DNA from: Quisquiliibacterium transsilvanicum
Lineage (GTDB): Bacteria > Pseudomonadota > Gammaproteobacteria > Burkholderiales > Burkholderiaceae_E
Assembly: GCF_014202215.1 (NCBI RefSeq)
Contig: NZ_JACHGB010000006.1
Coordinates: 62,001 to 126,000 of the forward strand
DNA: 64,000 bases
Reading direction: 5' to 3'
The position numbers and the translations under genes were made by a program. Positions 1 to 64,000 of this stretch are shown here, piece by piece. The notes below the pieces were generated by a model. It made no database searches. It worked only from the letters and a program-made list of their open reading frames with translations, and was not told the DNA's origin. Numbering within the stretch: the stretch's first letter is position 1; each line of letters starts with the position of its first letter.

Positions 1-1
1 C

Positions 2-1522
2 AAGCGCGCCCAGCGCGAGATCCTCGAGGCGATGAACCTGCTCGCGGTGCGGCTGCAGACGCTGGCCAACGAGCCGGAGATCATCCGCCTGCACGTCGAC
101 GAGCACAGCGACCCCACGGTGTTCGAGGCGCTGGCAACGCTGACGCGCGGTTTCGGGCGCGGCCTGTCGGGCTCGCCCGAGGCCTCGGAGTCGCGCCGGG
201 CGGTGCTCCAGGATGCGATCGCAGAATGCGATCGCGAGCTCGCCAGGTGGCGCCGGCTGATGCAGGTGCATGGCACCACCTCCGAACTTTGACAGCAGCT
301 GCTGGGCGCCGGACAGATGCTCGCGCGGTTGCGCATCCTGGCGCAGCTGGTCGCGCCGCGCAACGCCGAGGAGCGCTTCCGTCGCGGGCTTCGGCTGTTC
401 CAGAAGCTGGTCGAGGAGCAGAACCTCGAGACCAGCCTGCGCCACCTCTGGCGCAGAAGCACCAACCTGCTGGCGCTGCAGATCACAGAGCAGGCTGGCA
501 GGGCCGGCGAACACTACGTGGCCGACACCCGGCCGGAGTGGCTCTCGATGTTCCGGGCCGCCTTCGGCGCCGGCCTGATCGTGGGCCTGATGGCGCTGAT
601 GAAGCTCGGCATCACCTCGCTGGACCTGCCGCCGCTCTGGCACGCGCTGGCGGTTTCGCTCAACTACGCGGCCGGCTTCGTCGTCATCCACCTGCTCCAC
701 TTCACGGTCGCAACCAAGCAGCCGGCGATGACCGCGGCCCTGATCGCCTCGACGCTGCGCGCCGACCGCCACGGGCGCCGTTCCCTCTCCAGGCTCGCCA
801 ATCTGATCGTCGCGATCTTCCGCACGCAGATGGTGGCGATCGCGGGCAACGTGCTGGCCGCCTTCCCCACCGCGGTGGGGCTCTTCCTGGCGGTGACCTG
901 GCTCGCCGGGCCCGACTGGATCTCCGCGGGGAAGGCTGCGAAGCTGCTGCACGAGCAGCATCCCTTTGCCAGCCTCGCGCTGGTGCACGCCGCGATCGCA
1001 GGCGTCTGCCTCTACCTGGCGGGGGTGGTCGCCGGCTACTACGACAACCTGGGCGCGCTGACCCGCATGCCGGAGCGCATCCGGCGCGCGCCCTGGCTCG
1101 GCTGGCTGGCGCCCGCCACCCGCGACCGGCTCGCCGCCTACGTCGAGCGCAACCTCGGCGCGCTTGCCGGCAACGTCGTGTTCGGCTTCCTGCTGGGGAT
1201 GACAGGCTTCGTCGGGCTGCTGCTGGGCGCACCGCTGGACATCCGCCACGTCACCTTCTCCGCCGCCAACCTCGCCTTCGGAGCCGCGGCGACCGGATGG
1301 ACGCTGCCGTGGCACGAGCTCGCGCTGCTGTGCGTCGGCGTCTTCGCGGTCGGACTGGTCAACCTTGGGGTGAGCTTCACCCTCGCGCTCGGCACCGCAC
1401 TGCGCGCCAACGGAGTCCGCCTGACCGAGCAGCGCCGCCTCTGGGAGCTGCTCAAGCGGCGCTTCCTGCGCTCGCCCACCTCCTTCTTCTGGCCTCCGGC
1501 GCCGCGCGCGCCGCGCAGCTGA
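2..1522 (+). pseudogene. Gcr-type 'site-specific recombinase' membrane protein, interrupted by in-frame TGA and cut at its 5' end
   Basis: The frame is open from the window edge, hits TGA at 290-292 and continues in the same frame to 1522. The part after the stop resumes at once with family-like sequence (QQLLGAGQ..., later LRHLWRRSTNLLALQITEQ). I recognise this as the large protein family annotated in Betaproteobacteria as Gcr/site-specific recombinase. Despite that name it looks like a membrane protein: the later part has about five hydrophobic segments (for example around 545-620, 830-900, 985-1050, 1190-1240 and 1330-1390). No resolvase or tyrosine-recombinase catalytic motif is visible, so recombination is not supported. 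The gene could be a nonsense mutant, a sequencing error, or two separate products, with a restart at ATG 317. No other frame damage is seen. Function unknown. Confidence 0.7.
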
Positions 1523-1545
1523 GCCAGCGCTCGCAGGCGACTCGG

Positions 1546-1551
1546 TAGAAT
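1546..1551 (+). promoter_or_regulatory. Candidate -10 box (TAGAAT) of a leaderless ubiX transcript
   Basis: TAGAAT matches the sigma-70 -10 consensus in 5 of 6 positions. Its last base lies seven bases before the A of the ubiX ATG, so transcription would start at or next to the start codon. No Shine-Dalgarno sequence is visible before that ATG and no convincing -35 was found. Inference from spacing only. Confidence 0.4.
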
Positions 1552-1557
1552 GCCGGC

Positions 1558-2166
1558 ATGTCCGCCAAGCGTCTGATCGTCGCAATCACCGGGGCCTCCG
1601 GCGCCGTCCACGGCGTGCGCCTGCTCGAAGCCCTGCGGGAGATCGGCGGCGTGGAGACGCACCTGGTGGTCACGCCCGCCGGCTGGCTCAACGCGGAGCA
1701 GGAACTGCAGCGCAGACGCCCTGAAATCGAGGCGCTGGCGGACGTCGTGCACGGCGTGCGGGAGGTCGGCGCCAGCATCGCGTCAGGCTCCTTCGCCACC
1801 GACGGCATGGTGGTGGCGCCCTGCTCCATGCGCACCCTGGCCGCGATCGCCCACGGGCTCTCGGACAACCTCGTGGCCCGCGCCGCCGACGTCACGCTGA
1901 AGGAGCGGCGCCGTCTCGTGCTGATGGTGCGCGAGACGCCGCTGAACCTCGCCCACCTGCGCAACATGGTCGCGGCCACCGAGATGGGCGCGATCGTCTA
2001 CCCACCCCTGCCGGCCTTCTACCAGCGCGCGCAGACCATCGCCGAGCAGGTCGACCACACCTGCGGCCGCGTGCTCGACCTGCTGGGCATCGCCCAGGGT
2101 CTGTCGCCGAGCTGGCAGGGCATTGCCGCACAACGCCATCCTGATCCTGGGAGTACCCACGCATGA
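1558..2166 (+). CDS. ubiX: Flavin prenyltransferase UbiX
   Basis: This 202-residue protein has the usual family length. It carries the N-terminal flavin-binding GASGA motif (residues 13-17) and the family block APCSMRTLAAIAHGLSDNL followed by RAADVTLKERR and RETPLN. UbiX attaches a dimethylallyl group to FMN to make prenyl-FMN, the cofactor of UbiD-type decarboxylases in ubiquinone synthesis and related pathways; it acts in the cytoplasm as a dodecamer in known members. The stop overlaps the ATG of the next gene (ATGA), so the stress-protein gene is probably co-transcribed. The start has no Shine-Dalgarno but sits seven bases after a TAGAAT box, so it may be leaderless. No ubiD is present here. 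Confidence 0.93.
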   Translation: MSAKRLIVAITGASGAVHGVRLLEALREIGGVETHLVVTPAGWLNAEQELQRRRPEIEALADVVHGVREVGASIASGSFATDGMVVAPCSMRTLAAIAHGLSDNLVARAADVTLKERRRLVLMVRETPLNLAHLRNMVAATEMGAIVYPPLPAFYQRAQTIAEQVDHTCGRVLDLLGIAQGLSPSWQGIAAQRHPDPGSTHA

Positions 2167-2588
2167 AGATCCTCCTCGCCACCGACGGCTCCAAGCACTC
2201 GATGCACGCCGTGAAGTTCGCGATCCGCCTGCTCGGCGAAACCACTGCGCCAGGCACCATCACGCTGATCAGCGTGCATGACGACACCGCGCTGCGCCAC
2301 GCGCAGCGCTTCGTGGGCAAGAAGGCGGTGGAGGAATACCTTCGCGACCTGAGCGACACGGACCTCGCCGAGGCGCGCAAGATCCTCGACAAGGCCGGGG
2401 TCAAGCACGACATGGTGATCCGCCACGGCCACATCGCCGCCGAGATCGCCGAGGCCGGCAGCAGCGGCAAGTTCGACATGATCGTGATGGGCTCCAAGGG
2501 CCGCTCGGGGCTCAAGGATCTGCTGGTGGGCTCGGTCGCGCAGCGCGTGGTGGAGCTGTCCAAGGTGCCGGTGCTGCTGGTGCGCTGA
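2163..2588 (+). CDS. Universal stress protein (UspA family), single domain
   Basis: This 141-residue protein is one Usp domain. It starts with the MKILLATDGS strand-loop and ends with the ATP-binding pattern G-2x-G-9x-G-S (GSKG...VGS, about residues 109-123), so it belongs to the ATP-binding type. These cytoplasmic proteins accumulate during growth arrest or energy stress; the precise partner cannot be read from sequence. The ATG overlaps the ubiX stop by four bases, indicating translational coupling. The functional link with flavin prenylation is unclear and may be just shared transcription. Confidence 0.92.
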   Translation: MKILLATDGSKHSMHAVKFAIRLLGETTAPGTITLISVHDDTALRHAQRFVGKKAVEEYLRDLSDTDLAEARKILDKAGVKHDMVIRHGHIAAEIAEAGSSGKFDMIVMGSKGRSGLKDLLVGSVAQRVVELSKVPVLLVR

Positions 2589-2667
2589 GCATCGCATTTG
2601 AGGACGCCGGCATGTCCGGCGCCCCTTGTTCCGCATCGCGGGCCGCCCCGGCCCGAAGGAGACTGCC

Positions 2668-3015
2668 ATGAGAATGCTGCTCGGCTGGGCGATCAATGCC
2701 CTCAGCCTCCTCGCCCTGCCCTACCTGCTGAGCGCGGTCCAGGTGCAGAGTTTCGGCACCGCGCTGGTCGTGGCGCTGGTGCTCGGGCTGCTGAACGTGC
2801 TGATCCGCCCCGTGCTGCTCGTGCTCACGCTGCCGATCAACATCCTGACGCTGGGGCTGTTCACCTTCGTGATCAACGGCCTGCTGTTCTGGGTCGTGTC
2901 GCGGCTGGTCGACGGCTTCTCGGTGGCCAGCTTCGGCTGGGCGATCATCGCGGCGATCGTCTACAGCCTGGTCAGCTGGGCGGTGAGCAGCCTGCTGATG
3001 GGTTCGCGGGACTGA
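2668..3015 (+). CDS. Small four-helix membrane protein, phage-holin-4-2-like family
   Basis: The ATG at 2668 is chosen because AAGGAGA lies at 2656-2662, five bases upstream; an in-frame ATG at 2626 lacks a ribosome site and would add a non-hydrophobic head. The 115-residue product is almost entirely hydrophobic, with four membrane segments (about residues 5-25, 28-50, 55-78 and 85-108) and short loops. This matches the widespread family named after phage holins (PF04020 type), whose chromosomal members are not part of prophages and have no proven role. No phage genes are nearby. Inner-membrane location is expected. Confidence 0.82.
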   Translation: MRMLLGWAINALSLLALPYLLSAVQVQSFGTALVVALVLGLLNVLIRPVLLVLTLPINILTLGLFTFVINGLLFWVVSRLVDGFSVASFGWAIIAAIVYSLVSWAVSSLLMGSRD

Positions 3016-3029
3016 TCCGGGAGACTCCG

Positions 3030-4172
3030 ATGAAGCCGATGCTGCTTGCCCTTGCACTTGCGCTGACCACGCCGCTCCCCGCCGGCGCCGCCGACCCGGC
3101 CCCGAAGGAATTCGCCTTCAGCGCAGACGTTCGGCTGGGGTACTTCGCCCGGGAGCGCGAAGACCGTGACGGTGCCCGCAGCGACAGCGACGACTGGCGC
3201 ATCCGCATCCGCCCCGGCGCCCTCTGGCAGATCACCCCGGAACTCAGCGCCAAGGCCCGCGTCGCGGGACGCTATTCGACCGACGACAGCAACCGCAACC
3301 ACTCCAGGTTCTTCACCTCGATCCCCGCGAGCGACGGCCTGCGCTTCGGCGACTCCACCTTCGACGAGTTCTACCTGCGCTACAAACCAGGCGACAGCTG
3401 GGACGTCAGGGTGGGCCGCATGCAGACCAGTTTCGAGCTGGAGGGCGTGGCGAAGAAATCGCTCAGCCGCAACGATTCGCCCAACACCGACATCACCTGG
3501 ACCGACGGCATTCACGTCCGCTATGCCGACGCGGCCGGCTGGAACTACCACGCCATCCTCCAGAGAAGCGAGGACGAGGGCCCCACCACCGTGCGGCGCA
3601 GCCCGCTGGCGTTCACCAGGTCGGCAAGCCACCTCACCTATTACGCCGGCATGGAGAAGAAGGATCCGAAGGGGCGCATCCTTCAGCTGGGCTGGGACCT
3701 CACCTACATCCCGGACGCGCTGCGCGTGGACGGCAGCGCCACCGGCCGGATCGACGACCATCTCGGCATCACCGGTCGACTGGCACTGCAATGGCCGATG
3801 GCCGGCAACATGCGCTTCGTCTGGGCAGGCGAAGCGGGCTTCGCGCCCGACACGCCGACCAAGGCTGCGTTGCGCCTGCCGGGTTCCGGCGATGCCAGCG
3901 GGCTTGCCTTCCAGACCTCGGTCAACCTGGTCGATTTCGCCCCGGGCCACAGCGTGGGCCTGGTCTACGGCCAGGCTGGCGGCGGCTGGCTACTCTCGCC
4001 CGACTTCGGCAACAATCAGGAACTGCTGGAGCTGCGCTACCAGTGGCGGCTGTCCGCAGCTCAGTCGATCGAGGCGCGCATTCGGACCCGGCGCGACCTG
4101 GAACAGCTGATGGACACGTCGCAACGGCGCGTGGACGATGACATCTACGTCCGGTACACGCATCGCTTCTGA
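3030..4172 (+). CDS. Outer-membrane beta-barrel, porin-like
   Basis: The start at 3030 gives a clear Sec signal peptide (positively charged head, LLALALALTTPLPAGAA, cleavage near residue 21) and follows a GGGAGA ribosome site. The mature part of about 360 residues alternates polar and hydrophobic residues, is rich in aromatic, Asp and Arg residues (segments such as DEFYLRYKPG and DVRVGRMQ) and ends with Phe in the sequence YVRYTHRF, the usual signal for BAM-dependent assembly. The RVGRMQTSFE segment resembles porins of the phosphate-selective or alginate-export type, but I cannot assign a substrate. It follows the holin-like gene by 14 bases, so the two may be co-transcribed. Confidence 0.8.
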   Translation: MKPMLLALALALTTPLPAGAADPAPKEFAFSADVRLGYFAREREDRDGARSDSDDWRIRIRPGALWQITPELSAKARVAGRYSTDDSNRNHSRFFTSIPASDGLRFGDSTFDEFYLRYKPGDSWDVRVGRMQTSFELEGVAKKSLSRNDSPNTDITWTDGIHVRYADAAGWNYHAILQRSEDEGPTTVRRSPLAFTRSASHLTYYAGMEKKDPKGRILQLGWDLTYIPDALRVDGSATGRIDDHLGITGRLALQWPMAGNMRFVWAGEAGFAPDTPTKAALRLPGSGDASGLAFQTSVNLVDFAPGHSVGLVYGQAGGGWLLSPDFGNNQELLELRYQWRLSAAQSIEARIRTRRDLEQLMDTSQRRVDDDIYVRYTHRF

Positions 4173-4192
4173 CCTTCCGATCAGCTGCCTGC

Positions 4193-4807
4193 ATGGCTTC
4201 CGATTCGCCTGACCGCATTCCGCTCTTCCCGCTGTCACGGGGCGTATTCCCAGACGGAATGCTGCAGCTCAACATCTTCGAGGTGCGCTACCTGGACCTG
4301 ATCCGGCGCTGCCACCGCGAAGGCACCCCATTCGGCGTGGCCTGGCTGGCCGAGGGCCGGGAGGTGCAGGTGCCCGGTGAGATCCCGCGGCTGCACCCCT
4401 GGGGCTGCCAGGTGCTGGTGCGCGAACTGGAGGCCTTGCAGCCGGCGCTCTTTCAGGTGCGCTGCCAGGGCACTACTCGCTTTGCGCTCGATGCGCACGA
4501 AGCCGGACCGCTCGGCGTATGGCAGGGGCGCGTGCGCCACTTCCCCGCTGACCCTGAGGTCCCGATCCCCGACGATCTGAAGCACCTGGCCGACCCGCTC
4601 GGCAGGCTGATCGCCGACGCCAGTTGGCGGGGGACCACGGACCGCCTCCCGCTCTACCAGCCCTTCCGGCTCGACGACTGCGGCTGGGTGGCCAACCGCC
4701 TGGCCGAGCTCATTCCGCTCGACGCCGAGGACGCCCAGCGCCTGCTGGGCGAGGGCGATCCGCTCGCGAGGTTGCGCCTGATTGCGGAGATGCTGGGCGA
4801 CCGATAG
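4193..4807 (+). CDS. Stand-alone LON substrate-binding-domain protein
   Basis: The 204-residue protein consists of the Lon N-terminal (PUA-like) domain: the start IPLFPLSRGVFPDGMLQLNIFEVRY is typical of the family (split here as IPLFPLSRGVFPDG and MLQLNIFEVRY). The AAA+ ATPase and Ser-Lys protease domains of Lon are absent, so no proteolysis is expected. Such proteins are common in Betaproteobacteria and are assumed to bind protein substrates, without proof. It lies 20 bases after the barrel gene on the same strand. An 8-bp inverted repeat follows the stop. Confidence 0.87.
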   Translation: MASDSPDRIPLFPLSRGVFPDGMLQLNIFEVRYLDLIRRCHREGTPFGVAWLAEGREVQVPGEIPRLHPWGCQVLVRELEALQPALFQVRCQGTTRFALDAHEAGPLGVWQGRVRHFPADPEVPIPDDLKHLADPLGRLIADASWRGTTDRLPLYQPFRLDDCGWVANRLAELIPLDAEDAQRLLGEGDPLARLRLIAEMLGDR

Positions 4808-4812
4808 CAGGC

Positions 4813-4838
4813 CGTTGAAGACGTGACTGCCTTCAACG
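4813..4838 (+). terminator. Stem-loop after the LON-domain gene
   Basis: CGTTGAAG at 4813-4820 and CTTCAACG at 4831-4838 form a perfect 8-bp inverted repeat with a 10-base loop, directly after the stop. There is no T-tract, so it may be a weak or Rho-assisted terminator or an mRNA-end stabiliser. The remaining sequence to 5019 holds no gene that I can support. Confidence 0.4.
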
Positions 4839-4932
4839 AATCGGATGCCCCCGGCGACAGCCATCTCGTGCGTCGAGGCGCCCGCCTTCCGCAATGTGCC
4901 AAACGCGCGGGAGAGCCTCTCAGGCAGCCGGA

Positions 4933-4938
4933 TATACT
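4933..4938 (+). promoter_or_regulatory. Candidate -10 box before the Bug-protein gene
   Basis: TATACT matches the sigma-70 -10 consensus in 5 of 6 positions and lies about 80 bases before the ATG at 5020. No good -35 hexamer is seen 16-18 bases upstream, so this is only a candidate. Confidence 0.3.
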
Positions 4939-5019
4939 CGCCCGACTTCCGCCGGCCACCATCGGCTGGCATGGCGGGAACGCCGCGCGCGGCGCCAACC
5001 CCCTACGGAGACATTCGCC

Positions 5020-6051
5020 ATGCCTGAGCACGATCACATCGACCAGCCGGGTCTCACGACCTCGGCGCAACCGGACTCCGCCCGCCGGCGTCAGCTGATC
5101 GGACTGGCGGCCGGCTCCGCGCTGCTGGCCGGCTCGCTGACGCGCCCGGCGCGCGCGCAGACCTATCCTGCGCGGCCGATCAGCCTGATCGTGCCGTTTG
5201 GCCCCGGCGCCTCCACCGACAACCAGTTCCGCGCGCTCGCGCAGCTCGCCTCGAAGGAACTCGGCCAGAACATCGTCGTCACCAACAAGCCCGGCGTCAA
5301 CGGCACGCTAGGGCCCTCGACGATGGCGCAGACCAGCCCGCCCGACGGCTATTCGCTGTCGGTGATCCCCTCGACGCTGTTCCGCATCCCGCACCTGCAG
5401 CGCGTCAGCTGGGACCCGTTGCGCGACTTCAGCTACGTGATCGGGCTCACCACCTACACCTTCGCCGTGGCGGTGCGCGCCGACGCCCCCTGGAAGACGC
5501 TGGCGGACCTGATCGCAGACGCCAAGGCGAACCCCGAAAAGATCACCTACGGCACCTCGGGCCGCGGGGGCACCGGCCACATCGCGATGGAACGCCTGAG
5601 CCGCCTGGCCGGCTTCAAGATGAACCTGGTGCCGTTCAAGGGAGCCTCGGAGTTCATGCCCGCGCTGGTCGGCGGCCACATCGACGTGGTGGCGGATGCC
5701 GGCTGGGGAACGCTCGCCTCGGCGGGCCGCGTGCGCCTGCTGACGGTGATGACGCCGCAGCGGCTACCCTCGTTCCCGGACGTGCCCACGCTGAAAGAGC
5801 AGGGCCACGACCTCACCGCGATGTCGATGCTGGGCATCGGCGGCCCGAAGGGCATGGATCCGGCGGTGGTGAAAGTCCTGCACGACGCCTTCCGCAAGGC
5901 TTCCAGGGATCCGGCGTTCCAGCGCGTGCTGTTCGCCGACAACCAGCCGGAGATCTACATGGACAGCGAGGCCTTCAGGAAATACGCGGCCGAGCAGTAC
6001 GAGATCGACCGCAAGGCGGTGCAGGAGCTGGGTCTGGGCCCGACCGGCTAG
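5020..6051 (+). CDS. Bug-family (tripartite tricarboxylate) solute-binding protein
   Basis: The ATG at 5020 follows ACGGAGAC at 5005-5012. The 343-residue product has a twin-arginine-like leader (RRRQLIGLAAGSALLAGS, cleavage near ARAQ) and then the Bug fold: YPARPISLIVPFGPGASTD at the mature N-terminus, the VTNKPGVNGTLG segment and the C-terminal PAVVKVLHDAFRKA region. Bug proteins are periplasmic binders of carboxylates, amino acids or related small acids and are greatly expanded in Burkholderiales; most are orphans without transporter genes nearby, as here. The ligand cannot be predicted. Three hairpins and a strong terminator follow the gene. Confidence 0.92.
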   Translation: MPEHDHIDQPGLTTSAQPDSARRRQLIGLAAGSALLAGSLTRPARAQTYPARPISLIVPFGPGASTDNQFRALAQLASKELGQNIVVTNKPGVNGTLGPSTMAQTSPPDGYSLSVIPSTLFRIPHLQRVSWDPLRDFSYVIGLTTYTFAVAVRADAPWKTLADLIADAKANPEKITYGTSGRGGTGHIAMERLSRLAGFKMNLVPFKGASEFMPALVGGHIDVVADAGWGTLASAGRVRLLTVMTPQRLPSFPDVPTLKEQGHDLTAMSMLGIGGPKGMDPAVVKVLHDAFRKASRDPAFQRVLFADNQPEIYMDSEAFRKYAAEQYEIDRKAVQELGLGPTG

Positions 6052-6053
6052 GG

Positions 6054-6099
6054 CCTCGCCCACACGGCGAGGGCCGCCGACCGGCCTGCAGGCCGGTCG
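6054..6099. repeat. Two hairpins after the Bug-protein gene, one a perfect 22-bp palindrome
   Basis: CCTCGCC at 6054-6060 pairs with GGCGAGG at 6066-6072. Immediately after it, positions 6078-6099 form a perfect 22-bp palindrome with 11-base half-sites centred on TGCA. A terminator hairpin follows about 50 bases later. Such stems could protect the mRNA end; the 22-bp palindrome could also bind a dimeric protein. Confidence 0.5.
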
Positions 6100-6145
6100 C
6101 TTCGAGCCCCCCGCGCACAGCGCGCAGGCGCTAGCCGTCGCCAAG

Positions 6146-6172
6146 AAAAAAGCCCGCTCGCGCGGGCTTTTC
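6146..6172. terminator. Rho-independent terminator, usable from both sides
   Basis: AAAAGCCCGC and GCGGGCTTTT form a GC-rich stem around a short TCGC-type loop, with A-runs on the left and T-runs on the right. It can end the Bug-gene transcript from the left and the tRNA-Thr transcript from the right. Confidence 0.85.
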
Positions 6173-6175
6173 CCT

Positions 6176-6251
6176 TGGTGCCGGCTGAGGGGCTCGAACC
6201 CCCGACCTTCGGTTTACAAAACCGCTGCTCTACCAGCTGAGCTAAGCCGGC
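6176..6251 (-). tRNA. tRNA-Thr (anticodon UGU)
   Basis: Read on the minus strand, a 76-base cloverleaf starts with GCCGGCT and ends with AGCCGGC-A-CCA, CCA being encoded. The D-arm GCTCAGCTGGTAGAGC, the anticodon loop TTTGTAA (anticodon TGT at positions 34-36) and the T-loop TTCGAGC are all in place. One G-A mismatch is seen at the top of the anticodon stem. It lies between the sspB stop and the shared terminator. Confidence 0.95.
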
Positions 6252-6260
6252 AATCCTGAA

Positions 6261-6797
6261 CTACTTTACGCGGGTGAGCCTGGGGCGCTGACCAGGCGGC
6301 GATGGCGGGGGCTCCGAGGGCCCGGGCGCGGCCTCCGTGCCGGCGTCGGCAGCGGCGGGCGGCTCGGGCGCTCGCGGAGCGCCAACCAGTACCGGCCCCC
6401 GACCGAGCGCGGGACGCGCGGCCGCGGGCTCAGGCGAATCCGGCGCCGGCGACACGACGGCCCCGTCACCCTCGTCGGCGATCTCCAACTGCACCTCGAA
6501 TGCCATGCCCTGGCCGGTCTCGGCGGCATAGACCGCGGAGACGTTCTCGACCGGTATCGAGATCTGGCGCGCAACGCGATTGAAGCGCGCCTCGAATTCG
6601 ATCAGGTCGTTGCCCATCCGCAAGCGGTTGCAGGCTTCGGACGACACGTTGAGCACGATCTCGCCGTCGCGCACGAACTCGAGCGGCACGATGGTGTTCT
6701 GGTCCACCGTCACCGCGATGTAGGGCCGGTAGCCGTTGTCGACGCACCACTCGTGGATCGCACGAATCAGGTAGGGCTTGGTGGAAGTCTCGGACAT
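6261..6797 (-). CDS. sspB: ClpXP specificity-enhancing adaptor SspB
   Basis: The 178-residue protein has the SspB core in residues 1-115 (KPYLIRAIHEWCVDNG, TIVPLEFV, GEIVLNVS, FEARFNRVARQISIPVENVSAVYA split over that range). A Pro/Ala/Gly-rich linker follows, and the tail RPRLTRVK is the short motif by which SspB docks on the ClpX N-domain. SspB binds ssrA-tagged proteins from stalled ribosomes and hands them to ClpXP in the cytoplasm. It follows sspA with a five-base gap, the same order as in many Gram-negatives. Length is close to that of other proteobacterial SspB proteins. Confidence 0.95.
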   Translation of the reverse strand: MSETSTKPYLIRAIHEWCVDNGYRPYIAVTVDQNTIVPLEFVRDGEIVLNVSSEACNRLRMGNDLIEFEARFNRVARQISIPVENVSAVYAAETGQGMAFEVQLEIADEGDGAVVSPAPDSPEPAAARPALGRGPVLVGAPRAPEPPAAADAGTEAAPGPSEPPPSPPGQRPRLTRVK

Positions 6798-6802
6798 GCG
6801 TG

Positions 6803-7417
6803 TCAGCGCCTCATCACCTTCTCGGACGGGGTGAGCGCCTCGATGTAGGCCGGCCGCGAGAAGATCCGCTCCGCGTAGCGCAGCAGCGGCGCGGCGGTCT
6901 TCGGCATCTCGATGCCATAGTGGTCCAGGCGCCAGAGCAGCGGCGCAATGGCCACGTCCAGCATCGAGAACTCCTCGCCCAGCATGTACTTGTTCTTCAG
7001 GAAGATCGGCGTGAGCTGCGTGAGACGGTCGCGGATCTGCTGGCGGGCACGGTCCATGTGCTTGGCGGCGTCCTTGTAGTGGTCGCGCCGCTCGAGCTGC
7101 TGCACATGCACGAACAGTTCACGTTCGAAGTTGAACAGGAACAGACGCGCACGCGCGCGCATCACCGGGTCGGCCGGCATCAGCTGCGGGTGCGGGAAGC
7201 GCTCGTCGATGTACTCGTTGATGATGTTCGACTCGTACAGGATCAGGTCGCGCTCGACCAGGATGGGCACCTGACCGTAGGGGTTCATGATCGAGATATC
7301 TTCGGGCTTGTTATAGAGATCGACGTCGCGGATCTCGAAGTCCATGCCCTTTTCAAACAGCACGAAGCGGCAACGCTGGCTGAACGGGCAGGTGGTGCCC
7401 GAGTACAAGACCATCAT
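6803..7417 (-). CDS. sspA: Stringent starvation protein A
   Basis: The start at 7417 (MMVLYSGTTCPFSQRC) is chosen over an in-frame ATG at 7483 because AAGGAG lies 10 bases upstream and the family starts here; the product then has 204 residues. It has a thioredoxin-like N-terminal domain and an all-helical glutathione-transferase C-terminal domain, but SspA proteins bind RNA polymerase with sigma-70 rather than acting as transferases, and promote starvation and acid tolerance. The NPYGQVPILVERDLILYESNIINEY block is typical (shown in part: NPYGQVPILV). It is encoded just downstream of the bc1 operon but separated from it by a terminator. Confidence 0.95.
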   Translation of the reverse strand: MMVLYSGTTCPFSQRCRFVLFEKGMDFEIRDVDLYNKPEDISIMNPYGQVPILVERDLILYESNIINEYIDERFPHPQLMPADPVMRARARLFLFNFERELFVHVQQLERRDHYKDAAKHMDRARQQIRDRLTQLTPIFLKNKYMLGEEFSMLDVAIAPLLWRLDHYGIEMPKTAAPLLRYAERIFSRPAYIEALTPSEKVMRR

Positions 7418-7448
7418 GGCGAGCGGCTCCTTAAGGCGAATGTCGTGC

Positions 7449-7486
7449 AAAAAAAAGCAGGGTGAGCCCGGCTTCCGGCTCACCCC
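7449..7486 (-). terminator. Rho-independent terminator of the petABC operon
   Basis: On the minus strand GGGTGAGCC and GGCTCACCC (9 bp) enclose a short loop and are followed after a few bases by eight T residues. It lies between the petC stop and sspA, ending the cytochrome bc1 transcript. Confidence 0.85.
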
Positions 7487-7510
7487 GTCGGGCGGGCGGC
7501 AGGCGCCTGC

Positions 7511-8371
7511 TTACTTGATGTCTTTCCAGTATTCCTTGTTCATCCACCAGGCCAGCACGGTGAAGAACGCGAGGAACAGCAGCACCCAGACGCCCATGCG
7601 GGTGCGGGCCTGAGCGGAAGGATCGGACATGAACGTGATATAGGCCACCAGGTCGGCGACCTCCTCGTCGTAGCGCGCCGCTGACAAGCTTCCACCCTCC
7701 GCCTTGCCCAGAGTCACGGTCGTGCCCTCATGCGGATGGCCGTCGACCTTCTCCTTGACCTCGGTACGGTTGCCGTCGGTGTCGAAGCTGACCACGATCT
7801 TCTGGAAACCGGTGGTGGCGCCGCCCTCGTCCTTGACCGCCTTGATGTCCTCGATGGTGGCGCCGCGGCTGCCCTGCATCTCCCACAGCACGTGCGGCAT
7901 GCCCACGCTCGGGAAGACCGCGTTGTTCCAGCCGATGGGCCGGCTGGCATCGCGGTAGTAGGCGCGCAGGTAGGTGTAGAGCCAGTCGGCGCCGGACCCG
8001 GCGCCTGAAGCACGGGCACGGGCGATCACGGAAAGGTCGGGCGGCTGGGCGCCGAACCAGACCTTGGCATCGACCGGATCCATCGAGATCTTCATGGGCT
8101 CGCCGACCTTGTCGGCGCTGAAGAGCAGGTTCTTCTTGATCTGTTCTTCGGACAGGCCGATGTCCATCAGCCGGTTGTAGCGCATCGAGGACGCGCCGTG
8201 GCAGTTCAGGCAGAAGTTGACGAACAGCTTCGCGCCGTTCTGCAGGGCCGCCTGCTCGGTCAGCTTCCCGGTCGGGAAGTGGTCCAGCGGATAGCCGCCC
8301 GCGGCCGCCTGGGCGACCGAAAGGCCCAGGGCCAGCGGCAGTGCGATGAGGAACTTTTTAAAGGCGTTCAT
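7511..8371 (-). CDS. petC: Cytochrome c1 of the bc1 complex
   Basis: The start at 8371 gives a 286-residue protein with a signal peptide (KKFLIALPLALGLSVAQA) and follows GGGGAG; an upstream in-frame ATG at 8416 would hide that signal. The haem-c site CLNCH is at residues 54-58. The axial Met is probably in the PSVGMPHVLWEM region, and a C-terminal anchor (VWVLLFLAFFTVLAWWM) holds it in the inner membrane. It receives electrons from the Rieske protein and passes them to soluble or membrane cytochrome c. It is the last gene of petA-petB-petC, and its 5' end lies 22 bases before the petB stop codon (overlap avoided). Confidence 0.96.
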   Translation of the reverse strand: MNAFKKFLIALPLALGLSVAQAAAGGYPLDHFPTGKLTEQAALQNGAKLFVNFCLNCHGASSMRYNRLMDIGLSEEQIKKNLLFSADKVGEPMKISMDPVDAKVWFGAQPPDLSVIARARASGAGSGADWLYTYLRAYYRDASRPIGWNNAVFPSVGMPHVLWEMQGSRGATIEDIKAVKDEGGATTGFQKIVVSFDTDGNRTEVKEKVDGHPHEGTTVTLGKAEGGSLSAARYDEEVADLVAYITFMSDPSAQARTRMGVWVLLFLAFFTVLAWWMNKEYWKDIK

Positions 8372-8393
8372 GTTGTTTTCGCTCCCCGTAGCC

Positions 8394-9815
8394 TCAGTGC
8401 GCGGCGAAGGTGACACGGTCGGGCACCGGCTTGAACTTGCCCATCCTGCTCCACCACGGCATCAGCAGGAAGAAGGCGAAGTAGAGCAGCGTGCCGATCT
8501 TGGAGAAGAGGCTGCCGATCGCCGAGGGCGCCAGCACGCCGAAGTATCCGAGCACCAGGAACACGACGACGAACAGGCCGTAGAGCCACTTGTGCCAGTC
8601 CGGCCGATAGCGCAGCGACTTGGCCGGGCTGTTGTCGAACCAGGGCAGGCCGAAGAAGATCATCACCGACGCGCCCATCGCAACCACGCCCCAGAACTTG
8701 GCGTCGATCACCAGGAAGCCGATGATGAGGACGAGGCTGATGGCCGGGCCGATCAGCTTGAACGCTCCGTTGCGCGCTCCCAGCAGCACCAGCACCGCAT
8801 AGAAGATCAGGAAGGGGATCATCCAGAACAGCAGGAAGTCCTCGGTGGTGGCGCGCAGGATCGAGTAGAACGGCGTGAAGTACCAGACGGGCGCGATGTG
8901 CGTCGGCGTCACCAGCGGATTTGCCGGGACGAAGTTGTTGAACTCGAGGAAGTAGCCGCCCATCTCCGGCGCGAAGAAGACCACCGCCGAGAACAGCATC
9001 AGGAACACCGAGACGCCCACGATGTCGTGCACCGTGTAATACGGGTGGAAGGGGATGCCGTCCAGTGGCACGCCGTTGGCGTCCTTCTTCGCCTTGATCT
9101 CGACGCCGTCCGGGTTGTTGGACCCGACTTCGTGCAGGGCGACGATGTGCGCGGCGACCAGCCCGAGCAGCACCAGCGGCACCGCGATGACGTGGAACGA
9201 GAAGAAACGGTTCAGCGTGGCGTCGCTGACCACGTAGTCGCCACGGATCCAGACGGAGAGGTCCGGCCCGATGAAGGGGATCGCGGAGAACAGGTTCACG
9301 ATCACCTGCGCGCCCCAGTAGGACATCTGGCCCCAGGGCAGCAGGTAGCCCATGAAGGCTTCGGCCATCAGGCACAGGAAGATCAGGCAGCCGAAGATCC
9401 AGACGAGCTCGCGCGGCTTGCGGTAGGAGCCGTACATCAGCCCGCGGAACATGTGCAGGTAGACGACCACGAAGAAGGCCGAAGCGCCCGTGGAGTGCAT
9501 GTAGCGGATGAGCCAGCCGTAGGGCACGTCGCGCATGATGTACTCGACGCTGGCGAAGGCCACCGGCACGCCGGCCGCGTTCAGCGAGCCATCCGGCTTG
9601 TAGTGCATCACGAGGAAGATGCCGGTGAGGATCTGGATGACCAGCACCAGCATCGCCAGCGAACCGAAGAAGTACCAGAAATTGAAGTTCTTCGGCGCGT
9701 AGTACTCGGAGAGATGCGCCTTCCAGGTGGAAGTGAGCGGGAACCGGGCGTCCACCCAGTTCATCGTCTTGTCGAGCGCCGACGCGCCCGGCGGCAGTTG
9801 CTTCTCAGCGGCCAT
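8394..9815 (-). CDS. petB: Cytochrome b of the bc1 complex
   Basis: The 473-residue protein has the eight-helix cytochrome b fold. The four haem ligands are visible as His107/His121 and His208/His223, and the GQMSYWGAQV segment of the Qo site is present. The Qo motif reads PVWY at residues 309-312 instead of the PEWY of mitochondria and Alphaproteobacteria; this variant is known in Beta- and Gammaproteobacteria. The protein oxidises ubiquinol at Qo and reduces quinone at Qi in the inner membrane. It is the middle gene of the petABC operon. Confidence 0.97.
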   Translation of the reverse strand: MAAEKQLPPGASALDKTMNWVDARFPLTSTWKAHLSEYYAPKNFNFWYFFGSLAMLVLVIQILTGIFLVMHYKPDGSLNAAGVPVAFASVEYIMRDVPYGWLIRYMHSTGASAFFVVVYLHMFRGLMYGSYRKPRELVWIFGCLIFLCLMAEAFMGYLLPWGQMSYWGAQVIVNLFSAIPFIGPDLSVWIRGDYVVSDATLNRFFSFHVIAVPLVLLGLVAAHIVALHEVGSNNPDGVEIKAKKDANGVPLDGIPFHPYYTVHDIVGVSVFLMLFSAVVFFAPEMGGYFLEFNNFVPANPLVTPTHIAPVWYFTPFYSILRATTEDFLLFWMIPFLIFYAVLVLLGARNGAFKLIGPAISLVLIIGFLVIDAKFWGVVAMGASVMIFFGLPWFDNSPAKSLRYRPDWHKWLYGLFVVVFLVLGYFGVLAPSAIGSLFSKIGTLLYFAFFLLMPWWSRMGKFKPVPDRVTFAAH

Positions 9816-9850
9816 GTCGTGTTCCCTTTCCTGTTCTCGCAGGGCTGCCG

Positions 9851-10456
9851 TCAGGCGGCCTTTTCTTCGCCGATCAGCAACGTCGTTTCCGACAGGTAGT
9901 AGTGCGGCGGCACTTCCAGGTTGTCAGGCGCGGGCATGTTCGCGTAGACGCGACCCGAGAGATCGAAGAGCGAGCCGTGGCAGGGGCACAGGAAGCCTCC
10001 CTGCCAGTCGTCCGGCAGCGAGGGCTGCGGGCCGGGCGTGAGCTTGTCGGTGGGCGAGCAGCCGAGGTGCGTGCAGATGCCGACCACCACCAGGTACTCT
10101 TCCTTGATGGCGCGGGCTGCGTTGCGCGCGTATTCCGGCGTGGGATATTCGCCCGCGCGGTTGGAGTCGGGGTCGGCCAGCTTGGGCGTCATCGAGGGCA
10201 GCGCGGCGAGCATCTCGGGCGTGCGGCGCAGGATCCAGACCGGCTTGCCGCGCCATTCGACGCGCTTCATTTCGCCGGGGGCAAGGGCGCCGATGTCGAC
10301 CTCGACCGGCGCGCCGGCAGCGAGCGCGCGCTCGGACGGCCTGAGGCTCTTCAGGAAAGGCCAGGCGACCGCAGCACCGCCGACCGCGCCGGCGGTGCAG
10401 GTTGCGAGTACGGCGTTGCGCCGGGAAGGATCGGCGGGAAGGATGGAGTCGCTCAT
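9851..10456 (-). CDS. petA: Rieske iron-sulfur subunit of the bc1 complex
   Basis: The start at 10456 (MSDSILPADPSRRN) follows GGGAAAG; a longer frame to 10513 lacks family similarity. The 201-residue protein has a twin-arginine signal anchor (SRRNAVLATCTAGAVGG), then the Rieske domain with the 2Fe-2S ligands and disulfide cysteines in CTHLGC (128-133) and CPCHGS (157-162). It shuttles electrons from ubiquinol to cytochrome c1 in the periplasm. Folded Rieske proteins are exported by Tat, whose genes tatABC lie at 13.3-14.9 kb of this window. It is the first gene of petABC. Confidence 0.96.
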   Translation of the reverse strand: MSDSILPADPSRRNAVLATCTAGAVGGAAVAWPFLKSLRPSERALAAGAPVEVDIGALAPGEMKRVEWRGKPVWILRRTPEMLAALPSMTPKLADPDSNRAGEYPTPEYARNAARAIKEEYLVVVGICTHLGCSPTDKLTPGPQPSLPDDWQGGFLCPCHGSLFDLSGRVYANMPAPDNLEVPPHYYLSETTLLIGEEKAA

Positions 10457-10673
10457 GAGGCTTTCCCTGAAGGTCGACGTGTCTTGTAAGTTCTGGCGTG
10501 CCGCTTTGGCCAACTATCCATTTTAGCTTATAGCCCTGCGCAAAGGAAAACCCCTCGTCGCCGACCCGCGTGCGATAACCTCGGGGGTGCCGAGTGCAGG
10601 CTCTCGACGCGATGCGCATTCCGCCCACGCGGCCAGCGCCGGCACGAACGACAACAAAGGGAGTGGTTACACC
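10457..10673. promoter_or_regulatory. Divergent promoter region of petABC and mscL
   Basis: This 217-base gap separates two divergent transcription units. An AT-rich patch near 10510-10540 contains minus-strand TATAAG and TAAAAT sequences usable as -10 elements for petA. I could not choose a single -35/-10 pair. A weak GGGAG ribosome site precedes the mscL ATG. Confidence 0.35.
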
Positions 10674-11114
10674 ATGGGAATGATGAGCGAATTCAAGACC
10701 TTCGCGATGAAGGGCAACGTGATGGACCTCGCCGTCGGCGTGATCATCGGCGGCGCCTTCGGCAAGATCGTCGACTCGATGGTCGGTGATGTGATCATGC
10801 CGGTGATTTCGGCACTTCTGGGCGGCCAGCTCGACTTCAGCAGTTTCCTGGTTCCGCTGGGCGCCGTGCCCGAGGGCACGGCGATGACCCTGGACGCACT
10901 GAAGAAGGCCGGCGTGCCGGTGTTCGCCTACGGCAACTTCATCACCATCCTGATCAACTTCATCATCCTCGCGTTCATCATCTTCATGATGATCAAGATG
11001 ATGAACCGCTGGAAGCAGGCCGAGCCCGCCGCCCCGGAGGCGCCGCCCGCGCCGTCGGCCAGCGAGGTGCTGCTTGCCGAGATCCGCGACGAGCTGAAGA
11101 AGCGCACGGCCTGA
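10674..11114 (+). CDS. mscL: Large-conductance mechanosensitive channel MscL
   Basis: The ATG at 10674 follows GGGAG and gives a 146-residue protein that begins as the family does ([22 protein letters not shown]). Two membrane helices follow: TM1 with the small-residue pore stretch [13 protein letters not shown], and TM2 in [23 protein letters not shown], shown in part ([14 protein letters not shown]). A Pro/Ala-rich linker and a C-terminal helix ([13 protein letters not shown]) form the cytoplasmic bundle. The homopentameric channel releases solutes on osmotic downshock. It is monocistronic here and convergent with the Nif3-family gene. Confidence 0.96.
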
Positions 11115-11120
11115 CGCCGC

Positions 11121-11185
11121 GCAACGCCCGCGCGCAACGCCCGCGCGCGGGACGGCGGCCCCCTGCAGGCGGCCCCTGCAGGCGG
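11121..11185. repeat. Two short tandem duplications between convergent genes
   Basis: GCAACGCCCGCGC occurs twice in tandem (11121-11133, 11134-11146), then CCCCTGCAGGCGG twice in tandem (11160-11172, 11173-11185). Both are 13 bp and exact. They lie between the mscL and Nif3-family stops and look like slippage products; a role in termination is possible but not shown. Confidence 0.75.
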
Positions 11186-11220
11186 CGCTGTGGCCGCCGC
11201 ACCAATGCCTGCGCGGCCCC

Positions 11221-11958
11221 TCAGACCGGGTTCGGGTCGTCGACGAACAGATGATCGATCGCGAACTCGGCCGCCAGGCGCTCGCCAAGCGCCTGCACGC
11301 CGAAACGCTCGGTGGCGTGGTGGCCGGCTGACAGGTACAGGACCCCCGCCTCGCGGGCGACGTGGGTGGTCCGCTCCGAGATCTCTCCGCTGATGAAGGC
11401 GTCCGCGCCCTCGGCCACCGCCTGCTCGAGCATGTCCTGCGCGGCGCCGGTGCACCAGGCAACACGCCGGATCGCCGGCGGCGGCGCGCCGACGCCGAGC
11501 GGCCGCCGCCCCAGCCGCCGCGAGACGTGCGCGGCCAGCGCACCGGGGGCCAGCGGCCTGGGCAGATCGTGCCAGCAGCCCAGGCCCTCCTCGCCGAAGC
11601 GCCCGTCGACCGTCCAGCCGAGCACTCGCGCGAGTTGCGCGTTGTTGCCGAGCTCCGGGTGCACGTCCAGCGGCAGGTGGTAGGCGAACAGATGCAGTCC
11701 GTGCTCCAGCAGCAGGGCGATCCGGCGCCGCCGGGCGCCCAGCAGCCGGGGGTCCTCGCCGCGCCAGAAGTAGCCGTGATGCACGAGGATCGCCTGCGCA
11801 TCGCGCTCGATCGCCGCCCGGATCAGCGCCTCGCTCGCGGTGACGCCGCTCACCAGCCGGCGCACCGGCCCCTCGCCTTCCACCTGCAGGCCGTTTGGGC
11901 AATAATCCTTGAACCTGGCCGCCGACAGGAGCGCTTGCGCGAAGGCAGCGATCTCCAT
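11221..11958 (-). CDS. Nif3-family dinuclear metal-binding protein
   Basis: The start at 11958 gives 245 residues, the family length. It carries the metal-site motifs: VHHGYFW (two His), HLPLDVHPELGNNAQLA and, near the end, SAGHHATERFGVQALGE. Family members bind two metal ions in a toroidal hexamer; some are annotated as GTP cyclohydrolase 1 type 2, but the cellular role is unproven. The ATG lies inside a CCATGG palindrome that also contains a possible plus-strand ATG for the divergent protease gene, so the two 5' ends abut or overlap. Confidence 0.9.
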   Translation of the reverse strand: MEIAAFAQALLSAARFKDYCPNGLQVEGEGPVRRLVSGVTASEALIRAAIERDAQAILVHHGYFWRGEDPRLLGARRRRIALLLEHGLHLFAYHLPLDVHPELGNNAQLARVLGWTVDGRFGEEGLGCWHDLPRPLAPGALAAHVSRRLGRRPLGVGAPPPAIRRVAWCTGAAQDMLEQAVAEGADAFISGEISERTTHVAREAGVLYLSAGHHATERFGVQALGERLAAEFAIDHLFVDDPNPV

Positions 11959-11995
11959 GGCCCCGACCCCCTCTCCCGCTCCCCCGAGTCTTCCC

Positions 11996-13186
<1,191 letters not shown>

Positions 13187-13194
13187 CGCTGCCT

Positions 13195-13220
13195 GGCCGA
13201 CAGGCGGCCCCGCGTCGGCC
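13195..13220. terminator. Possible stem-loop between convergent protease and tatC genes
   Basis: GGCCGAC at 13195-13201 and GTCGGCC at 13214-13220 form a 7-bp inverted repeat with a 12-base loop in the gap between the two convergent genes. There is no T-tract. Confidence 0.3.
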
Positions 13221-13276
13221 GCGTTGCCGCCGCCTGCGGCCCGGTCGGCTTCAGCGGCCCGGCCGGCCGTCGCTGC

Positions 13277-14104
13277 TCAGCTGCCGCGCTCGGTCGGCGC
13301 GGTTTCGGTGGATGCCTGGGGCTCCGCAGCGTCCTCGTCGGGCGCGCGGCTGTGCGCCTTGATGAAGCGCGCCATGAAGATTCCAAGCTCGTAGAGCAGG
13401 ATCAGCGGCACCGCCAGCATGAACTGGCTGACCACGTCCGGCGGCGTGAGCACTGCCGCGACGACGAAGGCGCCCACCACCACGTAGCGACGCGCGTCCT
13501 TCAGCTGCTGGACGCTCACCATGCCCAGCTTCACCAGCAGCATCTCCACCACCGGAACCTCGAAGGTGAGCCCGAAACCGAAGAAGATGGCGAGGGTGAA
13601 GTCCCAGTACTTCTGCAGGTCCTGGAGCACGTCGGCGCCGGTCTGAGACGCGAACGAATAGAAGAACTTGTAGGCGGCAGGCAGCACGAACAGGTAGGCG
13701 AAGCCGATTCCCACCACGAGGAAGAACACGCTGGAGACGATCAGCGGCACCGCGAACTTCTTCTCGTGCTCGTACAGCCCAGGCGCCACGAAAGCCCAGG
13801 CCTGGTAGAGCACCCAGGGCAGGCTGAACAGCAGTGCCGTGAGGAAGGCCACCTTGGTGAGGGTGAAGAAGGCGCCGGCCTGGTCCGTGAAGATCGGCCT
13901 GGTTCCCGGCGGCAGCGACTGGTACAGCGGCAGCGACAGGAACTTCATGATGTCGCCGGAAAAGTAGAAGCAGACGGCGAACAGCGCCAGCACCACCAGC
14001 AGCGACCTGATGACCCGGTCGCGCAGCTCGACCAGGTGGGAGACGAAACTTTCTTCCTGGGGCATGGCTTCGCCGGCGGTGGGGGGGCGACGAGACAGCC
14101 GCAT
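13277..14104 (-). CDS. tatC: Twin-arginine translocase subunit TatC
   Basis: The 275-residue polytopic protein contains six membrane segments and the conserved TatC start ESFVSHLVELRDRVIRSL, the substrate-signal binding region. Typical segments FTLTKVAFLTALLFSLPW and LTFEVPVVEMLLVKLG are present. Its first ATG overlaps the tatB stop by one base (TGATG), supporting this start, although MPQEESF 13 codons later is possible. With TatA and TatB it exports folded proteins with twin-arginine signals; the Rieske protein in this window is a likely client. It is the last gene of the long minus-strand array. Confidence 0.96.
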   Translation of the reverse strand: MRLSRRPPTAGEAMPQEESFVSHLVELRDRVIRSLLVVLALFAVCFYFSGDIMKFLSLPLYQSLPPGTRPIFTDQAGAFFTLTKVAFLTALLFSLPWVLYQAWAFVAPGLYEHEKKFAVPLIVSSVFFLVVGIGFAYLFVLPAAYKFFYSFASQTGADVLQDLQKYWDFTLAIFFGFGLTFEVPVVEMLLVKLGMVSVQQLKDARRYVVVGAFVVAAVLTPPDVVSQFMLAVPLILLYELGIFMARFIKAHSRAPDEDAAEPQASTETAPTERGS

Positions 14105-14535
14105 CAGGGGCGCTTCGGCCGCTTCTGCCCGAGGGCGCGGGCGCGCTCCTGGCGGCGATCGGCGATCTTCTGGCGGGCACGGCGCGCCGCATAGACGCGG
14201 TCCCAGTCGGTGGCGGGTTCGGCCGATGCGCCCTGCCCGCTACCGCCCTCGACAGAGGAGGCGATCGAGTCGAATTCGCTGCGGGCTTCGGACACGCTCG
14301 ACCGGAACGAATCCTCGATGCCGGAAGCCGCGTCCTTCATCTCGCCCTGGAGCTTGCGCAGCTCCTCGAGCTCCATCTGGCGGCTGATGTCTGACTTGAC
14401 GTCGCTGACGTAGCGCTGGAGCTTGCCCAGCCACTGCCCCAGCTGCCTGGCGACCTTCGGGAGCCGTTCAGGCCCCAGCACCACCAGGCCCACCACGGCG
14501 ATGATCGCCATCTCGGAGAAGCCGATATCGAACAT
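14104..14535 (-). CDS. tatB: Twin-arginine translocase subunit TatB
   Basis: The 143-residue protein begins MFDIGFSEMAIIAVVGLVVLGPERLP: a membrane helix with the conserved Glu8 and the GPERLP hinge typical of TatB, followed by an amphipathic helix and a charged, mostly helical tail (shown start: MFDIGFSEMAI). TatB forms the signal-receptor complex with TatC. The stop overlaps the tatC start. Confidence 0.95.
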   Translation of the reverse strand: MFDIGFSEMAIIAVVGLVVLGPERLPKVARQLGQWLGKLQRYVSDVKSDISRQMELEELRKLQGEMKDAASGIEDSFRSSVSEARSEFDSIASSVEGGSGQGASAEPATDWDRVYAARRARQKIADRRQERARALGQKRPKRP

Positions 14536-14648
14536 GCGATTGGAATTGACGAAGACCGGAAAGCGGCGGCGATGGCGCTAGCGCGCCACGGCCAGCCGCG
14601 CCCGACGCGGGTGCAGGGCTGCAGCCGCGCGGCCGCCGCGGGGGCAGA

Positions 14649-14864
14649 TCAGGTCTTTTCCTTGGCTTCGACGTCGATGGTCTTGGCCTTGTTGGCCGAC
14701 TTGTCGCCATCCACCTGTTCGGAACCGGCCTCCTTGATGCCTTCCTTGAAGCCCTTGACTGCGCCGCCGAGGTCGGACCCCAGGTTGCGCAGCTTCTTGG
14801 TTCCGAACACCAGCAAGACGACGGCCAGCACGATCAGCCAGTGCCAGATGCTCAACGATCCCAT
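14649..14864 (-). CDS. tatA: Twin-arginine translocase subunit TatA
   Basis: The 71-residue protein has the TatA pattern: a short N-terminal membrane helix ([15 protein letters not shown]), the [10 protein letters not shown] hinge and an amphipathic helix ([15 protein letters not shown]), then a polar tail. It forms the variable-size pore that admits folded cargo. It is first of tatABC and lies 113 bases before tatB and 73 bases after the HIT gene. Confidence 0.96.
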
Positions 14865-14937
14865 GATTCGCTCCTGATGACTGTTGCTTCGGGGAATGCG
14901 CCGCGACGCGGTCGCCGGCTGCCTGCCGGCGGGGCGA

Positions 14938-15300
14938 TCACCGGCGGTTCATGCCCGAGCCTAGCGGCTCCGGGCCCCCGAGGACATGGATGTGAAGATG
15001 ATACACCTCCTGCCGGCCCACCCTTCCGTTGTTCACGACCAAGCGGAAACCGTCGGAAGACCCCTGCTCGCGCGCCAGCCGCCCGGTGAGCGCCATCATC
15101 CGGCCCAGCAAGGCCTCGTGCCCGGGCCCCGCGTCGTAGAGATTGTCGACGTGCGCCTTGGGCACGACGAGGAAGTGCACCGGCGCGGACGGATGGATGT
15201 CGTGGAAGGCGAGAATTTCGTCGTCCTCGTAGACCTTGCGGCTGGGGATCTCGCCACGCGCGATCCGGCAGAATAGGCAATCGGGCTTGTGTGTCGTCAT
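14938..15300 (-). CDS. HIT-domain nucleotide-binding protein (HinT-like)
   Basis: The start at 15300 follows CCGGAG and gives 120 residues, the size of HinT. The N-terminal [12 protein letters not shown] and the histidine triad HLHIHVLGG (about residues 100-108) are present. HinT-like enzymes hydrolyse nucleoside phosphoramidates and adenylated lysine; the cellular role is unsettled. Its place between hisE and tatA is common in Betaproteobacteria. A longer in-frame ORF upstream overlaps hisE and is not believed. Confidence 0.94.
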
Positions 15301-15352
15301 GCTCCGGAGCCTTGGGCGGGCTTGTGATGTTGACCGATGACAGGCGGCGCCC

Positions 15353-15706
15353 TCAGCGCGCGGCCCGGGATGCCTTCTCGTCGAGCCCGGAGAGCCCCTC
15401 GCGCCGCTCGAGTTCGGCAAGCACGTCGGCAGGCCGCAGATCGTAGTGGGCCAGCATGACGAGGCAGTGAAACCACAGGTCCGCGGTCTCTGCAACGATG
15501 CGCTCGCGCGCGCCGTCCTTGGCTGCCATCACGGTCTCGGTCGCCTCTTCCCCGATCTTCTTGAGGATGCCATCCGGCGCCTTCGAGAACAGCCGCGCGA
15601 CGTAGGAGCGGTCCGGGTCGCCGCCACGGCGCGACTCGATGAGCTCGGCCAGACGCGCGAGGGTGTCGTTCCCCGGGCGTCCCGGCGGATTGGGTGCTTC
15701 AGACAT
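15353..15706 (-). CDS. hisE: Phosphoribosyl-ATP pyrophosphatase
   Basis: HisE removes pyrophosphate from phosphoribosyl-ATP, the second step of histidine synthesis. The 117-residue protein shows the helical core [21 protein letters not shown], seen in part as [13 protein letters not shown], and the metal-binding [17 protein letters not shown] and [14 protein letters not shown] motifs. The ATG at 15706 is preferred because GGA lies seven bases before it; ATG 15712 is two codons upstream with the GGAA touching it. The start overlaps the end of hisI by eight bases. hisE and hisI are separate genes here, unlike the fused hisIE of enterics. Confidence 0.94.
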
Positions 15707-16151
15707 CTGCATTTCCGTTGGTAGGCCCGGCGTGCGGATCCTTGCGATAAATTGCCTGCGGGTCGCGCAGCACCGGGTCGACCGCCACCCAGCGGCCGTC
15801 CTCCAGCCGGCTGAAGAAGCAGGAATGCCGCCCGGTGTGGCAGGCGATTCCCCCCTGCTGCTCGACCTCGAGCAGGACGACGTCGCCGTCGCAGTCGAGC
15901 CGGATCTCGCGCACCTTCTGGAAGTGCCCCGACTCCTCGCCCTTGCGCCAGAGCCGTCCGCGGGAGCGGGACCAGTAGACCGCGCGCCCGGTGGCTGCGG
16001 TCTCGGCGAGCGCCTCACGGTTCATCCAGGCGACCATCAGGATGCGCTGCGAGCCGGTTTCCTGGGCGATCGCGGGCACCAGCCCGGCATCGTCCCAGCG
16101 GATTTCGTCGAGCCAGGCACCGGACAGGTTGCCTGGGGCGGGCGCGCTCAT
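15699..16151 (-). CDS. hisI: Phosphoribosyl-AMP cyclohydrolase
   Basis: HisI opens the purine ring of phosphoribosyl-AMP (third step). The 150-residue protein shows the metal-binding motifs [12 protein letters not shown] and [10 protein letters not shown] and the substrate block [20 protein letters not shown] (in part: [14 protein letters not shown]). The ATG overlaps the hisF stop by four bases (ATGA). A longer frame reading into hisF is a shadow. Confidence 0.95.
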
Positions 16152-16921
16152 CCGAGCGGCTCCTCCAGGCGCACCGCGATGCCCTGCGCGGCCATGAAGG
16201 CCTTGGCCTCGCGCACGGTGAACTCGCCGAAATGGAAGATGCTCGCCGCGAGTACCGCGTCGGCCCGGCCGAGGGTGACGCCGTCGGCAAGGTGCTGCAG
16301 GGTGCCGACTCCGCCGGAGGCGATCACCGGAATGCCGACCGCGTCCGAAACAGCGCGGGTGAGCTCGAGGTCGAAACCCTGGCGGGTGCCGTCGCGATCC
16401 ATGCTGGTGAGCAGGATCTCGCCCGCACCGAGTCGCTCGACCTCGACGGCCCACTCGACCGCATCGCGCCCGGTGGTCTTGCGCCCGCCATGGGTGTAGA
16501 CCTCCCAGCGTCCGTCGGCGGCGCGCTTGGCGTCGATGGCGACCACGATGCACTGCGCGCCGTAGCGCGAGGACGCATCGGCGACCAGCTGCGGATTCTG
16601 CAGCGCCGCGGTGTTTACCGAGATCTTGTCGGCGCCGGCGTTGAGCAGCCGGCGGACGTCGTCGACGGTGCGCACGCCTCCGCCGACCGTCAGCGGAATG
16701 AACACCTCCTCGGCGACCGCCTCGATCACGTGCAGGATGATGTCGCGCTGGTCGCTGGAGGCCGTGATGTCGAGGAAGGTGAGCTCGTCGGCGCCCTGCT
16801 CGTCGTAGCGGCGTGCGATCTCGACCGGATCGCCGGCATCGCGCAGCTCGACGAAGTTCACGCCCTTGACGACCCGCCCCGCGGTGACGTCCAGGCAGGG
16901 AATGATGCGCTTGGTCAGCAC
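16148..16921 (-). CDS. hisF: Imidazole glycerol phosphate synthase, cyclase subunit
   Basis: HisF is the beta/alpha-barrel half of imidazole glycerol phosphate synthase, closing the imidazole ring with ammonia from HisH. The 257-residue protein starts [20 protein letters not shown], with the first catalytic Asp in CLDV and the second in VAIDAKR. The phosphate-binding GGGVRTVDD and SGGVGTLQ loops are also present. The gene overlaps hisI and lies four bases after hisA. Confidence 0.97.
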
Positions 16922-16925
16922 GGCG

Positions 16926-17672
16926 TCAGGAGGCCCCGTTGAGATCGTCGGCGCGCTGCTGAGCGAGGCGGAAGTCGAGCTTGCCCTCGTAGAGCGCCCG
17001 GCCCAGGATGGCCCCCTCCACGCCCTCGTCCTCGACCGCGCAGAGCTTCTCGACGTCGTCGATGCTCGCCAGGCCGCCCGAGGCGAACACCGGCACGCGC
17101 AACTCGCGCGCCAGGCGCACCGTGGCCTCGATGTTCACGCCGGTCAGCATGCCGTCGCGGCCGATGTCGGTGTAGATGACCGCCTCGACGCCGTAGCTCT
17201 CGAATTTCTTGGCGAGGTCGAGCACGTCGTGGCCGGTGAGCTTGCTCCAGCCGTCGGTGGCGACCTTGCCGTCCTTGGCGTCGAGACCGACGATGATCTG
17301 GCCGGGGAAGGCGCCGCAGGCGTCATGCAGGAAGCCCGGATTCTTGACCGCCGCGGTGCCGATGATCACGTAGCCGATGCCGTCATCGAGGTAGCGCTCG
17401 ATGGTGTCGAGGTCGCGGATGCCGCCGCCGAGCTGCACGGGGACGCGCGCGCCGACCGCGTCGACGATCGCGCGGATTGCCGCCTCGTTCTTCGGCTTGC
17501 CGGCAATGGCGCCGTTCAGGTCGACCAGGTGGAGGCGGCGGGCGCCCTGCTCGACCCAGCGAACAGCCATCTCGGCAGGGTCTTCGGAGAACACGGTCTC
17601 GTCGTTCATGTCGCCCTGGCGCAGGCGGACGCAACGGCCATCCTTCAGGTCGATCGCGGGAATCAGCAGCAT
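16926..17672 (-). CDS. hisA: ProFAR isomerase
   Basis: HisA is the barrel isomerase acting before HisF/HisH. The start [20 protein letters not shown] at 17672 gives 248 residues; the catalytic Asp in AIDLKDG and the second in VGLDAKDG are seen, with phosphate-binding motifs LGGGIRD and FASGGLAS. A 97-base gap separates it from hisH, the largest gap inside this his cluster. Confidence 0.97.
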
Positions 17673-17769
17673 GTCTGGGGGTATCGGGGGACTGGCGATG
17701 CGCGGCCCGGAGGAGCCGCGCGGGTTGAGAGCCTCAGGGAGGTCCGGGCGGTTCGCGAAAAGCGGGACG

Positions 17770-18408
17770 TCAGGGCTTCCAGTGGACGAAATTCTCGTAG
17801 AGGCGCAGCCCGTTGGCGGCGCTCTTCTCGGGGTGGAACTGGGTGGCGAAGATATTATCCCGCGCCACCGCGCAGGTAAAGGCGACGCCATGCTCGCTGG
17901 TTCCAACCGTCAGCGTGTCGTCAGCGGGCTGCGCGAAGAAGCTGTGCACGAAATAGAAGTGCGCGCCGTCTGGCACGCCTTGCCACAGCGGATGCGGCCT
18001 GGCCTGGCGCACGCGGTTCCAGCCCATGTGCGGCACTTTCAGCCGCATGCCATCCGGACCGCGCATCGCCTCGGCGGGAAAGCGCACCACCCTGCCCGGC
18101 ATCACGCCGAGCCCCGGGGTGTCGCCCTCGGCGCTCCAGTCGAACAGCATCTGCTCGCCGACACAGACTCCGAACAGCGGCTTGGAGGCCGCCGCCCGCA
18201 GCACCGCGTCGCGCAGGCCGGCGCTGTCCAGGTAGCGCATGCAGTCGGGCATGGCCCCCTGGCCGGGGAAGACCACGCGTTCTGCGGCATCGATTTCCGC
18301 GGCCTGGCCGGTGACGATCACCCGCGCCTTGGGGGCAACGTGCTCGAGCGCCTTGGCGACCGAGCGCAGGTTCCCCATGCCGTAGTCGACGACCGCGATC
18401 GTGCCCAT
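17770..18408 (-). CDS. hisH: Imidazole glycerol phosphate synthase, glutaminase subunit
   Basis: HisH hydrolyses glutamine and channels ammonia to HisF. The 212-residue class I glutamine amidotransferase has the nucleophile Cys in [10 protein letters not shown] and the His-Glu pair in TQFHPEKS. The start [17 protein letters not shown] at 18408 overlaps the hisB stop by one base (TAATG). Confidence 0.96.
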
Positions 18409-19001
18409 TACAGCGCTTCCTTGGTCGAGGGAATGCGGCCGGCCTGGCGGGGATCGGGCTCGACCGCGGCGCGCAGCGCCCGCGCGAAGGCCTTGAACAC
18501 CGTCTCGCACTGGTGGTGCGCGTTGTCGCCGCGCAGGTTGTCGACGTGGATGGTGACCATCGCGTGATTGACGAAGCCCTGGAAGAACTCGCGCGCGAGG
18601 TCCACGTCGAAGCCGCCGATCATCGCGCGGGTGAAGTCGACGTGCCAGTGCAGCCCGGGCCGCCCGGAGAGGTCGACCACCACGCGAGTGAGCGCCTCGT
18701 CCAGCGGCACGTAGGCATGGCCGTAGCGGCGGATGCCCGTCTTGTCGCCGAGCGCCTTCGCGAAGGCCTGCCCGAGCGTGATGCCGATGTCCTCGACCGA
18801 GTGGTGGTCGTCGATGTGGGTGTCGCCCTTGGACTCGACCTCCAGGTCGATCAGCCCGTGGCGGGCGATCTGGTCCAGCATGTGATCGAGGAAGGGCACG
18901 CCCGACGCGAGCGAGCAGCGGCCGGTGCCGTCGAGGCCCACGGCGACGCGGACCTGGGTTTCAGCGGTGTTGCGGACGACTTCCGCGGTGCGTTGGGTCA
19001 T
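18408..19001 (-). CDS. hisB: Imidazoleglycerol-phosphate dehydratase
   Basis: The 197-residue monofunctional dehydratase has the manganese-binding repeats [24 protein letters not shown] and [23 protein letters not shown]. It lacks the histidinol-phosphatase half found in enteric HisB, so the phosphatase must be encoded elsewhere. Its start overlaps the hisD stop by four bases (ATGA), leaving no room for hisC. Confidence 0.97.
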
Positions 19002-20323
19002 GGTTCGGTTCCGGATGGGTCGAGCCGCATTTCGGCGGCCCGGGCGTGCGCCTGGAGGCCTTCGCCATGGGCAAGCCTGGATGCGATGCGACCGAGGGTC
19101 TGCGCACCGGCGCGTGACACCTCGATGATGCTGCTGCGCTTCTGGAAATCGTAGACGCCCAGCGGCGACGAGAACCTGGCGGTGCGCATCGTCGGCAGCA
19201 CGTGGTTGGGCCCCGCACAGTAGTCGCCGAGCGCCTCCGAGGACCAGGGCCCGAGAAACATCGCCCCAGCGTGCCGGATGCGATCGGCCCAGCGCGAAGG
19301 CTCCGCGGCGATGATTTCGAGGTGCTCCGGCGCGATGTCGGAGGCCAGCGCGCAGGCCTCCTCCATGTCGCGCACCCGCACCAGTGCGCCGCGCCCAGCA
19401 AGGGAGGCGGCGATCACGTCACGCCGCGGCATCTGCGGCAGCAGGCGGGCGATGGCGTCGCGCACGCGCCCGATGAAGACCGGGTCGGGGCACAGCAGGA
19501 TCGACTGGGCGAGCTCGTCGTGCTCGGCCTGCGAAAACAGGTCCATCGCGATCCAGTCGGGATCGCCGCTGCCGTCGGCAAGCACCAGGATCTCGCTCGG
19601 CCCGGCGATCATGTCGATGCCCACCGTGCCGAACACCCGCCGCTTGGCCTCCGCGACGTAGGAATTGCCCGGGCCTACGATCTTGTCCACCTTCGGCACG
19701 CTGGCGGTGCCGTACGCGAGCGCCCCGACCGCCTGCGCGCCGCCGATCGTGAACACCCGGTTCACGCCGGCGATCGCTGCGGCGGCCAGCACCATCGGAT
19801 TGCGCACGCCGTCCGGCGTGGGCACGACCATCACCAGCTCCGGCACGCCGGCCACCTTGGCGGGGATGGCGTTCATCAGCACCGAGGAAGGATAGGCGGC
19901 CTTGCCTCCGGGCACGTACAGGCCGACGCGCTCGATCGCGTTGATGCGCTGCCCGAGACGCGTGCCATCGGCCTCGACGTAGGACCAGGACTCGCCGCGC
20001 TGGCGCTCGTGGAAGGCGCGTACCCGGGCCGCTGCGGCCTCGAGGGCCTGGCGGTCCTCGTCCTGCAGCCAGGCCAGCGCCGCCTCGAGCGCCTCATGCC
20101 CGAGCTCGAGCTCAGCCATCGAATGCGCCTGCATCCGGTCGAAGCGGTTGGTGTATTCGAGCACCGCCTCGTCGCCGCGCGCACGGACCTCGCGCAGGAT
20201 GCCGGCCACGGTGCGCTCCACCGCCTCGTCCTGGCTGGGCTCCCACGCGATCAGCGCGTCGAGCCGCTGGCGGAAGTCCGCGGAAGAGGAATCGAGCTCG
20301 TTGATCAGGCGCTTGTCGCTCAC
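18998..20323 (-). CDS. hisD: Histidinol dehydrogenase
   Basis: HisD carries out the last two oxidations from histidinol to histidine with NAD and zinc. The 441-residue protein has the usual length and motifs: [23 protein letters not shown] (part: [14 protein letters not shown]), [12 protein letters not shown] and the zinc/catalytic region [12 protein letters not shown]. It follows hisG by four bases and overlaps hisB directly. Confidence 0.97.
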
Positions 20324-20327
20324 CGCA

Positions 20328-20984
20328 TCAGTCCTTCCTGACTGCCGCCGCGATCGCGGCCAGCAGCGGCTGCAGCCGCGCGGCCTTGGTCTTGAGCGAC
20401 GCCTGGTTGACGATCAGCCGGGCGGAGATCGGCATGATCTTCTCCACCTCGACCAGGTCGTTGGCGCGCAGCGTGCTGCCGGTGCTGACCAGGTCGACGA
20501 TGGCGTCCGCCAGCCCGACCAGCGGCGCCAGCTCCATCGAACCGTAGAGCTTGATCAGGTCGACGTGCACGCCCTTGGCCGCGAAGTGGCGGCGCGCGGA
20601 CTCGACGTACTTGGTGGCGATGCGCAGCCGCGCGCCGCGCCGCACCGCCTGCGCATAGTCGAAGCCGCTGGGCGCTGCCACCGACAGCCGGCAGCGCGCA
20701 ATGTTCAGGTCGATCGGCTGGTAGAGCCCCTCGCCGCCGTGCTCGAGGAGCACGTCCTTGCCCGCGACGCCGATGTCGGCAGCGCCGTACTGGACGTAGG
20801 TGGGAACGTCGCTTGCGCGCACGATGACCAGCCGCAGCAGCGGGTCGCCGGTGGGCAGGATCAGCTTGCGGGACTCGAGCTCGGAGGGGTCGACGGGAAT
20901 ACCCGCCGCCTCCAGCAGGGGCACCGTGTCGTCGAAGATGCGGCCCTTGGACAGGGCCAGCGTGATCATCGGGTTGCCGGACAT
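20328..20984 (-). CDS. hisG: ATP phosphoribosyltransferase, short form
   Basis: HisG commits PRPP and ATP to histidine synthesis. The start [17 protein letters not shown] at 20984 gives 218 residues. The C-terminal regulatory domain of the long form (about 80 residues, binds histidine) is missing, so this is the short form, which needs HisZ for activity and feedback control. The PRPP-binding stretch [13 protein letters not shown] is present. No hisZ lies in this window. The start lies eight bases inside the gap after murA. Confidence 0.96.
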
Positions 20985-20991
20985 CGGTCGC

Positions 20992-22511
<1,520 letters not shown>

Positions 22512-22577
22512 GGCGGCAGGCAGTTCGGGTCGAGCGGGAGGATGCGGCGGGCGCGGCGCGCCCGTCACGGGAACGGA

Positions 22578-23348
22578 TCAGTGGCGCAGCTTGTAGCCGC
22601 TGCGCAGCATGTGCAGCGCAAGCGCGGACACCAGCGCCAGCGCGCCGAGCACCACGCCCAGGCTGATCAGCGGCGGAACGTCCGAAGCGCCGAAGAAGCC
22701 GTAGCGAAAACCGTCGACCATGTAGAAGAACGGGTTCAGGTGGGAGACCGACTGCCAGAACTGCGGCAGCGAACGCACCGAATAAAACACGCCGGACAGG
22801 AAGGTGGCCGGCATGATGATGAAGTTCTGGAAGGCGGCGATCTGGTCGAACTTCTCCGCCCAGATGCCGGCGATCAGCCCCATTGTACCGAGAATCGCGC
22901 TGCCCAGAACCGCGAAGGCCAGGATCCACAGGGGGTGCGCGAAGTCGGGGCGGACGAACCAGGCGGTCACGAGCAGGACCCCGAGGCCGACCACGAGGCC
23001 GCGGACCATGGCCGCCAGCACGTAGGCGGCGAAGAGCTGCCGGTGCGACAGCGGCGGCAGCAGCACGAACACCATGTTGCCGGTGATCTTGCTCTGGATC
23101 AGCGACGAGGAGCTGTTGGCGAAGGCGTTCTGCAGCACCGACATCATCACCAGGCCGGGCACCAGGAAGGAGGTGTAGCCGACCCGGTCGAACACCTGCA
23201 CCCGGTCCTCGAGCACGTGCGAGAAGATCATCAGGTAGAGCAGCGAGGTCAGGATGGGCGCGCCCACGGTCTGCACGCTCACCTTGTAGAAGCGCAGCAG
23301 CTCCTTGCGGAACAGCGTCAGGAAACCCCTCATCGGTTGCGGGCGCAT
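22578..23348 (-). CDS. ABC-2 type exporter permease (YadH-like)
   Basis: The 256-residue protein has six membrane segments and the ABC-2 features: N-terminal amphipathic FLTLFRKELLRFYK, the SFLVPGLVMMSVLQNAF segment and LSGVFYSVRSLPQFWQ with a preceding MPATFL. The start abuts the stop of its ATPase gene, so they form one exporter. YadH-type permeases pair with YadG ATPases; the substrate is unknown. In E. coli this pair is not in the mla operon, but it sits between mlaB and ibaG here. Confidence 0.9.
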   Translation of the reverse strand: MRPQPMRGFLTLFRKELLRFYKVSVQTVGAPILTSLLYLMIFSHVLEDRVQVFDRVGYTSFLVPGLVMMSVLQNAFANSSSSLIQSKITGNMVFVLLPPLSHRQLFAAYVLAAMVRGLVVGLGVLLVTAWFVRPDFAHPLWILAFAVLGSAILGTMGLIAGIWAEKFDQIAAFQNFIIMPATFLSGVFYSVRSLPQFWQSVSHLNPFFYMVDGFRYGFFGASDVPPLISLGVVLGALALVSALALHMLRSGYKLRH

Positions 23349-24269
23349 TCAGCGGTTCTCCTGCATGATCCGCACGAACACGTCCTCGAGATCGGTGTGC
23401 AGCAACTCCATCTCCTCGATCGCGCAGCCCGACTCGCGCAGGGTGGCGAGGATGGGCTCGACCCGGTCGTAGGCGTCGATGCGCAGCGCCACCCGGCCGG
23501 TGTGCGCCGGGTCCTCGGGCAGCACCAGGGGCTCGAGGACCGCAGGCAGGGTGCCGCCCGCCAGCCGCAGCAGCAGCCGCCCGCCGGCGAAGCGCCGGAT
23601 GAGGTCCGAGGTTCGATCCAGCGCCACCACCTCGCCCTGCTTGAGCATCGCGATCCGGCCGCAGAGCTCCTGGGCCTCCTCGAGATAGTGCGTGGTGAGC
23701 ACGATGGTGTGGCCCGCCGCGTTCAGGCGCCGAACGAACTGCCACAGGGTCTGGCGCAGCTCGACGTCGACGCCGGCAGTGGGCTCGTCAAGCACGATCA
23801 CCGGCGGCCGGTGCACCAGCGCCTGCGCGACCAGCACCCGCCGCTTCATGCCGCCCGACAGGGCGCGCATGTTGACGTCGGCCTTCGAGACCAGGTCCAG
23901 GTTGGCGAGGATCTCGTCGATCCAGGCATCGTCGCGCCGCAGGCCGTAGTAGCCGGCGCTCAGGCGCAAGGTCTCGCGCACCGTGAAGAAGGGATCGAAC
24001 ACCAGCTCCTGCGGCACCACGCCGAGCGCGCTGCGCGCGGCCCGGAACTCGGCGGACACGTCGTGCCCCATCACCGAGACCCGCCCGGAGGTCGGCCGCG
24101 ACAACCCGGCGATGATGGAGATCAGCGTCGTCTTGCCGGCGCCATTCGGGCCGAGCAGCCCGAAGAACTCGCCCTCGCGCACCTGCAGCGAGACCCCCTT
24201 GAGCGCCTCGAAGCTGCCGTAGCGCTTGACCACGGACTGGACGTCAATTGCGTTCAAAGAGGATCTCAT
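23349..24269 (-). CDS. ABC exporter ATPase (YadG-like)
   Basis: The 306-residue ATPase has the Walker A GPNGAGKT (40-47), signature LSGGM (137-141), Walker B VIVLDEP (157-163) and the H-loop LTTHYLEEAQ. The C-terminal 70 residues form an extra ligand- or dimer-domain as in drug/polysaccharide exporter ATPases. It overlaps the 3' end of mlaB by 26 bases and is followed without gap by the permease. Confidence 0.92.
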   Translation of the reverse strand: MRSSLNAIDVQSVVKRYGSFEALKGVSLQVREGEFFGLLGPNGAGKTTLISIIAGLSRPTSGRVSVMGHDVSAEFRAARSALGVVPQELVFDPFFTVRETLRLSAGYYGLRRDDAWIDEILANLDLVSKADVNMRALSGGMKRRVLVAQALVHRPPVIVLDEPTAGVDVELRQTLWQFVRRLNAAGHTIVLTTHYLEEAQELCGRIAMLKQGEVVALDRTSDLIRRFAGGRLLLRLAGGTLPAVLEPLVLPEDPAHTGRVALRIDAYDRVEPILATLRESGCAIEEMELLHTDLEDVFVRIMQENR

Positions 24270-24525
24270 CCACGCCGTAGAGGGCCGCCAGCTTGCGCAG
24301 GTTGGGCGGAACGTTGCGCAGGCCCAGTGGCGCCGCGGCGCCAGCGCCTGCGCGCCGCGAGAGTTCGAGCAGCACCGCGATCAGCGACGAGTCGAAGTCC
24401 GAGCAATCTGCGAGGTCGATCTCGCGCCCGCCAGCGGCCAGCGCGGCCGCTGCGGCCTCCAGGACGGCCGGCGCGGTCTGCAGGGTGACCTGCGCGGGCA
24501 TGCGCAGCACTTCGGGCGTGGCCAT
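24244..24525 (-). CDS. mlaB: STAS-domain protein MlaB
   Basis: The 93-residue protein is a single STAS domain with the DFDSSLIAVLLELSRRA helix. In known Mla systems MlaB binds the ATPase MlaF and stabilises the MlaFEDB inner-membrane complex that moves phospholipid between membranes. It lies five bases after mlaC and overlaps the next ATPase gene. Confidence 0.88.
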   Translation of the reverse strand: MATPEVLRMPAQVTLQTAPAVLEAAAAALAAGGREIDLADCSDFDSSLIAVLLELSRRAGAGAAAPLGLRNVPPNLRKLAALYGVDEILFERN

Positions 24526-24530
24526 CGCGG

Positions 24531-25148
24531 TCAGCGGGTCCCCGCAGCGCCGGCGCTGCGGTTCTTCTCGACGAGGCTGCGGATCAGGCCGTCGATGCCG
24601 TTGGCGCTGACCTCCTGGGCGAACTGGCTTCGGTAGGTCTGGACCAGCCAGACGCCCAGCACGTTCACGTCGAAGACCTTCCAGCCATCGCCGGCCTTCT
24701 CGAGACGGTAGTCGAGCTGGATGGGCTCGCCGCCGCGCGGCTGGACCACCTCGCTGCGCACGATCACCTCCTTGTCGGCCGGGTCGGCACGCATCGGCTT
24801 CATCCGCACGCTCTGGTCCTTGGCCGAGGCCAGCGCCCCCGCGTAGGTGCGCAGCAGCAGCGCGCGGAACTCGGTCATCAGCTGCTTCTGCTGCTCCGGA
24901 CTCGCGCCGCGCCAGTTGCGGCCCACCGCGAGCGCGGTCATCCGCTGGAAGTTCACGTGCGGCATCAGCACCGAATCGACCAGCTCCGACATCCTGGCGA
25001 GGTTGCCCGACTGCAGCTGCTCGTCGGCACGGATGCGGTCGATCATCTCGGTGCTGAGGCGCCGGATCAGCACGTCCGGAGCCTCGGCGGCCTGCACGGC
25101 AGGCGCCAGCATCAGCGCGGCGAAAAGAAATGCGAACAGTCGTTTCAT
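24531..25148 (-). CDS. mlaC: Periplasmic phospholipid shuttle MlaC
   Basis: The 205-residue protein starts with a signal peptide (KRLFAFLFAALMLAPAVQA), preceded by AGGGA. The mature domain shows the MlaC pattern: LVDSVLMPHVNFQRMTALAVG (part: LMPHVNFQRMTALAVG), LLLRTYAGAL and the C-terminal DVNVLGVWLVQTYRSQF. MlaC carries single phospholipids between the MlaA complex at the outer membrane and MlaFEDB. Confidence 0.95.
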   Translation of the reverse strand: MKRLFAFLFAALMLAPAVQAAEAPDVLIRRLSTEMIDRIRADEQLQSGNLARMSELVDSVLMPHVNFQRMTALAVGRNWRGASPEQQKQLMTEFRALLLRTYAGALASAKDQSVRMKPMRADPADKEVIVRSEVVQPRGGEPIQLDYRLEKAGDGWKVFDVNVLGVWLVQTYRSQFAQEVSANGIDGLIRSLVEKNRSAGAAGTR

Positions 25149-25278
25149 CGGTAATCCCTGCTTGTCCAGTCTTCCATCAACGCAGCAGAGGCCTGCGCGG
25201 CCGACACACGTCGCGCCAACCCAGGTCGCGCCAGCACACCTCGCATCGACGCAGGCCGCCGGCCCTGCCGCCGCATCC

Positions 25279-25316
25279 GGCGCCCTCGCGGGTCAGCGGC
25301 GCCCTCGCGGGTCAGT
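25279..25316. repeat. Tandem 19-bp repeat overlapping the mlaA stop codon
   Basis: GGCGCCCTCGCGGGTCAG is present at 25279-25296 and 25298-25315, with a one-base spacer (unit 19 bp). The mlaA stop (TGA on the minus strand) lies in the copy nearer the gene, so the second copy carries an in-phase-like repeat of the stop region. The rest of the 163-base gap to mlaC holds no gene. Confidence 0.75.
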
Positions 25317-26028
25317 CCTCGTCGCCGTAGTCCTCGGCGGGCGGCTCGCCGTCCCACACCAGGCTGCGGCGCCGCTGCAGGTAGCCGTCGCGAATGAAGC
25401 TGTACTTGTCCAGCGCCGCGCCGCCGACCAGGTCGCCGGCACGCAGGAACGAGGCGCGGGTATCCAGGATCCGGGTTGCGCGCAGGTTGTTCCTGCGTCC
25501 CTCGGAGTCGATCTCGCGCAGCGGGTCGGCGAGCATGTCGGTGGCCAACCCGAAGCCGTCGCGCACGCTGGACGAGCCGAAGATCGGCAGCACCAGGTAG
25601 GGGCCCGAGCCCACGCCCCAGCGCCCCAGCGTCTGGCCGAAGTCTTCGCGGTGCTTCTCCAGCCCCATCTCGCTGGCCACGTCGGCCACGCCCAGGAAGC
25701 CCAGCGTGGAGTTGATCAGCACCCGCGAGGCATCCGAGGCCGCCTCGCGCGGCTTGCCCTGCAGCAGCTGGTTCGCCGCGGTCCAGACGTCGCCGACGTT
25801 GGAGAAGAAATTGCCGATCATGAACTGGAAGAGCTCGGGGACTGCCGCCTCGTAGGCGCGCGCGGCGGGCTCGAGCGCGCTGCGGTCGACGAACTCGTTG
25901 AAGCCGAACATCGCCCGGTTGAGAGGTTCCAGCGGATCGACCCGCGCGGCCGGCCCGGCGGCGGTCGCGCATCCGGAGAGCGCGATCGCCATCGCGCATA
26001 CCCCGGCAATCCTCGCCTTGCGCATCAT
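25312..26028 (-). CDS. mlaA: Outer-membrane lipoprotein MlaA (VacJ)
   Basis: The start MMRKARIAGVCAM at 26028 overlaps the mlaD stop (ATGA). The 238-residue protein has a lipoprotein signal with lipobox ALSGC, then the VacJ domain: DPLEPLNRAMFGFNEFVDR (part: PLEPLNRAMFGFN), GVGSGPYLVLPIFGSSSVRD (part: GSGPYLVLPIFG). MlaA sits in the outer membrane as a ring that removes phospholipid from the outer leaflet. Its placement between mlaD and mlaC differs from E. coli, where mlaA is far from mlaFEDCB. Confidence 0.95.
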   Translation of the reverse strand: MMRKARIAGVCAMAIALSGCATAAGPAARVDPLEPLNRAMFGFNEFVDRSALEPAARAYEAAVPELFQFMIGNFFSNVGDVWTAANQLLQGKPREAASDASRVLINSTLGFLGVADVASEMGLEKHREDFGQTLGRWGVGSGPYLVLPIFGSSSVRDGFGLATDMLADPLREIDSEGRRNNLRATRILDTRASFLRAGDLVGGAALDKYSFIRDGYLQRRRSLVWDGEPPAEDYGDED

Positions 26029-26495
26029 TTCTCGACTCCTTCGGCGGCCTTGCCGTACAGGAACTGCCCGATCAGGTTCTCCAGCACGACGGCCGACTGG
26101 GTCAGCGTGATCACGTCGCCCTGCGCGAGCATCTCGCTGTCGCCGCCCGGCTCCAGTCCGATGTACTGATCGCCCAGCAGGCCGGAGGTCATGATCTTGG
26201 CGGAACTGTCCTTCGGGAACGCGAAGCGTCGGTCGAGCGCCAGCGTGACCTCGGCCTGGTAGGCCTTGTCGTTGAAGGTGATCCCGGTCACCCGGCCGAC
26301 CACGACACCGGCGCTGCGCACTGCGGCGCGCGGCTTGAGGCCGCCGATGTTGTCGAAGCGGGCCACCGCCTCGTAGGTGTCCTTCAGCGCGATGCTGCTG
26401 CTCATGTTGCCGGCGCGCATCGCCAGAAACGCCAGCGAGGCGAACCCGAGCAGCACGAAGAGCCCCACCAGCACATCCACCGACCTGCGATTCAT
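26025..26495 (-). CDS. mlaD: MCE-domain substrate-binding subunit MlaD
   Basis: The 156-residue protein has one N-terminal membrane helix (VDVLVGLFVLLGFASLAFLAM) and one MCE domain with the KPRAAVRSAGVVVGRVTGI and SGLLGDQYIGLEPGG strands. MlaD forms a hexameric ring on the inner-membrane transporter and passes lipids to or from MlaC. It overlaps mlaA and follows mlaE by 15 bases. Confidence 0.95.
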   Translation of the reverse strand: MNRRSVDVLVGLFVLLGFASLAFLAMRAGNMSSSIALKDTYEAVARFDNIGGLKPRAAVRSAGVVVGRVTGITFNDKAYQAEVTLALDRRFAFPKDSSAKIMTSGLLGDQYIGLEPGGDSEMLAQGDVITLTQSAVVLENLIGQFLYGKAAEGVEK

Positions 26496-26510
26496 CGCAA
26501 TTCCCTTCGT

Positions 26511-27287
26511 CTAGCTGAACATCAGCGCGGTGAGGATGAAATCCAGCCCCAGCACCGCGAGCGAGGCGACCACGACCGTGGTGGTGGTGGCCCGCGCCAC
26601 GCCTTCGGGCGTCGCGTCGGCCTGGTAGCCGACGAAGAGCGCGACGAAGGCGACCGTGAAACCGAACACGACGCTCTTGACCACGCCGTTTCCGACGTCG
26701 TCGACCCAGTCGACGCCGTCCTGCATCTGCGACCAGAAGGCGCCGGGATCGACTCCGATCGACTCCACGCCGACCAGGTAACCGCCCAGCACGCCCATCG
26801 ACGAGAACAGCGCCGCAAGCAGCGGCATGCAGATCACCGCGGCAAGGAAGCGCGGCGCGAGCACGCGCTCGACAGGGTCGACCGCCATCATTTCCATCGC
26901 GTCGATCTGCTCGCCCGCCTTCATCAGGCCGACCTCCGCGGTCAGCGAGGTTCCCGCCCGGCCGGCGAACAGCAGCGCGGTGACCACCGGCCCGAGCTCG
27001 CGCACCAGCGACAGCGTGACCAGCAGCCCCAGCGCCTCCTCGGAACCGTAGCGGCGCAGCGTGTTGTAGCCCTGCAGCCCGAGCACGAAGCCGATCAGCA
27101 GCCCGGACACCAGGATGATCGACAGCGAGTAGTTGCCGATGAAGTGGATCTGGTCGATCACCAGCCGCGGCCGGCGCACCGACAGCACGCCCTGTCCGCA
27201 CAGGCGCAGGAAGAAGCGCGTGCCCGCGCCGATGCCGGCGAGCCGCTCCCCGGCCCAGCGCAGCGGGCCCGTCAGCGTCCGCTTCAT
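26511..27287 (-). CDS. mlaE: Phospholipid transporter permease MlaE
   Basis: The 258-residue permease has the MlaE signature LVRELGPVVTALLFAGRAGTSL (part: RELGPVVTALLFAGRAG) and EVGLMKAGEQIDAMEMM with the following VDPVERVLAPRFLA segment; five membrane helices are visible. The ATG overlaps the mlaF stop by four bases (ATGA). It forms a homodimer with MlaF and carries the MlaD ring. Confidence 0.96.
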   Translation of the reverse strand: MKRTLTGPLRWAGERLAGIGAGTRFFLRLCGQGVLSVRRPRLVIDQIHFIGNYSLSIILVSGLLIGFVLGLQGYNTLRRYGSEEALGLLVTLSLVRELGPVVTALLFAGRAGTSLTAEVGLMKAGEQIDAMEMMAVDPVERVLAPRFLAAVICMPLLAALFSSMGVLGGYLVGVESIGVDPGAFWSQMQDGVDWVDDVGNGVVKSVVFGFTVAFVALFVGYQADATPEGVARATTTTVVVASLAVLGLDFILTALMFS

Positions 27288-28084
27288 CGGCCCAGCCCCA
27301 GGTCTTCGGCGAGCGGTGTCGCCTGATGGTGGAAGGCAACCGGCCCATCGATGTCGCCATCCAGGAACTGGCGCACATTGGGGTCGCTCGAGGCGCGCAT
27401 CTGGTCCGGCGTGCCCTCGGCGGCGATGCGTCCCTTGGCGAGCAGGTAGACGTAGTCGGCGATGCCGAACACCTCCTTGATGTCGTGCGACACCAGGATG
27501 GAGGCGACGTTGAGCGCGTCGTTCAGGTTGCGGATCAGGTGCGCGACCGTGGCCAGCGAGATCGGATCCAGGCCCGCGAAGGGCTCGTCGTACATGATCA
27601 GCGGCGCATCGAGCGCGATCGCGCGCGCCAGCGCGACCCGCCGCGCCATGCCTCCCGACAGCTGGGCGATACGGAACTGGGCCGCCCCGCGCAGCCCGAC
27701 CGCATTGAGCTTGAGCAGCACCAGGTCGCGGATCAGCGGCTCGGGCAGCTCCGTGTGCTCGCGCAGCGGGAACGCGACGTTCTCGAACACCGTGAGGTCG
27801 GTGAACAGGGCACCGAACTGGTAGAGCATGCCCATGCGACGGCGCAGCCGGTAGAGGTCCTGGCGCCCGAGCGCATGCACGTTGCTGCCATCGAAGGTGA
27901 CGGTGCCGGAGCGCGGTTTCAGCAGCCCGCCGATCACGCGCAGGATGGTCGTCTTGCCCGAGCCGGAGCCGCCGATCAGCGCGACCACCTTGCCGCGCGG
28001 AAACCGCATCGTGACCCCATCGAGGATCAGACGCTCGCGGTATCCGAAACGGACCTGGTCGAGGACGAGGAAATCCGGGTTCAA
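27284..28084 (-). CDS. mlaF: Phospholipid transporter ATPase MlaF (probable TTG start)
   Basis: Walker A GGSGSGKT (38-45), signature LSGGMARR (142-149) and Walker B LIMYDEP are clear, as are the MlaF-specific QFGALFTDLTVFENVAFPLREHT block (part: ALFTDLTVFENVAFPLREH) and the C-terminal RQFLDGDIDGPVAF tail. No ATG or GTG exists near the expected N-terminus; the family-length start is TTG at 28084 (266 residues) or TTG at 28102. A TAGAAT box on the minus strand at 28131-28126 lies 40 bases upstream. First gene of the minus-strand array. Confidence 0.92.
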   Translation of the reverse strand: MNPDFLVLDQVRFGYRERLILDGVTMRFPRGKVVALIGGSGSGKTTILRVIGGLLKPRSGTVTFDGSNVHALGRQDLYRLRRRMGMLYQFGALFTDLTVFENVAFPLREHTELPEPLIRDLVLLKLNAVGLRGAAQFRIAQLSGGMARRVALARAIALDAPLIMYDEPFAGLDPISLATVAHLIRNLNDALNVASILVSHDIKEVFGIADYVYLLAKGRIAAEGTPDQMRASSDPNVRQFLDGDIDGPVAFHHQATPLAEDLGLGR

Positions 28085-28189
28085 GGCGGGAAGGCGCTGC
28101 AAGCGCGACGATTGCGGAACTGCGCATTCTAGCCCGCGGCGCGGATTCGCACCGAACCGCCCTGCGTAACGCGCCGATATACTGCCGCA
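28085..28189. promoter_or_regulatory. Divergent promoter region of mlaF and kdsD
   Basis: Two -10-like boxes face opposite ways: TAGAAT on the minus strand at 28131-28126 and TATACT on the plus strand at 28178-28183. The plus box ends seven bases before the kdsD ATG, placing the expected transcription start on the start codon. No strong -35 was found for either. The region drives two envelope-building gene sets. Confidence 0.5.
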
Positions 28190-29185
28190 ATGAATCAGGA
28201 CTCCCCTGCCCCCCTGGACGCCGCACGCCTGACGGAATGCGCACGCGACGTGCTGCGCATCGAAGCCGCGGCAGTCCAGGCCCTGGTCGACCGGATCGGC
28301 GACGACTTCGTGCGCGCCTGCGAGCTGATGCTCGCCTGCAAGGGCCGCGTGGTGGTCAGCGGAATCGGCAAGTCCGGGCACGTCGGCCGCAAGATCGCCG
28401 CCACCCTCGCTTCCACGGGAACCCCGGCCTTCTTCATGCATCCTGCCGAGGCCAGCCACGGCGACCTGGGCATGATCACCCCGGACGACGTGCTGCTCGC
28501 GTTGTCCAACTCCGGCAACACCGCCGAGCTGCTGGCCATCGTCCCGCTCGTCAAGCGCCGCGGCGCGCGCCTGGTCGCGATGACCGGCACGCCCGGCTCG
28601 CCGCTGGCCGAGCTGGCCGATGCGCACCTGGACGCCGCGGTGGAGCGCGAAGCCTGCCCGCTCAACCTCGCGCCGACAGCCAGCACCACCGCCGCGCTCG
28701 CACTCGGCGACGCGCTCGCCGTGGCCCTGCTGGACGCGCGCGGCTTCGGCCCCGAGGACTTCGCGAGCTCGCATCCGGGCGGCGCGCTGGGCAGGCGGCT
28801 GCTGACCCACGTAGCCGACGTGATGCGCAGCGGCGACGCGATCCCCTCGGTGCCCGACACCGCCGCGCTGCCGGCCGCGATTCTCGAGATCACCCGCAAG
28901 CGGATGGGAATGACCGCGGTGATCTCCGCCGATGGCAGGGTGGCAGGGATCTTCACCGACGGCGACCTGCGGCGCCTGCTCGAACGCGAGGGCGACGTCC
29001 GGCGGCTCCTGGTCACGGAGGTGATGAGCGCCTCGCCGGCCACGATCGGCCCGGCCGCGCTCGCAGCCGAAGCGGTGAAGCTGATGGAGGACCGCAGGAT
29101 CAGCCAGCTGCTGGTGGTCGACGCGGATCGCCGCCTGCTGGGCGCGGTTCACATCCACGACCTCCTCGCCGCGAAGGTGGTCTGA
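28190..29185 (+). CDS. kdsD: Arabinose-5-phosphate isomerase KdsD
   Basis: The enzyme converts ribulose-5-phosphate to arabinose-5-phosphate for Kdo. The 331-residue protein has an N-terminal SIS sugar-isomerase domain (SGIGKSGHVG at 57-66, LSNSGNT at 105-111, SSHPGGALGRRL) and two CBS domains in the last 120 residues. It begins the kdsD-kdsC-lptC-lptA-lptB array with tightly overlapping genes. The start lacks a ribosome site and may be leaderless. Confidence 0.95.
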   Translation: MNQDSPAPLDAARLTECARDVLRIEAAAVQALVDRIGDDFVRACELMLACKGRVVVSGIGKSGHVGRKIAATLASTGTPAFFMHPAEASHGDLGMITPDDVLLALSNSGNTAELLAIVPLVKRRGARLVAMTGTPGSPLAELADAHLDAAVEREACPLNLAPTASTTAALALGDALAVALLDARGFGPEDFASSHPGGALGRRLLTHVADVMRSGDAIPSVPDTAALPAAILEITRKRMGMTAVISADGRVAGIFTDGDLRRLLEREGDVRRLLVTEVMSASPATIGPAALAAEAVKLMEDRRISQLLVVDADRRLLGAVHIHDLLAAKVV

Positions 29186-29769
29186 TGGGCGCCGCCCCCG
29201 CCCCCCAGCGCGCCACTGAGGCCGCACGGCGCGCGGCCTCGATCAGGGCAGTGATGCTCGACGTCGACGGCACGCTCACCGACGGCACCATCTGGATCGG
29301 CCAGGACGGCGAGACGATGAAGGGGTTCTCGGTGCACGACGGCTTCGGCCTCACGCTGCTGCGCGACGCGGGCATCCGGCTCGCCATCGTCACCGGGCGC
29401 AGGTCGCGCATCGTCGAGGCGCGCGCAGCGGAGCTCAGGATCGAGACGGTGATTCAGGGCGTCGGCGACAAGGGCGCGGCGCTGCGCGAACTGGCCGCCC
29501 GCTTCGGCCTGCCAGCGACGGCGATCGCCTGCATCGGTGACGACTGGCCGGACCTGCCGGCCTTCGCGCTCGCCGGCCTCGCCGCAGCGCCTGTCGGCGC
29601 CAGCGCGCCGGTGCTCGCCGCGGCGCACTGGGTGTCGACCCGCCCGGCAGGGCACGGCGCGGTGCGCGAGTTCGCCGAGTGGCTGCTGGCCGCGCGCGGC
29701 GAACTCGATGCGCTGCTGGCGCGCTACCGCAGCGGCGGCAGCCCCGCCCCGCAGGCGGCGCCGCAGTGA
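29185..29769 (+). CDS. kdsC: Kdo-8-phosphate phosphatase KdsC
   Basis: The enzyme removes phosphate from Kdo-8-phosphate. The 194-residue HAD-superfamily protein has motif I DVDGTLTDG (about 25-33), motif II TGRRS and motif III GDDWPDLP. The C1-type, capless form is typical. The ATG overlaps the kdsD stop by one base (TGATG). The N-terminus carries an Ala-rich 20-residue extension before motif I. Confidence 0.95.
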   Translation: MGAAPAPQRATEAARRAASIRAVMLDVDGTLTDGTIWIGQDGETMKGFSVHDGFGLTLLRDAGIRLAIVTGRRSRIVEARAAELRIETVIQGVGDKGAALRELAARFGLPATAIACIGDDWPDLPAFALAGLAAAPVGASAPVLAAAHWVSTRPAGHGAVREFAEWLLAARGELDALLARYRSGGSPAPQAAPQ

Positions 29770-30362
29770 TGTTCCAGCGACAGTACGACCGCATCGCCGC
29801 GGGCATCTCGATCGCGCTGCTGGCCGGGCTCGCGGGGGTCAGCTATTACCTCGCGGAGATCTCCAGCCGCATGGATCGGTCGGCCGGCGCGAGTGCGCCG
29901 GCGCACGAGCCCGACTACTTCGTCGAAGGGCTCGCCCTGACCCGCCTCAACGCGACCGGCCAGCCGGTGTTCCGGATGTCCGCCGACCGGATGCAGCATT
30001 TCCCGGACGACGATTCCAGCGAGTTCGTCAACCCGGTGCTGGTGAGCCTGGACCCCGCCAGGCCGCTGATCACGCTGCGCGCCGAGCGCGGCCGTGCGAC
30101 CAGCGGCGGCGAACAGACGCACCTGCACGACTCGGTGCAGCTGACTCGCGCCGCCGAGGGCGGACAGCCGGCCCTGAGGGTCGACACCGACTATGTGCTG
30201 GTGCTGCCGCAGCAGGACCTCGCGCGCACCGACCGCCCGGTGAGGATCACCCATGGCGATTCTTCCTTGACCGGGGTCGGCATGGAATTCGATAATGCGG
30301 CGCGCGTGCTGAAGGTCCAGTCCAGGGTGCATGGCGTCTGGGCGGCGCCCGCCGCCCGCTGA
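29769..30362 (+). CDS. lptC: LPS export bitopic protein LptC
   Basis: The 197-residue protein starts with one membrane helix (IAAGISIALLAGLAGVSYYLAE) and has a periplasmic beta-jellyroll: EPDYFVEGLALTRLNATGQP, seen in part as YFVEGLALTRLNATG, and THLHDSVQLTR. LptC links the LptB2FG transporter to LptA in the trans-envelope bridge. It overlaps the kdsC stop by one base. Confidence 0.92.
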   Translation: MFQRQYDRIAAGISIALLAGLAGVSYYLAEISSRMDRSAGASAPAHEPDYFVEGLALTRLNATGQPVFRMSADRMQHFPDDDSSEFVNPVLVSLDPARPLITLRAERGRATSGGEQTHLHDSVQLTRAAEGGQPALRVDTDYVLVLPQQDLARTDRPVRITHGDSSLTGVGMEFDNAARVLKVQSRVHGVWAAPAAR

Positions 30363-30378
30363 TCCGCCCCACCTACCG

Positions 30379-31020
30379 ATGCCGCCCCGCCTCCTCCCAG
30401 TTCCCGCCTCCCTCACCCGGTCGAAGCTGCGCCTGCCGCTGGCGGCGATCGCGCTGATCTCCGGACTCGCCGGGCAGCCCGCGCTGGCCGAGCGCGCCGA
30501 CCGCGACAAACCGGTGAACATCGAGGCCGACTCGATGCAATACGACGACGCGAAGCAGGTGAACGTCTTCACCGGCAGCGTCACGCTCACCAAAGGCACC
30601 ATCCTGATCCGGGCCGATCGCCTGGTGCTGCGCCAGGACGCGGCCGGCAACCAGTACGGCACCGCCCACGGCAACCCCGCCAGCTTCCGGCAGAAGCGCG
30701 ATGGCGTCGAGCAGTTCATCGTCGGCACCGGGCAGCAGATCACCTACGACGGCAAGGCCGAGACCGTGCGCTTCGAACAGCGCGCAACGCTCAAGCGACT
30801 GGAGCGGGAGCGGGTCACCGACGAGGTCCACGGCAACCTGATCGTCTACGACAGTCGCAGCGAATTCTTCGACGTGCGCAGCGGCGGCGCCTCGGCCGCC
30901 ACCCCGGAGAACCCGGGCGGCCGCGTGCGCGTGGTGATCCAACCCAAGCAGGCCGCCCCCGCGGAGCCCGCCCCGACCCCGCTTACCCCGGCGCAGGGCA
31001 TCGACCCGGCGCGCAGGTAG
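30379..31020 (+). CDS. lptA: LPS export periplasmic bridge protein LptA
   Basis: The start at 30379 gives 213 residues with a long signal peptide ([21 protein letters not shown]), then the OstA-type jellyroll: [24 protein letters not shown] (part: [13 protein letters not shown]), [13 protein letters not shown] and [19 protein letters not shown] (part: [11 protein letters not shown]). LptA polymerises into the periplasmic bridge for lipopolysaccharide. A Pro-rich tail follows. Two bases separate it from lptB. Confidence 0.95.
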
Positions 31021-31022
31021 CC

Positions 31023-31826
31023 GTGCCCCTATCGAGCGCCCCCCGGCCGGCCGGCGCGGCCGCCCAGGCCGCAGGCCCCGGCGCGACCAGCCGACTCTCC
31101 GTGCAGAACCTGATGAAGGCCTACCACGGCCGGAGGGTGGTGCAGGACGTGTCGCTCGAGGTCAGGAGCGGCGAGGTGGTCGGGCTGCTGGGCCCGAACG
31201 GCGCCGGCAAGACGACCTGCTTCTACATGATTGTCGGCCTGGTGCCGTCCGATGCCGGCCAGATCCTGCTCGACGAGCGGCCGATCGGCCGTCTCCCGAT
31301 CCATCGCCGGGCCCGCCTTGGACTGTCCTACCTGCCCCAGGAGGCCTCGGTCTTCCGCAAGCTGACCGTCGAGGAGAACATCCTGGCGGTGCTCGAGCTG
31401 CAGATCGACGAGCGTGGCCGCGCGCTGGACCGCGCCGAGCTCGACCGCCGTCTGCGCGAACTGCTGCTCGAGCTGCAGATCGAGCACATCCGCACCAACA
31501 CGGCGCTGTCGCTGTCCGGCGGCGAGCGCCGGCGCGTCGAGATCGCGCGGGCACTGGCGACGTCCCCTCGGTTCATCCTGCTCGACGAGCCCTTCGCAGG
31601 CGTCGATCCGATCGCGGTGATCGAAATCCAGCGGATCGTGAAGTTCCTCAAGAATCGCGGCATCGGCGTGTTGATCACCGACCACAACGTCCGCGAAACG
31701 CTTGGCATCTGCGATCGCGCGTATATCATCAACGCTGGTACTGTTCTTGCTTCAGGGCGCCCCGACGAAATCGTCGAGAACGAGAGCGTGCGCCGCGTCT
31801 ACCTCGGAGAACACTTCCGGATGTAG
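31023..31826 (+). CDS. lptB: LPS export ATPase LptB
   Basis: The ATPase energises lipopolysaccharide extraction from the inner membrane. It starts with GTG and has 267 residues, about 25 more than E. coli LptB because of an Ala/Pro-rich N-terminal extension. Walker A GPNGAGKT (57-64), the Q-loop [20 protein letters not shown] (part: [17 protein letters not shown]), signature LSGGERRR and Walker [14 protein letters not shown] are present. A shorter in-frame start is possible inside the extension, but there is no ATG before the conserved core except at residue 31. Confidence 0.96.
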
Positions 31827-31871
31827 TGCCGCGGCTCTGGCGGGGCTCCATCCACCGATTCCGAGGCCCGC

Positions 31872-33371
31872 GTGAAGCCGTCCCTGCAGCTCAGGCTCAA
31901 CCAGCATCTGGCGCTGACCCCGCAGCTGCAGCAGTCGATCCGGCTGCTGCAGCTGTCCACGCTGGAGCTCAACCAGGAGCTGGAGCAGGCGCTGGCCGAC
32001 AACCCGCTGCTGGAGCGGGTCGACGATCCCTTCTCGGACGCCCTGCGGATCGGTCCCAACGGGGCGATCGAGACGCAGCACAACGGCACGGACGCCGCCA
32101 GCCGCGACGACACGATCAGCGCTTCGCCCGAGTCGCGCGCAGAGGAGGAGGCCCTCGGCGAAGGCGGTTCGACCGAGGAATGGGGCGATGCCGACGCCGG
32201 CGACTGGGGCTCGGACTCGGGGCGGCGAAGCGACGACGAGAACGACGAGCGCAGTTCGCAGCAGATCGCCACCACCGGCCGGACCCTGCGCGACCATCTC
32301 GCCGGGCAGCTCGCCGCCACGCAGTGCACCGACGTCGATCGCGCGCTCGTCGGCATGCTGATGGACAACCTCAACGACGACGGCTACCTGGACTCCAGCC
32401 TCGAGGAGCTCGGCGCGCTGCTGCCGCAGGAACTCGGCATCGAGCCGGAGGCCCTGACGACCGCGCTGCGGCTGCTGCAGAGCTTCGAGCCGGCGGGCGT
32501 CGGCGCGCGCGACCTGCCCGAATGCCTGCTGCTGCAGCTCGACGCCCGGGCGGACACGGCGCAGCCGCCGGCACCCCGCGCGCTGGAGCTGGCCCGCGCC
32601 ATCGCCCGCCAGCACCTGCCGCTGCTGGCAGCCAAGGACTTCACCAGGCTGCGCCGCGTCCTGCGCTGCGACGACGACGAGCTGCGCGACGCGCAGACGC
32701 TGATTCGCCAGCTCGATCCGAGGCCAGGCGCAGCGTTCTCGACCGACGAACCGACCTACGTGGTTCCCGACGTGATCGTGCGCCGCACCCGCGGCGGCTG
32801 GCAGGCCTCCCTCAACCCGGACGTCCTGCCGCGGCTCCGGATCAACGAGGCCTACGCGCAGATCCTGCGGCGCAATCGCGGCGCCGCCAACGGGCTTTCG
32901 TCGCAGCTGCAGGAAGCGCGCTGGCTGATCAAGAACGTCCAGCAGCGCTACGACACGATCCAGCGGGTGGCGCAGGCGATCGTCGAGCGGCAGCAGGCCT
33001 TCTTCTCGCACGGCGAGGTGGCAATGCGCCCCCTGGTGCTGCGCGAGATCGCCGACACGCTGGGCCTGCACGAATCGACCATCTCGCGGGTCACCACGCA
33101 GAAGTTCATGCTCACCCCGCACGGCACGGTCGAACTCAAGTTCTTCTTCGGCAGCCACGTGGCGACCGATGCCGGCGGAGCCGCCTCCAGCACCGCCATC
33201 AGGGCGCTGATCCGCCAGCTCGTAGCGGCCGAGGATCCGGGCCAGCCACTGTCCGACGGCAGGCTCGCCGAGCTGCTCGGCGAGCAGGGAATCGTTGTCG
33301 CGCGGCGCACCGTGGCGAAGTACCGGGAGGCCTGCTCCATCCCGGCGGTGGCCCTTCGAAAAGTGCTATAA
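31872..33371 (+). CDS. rpoN: RNA polymerase sigma-54 factor
   Basis: The 499-residue protein, with a GTG start, shows region I ([25 protein letters not shown]), an acidic region II (about 50-130), the core-binding region III, the [22 protein letters not shown] and the RpoN box [10 protein letters not shown] near the C-terminus. Sigma-54 reads -24/-12 promoters and needs AAA+ activators. It is followed by hpf, ptsN, hprK and rapZ, the conserved sigma-54/nitrogen-PTS cluster. Forty-five bases separate it from lptB. Confidence 0.97.
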
Positions 33372-33408
33372 GGAACGAACCAGCTCCCTTTCCCGCACAG
33401 GAGGAAAC

Positions 33409-33759
33409 ATGAACCTCTCCATCACCGGCCATCACCTCGAAGTCACCGCCCCCCTTCGCGACTACGTCACGCAGAAGCTCGAGCGGATCACCCGCCATTT
33501 CGACAAGGTGATCGACGTCAAGGTGCTACTGTCGGTGGACAAGATGGTGCAGAAGGCCGAAATCAATATCCATATTCGCGGGAAGGACATCTTCGCCGAG
33601 TCCACGCACGAGGATCTGTACGCCGCCATTGACGCGCTGGCCGACAAGCTCGACCGGCAGGTGCTCAAGCACAAGGAAAAGCAGAACGACCATGGCCATG
33701 AGGCGCTGAAGCAGCAGGTGCAGGTGCAGGAGCAGGAGCAGGAGCAGGGTCAGCTCTAG
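33409..33759 (+). CDS. hpf: Ribosome hibernation promoting factor
   Basis: The ATG at 33409 follows a strong CAGGAGG ribosome site. The 116-residue protein has the YfiA/HPF fold ([58 protein letters not shown]). It is the short type, acting with RMF-like factors or alone to inactivate ribosomes in stationary phase. The C-terminus is an odd low-complexity tail made of Gln, Glu and Val ([13 protein letters not shown]-type), matching a short CAG/GAG repeat in the DNA at about 33709-33750. Confidence 0.95.
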
Positions 33760-33815
33760 GCGCCTGCGGGCCTGCGGGCCTGCCCATGCGCATTCGTCCC
33801 CAGGGGCGGTCGGCC

Positions 33816-33836
33816 AGGGCGGCTCGGCCGCCCTTT
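33816..33836 (+). terminator. Rho-independent terminator after hpf
   Basis: GGGCGGC at 33817-33823 and GCCGCCC at 33827-33833 form a 7-bp GC stem with a TCG loop, followed by TTT. It separates hpf from ptsN, so ptsN-hprK-rapZ may have their own promoter in the remaining 175 bases. The gap also begins with a short GCCTGCGG triplication. Confidence 0.7.
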
Positions 33837-34011
33837 CATCTTGCGCCGCCCGCCTGGCCGTTGTTTTTGTGCATCGCGCAAAAGGCCATTCGCAAGGGCC
33901 CCGGAGGTCATCCGACCTAGACGGGCCGGCAGGATTCTTCTACGCTTGCCGCCTGTCCATTCGACACTCCCTTGGATGCTGCATCGCAGCAGCACGGAGC
34001 GACGGGAAGAG

Positions 34012-34482
34012 ATGAACCGAATCGCAAGTCTTCTGCCGTCGACCAATGTGGTGGTCGACCTCTCTGTGACCAGCAAGAAGCGCCTGTTCGAGCAGGCCGG
34101 GCTGCTGTTCGAGAACAACCACGGGATCGAGCGCGGGAAGGTCTTCGACTCGCTGTTCGCCCGCGAGCGGCTGGGCTCCACCGGCCTCGGCGAGGGCGTC
34201 GCCATCCCCCACGGCAGGATCAAGGGACTGCGCGAGGCGCTGGCCGCGGTGGTGCGGCTGCAGGACCCCATTCCCTTCGACGCCCCCGACGGGCAGCCGG
34301 TCCGTCTGCTGGTGTTCCTGCTGGTTCCGGAGCAGGCGACCGAGGAGCACCTCGAACTTCTGAGCGAGCTCGCCGAGCTGTTGTCGGACCGGGCGATCCG
34401 CGAGAGCCTCATGTCCTGCGACGACCCCGCGAAGGCGCATCGCATCCTGGCCACCTGGGCGCCCTGTCGCCCTGCAGCCTGA
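34012..34482 (+). CDS. ptsN: Nitrogen-PTS EIIA protein
   Basis: The start MNRIASLLPSTNVVVDLSV at 34012 follows GGGAAGAG and gives 156 residues. The phosphorylated His lies in GVAIPHGRI, with LVFLLVPEQATEEHLELLSE typical of EIIANtr (part: FLLVPEQATEEHL). It belongs to a regulatory phosphorelay that responds to nitrogen and carbon status and touches potassium and stress control. It precedes hprK, which controls the same HPr. Confidence 0.95.
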   Translation: MNRIASLLPSTNVVVDLSVTSKKRLFEQAGLLFENNHGIERGKVFDSLFARERLGSTGLGEGVAIPHGRIKGLREALAAVVRLQDPIPFDAPDGQPVRLLVFLLVPEQATEEHLELLSELAELLSDRAIRESLMSCDDPAKAHRILATWAPCRPAA

Positions 34483-34495
34483 CCGGGCGGACGAC

Positions 34496-35428
34496 ATGTC
34501 CGTCACGGTGCAGCAGCTCGTCGACGCCAACGCCGAGTCGCTGCAGTTCCGCTGGATCGCCGGCCGCCGCGGCGCCGACCGGCTGCTGGGCACCGGCGGC
34601 AGCGCCCCCGCCGACCTGATCGGCTACCTGAACCTGATCCACCCCGCCCGGGTCCATGTGTTCGGGCGCGCGGAGACCGAATACTACGGGCGTCTCGAAC
34701 CGGCCAGGCGCAGCGCCATCCTCGGCGACCTGGTCGCCGGGCATCCGCCCGCGATCATCGTCACCGAAGGCATCGTGCCCGACCCCGAGCTGGTCGCGCT
34801 CGCCGAGGCCGACGGCCTGCCGCTGCTGTCGTCGCCGCAGGAGGCCGCGAACGTCATCGACCTGCTCCGCTACTGGCTCGCCAAGGCCACTGCCGACAGC
34901 ACCTCGATGCACGGCGTGTTCATGGACGTGCTGGGCATGGGGGTGCTGATCTCCGGCGAATCCGGTCTGGGCAAGAGCGAACTCGCGCTAGAGCTGATCA
35001 GCCGCGGGCACGGCCTGGTGGCGGACGACGTGGTCGACTTCCGGCGCATCGCACCGCACGCGATCGAGGGCCGCTCCCCGCCGCTGCTGCGCAACATGCT
35101 CGAGGTGCGCGGGCTGGGGCTGCTGGACATCCGGGCGATCTTCGGCGAGACCTCGATGCGGCCGAAAATGAAGCTCAAGCTGATCGTCCACCTGGTGCGC
35201 ACCAGCACCATGGAGAACGAGTACCAGCGCATGCCGCTCGAGGCGCTCACACAGGACGTGCTCGGCCTGCCGGTGCGCAAGGTGGTGATCCCCGTGGCGG
35301 CGGGCCGCAACATCGCGGTGCTGACCGAGGCAGCGGTGCGCAGCACGGTGCTGTCGCTGCGCGGCATCGACACCATGGGCGATTTCATCGCCCGCCAGAA
35401 CCGGCTGATCCGGGACTCGGAAGGCTGA
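34496..35428 (+). CDS. hprK: HPr kinase/phosphorylase
   Basis: The 310-residue enzyme phosphorylates and dephosphorylates HPr on Ser. The P-loop GESGLGKS is at 154-161, His139 lies in MHGVFMDV, and the family signature LEVRGLGLLDIRAIFGETS is present. In Betaproteobacteria hprK replaces the npr slot of the enteric cluster and no sugar PTS need be present. It lies 13 bases after ptsN. Confidence 0.96.
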   Translation: MSVTVQQLVDANAESLQFRWIAGRRGADRLLGTGGSAPADLIGYLNLIHPARVHVFGRAETEYYGRLEPARRSAILGDLVAGHPPAIIVTEGIVPDPELVALAEADGLPLLSSPQEAANVIDLLRYWLAKATADSTSMHGVFMDVLGMGVLISGESGLGKSELALELISRGHGLVADDVVDFRRIAPHAIEGRSPPLLRNMLEVRGLGLLDIRAIFGETSMRPKMKLKLIVHLVRTSTMENEYQRMPLEALTQDVLGLPVRKVVIPVAAGRNIAVLTEAAVRSTVLSLRGIDTMGDFIARQNRLIRDSEG

Positions 35429-35449
35429 CCCGGAGGCTGGTGCCACCCC

Positions 35450-36328
35450 ATGCGCGTCGTACTCATCACAGGCATCTCTGGCTCCGGCAAGTCGGTGGCG
35501 ATCAACGTCCTCGAGGACGACGGCTACTTCTGCATCGACAACCTGCCGGTGCGCTTCCTGCAGGACGTCATCGGTTCGCTGAGCGAGGCCGGCCACGAGC
35601 GCGTCGCGGTGTCGATCGACGCCCGCAGCGGCGCTTCGGTGACCGACCTGCGGGTGATGGTCGCGGGGCTCGGCCGCAGCGGCCATGACGTCAAGGTGAT
35701 CTTCCTGAACGCGCGCACCGACACGCTGCTGCAGCGCTACTCGGAGACCCGCCGCAGGCACCCGCTTGCCACCGGCAATCCGCCGATGCAGGGCGACAAG
35801 ACCGCGACCCTGGCCGAATCGATCGAGCGCGAACGCGATCTGATGTCGGCGATCGAGGACCTCGGCGTCTCGATCGACACCAGCGACCTGCATCCCAACG
35901 TGCTCCGGCAGTGGGTGCGCGACGTGGTCGGCGCGCAGCGCGCACCGCTCACACTGCTGTTCGTCTCATTCGCCTACAAGCTGGGCGTGCCGCTGGACGC
36001 TGACCTGGTCTTCGATGCGCGCTGCCTGCCGAACCCCTACTACACGAGCGAGCTGCGCCCGCTGACCGGGCTCGACGAGCCGGTTGCCGAGTTCCTCCGG
36101 GAGATTCCCTCGGTGCAGCGCTTCATCGATCACATCGGCAACTTCCTGCACAGCTGGCTGCCGTTCTACGTCCAGGAAAACCGCAGCTACCTGACGCTGG
36201 CGATCGGGTGCACCGGCGGGCAGCACCGCTCGGTCTACTGCATCGAGGAGCTGGCGCGCAGGTTCCGGCGCACGGAGCACGTCCTGGTGCGCCACCGCTC
36301 GCTCACCCAGCGCCGCAACGCTCCCTGA
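35450..36328 (+). CDS. rapZ: RNase adaptor/nucleotide-binding protein RapZ
   Basis: The 292-residue protein has the Walker A GISGSGKS (8-15), DNLP, RHPL and the C-terminal CTGGQHRSVYC motif. In E. coli RapZ recruits RNase E to the sRNA GlmZ and so sets glucosamine-6-phosphate synthesis; the sRNAs are not conserved in Betaproteobacteria, so its RNA target here is unknown. It ends the plus-strand array; its end overlaps the convergent mutY stop by 26 bases. Confidence 0.95.
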   Translation: MRVVLITGISGSGKSVAINVLEDDGYFCIDNLPVRFLQDVIGSLSEAGHERVAVSIDARSGASVTDLRVMVAGLGRSGHDVKVIFLNARTDTLLQRYSETRRRHPLATGNPPMQGDKTATLAESIERERDLMSAIEDLGVSIDTSDLHPNVLRQWVRDVVGAQRAPLTLLFVSFAYKLGVPLDADLVFDARCLPNPYYTSELRPLTGLDEPVAEFLREIPSVQRFIDHIGNFLHSWLPFYVQENRSYLTLAIGCTGGQHRSVYCIEELARRFRRTEHVLVRHRSLTQRRNAP

Positions 36329-37373
36329 GCCGGGCTGCCGCCAGCTCCGACAGCAGCGTCTTCACCGGGCGCGGCAGCGCCGCGGCACCGGCCTCTTCCA
36401 GCGGCAGCCACCTGCGCTCCGGGCCTGGCCCGGCGTCGCGCAGGGCGGCTGCGTCGACCTCCAGCAGCAGCGGCTGCACCCGCAGGCCGAAGTGGGTGAA
36501 CCGGTGCAGGAAGGGCTCGAGGCGCCGGGTTCCGAGCACCGCCAGTCCCAGCGAACCGGCGACCGCGTCCGCCTCCTCCTCGCGCGCCTCGGGCAGGCTC
36601 CACAAGCCGCCCCAGATGCCGACCGGCGGGCGCCGCTCCAGCAGCACCGCACCGCGCGCGACGAACAGCAGCATCGCGGTCTCGCGCAGCGGGATCTCGC
36701 GCCGCGGGCGGGGCGCAGGCAGCTCGGCCACGCGCGCCGTCGCCAGCGCGACGCAATCCCCCGACACCGGACAGGCGGCGCAGCCGGGCCGCGCGCGGGT
36801 GCAGACGGTGGCGCCGAGGTCCATCAGCCCCTGCGTGTAGGCATCGAGGTCGGCCGGTTCCGGCAGCGCCTCTTCCGCGATCGCCCATAGGCGGCGTTCG
36901 ACCGCCGGGCTGCTGGGGAAGCCTTCGACGCCGCGGTGGCGGCAAAGCACGCGGCGCACGTTCCCGTCGAGGATGGCGGCGAGCTCGCCGCTGGAGAACA
37001 CCGCGATCGCCGCCGCGGTGGAGCGGCCGATGCCGGGCAGTCGCTCGAGCTCCGCCGCACTCGCGGGGAAGCCGCCCTGCGCGCGCACCGCAAGCGCCGC
37101 GGCATGGAGGTTGCGGGCGCGGCTGTAGTAGCCGAGCCCGCTCCAGGCCTGCAGCACCTCGTCGAGCGAAGCCGACGCCAGCGCCTGCACGTCGGGGAAG
37201 CGCTCGATGAAACGCCGGTAGTAGGGGATCACCGCGGCGACCTGCGTCTGCTGCAGCATGATCTCGGAGATCCAGCGCCGATAGGGATCCCGGGTACCCT
37301 GCCAGGGCAGATCGTGACGGCCGTGCGTGCGCTGCCAGGCGGCGATGCGCGCGGCGAAGGTTTCAGGCGGCAA
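36303..37373 (-). CDS. mutY: Adenine DNA glycosylase MutY (probable TTG start)
   Basis: MutY removes adenine opposite 8-oxoguanine. The HhH-GPD domain is present (IMLQQTQVAAVIPYY, LPGIGRSTAAAIAVF), followed by the 4Fe-4S site with spacing C-x6-C-x2-C-x5-C (CTRARPGCAACPVSGDC) and a C-terminal NUDIX-like domain recognising 8-oxoG. No ATG fits: the frame is open upstream, and TTG 37373 gives 356 residues, the family size, and overlaps the end of the dynamin-like gene by 11 bases. That overlap suggests coupled translation. The 3' end overlaps rapZ. Confidence 0.93.
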   Translation of the reverse strand: MPPETFAARIAAWQRTHGRHDLPWQGTRDPYRRWISEIMLQQTQVAAVIPYYRRFIERFPDVQALASASLDEVLQAWSGLGYYSRARNLHAAALAVRAQGGFPASAAELERLPGIGRSTAAAIAVFSSGELAAILDGNVRRVLCRHRGVEGFPSSPAVERRLWAIAEEALPEPADLDAYTQGLMDLGATVCTRARPGCAACPVSGDCVALATARVAELPAPRPRREIPLRETAMLLFVARGAVLLERRPPVGIWGGLWSLPEAREEEADAVAGSLGLAVLGTRRLEPFLHRFTHFGLRVQPLLLEVDAAALRDAGPGPERRWLPLEEAGAAALPRPVKTLLSELAAARLRERCGAG

Positions 37374-39333
37374 CGACGTGCCGCGGGCTGCGCTCTGTTC
37401 CCGCCTGCAGCGGCGCCTCGAGCACCGCGCGCACCCGGTCGGCATATGCAGCGGCCAGAGCAAGCTGCTCCTCGACGCGGCTGCGCTCGAAGTCGAGCTC
37501 GGCGATGCGCTCGTCAAGGCTGTCGCTCGCGTCGCGCACGCGATTCACCGAGTCGATTCGACGGCGCAGCTGGATCTGATGCTCGCGCACCTGCCCCTCG
37601 ATCGGCGCGATCACCGCGCGCAGCCAGGCCTCGATCTCGCGGTTGGCGACGTCGTAGACCTCCTTGATGCGCGCCGCCACCGATTCGAAGAAGCGCCGCA
37701 TCAGCGCCCACTTCTCGGTGGTGACCAGCGTGAGCGCGCCGAACTGGCGACGGTGCAGCGCCTCGATCCGGTCGAGCTCCTCGAAGTAGCGCCGCATCGA
37801 GAACATCATCGGCGAGCCCAGGTTCAGGCCATGCTCGGCGTTGAAGGTCCGGTACATCGCATGCATCAGCGTCGTGATCTCGTCGACCAGCGCGGACACC
37901 GCGTCGAAATCCCCGCGCACCGCGCTGGTCAGGCTCGTCATCCCCTCGCGCAGGCCCACCGAGAAGTTGCTCGCGCGCATCAGCTCGCGTGCACCGCGCA
38001 CGTGCCTGCGCAGCGCCTCCACCGCGATCGAGTCGTAGATCGACCGCGAGTGCCGCGCGAACACCGTGCGCAGCGCCTGCAGGTGGCGCAGGCTCTTCTC
38101 GAAGTCCGCGCGCTCGCCCTGGATGCGCGCGGCCATGTGCTCGATTACACCCAGGTTCTTGCCGCGCAGGCCGTTGAGCTCGAACAGCTGCTCGACGAAG
38201 CTGCGCCTGCGCGCGGCGAGCACCGACCCGACCACCGACGAGAGCTCGTCGAAATCGCGTCCGACGCGCTCGCGCACCAGCGCCTGTCGCTGCGGAACCA
38301 GCTCGTGCGACAGCGCGCGCTCGAGTTCGGGCAGTCGGCTGCGCTGCAGCAGCGCGGGGTCGTGCTGGATCTTCGCCACCAGCCCCTTCTGCGCCGACAC
38401 CGGGAAGATTCGGTCCTCCGGGAGTTCAAGCGTGCGAGCGACCGCGGCGACCTGCGCGCCGATCTCCGCCTCGATCTCGTGCTCCTCGCGCAGCTCGTCC
38501 CAGAGCCCGTCGATCTTGTTGAGCACCACGAAGCGGCCGTGGCGGTGGGTGGGATCGACATGCTCGCGCCAGACCGCGATGTCCGATCGGGTGACGCCGG
38601 CATCGGCAGCCAGCACGAACAGCACCGCGTCGGCGCCGGGGATCAGGCTCAGCGTCAGCTCCGGCTCGTTGCCGATCGCGTTCAGGCCGGGGGTGTCGAT
38701 CACCACCAGCCCGCTCTCGAGCAGCGGATCGGGGATGTTGACGATCGCATGCCGCCAGCGCGGGATCTCCACCTCGCCCGCTGCGTCCGGCTGGACCGGC
38801 GAGTCGTCGTCGTCGGGCCGGTACAGCCCCAGCGCCGCCGCCTGGGCGGCCGGCACCCGGCGGATCTCGCGCACCGCGGCGAAGGCGCCGGCGACGCTGT
38901 CCGCATCGCCCGGCCGGATCGGAATCTCGTGCCATTCGCCGCTGCGCCCGCGCAGCTCGGACAGCGGCGTCTCGCGCAGCCGGCTCTCGATCGGCAGCAG
39001 GCGGATCGAGGGAGGCCTCGACGGGTCGTGCAGCAGCTCGGTCGGGCACATCGTCGTGCGCCCGGCCGCCGAGGGCAGCACACGCTGCCCGTAGCCGGAG
39101 AAGAAGATCGCGTTGATCAGCTCGGACTTGCCGCGCGAGAACTCCGCGACGAAGGCGATCGAGATGCGATCCTCGCGCAGCCGCTCGACCAGTCGCTCGA
39201 TGCGCGACTGCATTGGCGGCTCGGCGAGACCTGCGTCGCCGAGCCAGCGCCCGTAGCGACGGACGGCGTCGACGAGCTCGCCGCGCCATGCGCCGTAGAC
39301 GGCGATGCGCTCCCTGAAAGTTCCGACAGCCAC
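37363..39333 (-). CDS. Dynamin-like GTPase
   Basis: The 656-residue protein starts with GTG after AGGAG. A GTPase domain spans about 55-350: P-loop AEFSRGKS (63-70), Thr-rich switch AAGRTTMCPTELL, DTPG (213-216) and NKID (272-275). The remainder is a long helical stalk with coiled-coil stretches (for example near 430-460 and 580-640), as in bacterial dynamin-like proteins that bend or fuse membranes. No membrane helix is evident. The reading frame overlaps mutY by 11 bases and lies 192 bases after mutM. Client membrane and role are unknown. Confidence 0.87.
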   Translation of the reverse strand: MAVGTFRERIAVYGAWRGELVDAVRRYGRWLGDAGLAEPPMQSRIERLVERLREDRISIAFVAEFSRGKSELINAIFFSGYGQRVLPSAAGRTTMCPTELLHDPSRPPSIRLLPIESRLRETPLSELRGRSGEWHEIPIRPGDADSVAGAFAAVREIRRVPAAQAAALGLYRPDDDDSPVQPDAAGEVEIPRWRHAIVNIPDPLLESGLVVIDTPGLNAIGNEPELTLSLIPGADAVLFVLAADAGVTRSDIAVWREHVDPTHRHGRFVVLNKIDGLWDELREEHEIEAEIGAQVAAVARTLELPEDRIFPVSAQKGLVAKIQHDPALLQRSRLPELERALSHELVPQRQALVRERVGRDFDELSSVVGSVLAARRRSFVEQLFELNGLRGKNLGVIEHMAARIQGERADFEKSLRHLQALRTVFARHSRSIYDSIAVEALRRHVRGARELMRASNFSVGLREGMTSLTSAVRGDFDAVSALVDEITTLMHAMYRTFNAEHGLNLGSPMMFSMRRYFEELDRIEALHRRQFGALTLVTTEKWALMRRFFESVAARIKEVYDVANREIEAWLRAVIAPIEGQVREHQIQLRRRIDSVNRVRDASDSLDERIAELDFERSRVEEQLALAAAYADRVRAVLEAPLQAGTERSPRHVVAA

Positions 39334-39525
39334 CGGACCTGTCTCCTTAGGCGCTCGATTGCGCGAGCCAATCTAGCATGGCCGTTCCGGCCACCGGCGG
39401 GCGCCCCACGCCCCACCGTCGTACGGCGCGCAGACGGCGCCAGACGGCGGACGGCACAGGCCGGGACGTACCGCTGCACGGCAGCCCGTGAACGGCTCCG
39501 ATGCCCGGCGTCGGTTCACGCGCGC

Positions 39526-40347
39526 TCAGTGCTGACAGCGCGGGCACCAGTAGGTGGCGCGCTGCTGCTGCATGCGCGTGCGGATTGGCGCGCCACAGCT
39601 CCGGCACGGCTGGCCGGCGCGGCCATAGACCAGGCAGTCCAGCTGGAAGTAGCCGCTTGCGCCGTCGCTGCCGACGAAGTCGCGCAGGCTGCTGCCGCCG
39701 CGCTCGATCGCCTCGGCGAGCGTGCGCCGGATCGCGGCGGCGAGCCGTTCGCAGCGCTCGGGGCCGATGCGTCCGGCCTGCGTGCCGGGCAGGATGCCGG
39801 CGCGGAACAGGCTCTCGGAGGCGTAGATGTTGCCCACACCGACCACCACGTCGCCGGCCAGCAGCAGCTGCTTGATCGCCACCCGCCGGCCGCGCGTGGC
39901 CCGGTACAGCATCCCGCCGTCGAAGTCGCCGGACAGCGGCTCGACGCCCAGGCCCGCGAGCAGCGGGTGAGCAGCGGGGTCGCCAGCGCCGGACGGATGC
40001 CAGAGCATTGCCCCGAAGCGCCGCGGGTCGCGAAAGCGCAGCACCCCGTGCCCGAAAAGCAGGTCGACGTGGTCATGCCGCTGCGGCGGCAGCGGCCGGG
40101 GCAGGAAGCGCAGCGTGCCGGACATGCCCAGGTGGACGATCAGGCAGCCGGAATCGAACCTGAGCAACAGGTACTTGCCGCGCCGCTCCACCGCACGCAG
40201 CCGCTCGCCCCGAAGGCTGGCTTCGAGACCCTCCGGGACCGGCCAGCGCAGCCGCGGCACGCGCACCTCCGCGCCGCGGACGGCATGGCCGAGCACGCTG
40301 GCCTGCAGGCCGCGGCGGACCACTTCGACTTCGGGGAGTTCTGGCAT
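39526..40347 (-). CDS. mutM: Formamidopyrimidine-DNA glycosylase MutM (Fpg)
   Basis: MutM excises 8-oxoguanine and cuts the abasic site. The 273-residue protein has the catalytic N-terminus [13 protein letters not shown] (Pro2, Glu3), the RRGKYLLL Lys, and a C-terminal zinc finger (CRSCGAP... to YWCPRC). It is divergent from the TPR-lipoprotein gene and is followed on the same strand by the dynamin-like gene and mutY. Confidence 0.97.
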
Positions 40348-40377
40348 CGTGGAGACGGGATCCGGAGGGCGGCTTCC

Positions 40378-40406
40378 TTGCCGATCAGTTTAATTGAACC
40401 TAAGAT
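40378..40406 (+). promoter_or_regulatory. Promoter of the TPR-lolB-ispE array, leaderless start
   Basis: TTGCCG at 40378-40383 and TAAGAT at 40401-40406 are separated by exactly 17 bases. The -10 box ends seven bases before the ATG at 40413, so the mRNA would begin at the start codon. No Shine-Dalgarno sequence precedes that ATG. Confidence 0.55.
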
Positions 40407-40412
40407 CGGCCG

Positions 40413-42323
40413 ATGAAACCGCCCCCTCCGAACACACCGGGACGCCGTGCGCAGGCGCCCGGCGCAGCCCGGTTCGCGGCGGCGCAGACGGCCCTGGGCC
40501 TGCTGCGCCGCGGCCTCCCCGCAATCGCCGTCCTCACGCTCGGCGGCTGCGCCGCGCTGGCGTCGCAGTCCGATCCCGCAGGTGCCGCCCCCGCCGCGGT
40601 GGCTCAGGCCGACACGCCCGCCGGCGCGGGCGAGCGCAGCCCCTCGGCCCGGCGGCCCGCCGCGCGCCCTGCCCCCACCCCGGACGTCCCGCCCGAGAAG
40701 CTGCCGGACATCGAGCTCACGCCGCAGATCGTCTTCCAGCTGCTGGCCTCGGAGGTTTCCGCGCAGCGCGGGCAGATCGCCAATGCCACCGCAACCTACC
40801 TGACGCTGGCCCGCCAGACCCGCGACCCCAGGCTTGCACGCCGCGCCACCGAGCTCGCGCTCGCCGAACGCTCGCTGGAGCGCGCGCTGCAGGCCGCACA
40901 GCTGTGGCGCGAGTACGCGCCGGAATCCATGCTGGCCTCACAGACGCTCGAGGCGCTGTGGCTCAGCACCGGCCGGCTCGATGCGGTCGAGCCGCTGCTC
41001 GCCCAGCGGCTGTCGGCGGCACGCGCCGCCGGCCAGCTGGCGCAGGCCTACCCCGAACTGCTGCGCTCGCTGATGCGCGCGCCTGACCGGGGCGCAGCCC
41101 TGGCGCTCTTCGACCGGCTCGCCGCGCCCGACCGCGCGGTGCCGGAGGCGCGACTTGCCGCCGCCGCCCTGGCCGAGCGGGCCTCGGACAACGAGCGCGC
41201 AGCGGCCGAAGCGTCCGAGGCGCTGCGTCTGTCGCCCGACGATGAGCGCACTGCGATCGCCGCGGCGAGGCATCTGCAGCAGTCCGCGGCCGGCGCACCC
41301 GCGGCGACCGAACTGCTCGGCGGATTCCTGCGCCGCCAGCCGAAGGCCACCGAGGCGCGTTTCGCCTACGCGCGGCTGCTGGCAGCGCAGGGGCGCGCCA
41401 AGGATGCGCGCGCGCAGATGGAGCTCGCGCTCCGGGAGGAACCCCAGAGCCCGACGATCCTCTTCTCGCTGGCGCAGATCGCCTACCAGGCCGACCAGCC
41501 CGACGCAGCCGAGGACTACCTGAAGCGCTACCTGGCGCTTCCCGACTCGGTGCCCCGCGATCGCAACCCGGCGTGGCTGTTCCTCTCGCAGATCGAAGAA
41601 GACCGCAAGCGGGATGCGCGAGCGATCGAGTGGCTCGCCAGGGTGACCCCCGGCGAGCAGTACCTCGGCGCGCAGATCCGCCGCGCCATCCTCACCGGGC
41701 GCCTCGGGCGGGTGGACGAAGCCAGGGAGCTGCTGCGCGGCACCGGCGCCACCAGCGCGCGCGAGCGCGCCCAGCTGGTAAGCGCCGAGGCCCAGCTGCT
41801 GCGCGAGGCCCGCAGGCATGCCGAGGCCTTCGAGACGATCGACCGGGCGCTGCAGGACACTCCCGACAGCCCCGACCTGCTCTACGACCATGCGATGGCG
41901 GCCGAACGGATCGACCGGCTCGACGTGCTCGAGAAGAGCCTGCGCCGGCTGATCGAACTGCGCCCCGACAATGCCCATGCCTACAACGCGCTCGGCTATT
42001 CCCTCGCAGACCGCAGCCTGAGACTCGAGGAGGCGCAGTCGCTGATCGAGAAGGCGCTGCAGATCTCGCCGGATGACCCGCACATCATCGACAGCCTGGG
42101 CTGGGTGCTCTACCGGCGCGGCAAGCTCGACGATGCGCTGGTCCAGCTCCGGCGCGCCTGGGCGTTGCGCCCCGAGGCCGAGATCGGCGTGCACCTCGGC
42201 GAGGTGCTCTGGGCGACAGGCAACCGGGACGAGGCGCGCGGCATCTGGCGAGAGGCGCGCAAGCTGGAGCCGGAGAACGAGACCCTCAAACAGACGCTGG
42301 CAAGGCTCGATGTCTCGCTCTGA
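40413..42323 (+). CDS. TPR-repeat lipoprotein upstream of lolB
   Basis: The 636-residue protein has a possible lipoprotein signal (IAVLTLGGCAALA) after a long basic N-terminus, then a Pro/Ala-rich linker and TPR repeats through to the end. Clear TPR units lie around residues 120-200, 250-420 and 470-630 (NAHAYNALGYSLADR, HIIDSLGWVLYRRGKLDDALVQL). It occupies the fixed place before lolB-ispE in Betaproteobacteria and probably scaffolds envelope proteins, but no partner is proven. Its end overlaps lolB by 14 bases. Confidence 0.88.
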   Translation: MKPPPPNTPGRRAQAPGAARFAAAQTALGLLRRGLPAIAVLTLGGCAALASQSDPAGAAPAAVAQADTPAGAGERSPSARRPAARPAPTPDVPPEKLPDIELTPQIVFQLLASEVSAQRGQIANATATYLTLARQTRDPRLARRATELALAERSLERALQAAQLWREYAPESMLASQTLEALWLSTGRLDAVEPLLAQRLSAARAAGQLAQAYPELLRSLMRAPDRGAALALFDRLAAPDRAVPEARLAAAALAERASDNERAAAEASEALRLSPDDERTAIAAARHLQQSAAGAPAATELLGGFLRRQPKATEARFAYARLLAAQGRAKDARAQMELALREEPQSPTILFSLAQIAYQADQPDAAEDYLKRYLALPDSVPRDRNPAWLFLSQIEEDRKRDARAIEWLARVTPGEQYLGAQIRRAILTGRLGRVDEARELLRGTGATSARERAQLVSAEAQLLREARRHAEAFETIDRALQDTPDSPDLLYDHAMAAERIDRLDVLEKSLRRLIELRPDNAHAYNALGYSLADRSLRLEEAQSLIEKALQISPDDPHIIDSLGWVLYRRGKLDDALVQLRRAWALRPEAEIGVHLGEVLWATGNRDEARGIWREARKLEPENETLKQTLARLDVSL

Positions 42324-42906
42324 CGCCGGTACGGTGCGGGCCCGCCGCCTTGCGGGCGTTTTCTGCGGCGCGGCACTGCTCGCCGCCGGCTGCGCAACGC
42401 CCGTCGCACCGACCGGGCCGGGCGAGCAGGGCCGGGCCTGGGCCGGGCGCTTCGCAGTCACCTGGACGCCGGAGTCGCCACCGCCGCGCGAGGAGAGCGC
42501 CAGCGGCCGTTTCACCTTGCGCGAAGCCGGCGACCGCACCGAGCTCGAGGTGTTCTCGCCCTTCGGGCAGACCGTGGCGCGGGCTCTCGCGCAACCGGGC
42601 TCCGCAGTTCTGGAGACCGCCGACGGGCGCCGTTTCGAGGCCGGGAACCCCGAAGCGCTGACCGAATCGGTGCTCGGCTGGCGGGCGCCGGTGCAGCAGC
42701 TGCCCGGCTGGCTGCGGGGCAACCTGCCCGACCAGTTCGTGGATTCCGGCTGGAGGGTCAGCGTCGACGCCCGCGAAGGCGGCCGCCCGCAGCGGCTCAC
42801 CCTAACCTGGCCTGCCGAGGTGGTCGCGTCCGCCTGGCGCACGGTCACGATCCGCCTGCTCCTCGACCCCCAGGACCCGGCAGCCGGCGCCGCAGGGGCG
42901 CGATGA
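42310..42906 (+). CDS. lolB: Outer-membrane lipoprotein insertion factor LolB
   Basis: The start at 42310 overlaps the TPR gene by 14 bases and yields 198 residues with lipobox LLAAGC. The mature domain shows the LolB pattern AWAGRFAVTW, SASGRFTLRE, LEVFSPFGQTVARAL and WLRGNLPD. LolB accepts lipoproteins from LolA and puts them in the outer membrane. It overlaps ispE by four bases (ATGA). Confidence 0.92.
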   Translation: MSRSDAGTVRARRLAGVFCGAALLAAGCATPVAPTGPGEQGRAWAGRFAVTWTPESPPPREESASGRFTLREAGDRTELEVFSPFGQTVARALAQPGSAVLETADGRRFEAGNPEALTESVLGWRAPVQQLPGWLRGNLPDQFVDSGWRVSVDAREGGRPQRLTLTWPAEVVASAWRTVTIRLLLDPQDPAAGAAGAR

Positions 42907-43847
42907 TCTCCGAGCTGCGCCACTGCCCCGCGCCCGCGAAACTGAACCTCTTCCTGCACGTGACCGGTCGCCGCGCCGACGGCTACCACCTGCTGGAAAC
43001 TGTTTTCGAGCTGATCGACCTCTGCGACACGCTGCATTTTCGGCTCCTGGAGGACGGCCGCATCGAGCGGCTGCGCCCTCTGCCGGGGGTCGCGCCCGAG
43101 GACGACCTGACGGTGCGCGCGGCCCGGCTGCTGGCCGCCGAGTCCGGCTGCCGTCAGGGGGTACGGATCGAAGTCGACAAGCGCATCCCGATGGGCGGCG
43201 GGCTGGGCGGCGGCAGCTCCGACGCAGCCACCACGCTGCTTGCGCTCAACCGGCTCTGGGCGCTGCACTGGCCCGTTCAGCGGCTCGCAGCGCTCGCGCT
43301 GCGCCTGGGCGCCGACGTGCCGGTCTTCGTGCACGGCCGCAGCGCCTACGCCACCGGGGTCGGCGAACGGCTGCGCCCGCTCGTGCTGCCCAGGCGCTGG
43401 TACGTGGTGCTCTCGCCACCGGTGTCCGTGCCCACTGCGGGGGTTTTTGCATCACCCGATTTGACACGGGACACGAAACCATTGAGAATCCACGGTCTTT
43501 CGCGGGGTAACTCAGTGTTTCGCGGAAGGAACGACCTGCAGAGCGTCGTGGTGGCGCGGCAACCCAGGGTTGCCGCGGCGCTCGAAGCCCTGAGGCAGGC
43601 CGCCAGGGAAGCCGGTGTACCGGCATCGCTGGCCCGGATGACCGGCTCGGGCGCCTGCGTGTTCCTTCCGTTGGATGAAGAGCCAGCGGCGAACGAGGTG
43701 AAGGCGTGGCTCTCGGGCCGCACTGACGCCGTCGTCACCGTCGCCGGATCGCTCACCGGGCATCCGCTTCGCGAATGGGCTTTCGGGCACGCGTCAGCGT
43801 CGCACCGGCAGCCTGATGAACAGATGGGGAGTCGCCAAGCTGGTTAA
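42903..43847 (+). CDS. ispE: CDP-ME kinase IspE, C-terminus reading into tRNA-Gln
   Basis: IspE phosphorylates CDP-methylerythritol in the MEP isoprenoid pathway. The 314-residue GHMP kinase has [26 protein letters not shown] (part: [19 protein letters not shown]), the ATP loop [14 protein letters not shown] and the third motif [13 protein letters not shown]. The last eight codons, including the stop TAA at 43845-43847, lie inside the tRNA-Gln gene that begins at 43825. A stretch near 43440-43520 is less GC-rich than its surroundings. Overlap with lolB suggests coupling. Confidence 0.94.
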
Positions 43848-43901
43848 GGCACCGGATTTTGATTCCGGCATGCGAAGGTTCGAATCCTTCCTCCCCAGCC
43901 A
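43825..43901 (+). tRNA. tRNA-Gln (anticodon UUG)
   Basis: A 77-base cloverleaf starts with TGGGGAG and ends CTCCCCA-G-CCA, with CCA encoded. The anticodon stem-loop CCGGATTTTGATTCCGG has TTG at 34-36; the T-arm carries the loop TTCGAAT. The first 23 bases are also the end of ispE. Confidence 0.95.
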
Positions 43902-43960
43902 ACCTATACAGCTCGAGCAGCCTCGCGCCGCCGGCTAGTCCACGCACACCGGGTTCAATC

Positions 43961-44944
43961 ATGCAGCAGGCGCAGCGCCGCAACGCGGATGTCTTGTCTC
44001 CCGAAGGGCTGATGATCTTCACCGGCAACGCGAACGCGAAGCTGGCTGCGGACGTCGCCTCCCACCTGCAGATCCCCCTGGGCAAGGCCACCGTCGGGCG
44101 CTTCTCCGACGGCGAGGTGATGGTGGAACTGCTCGAGAACGTCCGCGGCAAGGACGTCTACGTGCTGCAGTCCACCTGCGCGCCCACCAACGACCACCTG
44201 ATGGAAGTGATGATCATGGTCGACGCGCTCAAGCGCGCCTCGGCCGGACGCATCACCGCCGCGCTGCCCTACTTCGGCTATGCGCGCCAGGATCGCCGAG
44301 TGCGCTCGATGCGCGTCGCGATCAGCGCCAAGGTGGTGGCGAACATGCTGCAGATCGCCGGCGTCGACCGCGTGCTCACGATGGACCTGCACGCCGACCA
44401 GATCCAGGGCTTCTTCGACATCCCGGTCGACAACATCTACGCAGCGCCTATCCTGCTGGCCGACGTGCACAAGCAGGAGTTCGAGAACGTCATGGTGGTG
44501 TCGCCCGACGTGGGCGGCGTGGTGCGCGCGCGCGCGCTGGCCAAGCGCCTCGACTGCGACCTGGCCATCATCGACAAGCGCCGCCCCAAGGCCAACGTGG
44601 CCGAGGTGATGAACATCATCGGCGACGTGTCCGGACGCACCTGCGTGATCATGGACGACATGGTCGACACCGCCAACACGCTGGTGAAGGCCGCATCCGC
44701 GCTCAAGGCGCACGGCGCCATCCGAGTGCTGGCCTATTGCACGCACCCGGTGCTCTCGGGCGGCGCGGTCGACCGCATCGCCAACTCCGAGCTCGACACG
44801 CTGGTGGTGACCGACACCATTCCGCTGCCCAAGGATGCGCGGGTGAACGAGAAGATCCGCGTGATCAGCTGCGCGCAGCTGCTGGCGGAAACCATCCTGC
44901 GCATCAATCGCGCGGATTCCGTCTCGTCGCTGTTCGTCGACTGA
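43961..44944 (+). CDS. prs: Ribose-phosphate pyrophosphokinase
   Basis: The enzyme makes PRPP from ribose-5-phosphate and ATP for nucleotides, histidine and tryptophan. The 327-residue protein has [20 protein letters not shown] (part: [17 protein letters not shown]), [11 protein letters not shown] with the flexible loop, and the PRPP loop [13 protein letters not shown]. It starts a little longer than relatives ([16 protein letters not shown] before the conserved LMIFTGNAN). It directly follows tRNA-Gln and precedes rplY, the order common in Betaproteobacteria. Confidence 0.96.
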
Positions 44945-45044
44945 CCCTCACAGTTTTCCGACCGTCCGGGCCGCGCCGCGGCCCCGGGCTCATGCAATGC
45001 CCCGCAGTCTGGTCGCGGACACGGGGCCGAACCAGGAGTACACG

Positions 45045-45647
45045 ATGAAAGTCGTTGCCAACACGAGAAGCGCGCAAGGTACGGGTGCGAGCCGCCGTCT
45101 GCGCAGGGCCGGCAAGGTGCCGGGGATCGTCTACGGGGGCACCGTCACGCCCACGTCGATCGAGATCGACCACAACAATCTGTTCCACGCGCTGCGCGTC
45201 GAGAGCTTCCACTCGTCGATCCTCGACATGGAGCTGGACGGCAAGGCGGAGAAGGTGCTGCTGCGCGACGTGCAGTGGCATCCGTACAAGCAGCTGGTGC
45301 TGCACATCGACTTCCAGCGCATCGACGCGGCGCAGAAGATCACGATGAAGGTGCCGCTGCATTTCACCAACCAGGAACTGTCGCCGGCGGTCAAGCTGAG
45401 CGGCGCGATCATCGGTCACGTGTTCAACGAGATCGAGGTTTCCTGCCTGCCGGGCAACCTGCCCGAGTTCATCGAGGTCGACCTCTCCAACCTCGAGACG
45501 GGCAAGACGATCCACCTGCGCGAGATCGCGCTGCCCGAGGGCGTGACCATCGTCCTGCGCGCCGGCGAGAACCCCGCCGTCATCAACGTGACGGTGCCGA
45601 TCGCCGAAGCCGAGCCGGCGCCCGCCGCCCCCGCCGGCAAGAAGTGA
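45045..45647 (+). CDS. rplY: Ribosomal protein bL25 (Ctc/TL5 type)
   Basis: The 200-residue protein follows CCAGGAG and is the long, two-domain Ctc/TL5 form: an N-terminal 5S rRNA-binding domain ([30 protein letters not shown]) and a C-terminal beta domain ([19 protein letters not shown], in part). It binds 5S rRNA in the large subunit and is linked to stress. An Ala/Pro tail with GKK closes it. A strong terminator follows. Confidence 0.95.
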
Positions 45648-45674
45648 GCCCCGCCCGACCGGGCGCGCGGCACG

Positions 45675-45704
45675 AAGGCCCGGGTGAACCCCGGGCCTTT
45701 TTTT
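45675..45704 (+). terminator. Rho-independent terminator after rplY
   Basis: AAGGCCCGGG at 45675-45684 and CCCGGGCCTT at 45690-45699 form a 10-bp stem with a five-base loop, followed by a run of T residues to 45704. It is the clearest terminator of the window. pth starts 22 bases later. Confidence 0.92.
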
Positions 45705-45726
45705 CTTTGCTCTCCCCAGAGGAACG

Positions 45727-46311
45727 ATGGACGGCATCCGACTGATCGTTGGCCTCGGCAACCCCGGGCCCGGACACGAGCACGACCGGCACAACGCCGG
45801 CTTCTGGTTCGTCGACGCGGTCGCGCGTGCGCACGGCGGCGGCTTCGCGAAGGAAGCGAAGTTCTACGGCGAGGTGGCGAAGAGCCAGTTGGGCGGACGC
45901 CCCGTCTGGCTGCTCAAGCCGCAGACCTACATGAACCGATCGGGCCAGGCGGTGGCCGCGCTGGCCAGCTTCTACCGGATCGCCCCGGCGGAGATCCTGG
46001 TCGCGCACGACGAGCTCGACCTGCTGCCCGGCCAGGCGAAGCTGAAGATGGGTGGCGGCAGCGCTGGCCACAACGGGCTGAAGGACATCGGCGCCAGGCT
46101 CGGCGGCCCCGGTTACTGGCGGCTGCGGCTGGGCATCGGGCACCCGCGCACGCTGCAGCTGGAGCAACAGGTGGTCGACTTCGTGCTGCACCGGCCCAGC
46201 CGCGAGCACCGGCAGGAGATCGACGATGCGATCGACCGCGCGCTGCGCTGCCTGCCCGACGCCGTCGCCGGCCACTTCGAGGCGGCGACGATGAAGCTGC
46301 ACACGCGCTAG
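45727..46311 (+). CDS. pth: Peptidyl-tRNA hydrolase
   Basis: Pth releases peptides from peptidyl-tRNA that dropped off ribosomes. The 194-residue protein has the catalytic residues in [19 protein letters not shown] (Asn in LGNPG, His in RHNAG) and HDELDLLPG (Asp), plus [14 protein letters not shown] ribosome site AGAGGAACG precedes the ATG. Monocistronic after the rplY terminator, though readthrough is possible. Confidence 0.96.
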
Positions 46312-46330
46312 GAAGGCGCGGCGTCCTGGT

Positions 46331-47248
46331 TCAGCGGCGCTCGTTCGCGATGCCCGCGACCACGTGCCCGGCGGGAGCTACCCGGGCCGCCGATTCGCAG
46401 TGGCCGGTCTGGTCGTCGAAGAAGAAGTCCGGCTCGAAGGCCGACAGGAACGGGCCTTTCTCGAGCCCGCCGAGGAACATCGCCTCGTCCACTTCCACAC
46501 CCCAGCCCATCAGCGTACGGATCGCCCGCTCGTGCGCGGGCGCGCTGCGCGCGGTGACCAGCGCGGTGCGGATCCGCATCCCGCCGCTGCCGCCCTCGCG
46601 CTGCAGACGATGCAGCGCTTCGAGCAGCGGCTTGAAGGGCCCCGAAGGCAGCGGCAGCGCCGCGTGCTCGTCCTCGTGGCGCTGAAAGGCGTCGAGACCG
46701 CCGCTCTGGAACACCCGCTCCGATTCGTCGGAGAACAGCACCGCGTCGCCGTCGAATGCGATGCGGATCTCCTCGGGGTGCGACTCGGACGCCTTCACCG
46801 ATTCGGAATAGACCCGCGCCGCGGGGATCCCGGCCTCGAGCGCCGCGCGCACGTCGTCGCCGTTGGCCGACAGGAACAGGTTGGCCTTGAGCGGCGCAAG
46901 GTAAGGCCAGGGGTTGCGGCCGCGCGTGAACACGCCACGTTCCAGGCGCAGTCCCGCCTGGCGCGCCGAGCGGAACACCCGCAGCCCGCTGACCGGGTCA
47001 TTGCGCGAGACCACCACCACCTCCACCAGCCGCTCGCGCTCCGGCACCTGCGGCGCATCGAAGGCCAGCAGCTTGCGCACCAGCGCGCAGGCCACGCCAG
47101 GCGGCGCCGGCAGATCCAGCCGCTGGCGCTGCAGCGCCATGTACGAGGCGTCGTCGTCGCGCTCGAAGACGCGGTTCTCCTCCTCGAAATCGAAGACCGC
47201 CCGCGACGAGATCGCGACGACGAGCTTTCCTTCCAGCGTGGCAGGCAT
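46331..47248 (-). CDS. Cytosolic 5'-nucleotidase family protein
   Basis: The 305-residue protein (start MPATLEGKLVVAISSRAVFD at 47248) matches the bacterial group related to cytosolic 5'-nucleotidase I (PF06189 type): SSRAVFDFEEENRVFE near the N-terminus, the GDAVLFSDESE motif and FFFDDQTGHCESA near the end. A phosphatase acting on nucleoside monophosphates is expected. It is convergent with pth and divergent from the MaoC-PTA gene. A minus-strand TATCAT box at 47308-47303 could be its -10. Confidence 0.87.
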   Translation of the reverse strand: MPATLEGKLVVAISSRAVFDFEEENRVFERDDDASYMALQRQRLDLPAPPGVACALVRKLLAFDAPQVPERERLVEVVVVSRNDPVSGLRVFRSARQAGLRLERGVFTRGRNPWPYLAPLKANLFLSANGDDVRAALEAGIPAARVYSESVKASESHPEEIRIAFDGDAVLFSDESERVFQSGGLDAFQRHEDEHAALPLPSGPFKPLLEALHRLQREGGSGGMRIRTALVTARSAPAHERAIRTLMGWGVEVDEAMFLGGLEKGPFLSAFEPDFFFDDQTGHCESAARVAPAGHVVAGIANERR

Positions 47249-47372
47249 GTGGTGTCCGGTGGAATGGCGCGCCGGCGCGGGTTCGAACCTGGCGTGCGCG
47301 CCATGATAGCGCCGGCCCGCCTTGCGTTTCACGCCCACAACCGGACAATGCCGCGGGGGCGGCGCCCTCCCC

Positions 47373-47399
47373 GCCCCTCCGTGCCCCTCACTGCCCCTC
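47373..47399. repeat. Three GCCCCTC direct repeats at exact 10-bp intervals
   Basis: GCCCCTC occurs at 47373-47379, 47383-47389 and 47393-47399, with a degenerate fourth copy ten bases before the first. All lie on one helical face, 44-70 bases before the MaoC-PTA start. This could be an activator or regulator site, or just C-rich simple sequence. Confidence 0.45.
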
Positions 47400-47442
47400 G
47401 GTCAACCGACGTCGGCGACCGGCCACTCCTCCTTCGAGCGAC

Positions 47443-48870
47443 ATGACGATATCCAACCGACTGTTCGACGAGATCTCCGTCGGCGACACCGCTTCCGCCC
47501 GACGCGTCTGCACCGAGAACGACCTGTTCATCTTCGCCAACGCATCCGGCAACCTGAACCCGCTGAGCCTGCCGGACCGCGACGGGGACGACGACCCCTC
47601 CACCCCGCCGCTCGCCCCATCGATGTGGGTCGGCGCGCTGGTTTCCCACGTGATCGGCAACCTGCTGCCTGGGCCAGGTTCGCTGTATCGCGCGCAGTCC
47701 TTCACCTTCGGCGACCGGGTGCATGTCGGCGATGAGCTGGTGATCTCGGTGCGGGTCATCGAGAAGCGCGAGCCCGACCTGATCGTGGTCGCCACCCGCG
47801 TTGCGAAGCACAGCGGCGAGGTGGTGGCCGACGGCATCGGCGAGGTCTACGCGCCCACGAAGAAGATGGTGTTCGAGGAGCTGTCGGTGCCCTCTGTGAT
47901 CGTCAACCGGCAGGAGCAGTTCGAGCGCCTGCTGGCGATGTGCGAGACGCTGGAGCCGCTGCCCACCGCAGTGGTCTGCCCGCACGACGGGCCCTCGCTC
48001 GAGGGCGCGCTGCTGGCCGCCGCGGCCAACCTGATCGTGCCGATCCTGATCGGCTCGCGCGTCGAGATCGAGCGCGCCGCCGGCGCGCTGGGCCGGCACA
48101 TCGACGGCGTCGAGCTGCTCGACATCGCCCAGCCTGAACTTGCCGCGGAGCACGCAGTGCGCCTCGTCCAGCAGGGCAAGGCGCGGGCGATCATGAAAGG
48201 CGCGCTGCACACGGACACGCTGCTCGGCCAGATCGTCAAGCGCGACGGCGGGCTGCGGACCGGCCGCCGGGTCAGCCATGTCTTCGTGATGGACGTCCCC
48301 GGCATGGAGCATCCGCTGTTCATCTCCGACGCGGCGATCAACATCGCCCCGGACCTGGCCGCCAAGGTCGACATCACGCAGAACGCGATCGACCTGGCGC
48401 GCGCCTGCGGCATCGAGCTGCCGCGAGTGGGCATCCTGTCGGCGGTCGAAACGGTCAACCCCAACATCCCCTCGACGCTGGACGCAGCGATCCTCTCGAA
48501 GATGGCCGAGCGCGGCCAGATCACCGGCGGACTGGTCGACGGCCCCCTGGCGATGGACAACGCGGTCGACGTGCAGGCGGCGCGCAGCAAAGGCATCACT
48601 TCGCTGGTGGCCGGCCGCGCCCAGGTGCTGATCGTGCCCAACCTGGAGGCAGGCAACATGCTCGCCAAGGAGCTGACCTTCATCGCCCACGCGGAATCCT
48701 CCGGGCTGGCGATGGGCGCAGCGGTGCCGGTGATGCTGACCAGCCGGGCCGACAGCGCCCGCGCGCGGCTGGTGTCCTGCGCGCTGGCGGTGCTGCACGA
48801 CGACTGGCACCGGCGCGGCGGCAAACCGCGCCCGGAGGATGGCGGCGCCGGCCGGGTGCTTCAGGGATGA
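47443..48870 (+). CDS. Bifunctional enoyl-CoA hydratase/phosphate acetyltransferase
   Basis: The 475-residue protein has an N-terminal MaoC-like hot-dog domain (about 5-135) and a C-terminal phosphate acetyl/butyryltransferase domain (about 150-465; [20 protein letters not shown] in part, [26 protein letters not shown]). The second domain makes acyl-phosphate from acyl-CoA. The stop overlaps the ackA start by four bases (ATGA), so acyl-CoA to acyl-phosphate to acid plus ATP can run from one mRNA. The N-terminal domain looks more like a FAS1A dehydratase-type hydratase than a full MaoC; its substrate is unknown. Confidence 0.92.
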
Positions 48871-50141
48871 GCGCACACCTGCTGGTCCTGAACGCTGGTT
48901 CCTCGTCGCTGAAGTTCGCGCTGTTCGAGGAGGACGGGCGGGCGCTGCGCGAGCGGCTGCGCGGGCAGGTCGAGGGCCTGCCGGGCCGGCCGCGCTTCAA
49001 GGTGGACCTCGCTGCGGACGGGGGCCTCGCTGCGGACGGGGACGTCGCCGCGGCCGCCGATGCGGGCGCGGGCGCGCCGGCGGCGAGGCAGCGCGCCGCC
49101 GACCGCCGCTGGGCGCCCGGCGAAGCCGGCGCGCCGCGCGACGTGCGCGCCGCGCTCGGCGTGGTGCTCGAATGGCTGCACGAGAACGTGCGGCCGCTGT
49201 CGGTGCGCGCGATCGGCCACCGCGTGGTGCATGGCGGCGCCGTGCACGCCGCGCCGGTGCTGGTCGACGACGCAGTGTTCGGCGAACTGGAGAAGCTGGT
49301 GCCGCTGGCGCCGCTGCACGAGCCGCACAACCTGGAGGGCGTGCGCGCCGCGCGCGATCGCTTTCCCGCAGTGCCCCAGGTGGCCTGCTTCGACACCGCC
49401 TTCCACCGCGGCCACGCGTTCGCGGACGAAACCTTCGCACTGCCGCGCGAGTTCTACGACGCAGGCGTGCGCCGCTACGGCTTCCACGGTCTCTCCTACG
49501 AGCACGTCGCCGACCGGCTTGCCCAGCTCTCGCCCAAGGCGGGCCGCGGCCGAGTGATCGTCGCGCACCTGGGCAGCGGCGCCTCGGCCTGCGCGATTCG
49601 CGACGGCCGCTCGGTGGCCTCGACCATGGGCTTCACCGCACTCGACGGCCTGGTGATGGGCACCCGCCCGGGGCAGATCGACCCCGGCGTACTGCTCTGG
49701 CTGATGACCGACCGCGGCATGGACGCCGCAGCGATCTCCGACCTGCTCTACAAGCGCTCCGGGCTCAAGGGCCTGTCCGGCATCTCCAACGACATGCGCG
49801 ACCTGCGCGCGAGCGACGCGCCGGCCGCCCGCGAGGCGATCGAGGTGTTCGTCGCGCGGCTGCTGCGCGAAGTGGGCGCGCTGGCCGCGGTGCTCGAGGG
49901 ACTGGACTCGCTGGTGTTCACCGCCGGCATCGGCGAGAACGACGCCGCGCTGCGCGCGCATGCCTGCGCGCGGCTGCGCTGGCTTGGCGTGGAGCTGGAC
50001 GAGGCAGCCAACGCCAGGCACGGCCGCGACCGCGACGGGCTGATCTCCGCGCCGGGCTCACGGGTGGAGGTGCGCGTGATCCCCACCGACGAGGAACGGA
50101 TGATCGCGCGGCACGTGCAGCGGGTGCTGGCGCAGGGCTGA
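48867..50141 (+). CDS. ackA: Acetate/propionate kinase
   Basis: The 424-residue enzyme converts acetyl-phosphate and ADP to acetate and ATP. Motifs: [22 protein letters not shown] (Arg), CFDTAFHRG (Asp), [12 protein letters not shown] (His), [12 protein letters not shown] and [12 protein letters not shown]. Around residues 45-75 there is an Ala/Asp/Gly-rich insertion whose DNA contains a near-perfect 18-bp tandem repeat (49007-49024, 49025-49042) coding [12 protein letters not shown]. The start overlaps the MaoC-PTA stop. Confidence 0.95.
49007..49042 (+). repeat. In-frame 18-bp tandem duplication inside ackA
   Basis: Two copies of an 18-bp unit (CCTCGCTGCGGACGGGG plus one base) lie side by side, differing only in the last base. 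They keep the frame and encode LAADGG then LAADGD in a surface-type insertion of the kinase. Confidence 0.75.
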
Positions 50142-50213
50142 CCGGAGCGCGCGCGTCCGTGCGGCCACCGCCGGGCGCCTGCGCGGCCGGGCGGACCGCT
50201 TCCCCCGGCCGGC

Positions 50214-50219
50214 TACAAT
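50214..50219 (+). promoter_or_regulatory. Candidate -10 box of ychF
   Basis: TACAAT lies 24 bases before the ychF ATG and would give a short leader containing the GAAAGG ribosome site. No clear -35 was found. Confidence 0.4.
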
Positions 50220-50242
50220 GCTGCCCTCGAGAAAGGTATCCC

Positions 50243-51337
50243 ATGTCCCTCCAATGCGGCATCGTCGGCCTGCCCAACGTCGGCAAGTCGACCCTCTTCA
50301 ACGCCCTGACCAAGGCCGGCATCGCAGCCGAGAACTACCCGTTCTGCACGATCGAGCCCAACGTCGGCATCGTCGAGGTGCCCGATCCGCGGCTGGCCGC
50401 GCTGGCCGCCATCGTCAAGCCGCAGCGCGTGCTGCCGGCCACGGTCGAGTTCGTCGACATCGCCGGCCTGGTCGCGGGCGCGTCGAAGGGCGAGGGCCTG
50501 GGCAACCAGTTCCTGGCCAACATCCGCGAGACCGACGCGATCGTCCACGTGGTGCGCTGCTTCGAGGACGAGAACGTGGTGCACGTGAGCGGGAAGATCG
50601 ATCCGCTCTCCGACATCGAGGTCATCAACACCGAGCTTGCGCTCGCCGACATGGCCACCGTTGAGAAGGCGCTGACGCGCTACTCGAAACAGGCCCGTGC
50701 CGGCGGCGACAAGGAAGCGCAGCGGATGGTGCCGGTGCTCGAGAAATGCATGGCGGTGCTCGACCAGGCCAGGCCGGTGCGCTCGCTCGAACTCTACGAG
50801 GAAGAGCAGGTGCTGCTGCGGCCGCTGTGCCTGATCACCGCCAAGCCCACGATGTACGTGGCCAACGTGCGCGAGGGCGGCTTCGAGAACAACCCTCACC
50901 TGGAGGCGGTGAAGAAGCACGCGGCCGCCGAGAACTCGATCGTGGTGCCGGTGTGCGCCGCAATCGAGGCCGAGATCGGCGACCTCGCCGACGAGGACAA
51001 GGCGGTGTTCCTCGAAGACATGGGCATGACGGAGCCAGGCCTGAATCGAGTGATCCGCGCCGCCTTCACGCTGCTGGGCCTGCAGACCTACTTCACCGCG
51101 GGCGTAAAAGAGGTGCGGGCCTGGACCGTGAAGGTGGGCGCCACCGCGCCGCAGGCCGCAGGAGTGATCCACACCGACTTCGAGCGCGGCTTCATCCGCG
51201 CCGAGACCATCGCCTACGACGACTTCATCGCCTGCAAGGGCGAGGCCGGCGCGAAGGAGAAGGGCAAGATGCGGCTGGAGGGCAAGGACTACGTCCTGAA
51301 GGACGGGGACGTGATGCACTTCAGGTTCAACGTCTGA
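50243..51337 (+). CDS. ychF: Redox-sensitive ATPase YchF (OLA1 family)
   Basis: The 364-residue Obg-related protein has P-loop [42 protein letters not shown] (in part [18 protein letters not shown]) and a C-terminal TGS domain. Where GTPases have NKxD it has NVRE, the change that gives this family ATP preference. It binds ribosomes and is linked to stress and catalase control. The start at 50243 follows GAAAGG. It is the last conserved housekeeping gene before the accessory region. Confidence 0.96.
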
Positions 51338-51484
51338 CGCAGTCGACGAGGCGCACTACGCCCAGCGCTGCGACATCGACACTGTGCCGTGCGAGGTCGG
51401 CGGCTCGTGGCGACGGCGGTGCTTCAGGGGCTCTGATGCCGCGCCTCGCGCCGCCATGCAGCCGCGATCAATGCGGGCCCCTTG

Positions 51485-51754
51485 TCATCGGTACACCTCG
51501 CGGCGATTGCCGATCCTCACGACAAGGATGCGCAAGGCGCCGTCCTCGATGCTGGCGATGATTCGATAGTCGCCGACACGGTATTTCCAGAACACCCCGA
51601 GGCGCGATCCCTTGAGGGTTTCGCCGATGCTTCGAGGATCATCCAGCGCAGCCAATCGGTCACGCAGGAAAGCCAGGATCCGCCTGGCATGCTGAGGGTC
51701 GATCCTGCCCAGTTCGCGCTCGATGGCCGGGTCGAGCTCAATCCTCCATGCCAT
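51485..51754 (-). CDS. RelE/ParE-family toxin
   Basis: The 89-residue protein has the RelE pattern: LDPAIERELGRIDPQHARRILAFL helix pair (part: ERELGRIDPQHARRILAFL), SRLGVFWKYRVGDYRIIASIED and a C-terminal VRIGNRREVYR strand with basic residues and Tyr. RelE-type toxins cut mRNA on the ribosome; ParE relatives poison gyrase. The start overlaps the antitoxin frame by 17 bases, the usual coupling. Confidence 0.9.
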   Translation of the reverse strand: MAWRIELDPAIERELGRIDPQHARRILAFLRDRLAALDDPRSIGETLKGSRLGVFWKYRVGDYRIIASIEDGALRILVVRIGNRREVYR

Positions 51755-51962
51755 GCTGCTTCATCACTTCATCGAGCGGTACCGCCCTGGTCTTGCCGGC
51801 GCGGATGTCGGCCAGGCGCTGCTCGGCAAGGTACAGATCCTCGAGATCCTCCAAGTGCTGAAGGATGGCTTCACGGGCATAGAAGGTTTTCGTTCGCCCG
51901 GTAGCCCGCGCAAGTGCCTCGAGACGACTTTCGACTTCGGGGGGCAGTCGGATGGCAAGCAT
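51738..51962 (-). CDS. Ribbon-helix-helix antitoxin (RelB/CopG-like)
   Basis: The 74-residue protein starts MLAIRLPPEVESRLEALARA, a ribbon-helix-helix DNA-binding domain, followed by a charged C-terminal helix (EDLEDLYLAEQRLADIR) that would wrap the toxin. CAGGAG precedes the ATG. A perfect palindrome lies just upstream and is the likely autoregulatory operator. Confidence 0.9.
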   Translation of the reverse strand: MLAIRLPPEVESRLEALARATGRTKTFYAREAILQHLEDLEDLYLAEQRLADIRAGKTRAVPLDEVMKQHGMED

Positions 51963-51984
51963 GATCTGGCGCTCCTGTGAACGG

Positions 51985-52002
51985 CGCTATACAAGTATAG
52001 CG
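51985..52002 (-). promoter_or_regulatory. Operator palindrome and -10 region of the toxin-antitoxin pair
   Basis: CGCTATAC at 51985-51992 and GTATAGCG at 51995-52002 form a perfect 8-bp inverted repeat with a two-base spacer. On the minus strand it contains TATACT, a 5/6 -10 match, so antitoxin binding would cover the promoter. It lies 23 bases before the antitoxin start. Confidence 0.75.
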
Positions 52003-52006
52003 TCGA

Positions 52007-52648
52007 CTACCGCACTGCCAGCAGCCGCACCCCCAGCGCCACGAACACCAGCCCCGCCGACCGGTCCAGCCAGGTGCCGATGGCGGGCCGCCGCGCCAGC
52101 CGCTCGCCGATGCCGCCGGCGAACCAGCCGATGGCGCCGAAGACCAGCACGCTCGTCAGCGTGAACAGCAGGCCCAGCTGGAGGATCTGCCAGGCCGCCC
52201 CGCCGCGCGCGCCGTCGACGAACTGCGGCAGGAAGGCGAGGAAGAACAGGATCACCTTCGGGTTGATCGCGTTGGCGACCAGGCCCTTGGTGAACAGCCT
52301 GCCGGCGGACTCCTGCCGCACCTGCGCCGCCGGCGCACCGACGGGGCGCGCGTTGCGCAGCGCCTGGATGCCCAGCCAGACCAGGTAGACGCCGCCGGCG
52401 ATCCGCAGCGCGGTGAACGCAAGCGGCGAGGCGGCAATGAGCGCGCTCACGCCGATCGCCGCCAGCAGCGTGTGGTTCAGGCAGCCCAGCGCGCAGCCCA
52501 GGCCGAAAGCCATGCCGGCCCTGCGGCCGCGCGCCATGCCCAGGCTCAGCACCATCAGGTTGTCGGGGCCCGGGGCGAGCGCGACGAGCAGGGCTGCGCC
52601 AAGGAAGGCGGTGGCCTGCGGCAGGGTGAGCAGGAGGTCGGTGGACAT
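52007..52648 (-). CDS. LysE/RhtB-family exporter
   Basis: The 213-residue protein has six membrane segments and the family start FLGAALLVALAPGPDNLMVLS with the PGPDN motif. The segment FTKGLVANAINPKVILFFLAFLPQFV (part: GLVANAINPKVILFFLAFLPQF) is typical. These proteins export amino acids or related compounds; which one cannot be told. The stop lies four bases from the toxin-antitoxin palindrome. Confidence 0.93.
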   Translation of the reverse strand: MSTDLLLTLPQATAFLGAALLVALAPGPDNLMVLSLGMARGRRAGMAFGLGCALGCLNHTLLAAIGVSALIAASPLAFTALRIAGGVYLVWLGIQALRNARPVGAPAAQVRQESAGRLFTKGLVANAINPKVILFFLAFLPQFVDGARGGAAWQILQLGLLFTLTSVLVFGAIGWFAGGIGERLARRPAIGTWLDRSAGLVFVALGVRLLAVR

Positions 52649-52862
52649 GGTCGCCTTCTTGCCGGATCGGTCCAGCTCACAGCGAGGCTCACTGGCTGCA
52701 CCCGGCGCATGTTGCTAGAGTTGACGCAGCCAGGATCGGCTTGCCCATCGCCAACCGGTGGCTTCTCGGTCCACGCCGTGAACCGGCAGGAACGTCAAAC
52801 GATGATACATGTCAGGGGACACAGCCTTTGAACCCGATGGCACTCACACTCGAGACCCACGA
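52649..52862. promoter_or_regulatory. Gap between the LysE exporter and hsdR
   Basis: This 214-base gap separates divergent genes. It contains TTGACG at 52721-52726 but no matching -10 at the right distance. Near the 3' end an in-frame ATG at 52809 would add 18 residues to HsdR. I see no further gene. Confidence 0.3.
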
Positions 52863-55643
52863 ATGACGCCGGAAGCCGCGGCACGGCAACAGATCGACCA
52901 GAAGCTCACGCAGGCCGGCTGGGTCGTGCAGGACCTGAAGGCGCTGAATCCGTCGGCAGGCATGGGCGTGGCCGTGCGCGAGTACCCCACGGACACCGGG
53001 CCTGCCGACTACGTGCTGTTCGTGAACCGCAATGCGGTGGGGGTGATCGAGGCCAAGAAGGACGCAGCGGGCGAGAACCTCACCGACGTCGAACGCCAGA
53101 CCGAGCGCTACGCCGCTGCCGGCCTGAAGTGGCGCAAGGAGCAGACGCCGCTGCGCTTCCTGTTCGAGGCCACCGGCCAGATCATCCGCTTCACCGACAG
53201 CGCTGACCCGGTCCCGCGGTCGCGTGAGGTCTTCCATTTCTTCCGGCCGGAAACGCTGGCCGCCTGGGCCGCGCAGCCCGACACCCTGCGCGGGCGCCTC
53301 GGCACGCGGATGCCCGCGCTGCCCGTGGAGAACCTGCGCGACTGCCAGGTGAGCGCCGTCACGGGGCTGGAGAAGTCGCTGGCGCAGAACAAGCCCCGCG
53401 CGCTGATCCACATGGCCACCGGGGCAGGCAAGACTTTCACCGCCATCACGGCGGTGTACCGCCTGCTGAAGTTCGGCCAGGCTCGCCGCATCCTTTTCCT
53501 GGTGGACACCCGCAACCTGGGCAAGCAGGCGCACCAGGAATTCGCCGCCTACACGCCGCCGGACGACGCGCGCAAGTTCACCGAGCTCTACAACGTGCAG
53601 CGCCTGGCCTCCTCGACGATCGACCCGCATTCGCAGGTTTGCATCAGCACCATCCAGCGCATGTACTCCATCCTGAGCGGGGAGCCCATCGACGAGTCCG
53701 CGGAGGACGTGTCCCTGAACGAAATCCGTCAGGCCGCGGGGCAGCAGAAACTCGTCCGCTACAACCCGGCCGTGCCGGTGGAGACCTTCGATTTCATCGT
53801 CATCGACGAATGCCACCGCAGCATCTACAACCTGTGGAAACAGGTGCTCGACTACTTCGATGCCTTCCTGATCGGCCTGACCGCCACGCCGGACAAGCGC
53901 ACATTCGGCTTCTTCAGCGAGAACATCGTGGCCGAGTACAGCTACGAGCAGTCGGTGGCCGACGGCGTCAACGTCGGCTATGACGTCTACGAGATCGTCA
54001 CCGAGGTCACCCAACGGGGCGCCGAAGTCAAGGCCAGGGAATGGGTAGACCATCGGGACCGCGCAACCCGCAAGAAGCGCTGGGCGGAAACCGAGGAAAA
54101 CGTCGATTACACCGGCAGGGAACTGGACCGCTCGGTGGTGAACCTCAGCCAGATCCGGCAGGTGATCCAGGCGATGAAGACCGCGGTGGAGACGAAGATC
54201 TTCCCGGCGCGCAAGGAAACGCCGAAGACGCTCATCTTCGCGAAGACCGACAGCCACGCGGACGACATCATCAACATCCTGCGCGAGGTCTACGGCCAGG
54301 GGAACGCCTTCTGCAAGAAGGTCACCTACCGCGCCGAGGAAGACCCCGACAGCGTGCTCGCGAGCTTCCGCAACGACTACAACCCGCGCATCGCGGTCAC
54401 CGTGGACATGATCGCCACCGGCACCGACGTCAAGCCCCTGGAGGTGCTGCTGTTCATGCGCGACGTGCGTTCGCGTGGCTACTACGAGCAGATGAAGGGC
54501 CGCGGCGTGCGCAGCCTGGATGCCGATGGCCTGCGACGGGTGAGCAACAGCGCGGAGGGCGCCAAGAGCCGCTTCGTGCTGATCGACGCGGTGGGCGTGG
54601 AGAAGTCGCTGAAGACCGAGAGCCGGCCGCTGGAGAAGAAGCCAGGCGTGCCGCTGAAGGACCTGCTGGTGGGCGTGGCCATCGGCAGCCGCGACGACGA
54701 CACGGTACTTTCGCTCGCCAGCCGGCTGGTGCGCCTGGACAAGCAGCTGGATGACAAGGCCAAGGCGCGTATCCAGGCAGCCGCGGCCGGCATCCCGCTC
54801 GGCGAGCTCGGCAAGGCCCTGATTGCCGCGGTGAACCCGGACGCCATCGTGCAGGCCGCCCTTGCCGCCGCCGGCGCCAAGGGCATCACCCGCTCCGAGG
54901 ACACACTGCTGCCCGAGGAGATCGAGGCCGCGCGCGCGCAACGGGTGGCCGCCGCGTGCGCGCCCTTCGACAAACCGGAGCTGCGCGACGCGATCGAGAA
55001 TGCGCGCCGCGAGCGCGAACAGCTGATCGACCACATCAACCTGGACACGGTCGTCGTCTCCGATTTTTCAGAGCAGGCCGATGCGCAGGCCCGGGCGGCG
55101 ACCCAGGGCTTTGCCGAGTACCTGCAACGGCACCGGGACGAGATCGCTGCGCTGGGCTTCTTCTACGAGCAGCCGTACCGGCGGCGCGCGCTCACCTTCG
55201 ACATGATCGACGAGCTTCACGAGCACCTGGCCCGGCCGCCCCTGATGCTCACCACCGAGCGGTTGTGGAACGCCTACGCCCGGGTGCAGGCGAGCCAGGT
55301 TAAGGGCACCGACCGCCGGCGCCAGCTGACCGACCTGGTGTCGCTGGTGCGCTTCGCGCTGGGCCTGGACGGCGAACTGAAGCCTTTTGCAGACGAAGTG
55401 GACAAGCGCTTCCAGACCTGGATCTTCCGGCACAACGCGCAGCGCGGCACCGCCTTCACGCCGGAGCAGACCGAATGGCTGCGGCTGATGAAGGACCATA
55501 TCGCCAGCAGCTGCAGCATCGGCCGCGACGACTTCGATCTCGCGGAGCTGGCCGACAGGGGCGGGCTGCAGCGCGCCTGGGGGCTATTCGGGAAGGAGCT
55601 GGATACGTTGATGGACGAGATGAATCGGGAGCTGGTGGCGTGA
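52863..55643 (+). CDS. hsdR: Type I restriction enzyme, motor/nuclease subunit HsdR
   Basis: The start MTPEAAARQQIDQKLTQAGW at 52863 fits the family N-terminus and gives 926 residues. An N-terminal nuclease site is visible (PADYVLF Asp49, VIEAKK Glu63-x-Lys65). The SF2 motor follows: Walker A MATGAGKT (184-191), DECH (315-318), LTATP (339-343), and motif VI in YYEQMKGRGVRSLD. The C-terminal region resembles the EcoEI-type HsdR domain that contacts the methylase. It translocates and cuts unmethylated DNA as part of R2M2S. The end overlaps hsdS (GTGA). Confidence 0.95.
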   Translation: MTPEAAARQQIDQKLTQAGWVVQDLKALNPSAGMGVAVREYPTDTGPADYVLFVNRNAVGVIEAKKDAAGENLTDVERQTERYAAAGLKWRKEQTPLRFLFEATGQIIRFTDSADPVPRSREVFHFFRPETLAAWAAQPDTLRGRLGTRMPALPVENLRDCQVSAVTGLEKSLAQNKPRALIHMATGAGKTFTAITAVYRLLKFGQARRILFLVDTRNLGKQAHQEFAAYTPPDDARKFTELYNVQRLASSTIDPHSQVCISTIQRMYSILSGEPIDESAEDVSLNEIRQAAGQQKLVRYNPAVPVETFDFIVIDECHRSIYNLWKQVLDYFDAFLIGLTATPDKRTFGFFSENIVAEYSYEQSVADGVNVGYDVYEIVTEVTQRGAEVKAREWVDHRDRATRKKRWAETEENVDYTGRELDRSVVNLSQIRQVIQAMKTAVETKIFPARKETPKTLIFAKTDSHADDIINILREVYGQGNAFCKKVTYRAEEDPDSVLASFRNDYNPRIAVTVDMIATGTDVKPLEVLLFMRDVRSRGYYEQMKGRGVRSLDADGLRRVSNSAEGAKSRFVLIDAVGVEKSLKTESRPLEKKPGVPLKDLLVGVAIGSRDDDTVLSLASRLVRLDKQLDDKAKARIQAAAAGIPLGELGKALIAAVNPDAIVQAALAAAGAKGITRSEDTLLPEEIEAARAQRVAAACAPFDKPELRDAIENARREREQLIDHINLDTVVVSDFSEQADAQARAATQGFAEYLQRHRDEIAALGFFYEQPYRRRALTFDMIDELHEHLARPPLMLTTERLWNAYARVQASQVKGTDRRRQLTDLVSLVRFALGLDGELKPFADEVDKRFQTWIFRHNAQRGTAFTPEQTEWLRLMKDHIASSCSIGRDDFDLAELADRGGLQRAWGLFGKELDTLMDEMNRELVA

Positions 55644-57145
55644 TCGACGGCCAAATTGCACCGCTGGCTTGCCTGGGAGAGCTGACTGACGAACCGGTGG
55701 ATCAGACGGGACCTACGAGGTCGTTCGTGTACATCGACATCAGTAGCATCGACAGGGACACGAAGCGGATCTTTGCCGCTAAGTCGATGGAGGCCCATCA
55801 AGCCCCAAGCAGGGCCAGGCAGGTTTTGAAGACGGGGGACGTTCTGGTTTCGATGACGCGCCCGAACCTGAACGCCGTTGCTGTTGTTCCAACCGAACTA
55901 GACGGCGCCATCGCCTCGACCGGCTTTCACGTACTTCGGTCACGCTGGCTGCGCCCACAGTACCTGTACCGGCTGGTGCAGACCCGTGACTTCATCGAAG
56001 CGATGACGGCGGCCGTCCAGGGCGCGCTCTATCCAGCGGTGCGGCCAAAGGATATCGATGCTTACCGATTGACCTTCCACACACCGAATCAGCAGGAGCG
56101 CATCGTCGACAAGCTCGAGGAACTGCTCTCCGACCTCGACGCCGGAGTCGCCGAACTCGATGCCGCGCGCAAGAAGCTGGAGCGTTATCGTCAGGCACTG
56201 CTGAAGGCCGCTGTGGAAGGGGCCCTGACCGCCGAGTGGCGCGCAGGGAACCCGCCGTCCGAGACCGGCGCCCAGCTCCTCCAGCGCATCCTCACCGAGC
56301 GTCGCGCTCGCTGGGAGGCGGGGCAACTTGCCAAGTTCGAGCAGCAGGGGAAGGCTCCGCCGAAGAACTGGAAGGACAAGTACGTCGAGCCGGCGAAGCC
56401 GGATGTCAGCGATCTGCCGATGCTTCCGGAGCAATGGGTATGGACCTCTCTGGGAGAGTGCTTTCAGGTCTTAGTGGGGGCCACCCCCAGCCGAAAGGAA
56501 ACGCGCTATTGGGGCGGACCGATTCCATGGGTCAGCTCAGGCGAAGTTCGATTCACCCGCATCAAAGGAACGCGAGAAACCATCACCCAGGCCGGTTTGG
56601 AGAACAGCAGCACTAGGATCAACCCCGCCGGAAGCGTTCTGCTCGGCATGATTGGTGAGGGGAAAACCCGCGGCCAGGTTGCCATCCTCGACATGCCGGC
56701 AGCCAACAATCAGAACTGCGCCGCCATTTGGGTCAGCGAGACCCCGGCACCTCCTGAGTACGTTTTCAGCTGGCTATGGTCGCAGTACGAGCAGACGCGG
56801 CGCGGAAGCAGCGGAAACAACCAACCGGCCTTGAACAAGTCCATAGTTGAGCGTGTCGTTATGCCTTTACCCCCGCTGGCCGAGATGCAGGAAATCGTTC
56901 GTCTCGTCGACCATGCACTGGATCAGATCGAGCGGCAGCATTCCGCGATCGATCACGCTCTTAGACACTCCGCCGCCCAACGCCAGAACATCCTCCGCGC
57001 CGCCTTCGCCGGCGAACTGGTCCCGCAAGACCCCGACGACGAACCTGCCAGCGTGCTGCTGGCGCGCATCCGCGCGCAGCGCGCGGCGCAGGCCGAGGAG
57101 AAGAAGCCGCGCCGGACGAAGGCCAGGAAAGCCGCCGATGCGTGA
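55640..57145 (+). CDS. hsdS: Type I specificity subunit HsdS
   Basis: The start GTG at 55640 overlaps the hsdR stop and gives 501 residues. Two target-recognition domains (about 5-145 and 260-410) are each followed by a conserved coiled coil: first NQQERIVDKLEELLSDLDAG through RYRQALLKAAVEGAL, then PPLAEMQEIVRLVDHALDQIE through NILRAAFAGELV. The recognition domains are less GC-rich than neighbours, as expected for exchanged modules. The sequence recognised cannot be predicted. The last codons overlap the next gene by eight bases. Confidence 0.93.
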   Translation: MIDGQIAPLACLGELTDEPVDQTGPTRSFVYIDISSIDRDTKRIFAAKSMEAHQAPSRARQVLKTGDVLVSMTRPNLNAVAVVPTELDGAIASTGFHVLRSRWLRPQYLYRLVQTRDFIEAMTAAVQGALYPAVRPKDIDAYRLTFHTPNQQERIVDKLEELLSDLDAGVAELDAARKKLERYRQALLKAAVEGALTAEWRAGNPPSETGAQLLQRILTERRARWEAGQLAKFEQQGKAPPKNWKDKYVEPAKPDVSDLPMLPEQWVWTSLGECFQVLVGATPSRKETRYWGGPIPWVSSGEVRFTRIKGTRETITQAGLENSSTRINPAGSVLLGMIGEGKTRGQVAILDMPAANNQNCAAIWVSETPAPPEYVFSWLWSQYEQTRRGSSGNNQPALNKSIVERVVMPLPPLAEMQEIVRLVDHALDQIERQHSAIDHALRHSAAQRQNILRAAFAGELVPQDPDDEPASVLLARIRAQRAAQAEEKKPRRTKARKAADA

Positions 57146-58592
57146 CGACGCCTACTGGCTCAGCCTCGTCCACGAGCTGCGTGCCTTGCCCGACGAAACC
57201 GGCTGGCTGGAGTTCAAGCGCAACAAGGGCGAGCCACAGGAGATCGGCGAGTACATCTCGGCGCTGGCCAACTCGGCCGCGCTGGAGGGCAAGGCGCATG
57301 CCTACCTGCTGTGGGGAATCGACGACGCCGGCCATGCGGTGGTCGGAACGGGCTTCGACCCCGCTCGACGAGTGGGCCAGGAGGAGCTGGAGAGCTGGCT
57401 GCTGCGCCAGCTTGCGCCGAAGATCGGGTTTCGCTTCGTGCGGGTCATGATCGAAGGCCTGCCGTTGGTGGTCCTGGAGATCGACCGCGCCTACCGTCAC
57501 CCGGTCCAGTTCGGCGGCGCGGAGTTCATCCGCGTCGGCTCCTACAAGAAGCGGTTGAAGGACTTCCCGGAGAAGGCGCGCGCCCTCTGGCGCGTCCTCG
57601 ACGCAATGCCCTTCGAGCTGCTGCCATGCGCCGAGAAGATCAGCGGCGACGAGGTCCTTCGCCTGCTCGACTACCCGGCGTACTTCGAGCTGCTGGACCG
57701 GCCGCTGCCGAGCGGACGGGACGGAACGCTGGACGCACTGGCCGCCGATCGCCTGATCGAGCCCATGGGCGGCGGGCACTGGCGCATCCTCAACCTGGGG
57801 GCGCTCCTGTTCGCCAGGCGCCTGGCCGACTTCAACCGCCTGCAGCGCAAGGCGGTGCGCGTGGTGGTGTACCAGGGCAAGGGCCGCGTACAGACCCTGC
57901 GCGAGCAGGAAGGCGGCCGCGGCTACGCCGCCGGCTTCGGCGGGCTGATCGAGTTCATCAACGGGCTGTTGCCGGTGAACGAGGTAATCGGGCAGGCGCT
58001 TCGCAAGTCGGTCCGGGTGTACCCGGAACTTGCGATCCGCGAACTTGTGGCAAACGCCCTCATCCATCAGGACTTCAGCATCACCGGCAGCGGGCCGATG
58101 GTGGAGATCTTCGATGACCGCATGGAGATCACCAACCCCGGTATTCCGCTGGTGGACACGCAGCGCCTGCTGGATAGCCCGCCGCGTTCTCGAAACGAGC
58201 ACCTGGCCTCGCTGATGCGCCGGATCGGCGTCTGCGAGGAGCGCGGCAGCGGCGTGGACAAGGTGGTGTTCCAGACCGAGCTCTATCAGCTGCCTGCGCC
58301 GCTGTTCGAGGTCGTGGGCGACTCGACACGCAGCACACTGTTCGCGCCGCAACCGCTGACGCGCATGGACAAGGACGACCGCATACGGGCCGTCTACCTG
58401 CATGCCTGCCTGCGCTACGTCCAGCGGGAGCACATGACGAACACCTCGCTGCGCGAGCGTTTCGGGATCGACGTGAAGAACAGCGCCACTGCATCGCGCC
58501 TGCTCCGGGAGGCCCTGGCCGCAGGCTCGGTTCGCCTGCAGGACCCGGAAGCGCCGCCCAAGCTCAGGCGCTACGTGCCGTCCTGGGCGTGA
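57138..58592 (+). CDS. AlbA_2 (Schlafen-type) plus GHKL-ATPase, winged-helix protein embedded in the hsd locus
   Basis: The 484-residue protein starts at ATG 57138, overlapping hsdS by eight bases. Residues 20-130 form an AlbA_2 domain (GWLEFKRNKGE, AYLLWGIDDAGHAVVG, FIRVGSYKKRL). Residues 295-380 look like an HATPase_c_4 module: RELVANALIHQD (Asn box), EIFDDRMEITNPG and EERGSGVDKV. A winged-helix-like end (residues 415-470, SLRERFGIDVKNSATASRLL) follows. Such proteins are often annotated as RecG-like or transcriptional regulators but have no helicase motifs. Position implies a role in the restriction system, as regulator or extra effector; this is inference. Confidence 0.85.
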   Translation: MRDDAYWLSLVHELRALPDETGWLEFKRNKGEPQEIGEYISALANSAALEGKAHAYLLWGIDDAGHAVVGTGFDPARRVGQEELESWLLRQLAPKIGFRFVRVMIEGLPLVVLEIDRAYRHPVQFGGAEFIRVGSYKKRLKDFPEKARALWRVLDAMPFELLPCAEKISGDEVLRLLDYPAYFELLDRPLPSGRDGTLDALAADRLIEPMGGGHWRILNLGALLFARRLADFNRLQRKAVRVVVYQGKGRVQTLREQEGGRGYAAGFGGLIEFINGLLPVNEVIGQALRKSVRVYPELAIRELVANALIHQDFSITGSGPMVEIFDDRMEITNPGIPLVDTQRLLDSPPRSRNEHLASLMRRIGVCEERGSGVDKVVFQTELYQLPAPLFEVVGDSTRSTLFAPQPLTRMDKDDRIRAVYLHACLRYVQREHMTNTSLRERFGIDVKNSATASRLLREALAAGSVRLQDPEAPPKLRRYVPSWA

Positions 58593-58603
58593 TTTGCTTG
58601 ACA

Positions 58604-58704
58604 GGTACTTGATGGAAACATCCGCGAGCAGCCGCGGAGAACAGAAACTCTCATCCAATCAACAGCTTGCAGGTCATCAGGTACTTGACGGGTACTTGAT
58701 GACC
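58604..58704 (+). promoter_or_regulatory. Three GGTACTTGA(T/C)G iterons and an inverted repeat before hsdM
   Basis: GGTACTTGATG lies at 58604-58614 and 58691-58701, and GGTACTTGACG at 58680-58690, the last two in perfect tandem. The tandem pair is enclosed by GGTCATCA (58672-58679) and TGATGACC (58697-58704). This 135-base gap is the only intergenic space of the hsd locus, so it is the likely control point of the methylase gene. No good promoter pair was found. Confidence 0.6.
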
Positions 58705-58727
58705 GAGCGCCCGGACACCAAACCCCG

Positions 58728-60188
58728 ATGAACACCTCGACCCTCATCCAGAAAGTCTGGAACTTCTGCCACACGCTGCGTGACGACGGCGTGGGCTATG
58801 GCGACTACCTGGAACAACTCACCTACCTGCTGTTCCTGAAGATGGCCGACGAGTACGCGCAGGAGCCCTACAACCGGGACACCCGCATCCCCGCCGAACA
58901 CGACTGGGCCAGCCTGCGCAGCAAGGTCGGCGAACCGCTGGAGGCCCAGTACCTGGCAACGCTGCATGCCCTCGGGAAGCAGACGGGCATGCTGGGCGCC
59001 ATCTTCTTCAAGGCGCAGAACAAGATCCAGGACCCCGCCAAGCTCTCGCGCCTGGTGCAGATGATCGACGAGCAGAGCTGGGTGGGCATGGACGCCGACA
59101 CCAAGGGCGACCTCTACGAAGGCCTGCTGCAGAAGAATGCCGAGGACACCAAGAGCGGCGCCGGCCAGTACTTCACTCCGCGGCCGCTGATCCGGGCAAT
59201 GGTCGAATGCCTGCGCCCCGAACCGGGCAAGTCAATTGCCGACCCGGCGTGCGGCACCGGGGGCTTCTTCCTCGGCGCCTACCAGTGGCTCACGCGCCCC
59301 GGCGCCAGCCTGAACAAGGCGCAGAAGGCCTTCCTGCGCAACCAGGCCTTCGTCGGCAACGAGATCGTCGCCAATACGCGCCGCATGTGCCTGATGAACC
59401 TGTTCCTGCACAACATCGGCGAACTGGACGGGGAGCCCGCGGTCGAGCGCTCGGACGCGCTGATCGCGGAGCCTAGGCACAAGGTGGATTACGTGCTGGC
59501 CAACCCGCCCTTCGGCAAGAAGAGCAGCATGACCATCACCAACGAGGAGGGCGAGGAAGACCGCGACGCGCTCACCTACGAGCGCCAGGACTTCTGGGAG
59601 ACCACGTCGAACAAGCAGCTCAACTTCCTGCAGCACATCGTGAGCATGCTGAAGGCGGACGGCAAGGCCGCGGTGGTGCTGCCCGACAACGTGCTGTTCG
59701 AGGGCGGCGCCGGCGCGAAGATCCGCCGCAAGCTGCTGGAGACCTGCGACGTGCACACCATCCTGCGCCTGCCCACGGGCATCTTCTACGCGCAGGGGGT
59801 AAAGGCCAACGTGGTGTTCTTCGACAATGCACCCCGGGACGGCCGGATCCACACGAAGGGCGTCTGGTTCTACGACCTGCGCACCAACCGGCACTTCACG
59901 CTGAAGACGCGGCCGCTGCGCTTCGACGACCTGCAGAATTTCATCAGCTGCTACAACCCGGCGAACCGCCACGAGCGTCAGGAGACCGAACGGTTCAGGT
60001 ACTACCCGTACGACGAACTGATCGCGCGCGACAAGGCCAGCCTCGACGTCTTCTGGCTGAAGGACGACAGCCTGGACAACCTCGACGACCTGCCGCCGCC
60101 CGACGTTCTGCAGCAGGAGATCATCGAGCACCTGGAGGCGGCGCTGGCGTCGTTTCGAGACGTGGCCGCTGCACTGCCGAAGACATAG
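58728..60188 (+). CDS. hsdM: Type I DNA methyltransferase subunit HsdM
   Basis: The 486-residue N6-adenine methylase has an N-terminal helical HsdM_N domain (about 1-135), the SAM motif DPACGTGGF (172-180) and the catalytic NPPF (259-262). The GQYFTPRPLIRAMVE segment is typical of type I M subunits. With two HsdM and one HsdS it methylates the recognition site. It is last in the locus, with no ribosome site before the ATG, and is separated from the others by the iterated element. Confidence 0.96.
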   Translation: MNTSTLIQKVWNFCHTLRDDGVGYGDYLEQLTYLLFLKMADEYAQEPYNRDTRIPAEHDWASLRSKVGEPLEAQYLATLHALGKQTGMLGAIFFKAQNKIQDPAKLSRLVQMIDEQSWVGMDADTKGDLYEGLLQKNAEDTKSGAGQYFTPRPLIRAMVECLRPEPGKSIADPACGTGGFFLGAYQWLTRPGASLNKAQKAFLRNQAFVGNEIVANTRRMCLMNLFLHNIGELDGEPAVERSDALIAEPRHKVDYVLANPPFGKKSSMTITNEEGEEDRDALTYERQDFWETTSNKQLNFLQHIVSMLKADGKAAVVLPDNVLFEGGAGAKIRRKLLETCDVHTILRLPTGIFYAQGVKANVVFFDNAPRDGRIHTKGVWFYDLRTNRHFTLKTRPLRFDDLQNFISCYNPANRHERQETERFRYYPYDELIARDKASLDVFWLKDDSLDNLDDLPPPDVLQQEIIEHLEAALASFRDVAAALPKT

Positions 60189-60234
60189 CAGGCTGCATCA
60201 GTTGGGGCCTGCGGCAATGCACCCCGCGCGAGGC

Positions 60235-60471
60235 TCAGGCGCCCATCCACCCCCGCACTTCGGCTTGAGTGGGAATCCGCCCGCTGCTGACCAGCTTCTC
60301 GTCGATGACGAGCCCCGGTGTGGCCAGCAGATCGTAGGCCATGATTGCCTTCATGTCGGTGACCTTGACGAACTCGGCCTCGAGGCCCGCGCCGGCAGCG
60401 GCCTCGCGCGCAACCGCCTCCAGTTTCCTGCAGTTGGCGCAGCCGGAACCGAGGATCTTGACGGTGAGCAT
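60235..60471 (-). CDS. Mini-thioredoxin (redox-active disulfide protein)
   Basis: The 78-residue protein is a bare thioredoxin fold with the redox pair CANC (Cys11, Cys14) near the N-terminus and cis-Pro in ATPGLVID. Relatives are regularly encoded next to ArsP-like permeases, as here (21 bases downstream of the permease gene). It probably keeps the permease or its ligand reduced in the cytoplasm; no signal peptide is present. Confidence 0.9.
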   Translation of the reverse strand: MLTVKILGSGCANCRKLEAVAREAAAGAGLEAEFVKVTDMKAIMAYDLLATPGLVIDEKLVSSGRIPTQAEVRGWMGA

Positions 60472-60492
60472 GATGTGTTCTCCGAGGGTGTG

Positions 60493-61956
60493 TCAGGTGG
60501 TACGGACCGCGGCCTGCCTGCGCCGGTGCAGCCAGCCCAGGACGAACGCGAGGACGAACAGGAAGCCCAGCAGGCCGAGCCCGATGCCCGCAACGCTCGC
60601 GCCGTCGACCCACGCACCGTACACCAGGCCCGCGACGATGCTGAAGATCGCCACCAGCCCGACGTAGGCGAAGGTCTTGGGCCGGCCGATGACCGCCGCC
60701 ACCATCAGGATGCTCTGCAGGCTGAGCTCGGGGTCGGACATCAGGTAGGCGAGCAGCGGGCCCGGGTGCATTCCCAGGTCCAGGAACATCCGCGCCACCG
60801 GGACCTCGACCAGCGTCGGGAAGTACATGAAGACGCCGAAGACCACCGCCACCACGTTGGCGAGCAGGTCGTTGCGGCCAGCGAGCGCCTGGATCCACTC
60901 CGGCCGGATGAGTTCGCGAACGATGCCGACGATGAAGACCCCCACCACCAGCAGCAGGAAGATCTGCTTGACGAAGCGCCAGGCCTCCCAGAGCCAGCTC
61001 TGCCAGTCCTCGGGGGGCAGGCGCTTTGCGAAGCTCAGTACCGACCAGATCGCAAGGGCCACCGCGAAGGCGCGGCCGGTGAACCCGATCTCCAGGCCGC
61101 CGGCATGCGGGGTGAAGCGCAGCGCGGCGACCACGAGCGTGAGTGCGGCCAGCCCCAGCGCCACCCAGGTCCAGCGGTTGGCGCCCTCGACGATGTCCTC
61201 CATGCCCTTCCAGGCGGTCAGCCCGATCGCCACCAGCAGCGCGATCAGCAGCGAGCCCTGCACGCTGACGCCCTCCTCGCCCTTGGCCTCGTCGAAGGGC
61301 ACCCAGCGCAGCAGCGTTTCCTGCCAGGCCTGCGCCCACGACAACGGAAGATCGATGCTGGCCACGGTGGCAGTCAGCGGCCAGAGCTTGAGCGTGCCGG
61401 CGATCAGCAGGACGATCAGCGAAAGCAGCACCCCCACGGCCGCCGGCGCGATGCGCGCCTTCTCCGCGAACAGCGTGTCGGTCTGCGCGTCGTGGGCTGC
61501 GTCGTCTCGCCAGAAGATCAGCGCCATCAGCAGCCCGATGCCGATGCCGAAGACCAGGCTCAGCAGGAAGCGCGCGAAGGCGAACTCCGCACCCAGCACG
61601 CTGCCCGTGTAGGCGAGCGCCATGATGTTGCCGGCCGGCGCGAAGAACAGGAAGGTGATGGCCGGCCCGAGGCCCGAGCCCTTGCGGTAGATGCCGGCGA
61701 ACAGCGGGACGATGGTGCAGGAGCAGACCGCCAGCAGCGAGCCCGCGGCGGCCGCAGCCGGGTAGGAGACGTACGGCGCAGCGGTGCGCCCCAGCCAGCG
61801 CGTGATGCTGGCCTTGGGGATCAGTGCGGCCATGGCCCCGGCGATGAAGAAGGCCGGCAGCAGGCACAGCAGCACGTGGGCAGCCAGGTAGGCCGCCAGG
61901 TTGCCGGCGCCGCCGGCGAGGAGCTGCAAGAAGAGTTCCATTGGCAGTGCCTGCAA
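60493..61956 (-). CDS. ArsP-like permease (DUF318/UPF0718)
   Basis: The 487-residue protein has about ten membrane helices and the family motif VCSCTIVPLFAGIYRKGSGLG (part: CSCTIVPLFAGIYRKG) with two Cys, then ITFLFFAPAGNIMALA. A second half repeats the pattern (MYFPTLVEVPVARMFLDLG). ArsP relatives export trivalent organoarsenicals; others in the family have unknown cargo. An ATG at 61941 is an alternative start. It lies between the OsmC-like and thioredoxin genes, all on the minus strand. Confidence 0.87.
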   Translation of the reverse strand: MQALPMELFLQLLAGGAGNLAAYLAAHVLLCLLPAFFIAGAMAALIPKASITRWLGRTAAPYVSYPAAAAAGSLLAVCSCTIVPLFAGIYRKGSGLGPAITFLFFAPAGNIMALAYTGSVLGAEFAFARFLLSLVFGIGIGLLMALIFWRDDAAHDAQTDTLFAEKARIAPAAVGVLLSLIVLLIAGTLKLWPLTATVASIDLPLSWAQAWQETLLRWVPFDEAKGEEGVSVQGSLLIALLVAIGLTAWKGMEDIVEGANRWTWVALGLAALTLVVAALRFTPHAGGLEIGFTGRAFAVALAIWSVLSFAKRLPPEDWQSWLWEAWRFVKQIFLLLVVGVFIVGIVRELIRPEWIQALAGRNDLLANVVAVVFGVFMYFPTLVEVPVARMFLDLGMHPGPLLAYLMSDPELSLQSILMVAAVIGRPKTFAYVGLVAIFSIVAGLVYGAWVDGASVAGIGLGLLGFLFVLAFVLGWLHRRRQAAVRTT

Positions 61957-61965
61957 GTGTGCCGC

Positions 61966-62388
61966 TCAGCCGCCCCGGCGCATCGTTCCCGACAGACGGG
62001 TTCCGGGCGCGACGGTGTTGAAGACGGTGCCGTACTTGCGCACGTTCTCGTGCAGCAGGGCGAGCCGGCGATCGTCCTCGTCGGTGTCGACCACGATCTC
62101 GTAGTCGATGGACTCCATGGCCGGAGGGGCATCCTGGCGCACGCCGTGAACCCTGACACGCACCCCCTGGAGGCGGAACTTCAGGATCGGGGTGACCCGT
62201 TCGATCCCCTTGATCATGCAGGCGGCCAGCGCCGCCAGCAGCAGCTCTGCAGGATTCATTGCGTCGGTGCGGCCGCCGAGATCCGTATCCAGCATGATCT
62301 CGGCGTCCTTGCACCGGGCAAGACTGCCGTGCGCGTCGACGCGCACCGCCTGGAGTTCGAACTGCATCTTCGCCTTGGGTTCGTTCAT
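61966..62388 (-). CDS. OsmC-like protein lacking the second redox cysteine
   Basis: The start MNEPKAKMQFELQAVRVDAH at 62388 gives 140 residues with the OsmC fold: MLDTDLGGRTDAMNPAELLLAALAAC (part: MNPAELLLAALAACM) holds the first Cys. The second catalytic Cys, normally followed by Pro in the last third, is absent: the corresponding stretch reads RKYGTVFNTVAPG. Peroxidase activity of the OsmC/Ohr type is therefore doubtful. It lies between acr3 and the permease gene, nine bases before the latter. Confidence 0.87.
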   Translation of the reverse strand: MNEPKAKMQFELQAVRVDAHGSLARCKDAEIMLDTDLGGRTDAMNPAELLLAALAACMIKGIERVTPILKFRLQGVRVRVHGVRQDAPPAMESIDYEIVVDTDEDDRRLALLHENVRKYGTVFNTVAPGTRLSGTMRRGG

Positions 62389-62437
62389 CGCCCCGCCTGG
62401 ATTGCGAATGAAGTGCGGCAGCACATCGTTGCGGGAT

Positions 62438-63466
62438 CTACACCCGGCCGACCGCCGGAAACCAGTGCCGCGTGCGGTTGGCAATCGCCACCAGCGACAG
62501 CATCACCGGCACCTCGACCAGCACGCCGACCACGGTGGCCAGGGCCGCGCCCGAACTCAGGCCGAACAGCGAGATTGCCACCGCCACCGCCAGCTCGAAG
62601 AAATTGGAGGTGCCGATCAGGCAGGCCGGCGCGGCGATCGCGTGCGGCAGCCGCAGCAGGCGCGCGCCGAGCGCGCTGATGAAGAAGACTCCGTAGCTCT
62701 GCAGGATCAGCGGCACCGCGATCAGCGCGATCACCAGCGGCTTCGACACCAGCGTCCCCGCCTGGAAACCGAACAGCAGCACGACGGTGGCGATCAGCCC
62801 GACCACCGACCAGGGCTTGAGCGCGGCCACCCCGCGCGCCAGCCGCGTCTGCCCCTGCCGCAGCCAGACCCGCCGGGTGAGCGCGCCAGCGATCAGCGGC
62901 AGCACCACGTAGAGGATGGTGCTGAGCAGCAGCGTCTCCCAGGGCACGGTGACGTCGGTGACCCCCAGCAGGAAGGCTGCGATCGGCGCGAAGGCGAACA
63001 CCATCACCAGGTCGTTCACCGACACCTGCACCAGCGTGTAGTTCGGATCGCCCTTGACCAGCTGGCTCCAGACGAAAACCATCGCGGTGCAGGGCGCGAC
63101 GCCCAGCAGAATCATCCCGGCGATGTATTCGGACGCCGACGCGGGATCGACCCAGGGCGCGAAGACGTGCTCGAAGAAGAGCACCGCCAGCGCCGCCATC
63201 GTGAACGGCTTGATCAGCCAGTTGACGACCAGCGTGAGCAGCAGGCCGCGCGGCCGCCGCCCGACGTCCTTCACTGCCGCGAGGTCGATCTGGATCATCA
63301 TCGGATAGATCATCACCCAGATGAACAGCGCGACCACCAGGTTGACGTGGGCGAACTCGATGCGCGCCACCGCCTCGAACAGCCCCGGGGCCGCCAGCCC
63401 CAGGCCGACGCCCGCGAGGATGCCCAGCCCGACCCAGACGGTGAGGTAACGCTCGAAGAGACCCAT
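62438..63466 (-). CDS. acr3: Arsenite efflux transporter, ACR3 family
   Basis: The start [20 protein letters not shown] at 63466 fits the family and gives 342 residues; an in-frame ATG at 63496 would add 10. Ten membrane helices are visible. The conserved Cys lies in [16 protein letters not shown], and [19 protein letters not shown] is typical of ACR3. It pumps arsenite out using the proton force. It is first of a minus-strand set acr3-osmC-permease-thioredoxin. No arsR or arsC is in view. Confidence 0.95.
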
Positions 63467-63470
63467 GGGA

Positions 63471-63566
63471 TCAGCGGCCGGCGCCGGGCCGAGCATCGGC
63501 CCGGGCCTTCATGCCGGCGAGTTCGGCGCGGTCGTCGACATGCTGGCGGACGTGGAGGCGTTTCAT
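63471..63566 (-). CDS. Short ORF before acr3, possible eroded ArsI/CadI start or leader peptide
   Basis: A 31-codon ORF starts at ATG 63566 behind GGAGAAATCC, the best ribosome site of this cassette, and ends five bases before the acr3 ATG. It reads [18 protein letters not shown] then a basic tail. The first residues resemble the start of ArsI/CadI dioxygenases (MKRLHVHV-VDDL type), enzymes often encoded with acr3. It may be the remnant of such a gene, or a leader that couples translation to acr3. Confidence 0.35.
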
Positions 63567-63642
63567 GGATTTCTCCGGGGCAGGTAGGGCAGGTCGCCGC
63601 ACGCATGGATCGCGTAAGCGGCCCGTAAGTCTACAATCATCC

Positions 63643-63702
63643 TTGAACTATTGGATAAAAATGCCGCCAATTTCGGTAGCATATTGGTGTTTTTACATCA
63701 AT
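63643..63702 (+). promoter_or_regulatory. AT-rich promoter/operator region of the RHH-PIN pair
   Basis: This is the most AT-rich stretch of the region. It holds CCAAT (63667-63671) and ATTGG (63683-63687) as an inverted pair, and ATTGGTG (63683-63689) facing CATCAAT (63696-63702), six of seven matching. TTGAAC at 63643-63648 could be a -35. Such repeats suit autoregulation by the antitoxin. Confidence 0.4.
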
Positions 63703-63713
63703 GTGAGATCGCC

Positions 63714-63953
63714 ATGAGCCGTCTGACCATCACGCTTTCGGAGGCCCGCTACCGGGCGCTCAAGGAGGCCGCTGCGCAACGCGACAAGACCATCGGCCAA
63801 CTCATCGACGAGAGCCTCGAGTTCTACGGCATCAAGTCCCGCGAAGATGCGCGCGAGCTCGTGCGGCGCGCGCGCGCGCGCAGCAGCATGACCGAAGACG
63901 AGGCGATGTCGGTGGCCCTCGACCAAGTGCGCACGGTCCGCGCGAAGCCATGA
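63714..63953 (+). CDS. Ribbon-helix-helix antitoxin
   Basis: The 79-residue protein starts MSRLTITLSEARYRALKEAA, an Arc/CopG-type ribbon-helix-helix, with IGQLIDESLEFYG as its second helix and a charged C-terminal part (TEDEAMSVALDQVR). The stop overlaps the next ATG by four bases (ATGA), as in antitoxin-toxin pairs. Confidence 0.85.
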   Translation: MSRLTITLSEARYRALKEAAAQRDKTIGQLIDESLEFYGIKSREDARELVRRARARSSMTEDEAMSVALDQVRTVRAKP

Positions 63954-64000
63954 GCAGGCAGGCGGTCATCGTCGATACCAACGTCGTCGTGGCCGGCCTC
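63950..64000 (+). CDS. PIN-domain toxin, cut by the window end
   Basis: Only 17 codons are visible: MSRQAVIVDTNVVVAGL. VIVDTNV-type starts with the first acidic residue of the nuclease site are diagnostic of PIN domains, and the four-base overlap with a ribbon-helix-helix gene fits a toxin of the VapC or related PIN type. PIN toxins cleave tRNA or rRNA. Confidence 0.7.
   Translation, partial: MSRQAVIVDTNVVVAGL

Follow-up and report, generated by a model that had tools for sequence, protein, structure and literature searches.

Controller (C) proteins are by definition small helix-turn-helix proteins, and PrrC and RloC are anticodon nucleases that lie in hsd loci and are guarded by the restriction complex. 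In the accessible part of the literature, C proteins are described as dedicated regulators inside type II loci with boxes of their own, relatedness between C proteins can make systems mutually exclusive, and in Mycoplasma gallisepticum a type I hsd locus is said to have one C-family gene on its upstream side (PMC12707154). The C protein of the type II system Kpn2I is presented, in the available portion of its report, as a roadblock to elongation (PMC6237814). RptR is described in the accessible sections as repressing a defence island that includes a type I system; it is a small homodimer binding direct repeats at the promoter, with a TAGCTA core in 9-bp repeats before the whole island (PMC12255303), and the terms Schlafen, AlbA, HATPase, IHF and winged are absent from those sections. 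In the passages available, COG2865 is labelled a replication/repair protein from its similarity to RecG (PMC7641849) and the AlbA_2 Schlafen domain is called DNA-binding (PMC6299218); for COG2865-type AlbA_2/HATPase_c_4 proteins, no DNA site or restriction control was found in the literature accessible to us.

We analysed a stretch of 64,000 nucleotides from Quisquiliibacterium transsilvanicum (the window), which carries four genes on the + strand in the order hsdR-hsdS-X-hsdM. HsdR, HsdS and HsdM are present together by Pfam and PADLOC, as in a type I system, and the features of the locus are as follows.

52809..55643, + strand: hsdR, restriction subunit of EcoEI_R_C type (Pfam ResIII/EcoEI_R_C)
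55640..57145, + strand: hsdS, specificity subunit with a GTG start (Pfam Methylase_S)
57138..58592, + strand: gene X, 484 aa, with AlbA_2, HATPase_c_4 and a presumed winged helix
Residues 20-140 of X: SLFN_AlbA_2 domain (Pfam E 3e-17)
58086..58337, + strand: HATPase_c_4 (GHKL-like) region of X, residues 317-400 (Pfam E 1e-22)
58353..58589, + strand: end of X presumed to form a DNA-binding winged helix, residues 406-484 (from the covariation of residue 449 with the boxes)
58482-58484, + strand: codon of X residue 449
58593..58615, + strand: box 1, TTTGC-TTGAC-AGGTAC-TTGAT-GG, its first base right after the X stop codon
58657..58669, + strand: IHF-like site AATCAACAGCTTG, with 9/9 fixed positions of WATCAANNNNTTR
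58680..58701, + strand: box 2, GGTAC-TTGAC-GGGTAC-TTGAT-G, ending 26 bases before the hsdM ATG
58728..60188, + strand: hsdM, methylation subunit, behind the box element (Pfam N6_Mtase/HsdM_N)

An earlier note on this DNA had given this gene order, a 4-bp overlap (GTGA) between the hsdR stop and the hsdS start, an 8-base overlap of hsdS with X and a 135-base gap between X and hsdM, all of which the coordinates confirm, and Pfam finds the AlbA_2 and GHKL-like domains that it had recognised in X. Its interval, 57138..60188, takes in just X and hsdM. The most telling feature of the locus, which went unmentioned, is the pair of boxes in the X-hsdM gap, two direct repeats of the form TTGAYN6TTGAY with an 11-bp period, 87 bp apart.

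The strict pattern matches solely at 58598 and 58685 in the window, and a narrower pattern finds solely boxes 1 and 2 in the whole 4.26-Mb genome, where X is present in a single copy. A scan of species genomes gave at least 563 relatives of X, and the best 80 loci (L001 and so on) were fetched, so that the linkage counts refer to the closest relatives. Strict TTGAY-N6-TTGAY matches lay within 600 bp downstream of X in 72 of 79 loci from these best relatives of at least 563, always on the X strand (L068, with 1 base downstream, and the window's own copy are omitted, and L006 has 137 bases downstream). The loci without one were L003, L006, L014, L047, L062, L063 and L077, of which L003, L014 and L063 match a looser pattern. 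The related loci span several phyla and include one archaeal MAG. Elsewhere, the strict pattern matched 16 times in 1.12 Mb. Within single loci the paired half-sites match each other in 69 of 76 cases (shuffled mean 21.7), and the box-to-box spacing is 87-90 bp in 31 of the 48 loci measured. A loose box pattern was discarded as a marker by itself: it matches 136/300 genomes and a reversed control pattern is frequent too, so that it is uninformative alone. Box-like matches away from X, one inside an unrelated ORF (L105) and two without any X or hsd match (L106, L107), are probably due to chance.

The spacers between the boxes are enriched in matches to the IHF consensus. In 45 of the 48 spacers, the mean best score was 7.42/9 against 6.48 for single-base shuffles (sd 0.08, highest of 50 = 6.64), and the consensus outscored 100/100 permuted consensuses, the test being one of consensus match and not of the IHF protein. 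The best matches fell at offset 43-45 on the + strand in 16 spacers, at 31-33 on the other strand in 9 and elsewhere in 20.

Covariation between protein and DNA indicates that X very probably binds the TTGAY boxes. Across 79 aligned X proteins (including the window's copy as L081), 74 of them with boxes by the looser pattern, mutual information between the base before TTGA and the X columns peaked at residue 449 (z 17.0; next 12.6), with 13 of the 15 best columns within residues 429-478; for the base two before TTGA the peaks were at 472 and 474, with 8 of the 15 best columns outside the C-terminus and hence a less clear signal. Lys449 went with a purine (A or G) before TTGA in 21/21 loci and was found in 0/53 loci with a pyrimidine (C or T), an overall agreement of 74/74. 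On a tree of X residues 1-405, the residue-449 and base traits both change 12 times and all supported independent pairs agree (6/6, p 0.031; 12 pairs if support is ignored). A tree of the C-terminus without columns 449 and 455 gave 7 changes and just 2 supported pairs (p 0.5), which means that some of the association comes from joint inheritance. Boxes were recognised in 25 of 37 further loci, and 24 of these 25 fit the rule, Lys with purine in 2/2 and non-Lys with pyrimidine in 22/23, the exception being L119 (Arg449 with G). The further loci without a recognised box were L117, which has an in-frame stop, L087, L114 and nine distant ones; at 36-40% identity, 9 of 12 X relatives had no recognisable box. 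By eye, L039 and L114 look decayed.

One closely similar pair, L010 and L022, differs in just this part. The X proteins are 96% identical over residues 1-430 and 63% identical over the last 54 residues, and the DNA is 93% identical up to X codon 424, becomes unalignable in the C-terminal end and the boxes and is again 91% identical on the hsdR side; the stretches compared upstream of X are also unalignable. Judged from the sequences, the C-terminal domain and the boxes are replaced together as a cassette. Another pair, L045 and L061, shows 102/105 identical residues and then 34/54 at the protein end, with DNA that aligns throughout at 85%; here, unlike in L010 and L022, the protein end differs without a break in the DNA alignment.

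These data also bear on whether the element might encode an RNA with a fold of its own, such as a repeat-based RNA antitoxin. Direct repeats do adjoin a gene for a protein with a Schlafen-type domain, but 22 aligned elements share no consensus pair, the one Rfam match (17.6 bits against a gathering threshold of 71) is at chance level, and the 11-bp period together with the covariation with the presumed recognition helix points to duplex DNA. We consider an RNA element extremely improbable, and rejected this candidate on the absent consensus pairs and the lack of any Rfam match near threshold.

By its domains X is a COG2865-type protein, above the Pfam gathering thresholds for both PF04326 (63.6 bits; gathering 25.3) and PF13749 (80.3 bits; gathering 26). 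Residues E302, N306, H310, D312, G335, G370 and G372, just before or within HATPase_c_4, are invariant in 79/79 aligned X. The Pfam search gave no match for the winged-helix end and no helix-turn-helix family match in X, and a PDB profile search with the last 84 residues gave TcaR (E 0.44) and AdcR (E 0.86), both weak at a cut-off of E 5; we take both to be MarR-type winged-helix regulators. The DNA-binding role of the C-terminus thus rests on its covariation with the boxes, and in the presumed helix-turn-helix reading residue 449 starts the recognition helix and residues 472-476 lie in the wing. NCBIfam returned no match for X, and PADLOC returned just two weak partial matches to argonaute-named models and no known defence family. 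A relative in the satellite phage Javan328 is annotated as a "putative transcriptional regulator" with an HTH domain and an uncharacterized domain "shared with the mammalian ...".

X therefore resembles C proteins in one respect, being a dedicated protein of its locus with cognate repeated boxes (its binding being deduced from covariation), and departs from them in others. At 484 aa, with AlbA_2 and HATPase_c_4 domains and no HTH family match, it is not a small helix-turn-helix protein, and its boxes do not seem to lie at its own promoter, with strict matches in the 600 bp upstream of X in 2 of the best 80 loci (of at least 563) against the 72/79 downstream. In the accessible part of the literature, C proteins belong mostly to type II systems and act at their own promoter, whereas the X boxes stand behind the gene with an IHF-like site between them, and X accompanies systems of type I, type III and other kinds. 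X would be like RptR, as far as the available sections of its report go, in being a dedicated regulator associated with type I restriction systems and direct repeats, but its boxes are TTGAY repeats behind X rather than TAGCTA repeats before an island. Since it departs from two C-protein features and its boxes are not the RptR site, we file X under neither, although it may work like either. The Kpn2I C protein, as described in the available portion of its report, offers a precedent for a controller that blocks elongating polymerase, in a type II system unlike the X locus. Like PrrC and RloC, X is an extra gene embedded in an hsd locus; unlike them, it is linked to a DNA site of its own. PrrC and RloC have domains that differ from those of X, and the Kpn2I C protein belongs to another protein family. 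No description of an X-box system was found in the accessible full-text literature.

The earlier note had linked X to restriction genes, and the neighbourhoods of its relatives agree. By tblastn (E 1e-8), with a restriction-protein panel taken from these same loci, a restriction-modification gene lay within 4.5 kb of X in 61 of the best 80 loci (of at least 563), and in 38 of the 49 loci with at least 4.5 kb on both flanks. The R-S-X-M order of the note is not the usual one and is rare, being seen in L001 and, on a cut contig, in L006. The commonest order is M-S-X-R, with 24 of the best 80 loci (of at least 563) carrying exactly that set and more carrying it with extra genes or on cut contigs. 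Other arrangements are R-X-M-S (L027), M-X-S-R (L049), the type III orders Mod-X-Res (L042) and Res-X-Mod (L045, L061), X before McrB-like and DUF2357 genes (L002), X before an SNF2-PLD protein (L077), R-M-X-S on an Aliarcobacter plasmid and, on another plasmid, a methyltransferase, a hypothetical gene, X, a protein with a weak helicase match and a GIY-YIG nuclease. From these gene orders, X often, not always, lies between two parts of a restriction system. Among the genomes searched, 27/300 have HsdM at E 1e-150, and a close X stands directly before hsdM solely in the window's own; in L137 a distant X ends 1.1 kb upstream of hsdM (up to 1.5 kb upstream was covered in the 27 genomes). At E 1e-60 the X family occurs in 21/300 genomes drawn from the window's order and 14/398 from its phylum, two draws that share three genomes, and no genome in either draw (300 and 398) has two X copies at this threshold.

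Several loci fit this picture poorly. In L004 and L052, X runs antisense to the hsdR, S and M genes, and its boxes precede no gene; L011, L036 and L053 have all of M, S and R ahead of X, so that X does not lie between two parts of the system. No restriction gene was found by the panel in 19 of the best 80 loci (of at least 563), several of them with short flanks; one of these, L033, has an MmeI-like gene beside X, and in L005, L009 and L060 X sits among ordinary metabolic neighbours. Two boxes are kept in 12 of 18 unlinked loci with 200 bp available downstream, as against 43 of 60 linked loci, so that the element is not clearly tied to restriction, nor are the boxes clearly lost without it. 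Relatives of X also occur in a satellite phage, next to the integrase, and in phage Musica. Given the phage-borne copies and the loci without restriction genes, X may have duties beyond restriction.

Such phage-borne relatives, the presence of X in several restriction types and the cassette replacement in L010/L022 would suit a mobile or recombining module in which the boxes are ends or recombination sites. We hold this to be very improbable: the boxes lie on one side of X, Pfam finds no recombinase domain in X, and at least 28 loci show a 4-bp overlap of X with the hsdS ahead of it.

A different reading, in which X is a second-line effector, an AlbA_2 RNase or toxin guarded by the restriction complex whose level or activity is all that the boxes control, appears quite improbable. 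It draws on residues E20, E25 and K27, invariant in the 78/78 X having these positions, and on the orphan X copies that keep their boxes. The spacing of E20, E25 and position 63 resembles that of the acidic triad of SLFN13, but the third acidic residue is not kept in 24/79 (position 63 is D in 55/79 and N in 24/79), and E..EFK is general to AlbA_2 proteins. The boxes, moreover, are not in front of X and lie close to the start of the next restriction gene. The suggestion that X is a second line of defence finds no support beyond the Schlafen-type domain.

The position of the boxes relative to the next gene bears on what X might control. Across 73 loci with boxes and a following ORF, where longest-ORF choices were used, some genes were misassigned (L034, L064) and L002, L042 and L077 were classed manually as restriction, the next gene was of restriction kind in 37; it then lay on the X strand in 35/37 and started within 74 bases of box 2 in 29/37, with starts 9-24 bases past box 2 in 12/37 (ten starts fall within 3 bases of the box end because ORFs run into the box). 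When the next gene was not of restriction kind, it lay on the X strand in 20/36. Judged by these gene orders, the box element belongs to the gene that comes after X, be it R, M, S, Res or Mod, and not to methylation specifically.

In near relatives, the slot before hsdM may be filled by other genes: a DUF3800 protein (L104), a longer AlbA_2/HATPase_c_4 protein (L155) or a HATPase_c_4 protein (L156). In L104 the DUF3800 gene replaces X and both boxes are kept before hsdM, the best X match in that genome being 34% over part of the protein; one box is kept before hsdM in L155. That the boxes persist in L104 without X points to the downstream gene as the one served by the element. A search for sigma-70-type promoters in the window's X-hsdM gap and in the L104 gap gave none. 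The one terminator-like stem in L104 faces away from the hsd genes, being on the other strand, so that transcription may read through into hsdM and a separate promoter is not proven.

Since box 2 is so close to the start codon, the transcript of the next gene must begin at or before box 2, and X on box 2 should then hinder transcription. On this geometry alone, a repressor or roadblock is probably the better reading, with an activator as its main rival. X could act like the type II C proteins, accumulating before the next gene is transcribed and so delaying full restriction in a newly entered cell, as the commonest arrangement, M-S-X-boxes-R, would allow by grouping X with the protective genes and leaving hsdR behind the boxes; C proteins are the precedent in the accessible part of PMC12707154. 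However, box 2 as near to the start codon as these counts indicate suits a repressor or roadblock better, and in the window it is hsdM that would be delayed, so that we consider activation unlikely.

With a probability of about 70%, we read X as a dedicated controller that would bind the boxes behind its own gene and, with an IHF-type bend, form a loop that represses or blocks the gene after X. The C-terminal winged helix would bind both tandem-repeat boxes, as the covariation suggests; a DNA-bending protein, IHF or one like it, would act on the 71-bp spacer and draw the X-bound boxes towards each other, so that X on both of them could form a loop; and the X-IHF-X loop would, most likely, repress the promoter of the next gene, hsdM here and hsdR in the majority of relatives, or block passing polymerase. 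The gene behind X would be made only once X lets go, the AlbA_2 and GHKL-like ATPase parts could serve as the sensor, and X would adjust how much is made of the preceding genes relative to the following one. The idea that X governs restriction was consequently a good guess, given what is likely to be a control element before hsdM; the companion idea that hsdM is controlled on its own holds as far as this likely element is concerned, but not in singling out methylation, as the element follows whichever gene comes next.

More tentatively, and as something possible rather than probable, X and its relatives may represent undescribed controllers found across phyla, combining an ATP-dependent AlbA_2/GHKL sensor with an exchangeable cassette, that is, the winged helix and its own boxes. 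Their IHF-bridged loop would stand before a single gene in restriction systems of type I, type III and other kinds. With boxes of different classes, several such systems would be able to coexist in a cell, while like classes would interfere.

Few descriptions seem to exist, in the accessible literature, of transcription control dedicated to type I and type III restriction: it holds one C-family case in a type I locus and RptR. With one residue of a presumed DNA-binding domain tied to one base of a linked site, switching and entry into new cells become testable, as does the reason why a closely similar pair differs in just the recognition cassette. Finally, such a role would give a concrete function to Schlafen-related bacterial proteins of the X type, which public records name "ATP-binding protein".

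Complete two-box units (each box a TTGAYN6TTGAY direct repeat) occurred as a tandem pair 3' of X in one of the relative loci, with boxes at +11, +99, +247 and +335, and in another both boxes were kept with a DUF3800 gene in the position of X.

L078:3670-4030, tandem pair of two-box units 3' of X
L104:4138-4926, DUF3800 gene in X's place between hsdS and hsdM

Accessory genes were also observed between hsdM and hsdS in loci with X nearby, encoding GmrSD-type proteins (L026 and, by tblastn, L030) or Fic proteins (L025 and L058). At this position, a further locus carried a second AlbA_2/HATPase_c_4 protein, differing from X and ending in a Fic-like_C domain, together with a DUF4062 protein showing a weak TIR match; as X is present there too, a single operon holds two Schlafen-type proteins. 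Near the hsd locus of the window itself lies a ParE-type toxin gene.

L051:4491-6556, second Schlafen-type protein and DUF4062 protein, between hsdM and hsdS
window 51485-51754, minus strand, ParE-type toxin gene

The Burkholderia ambifaria locus has X with one full box immediately 5' of a gene for a 1374-aa protein, whose NACHT match fell slightly under the cut-off and for which a PADLOC search returned no match. A relative of X was found in the Streptococcus satellite phage Javan328, with a single, weak box-like match.

L039:2204-6328, X, one box and the 1374-aa protein gene
L112:3956-5422, X relative of Javan328, integrase gene directly downstream

Since the Javan328 relative lies immediately 5' of the integrase gene, relatives of X may control integration genes.
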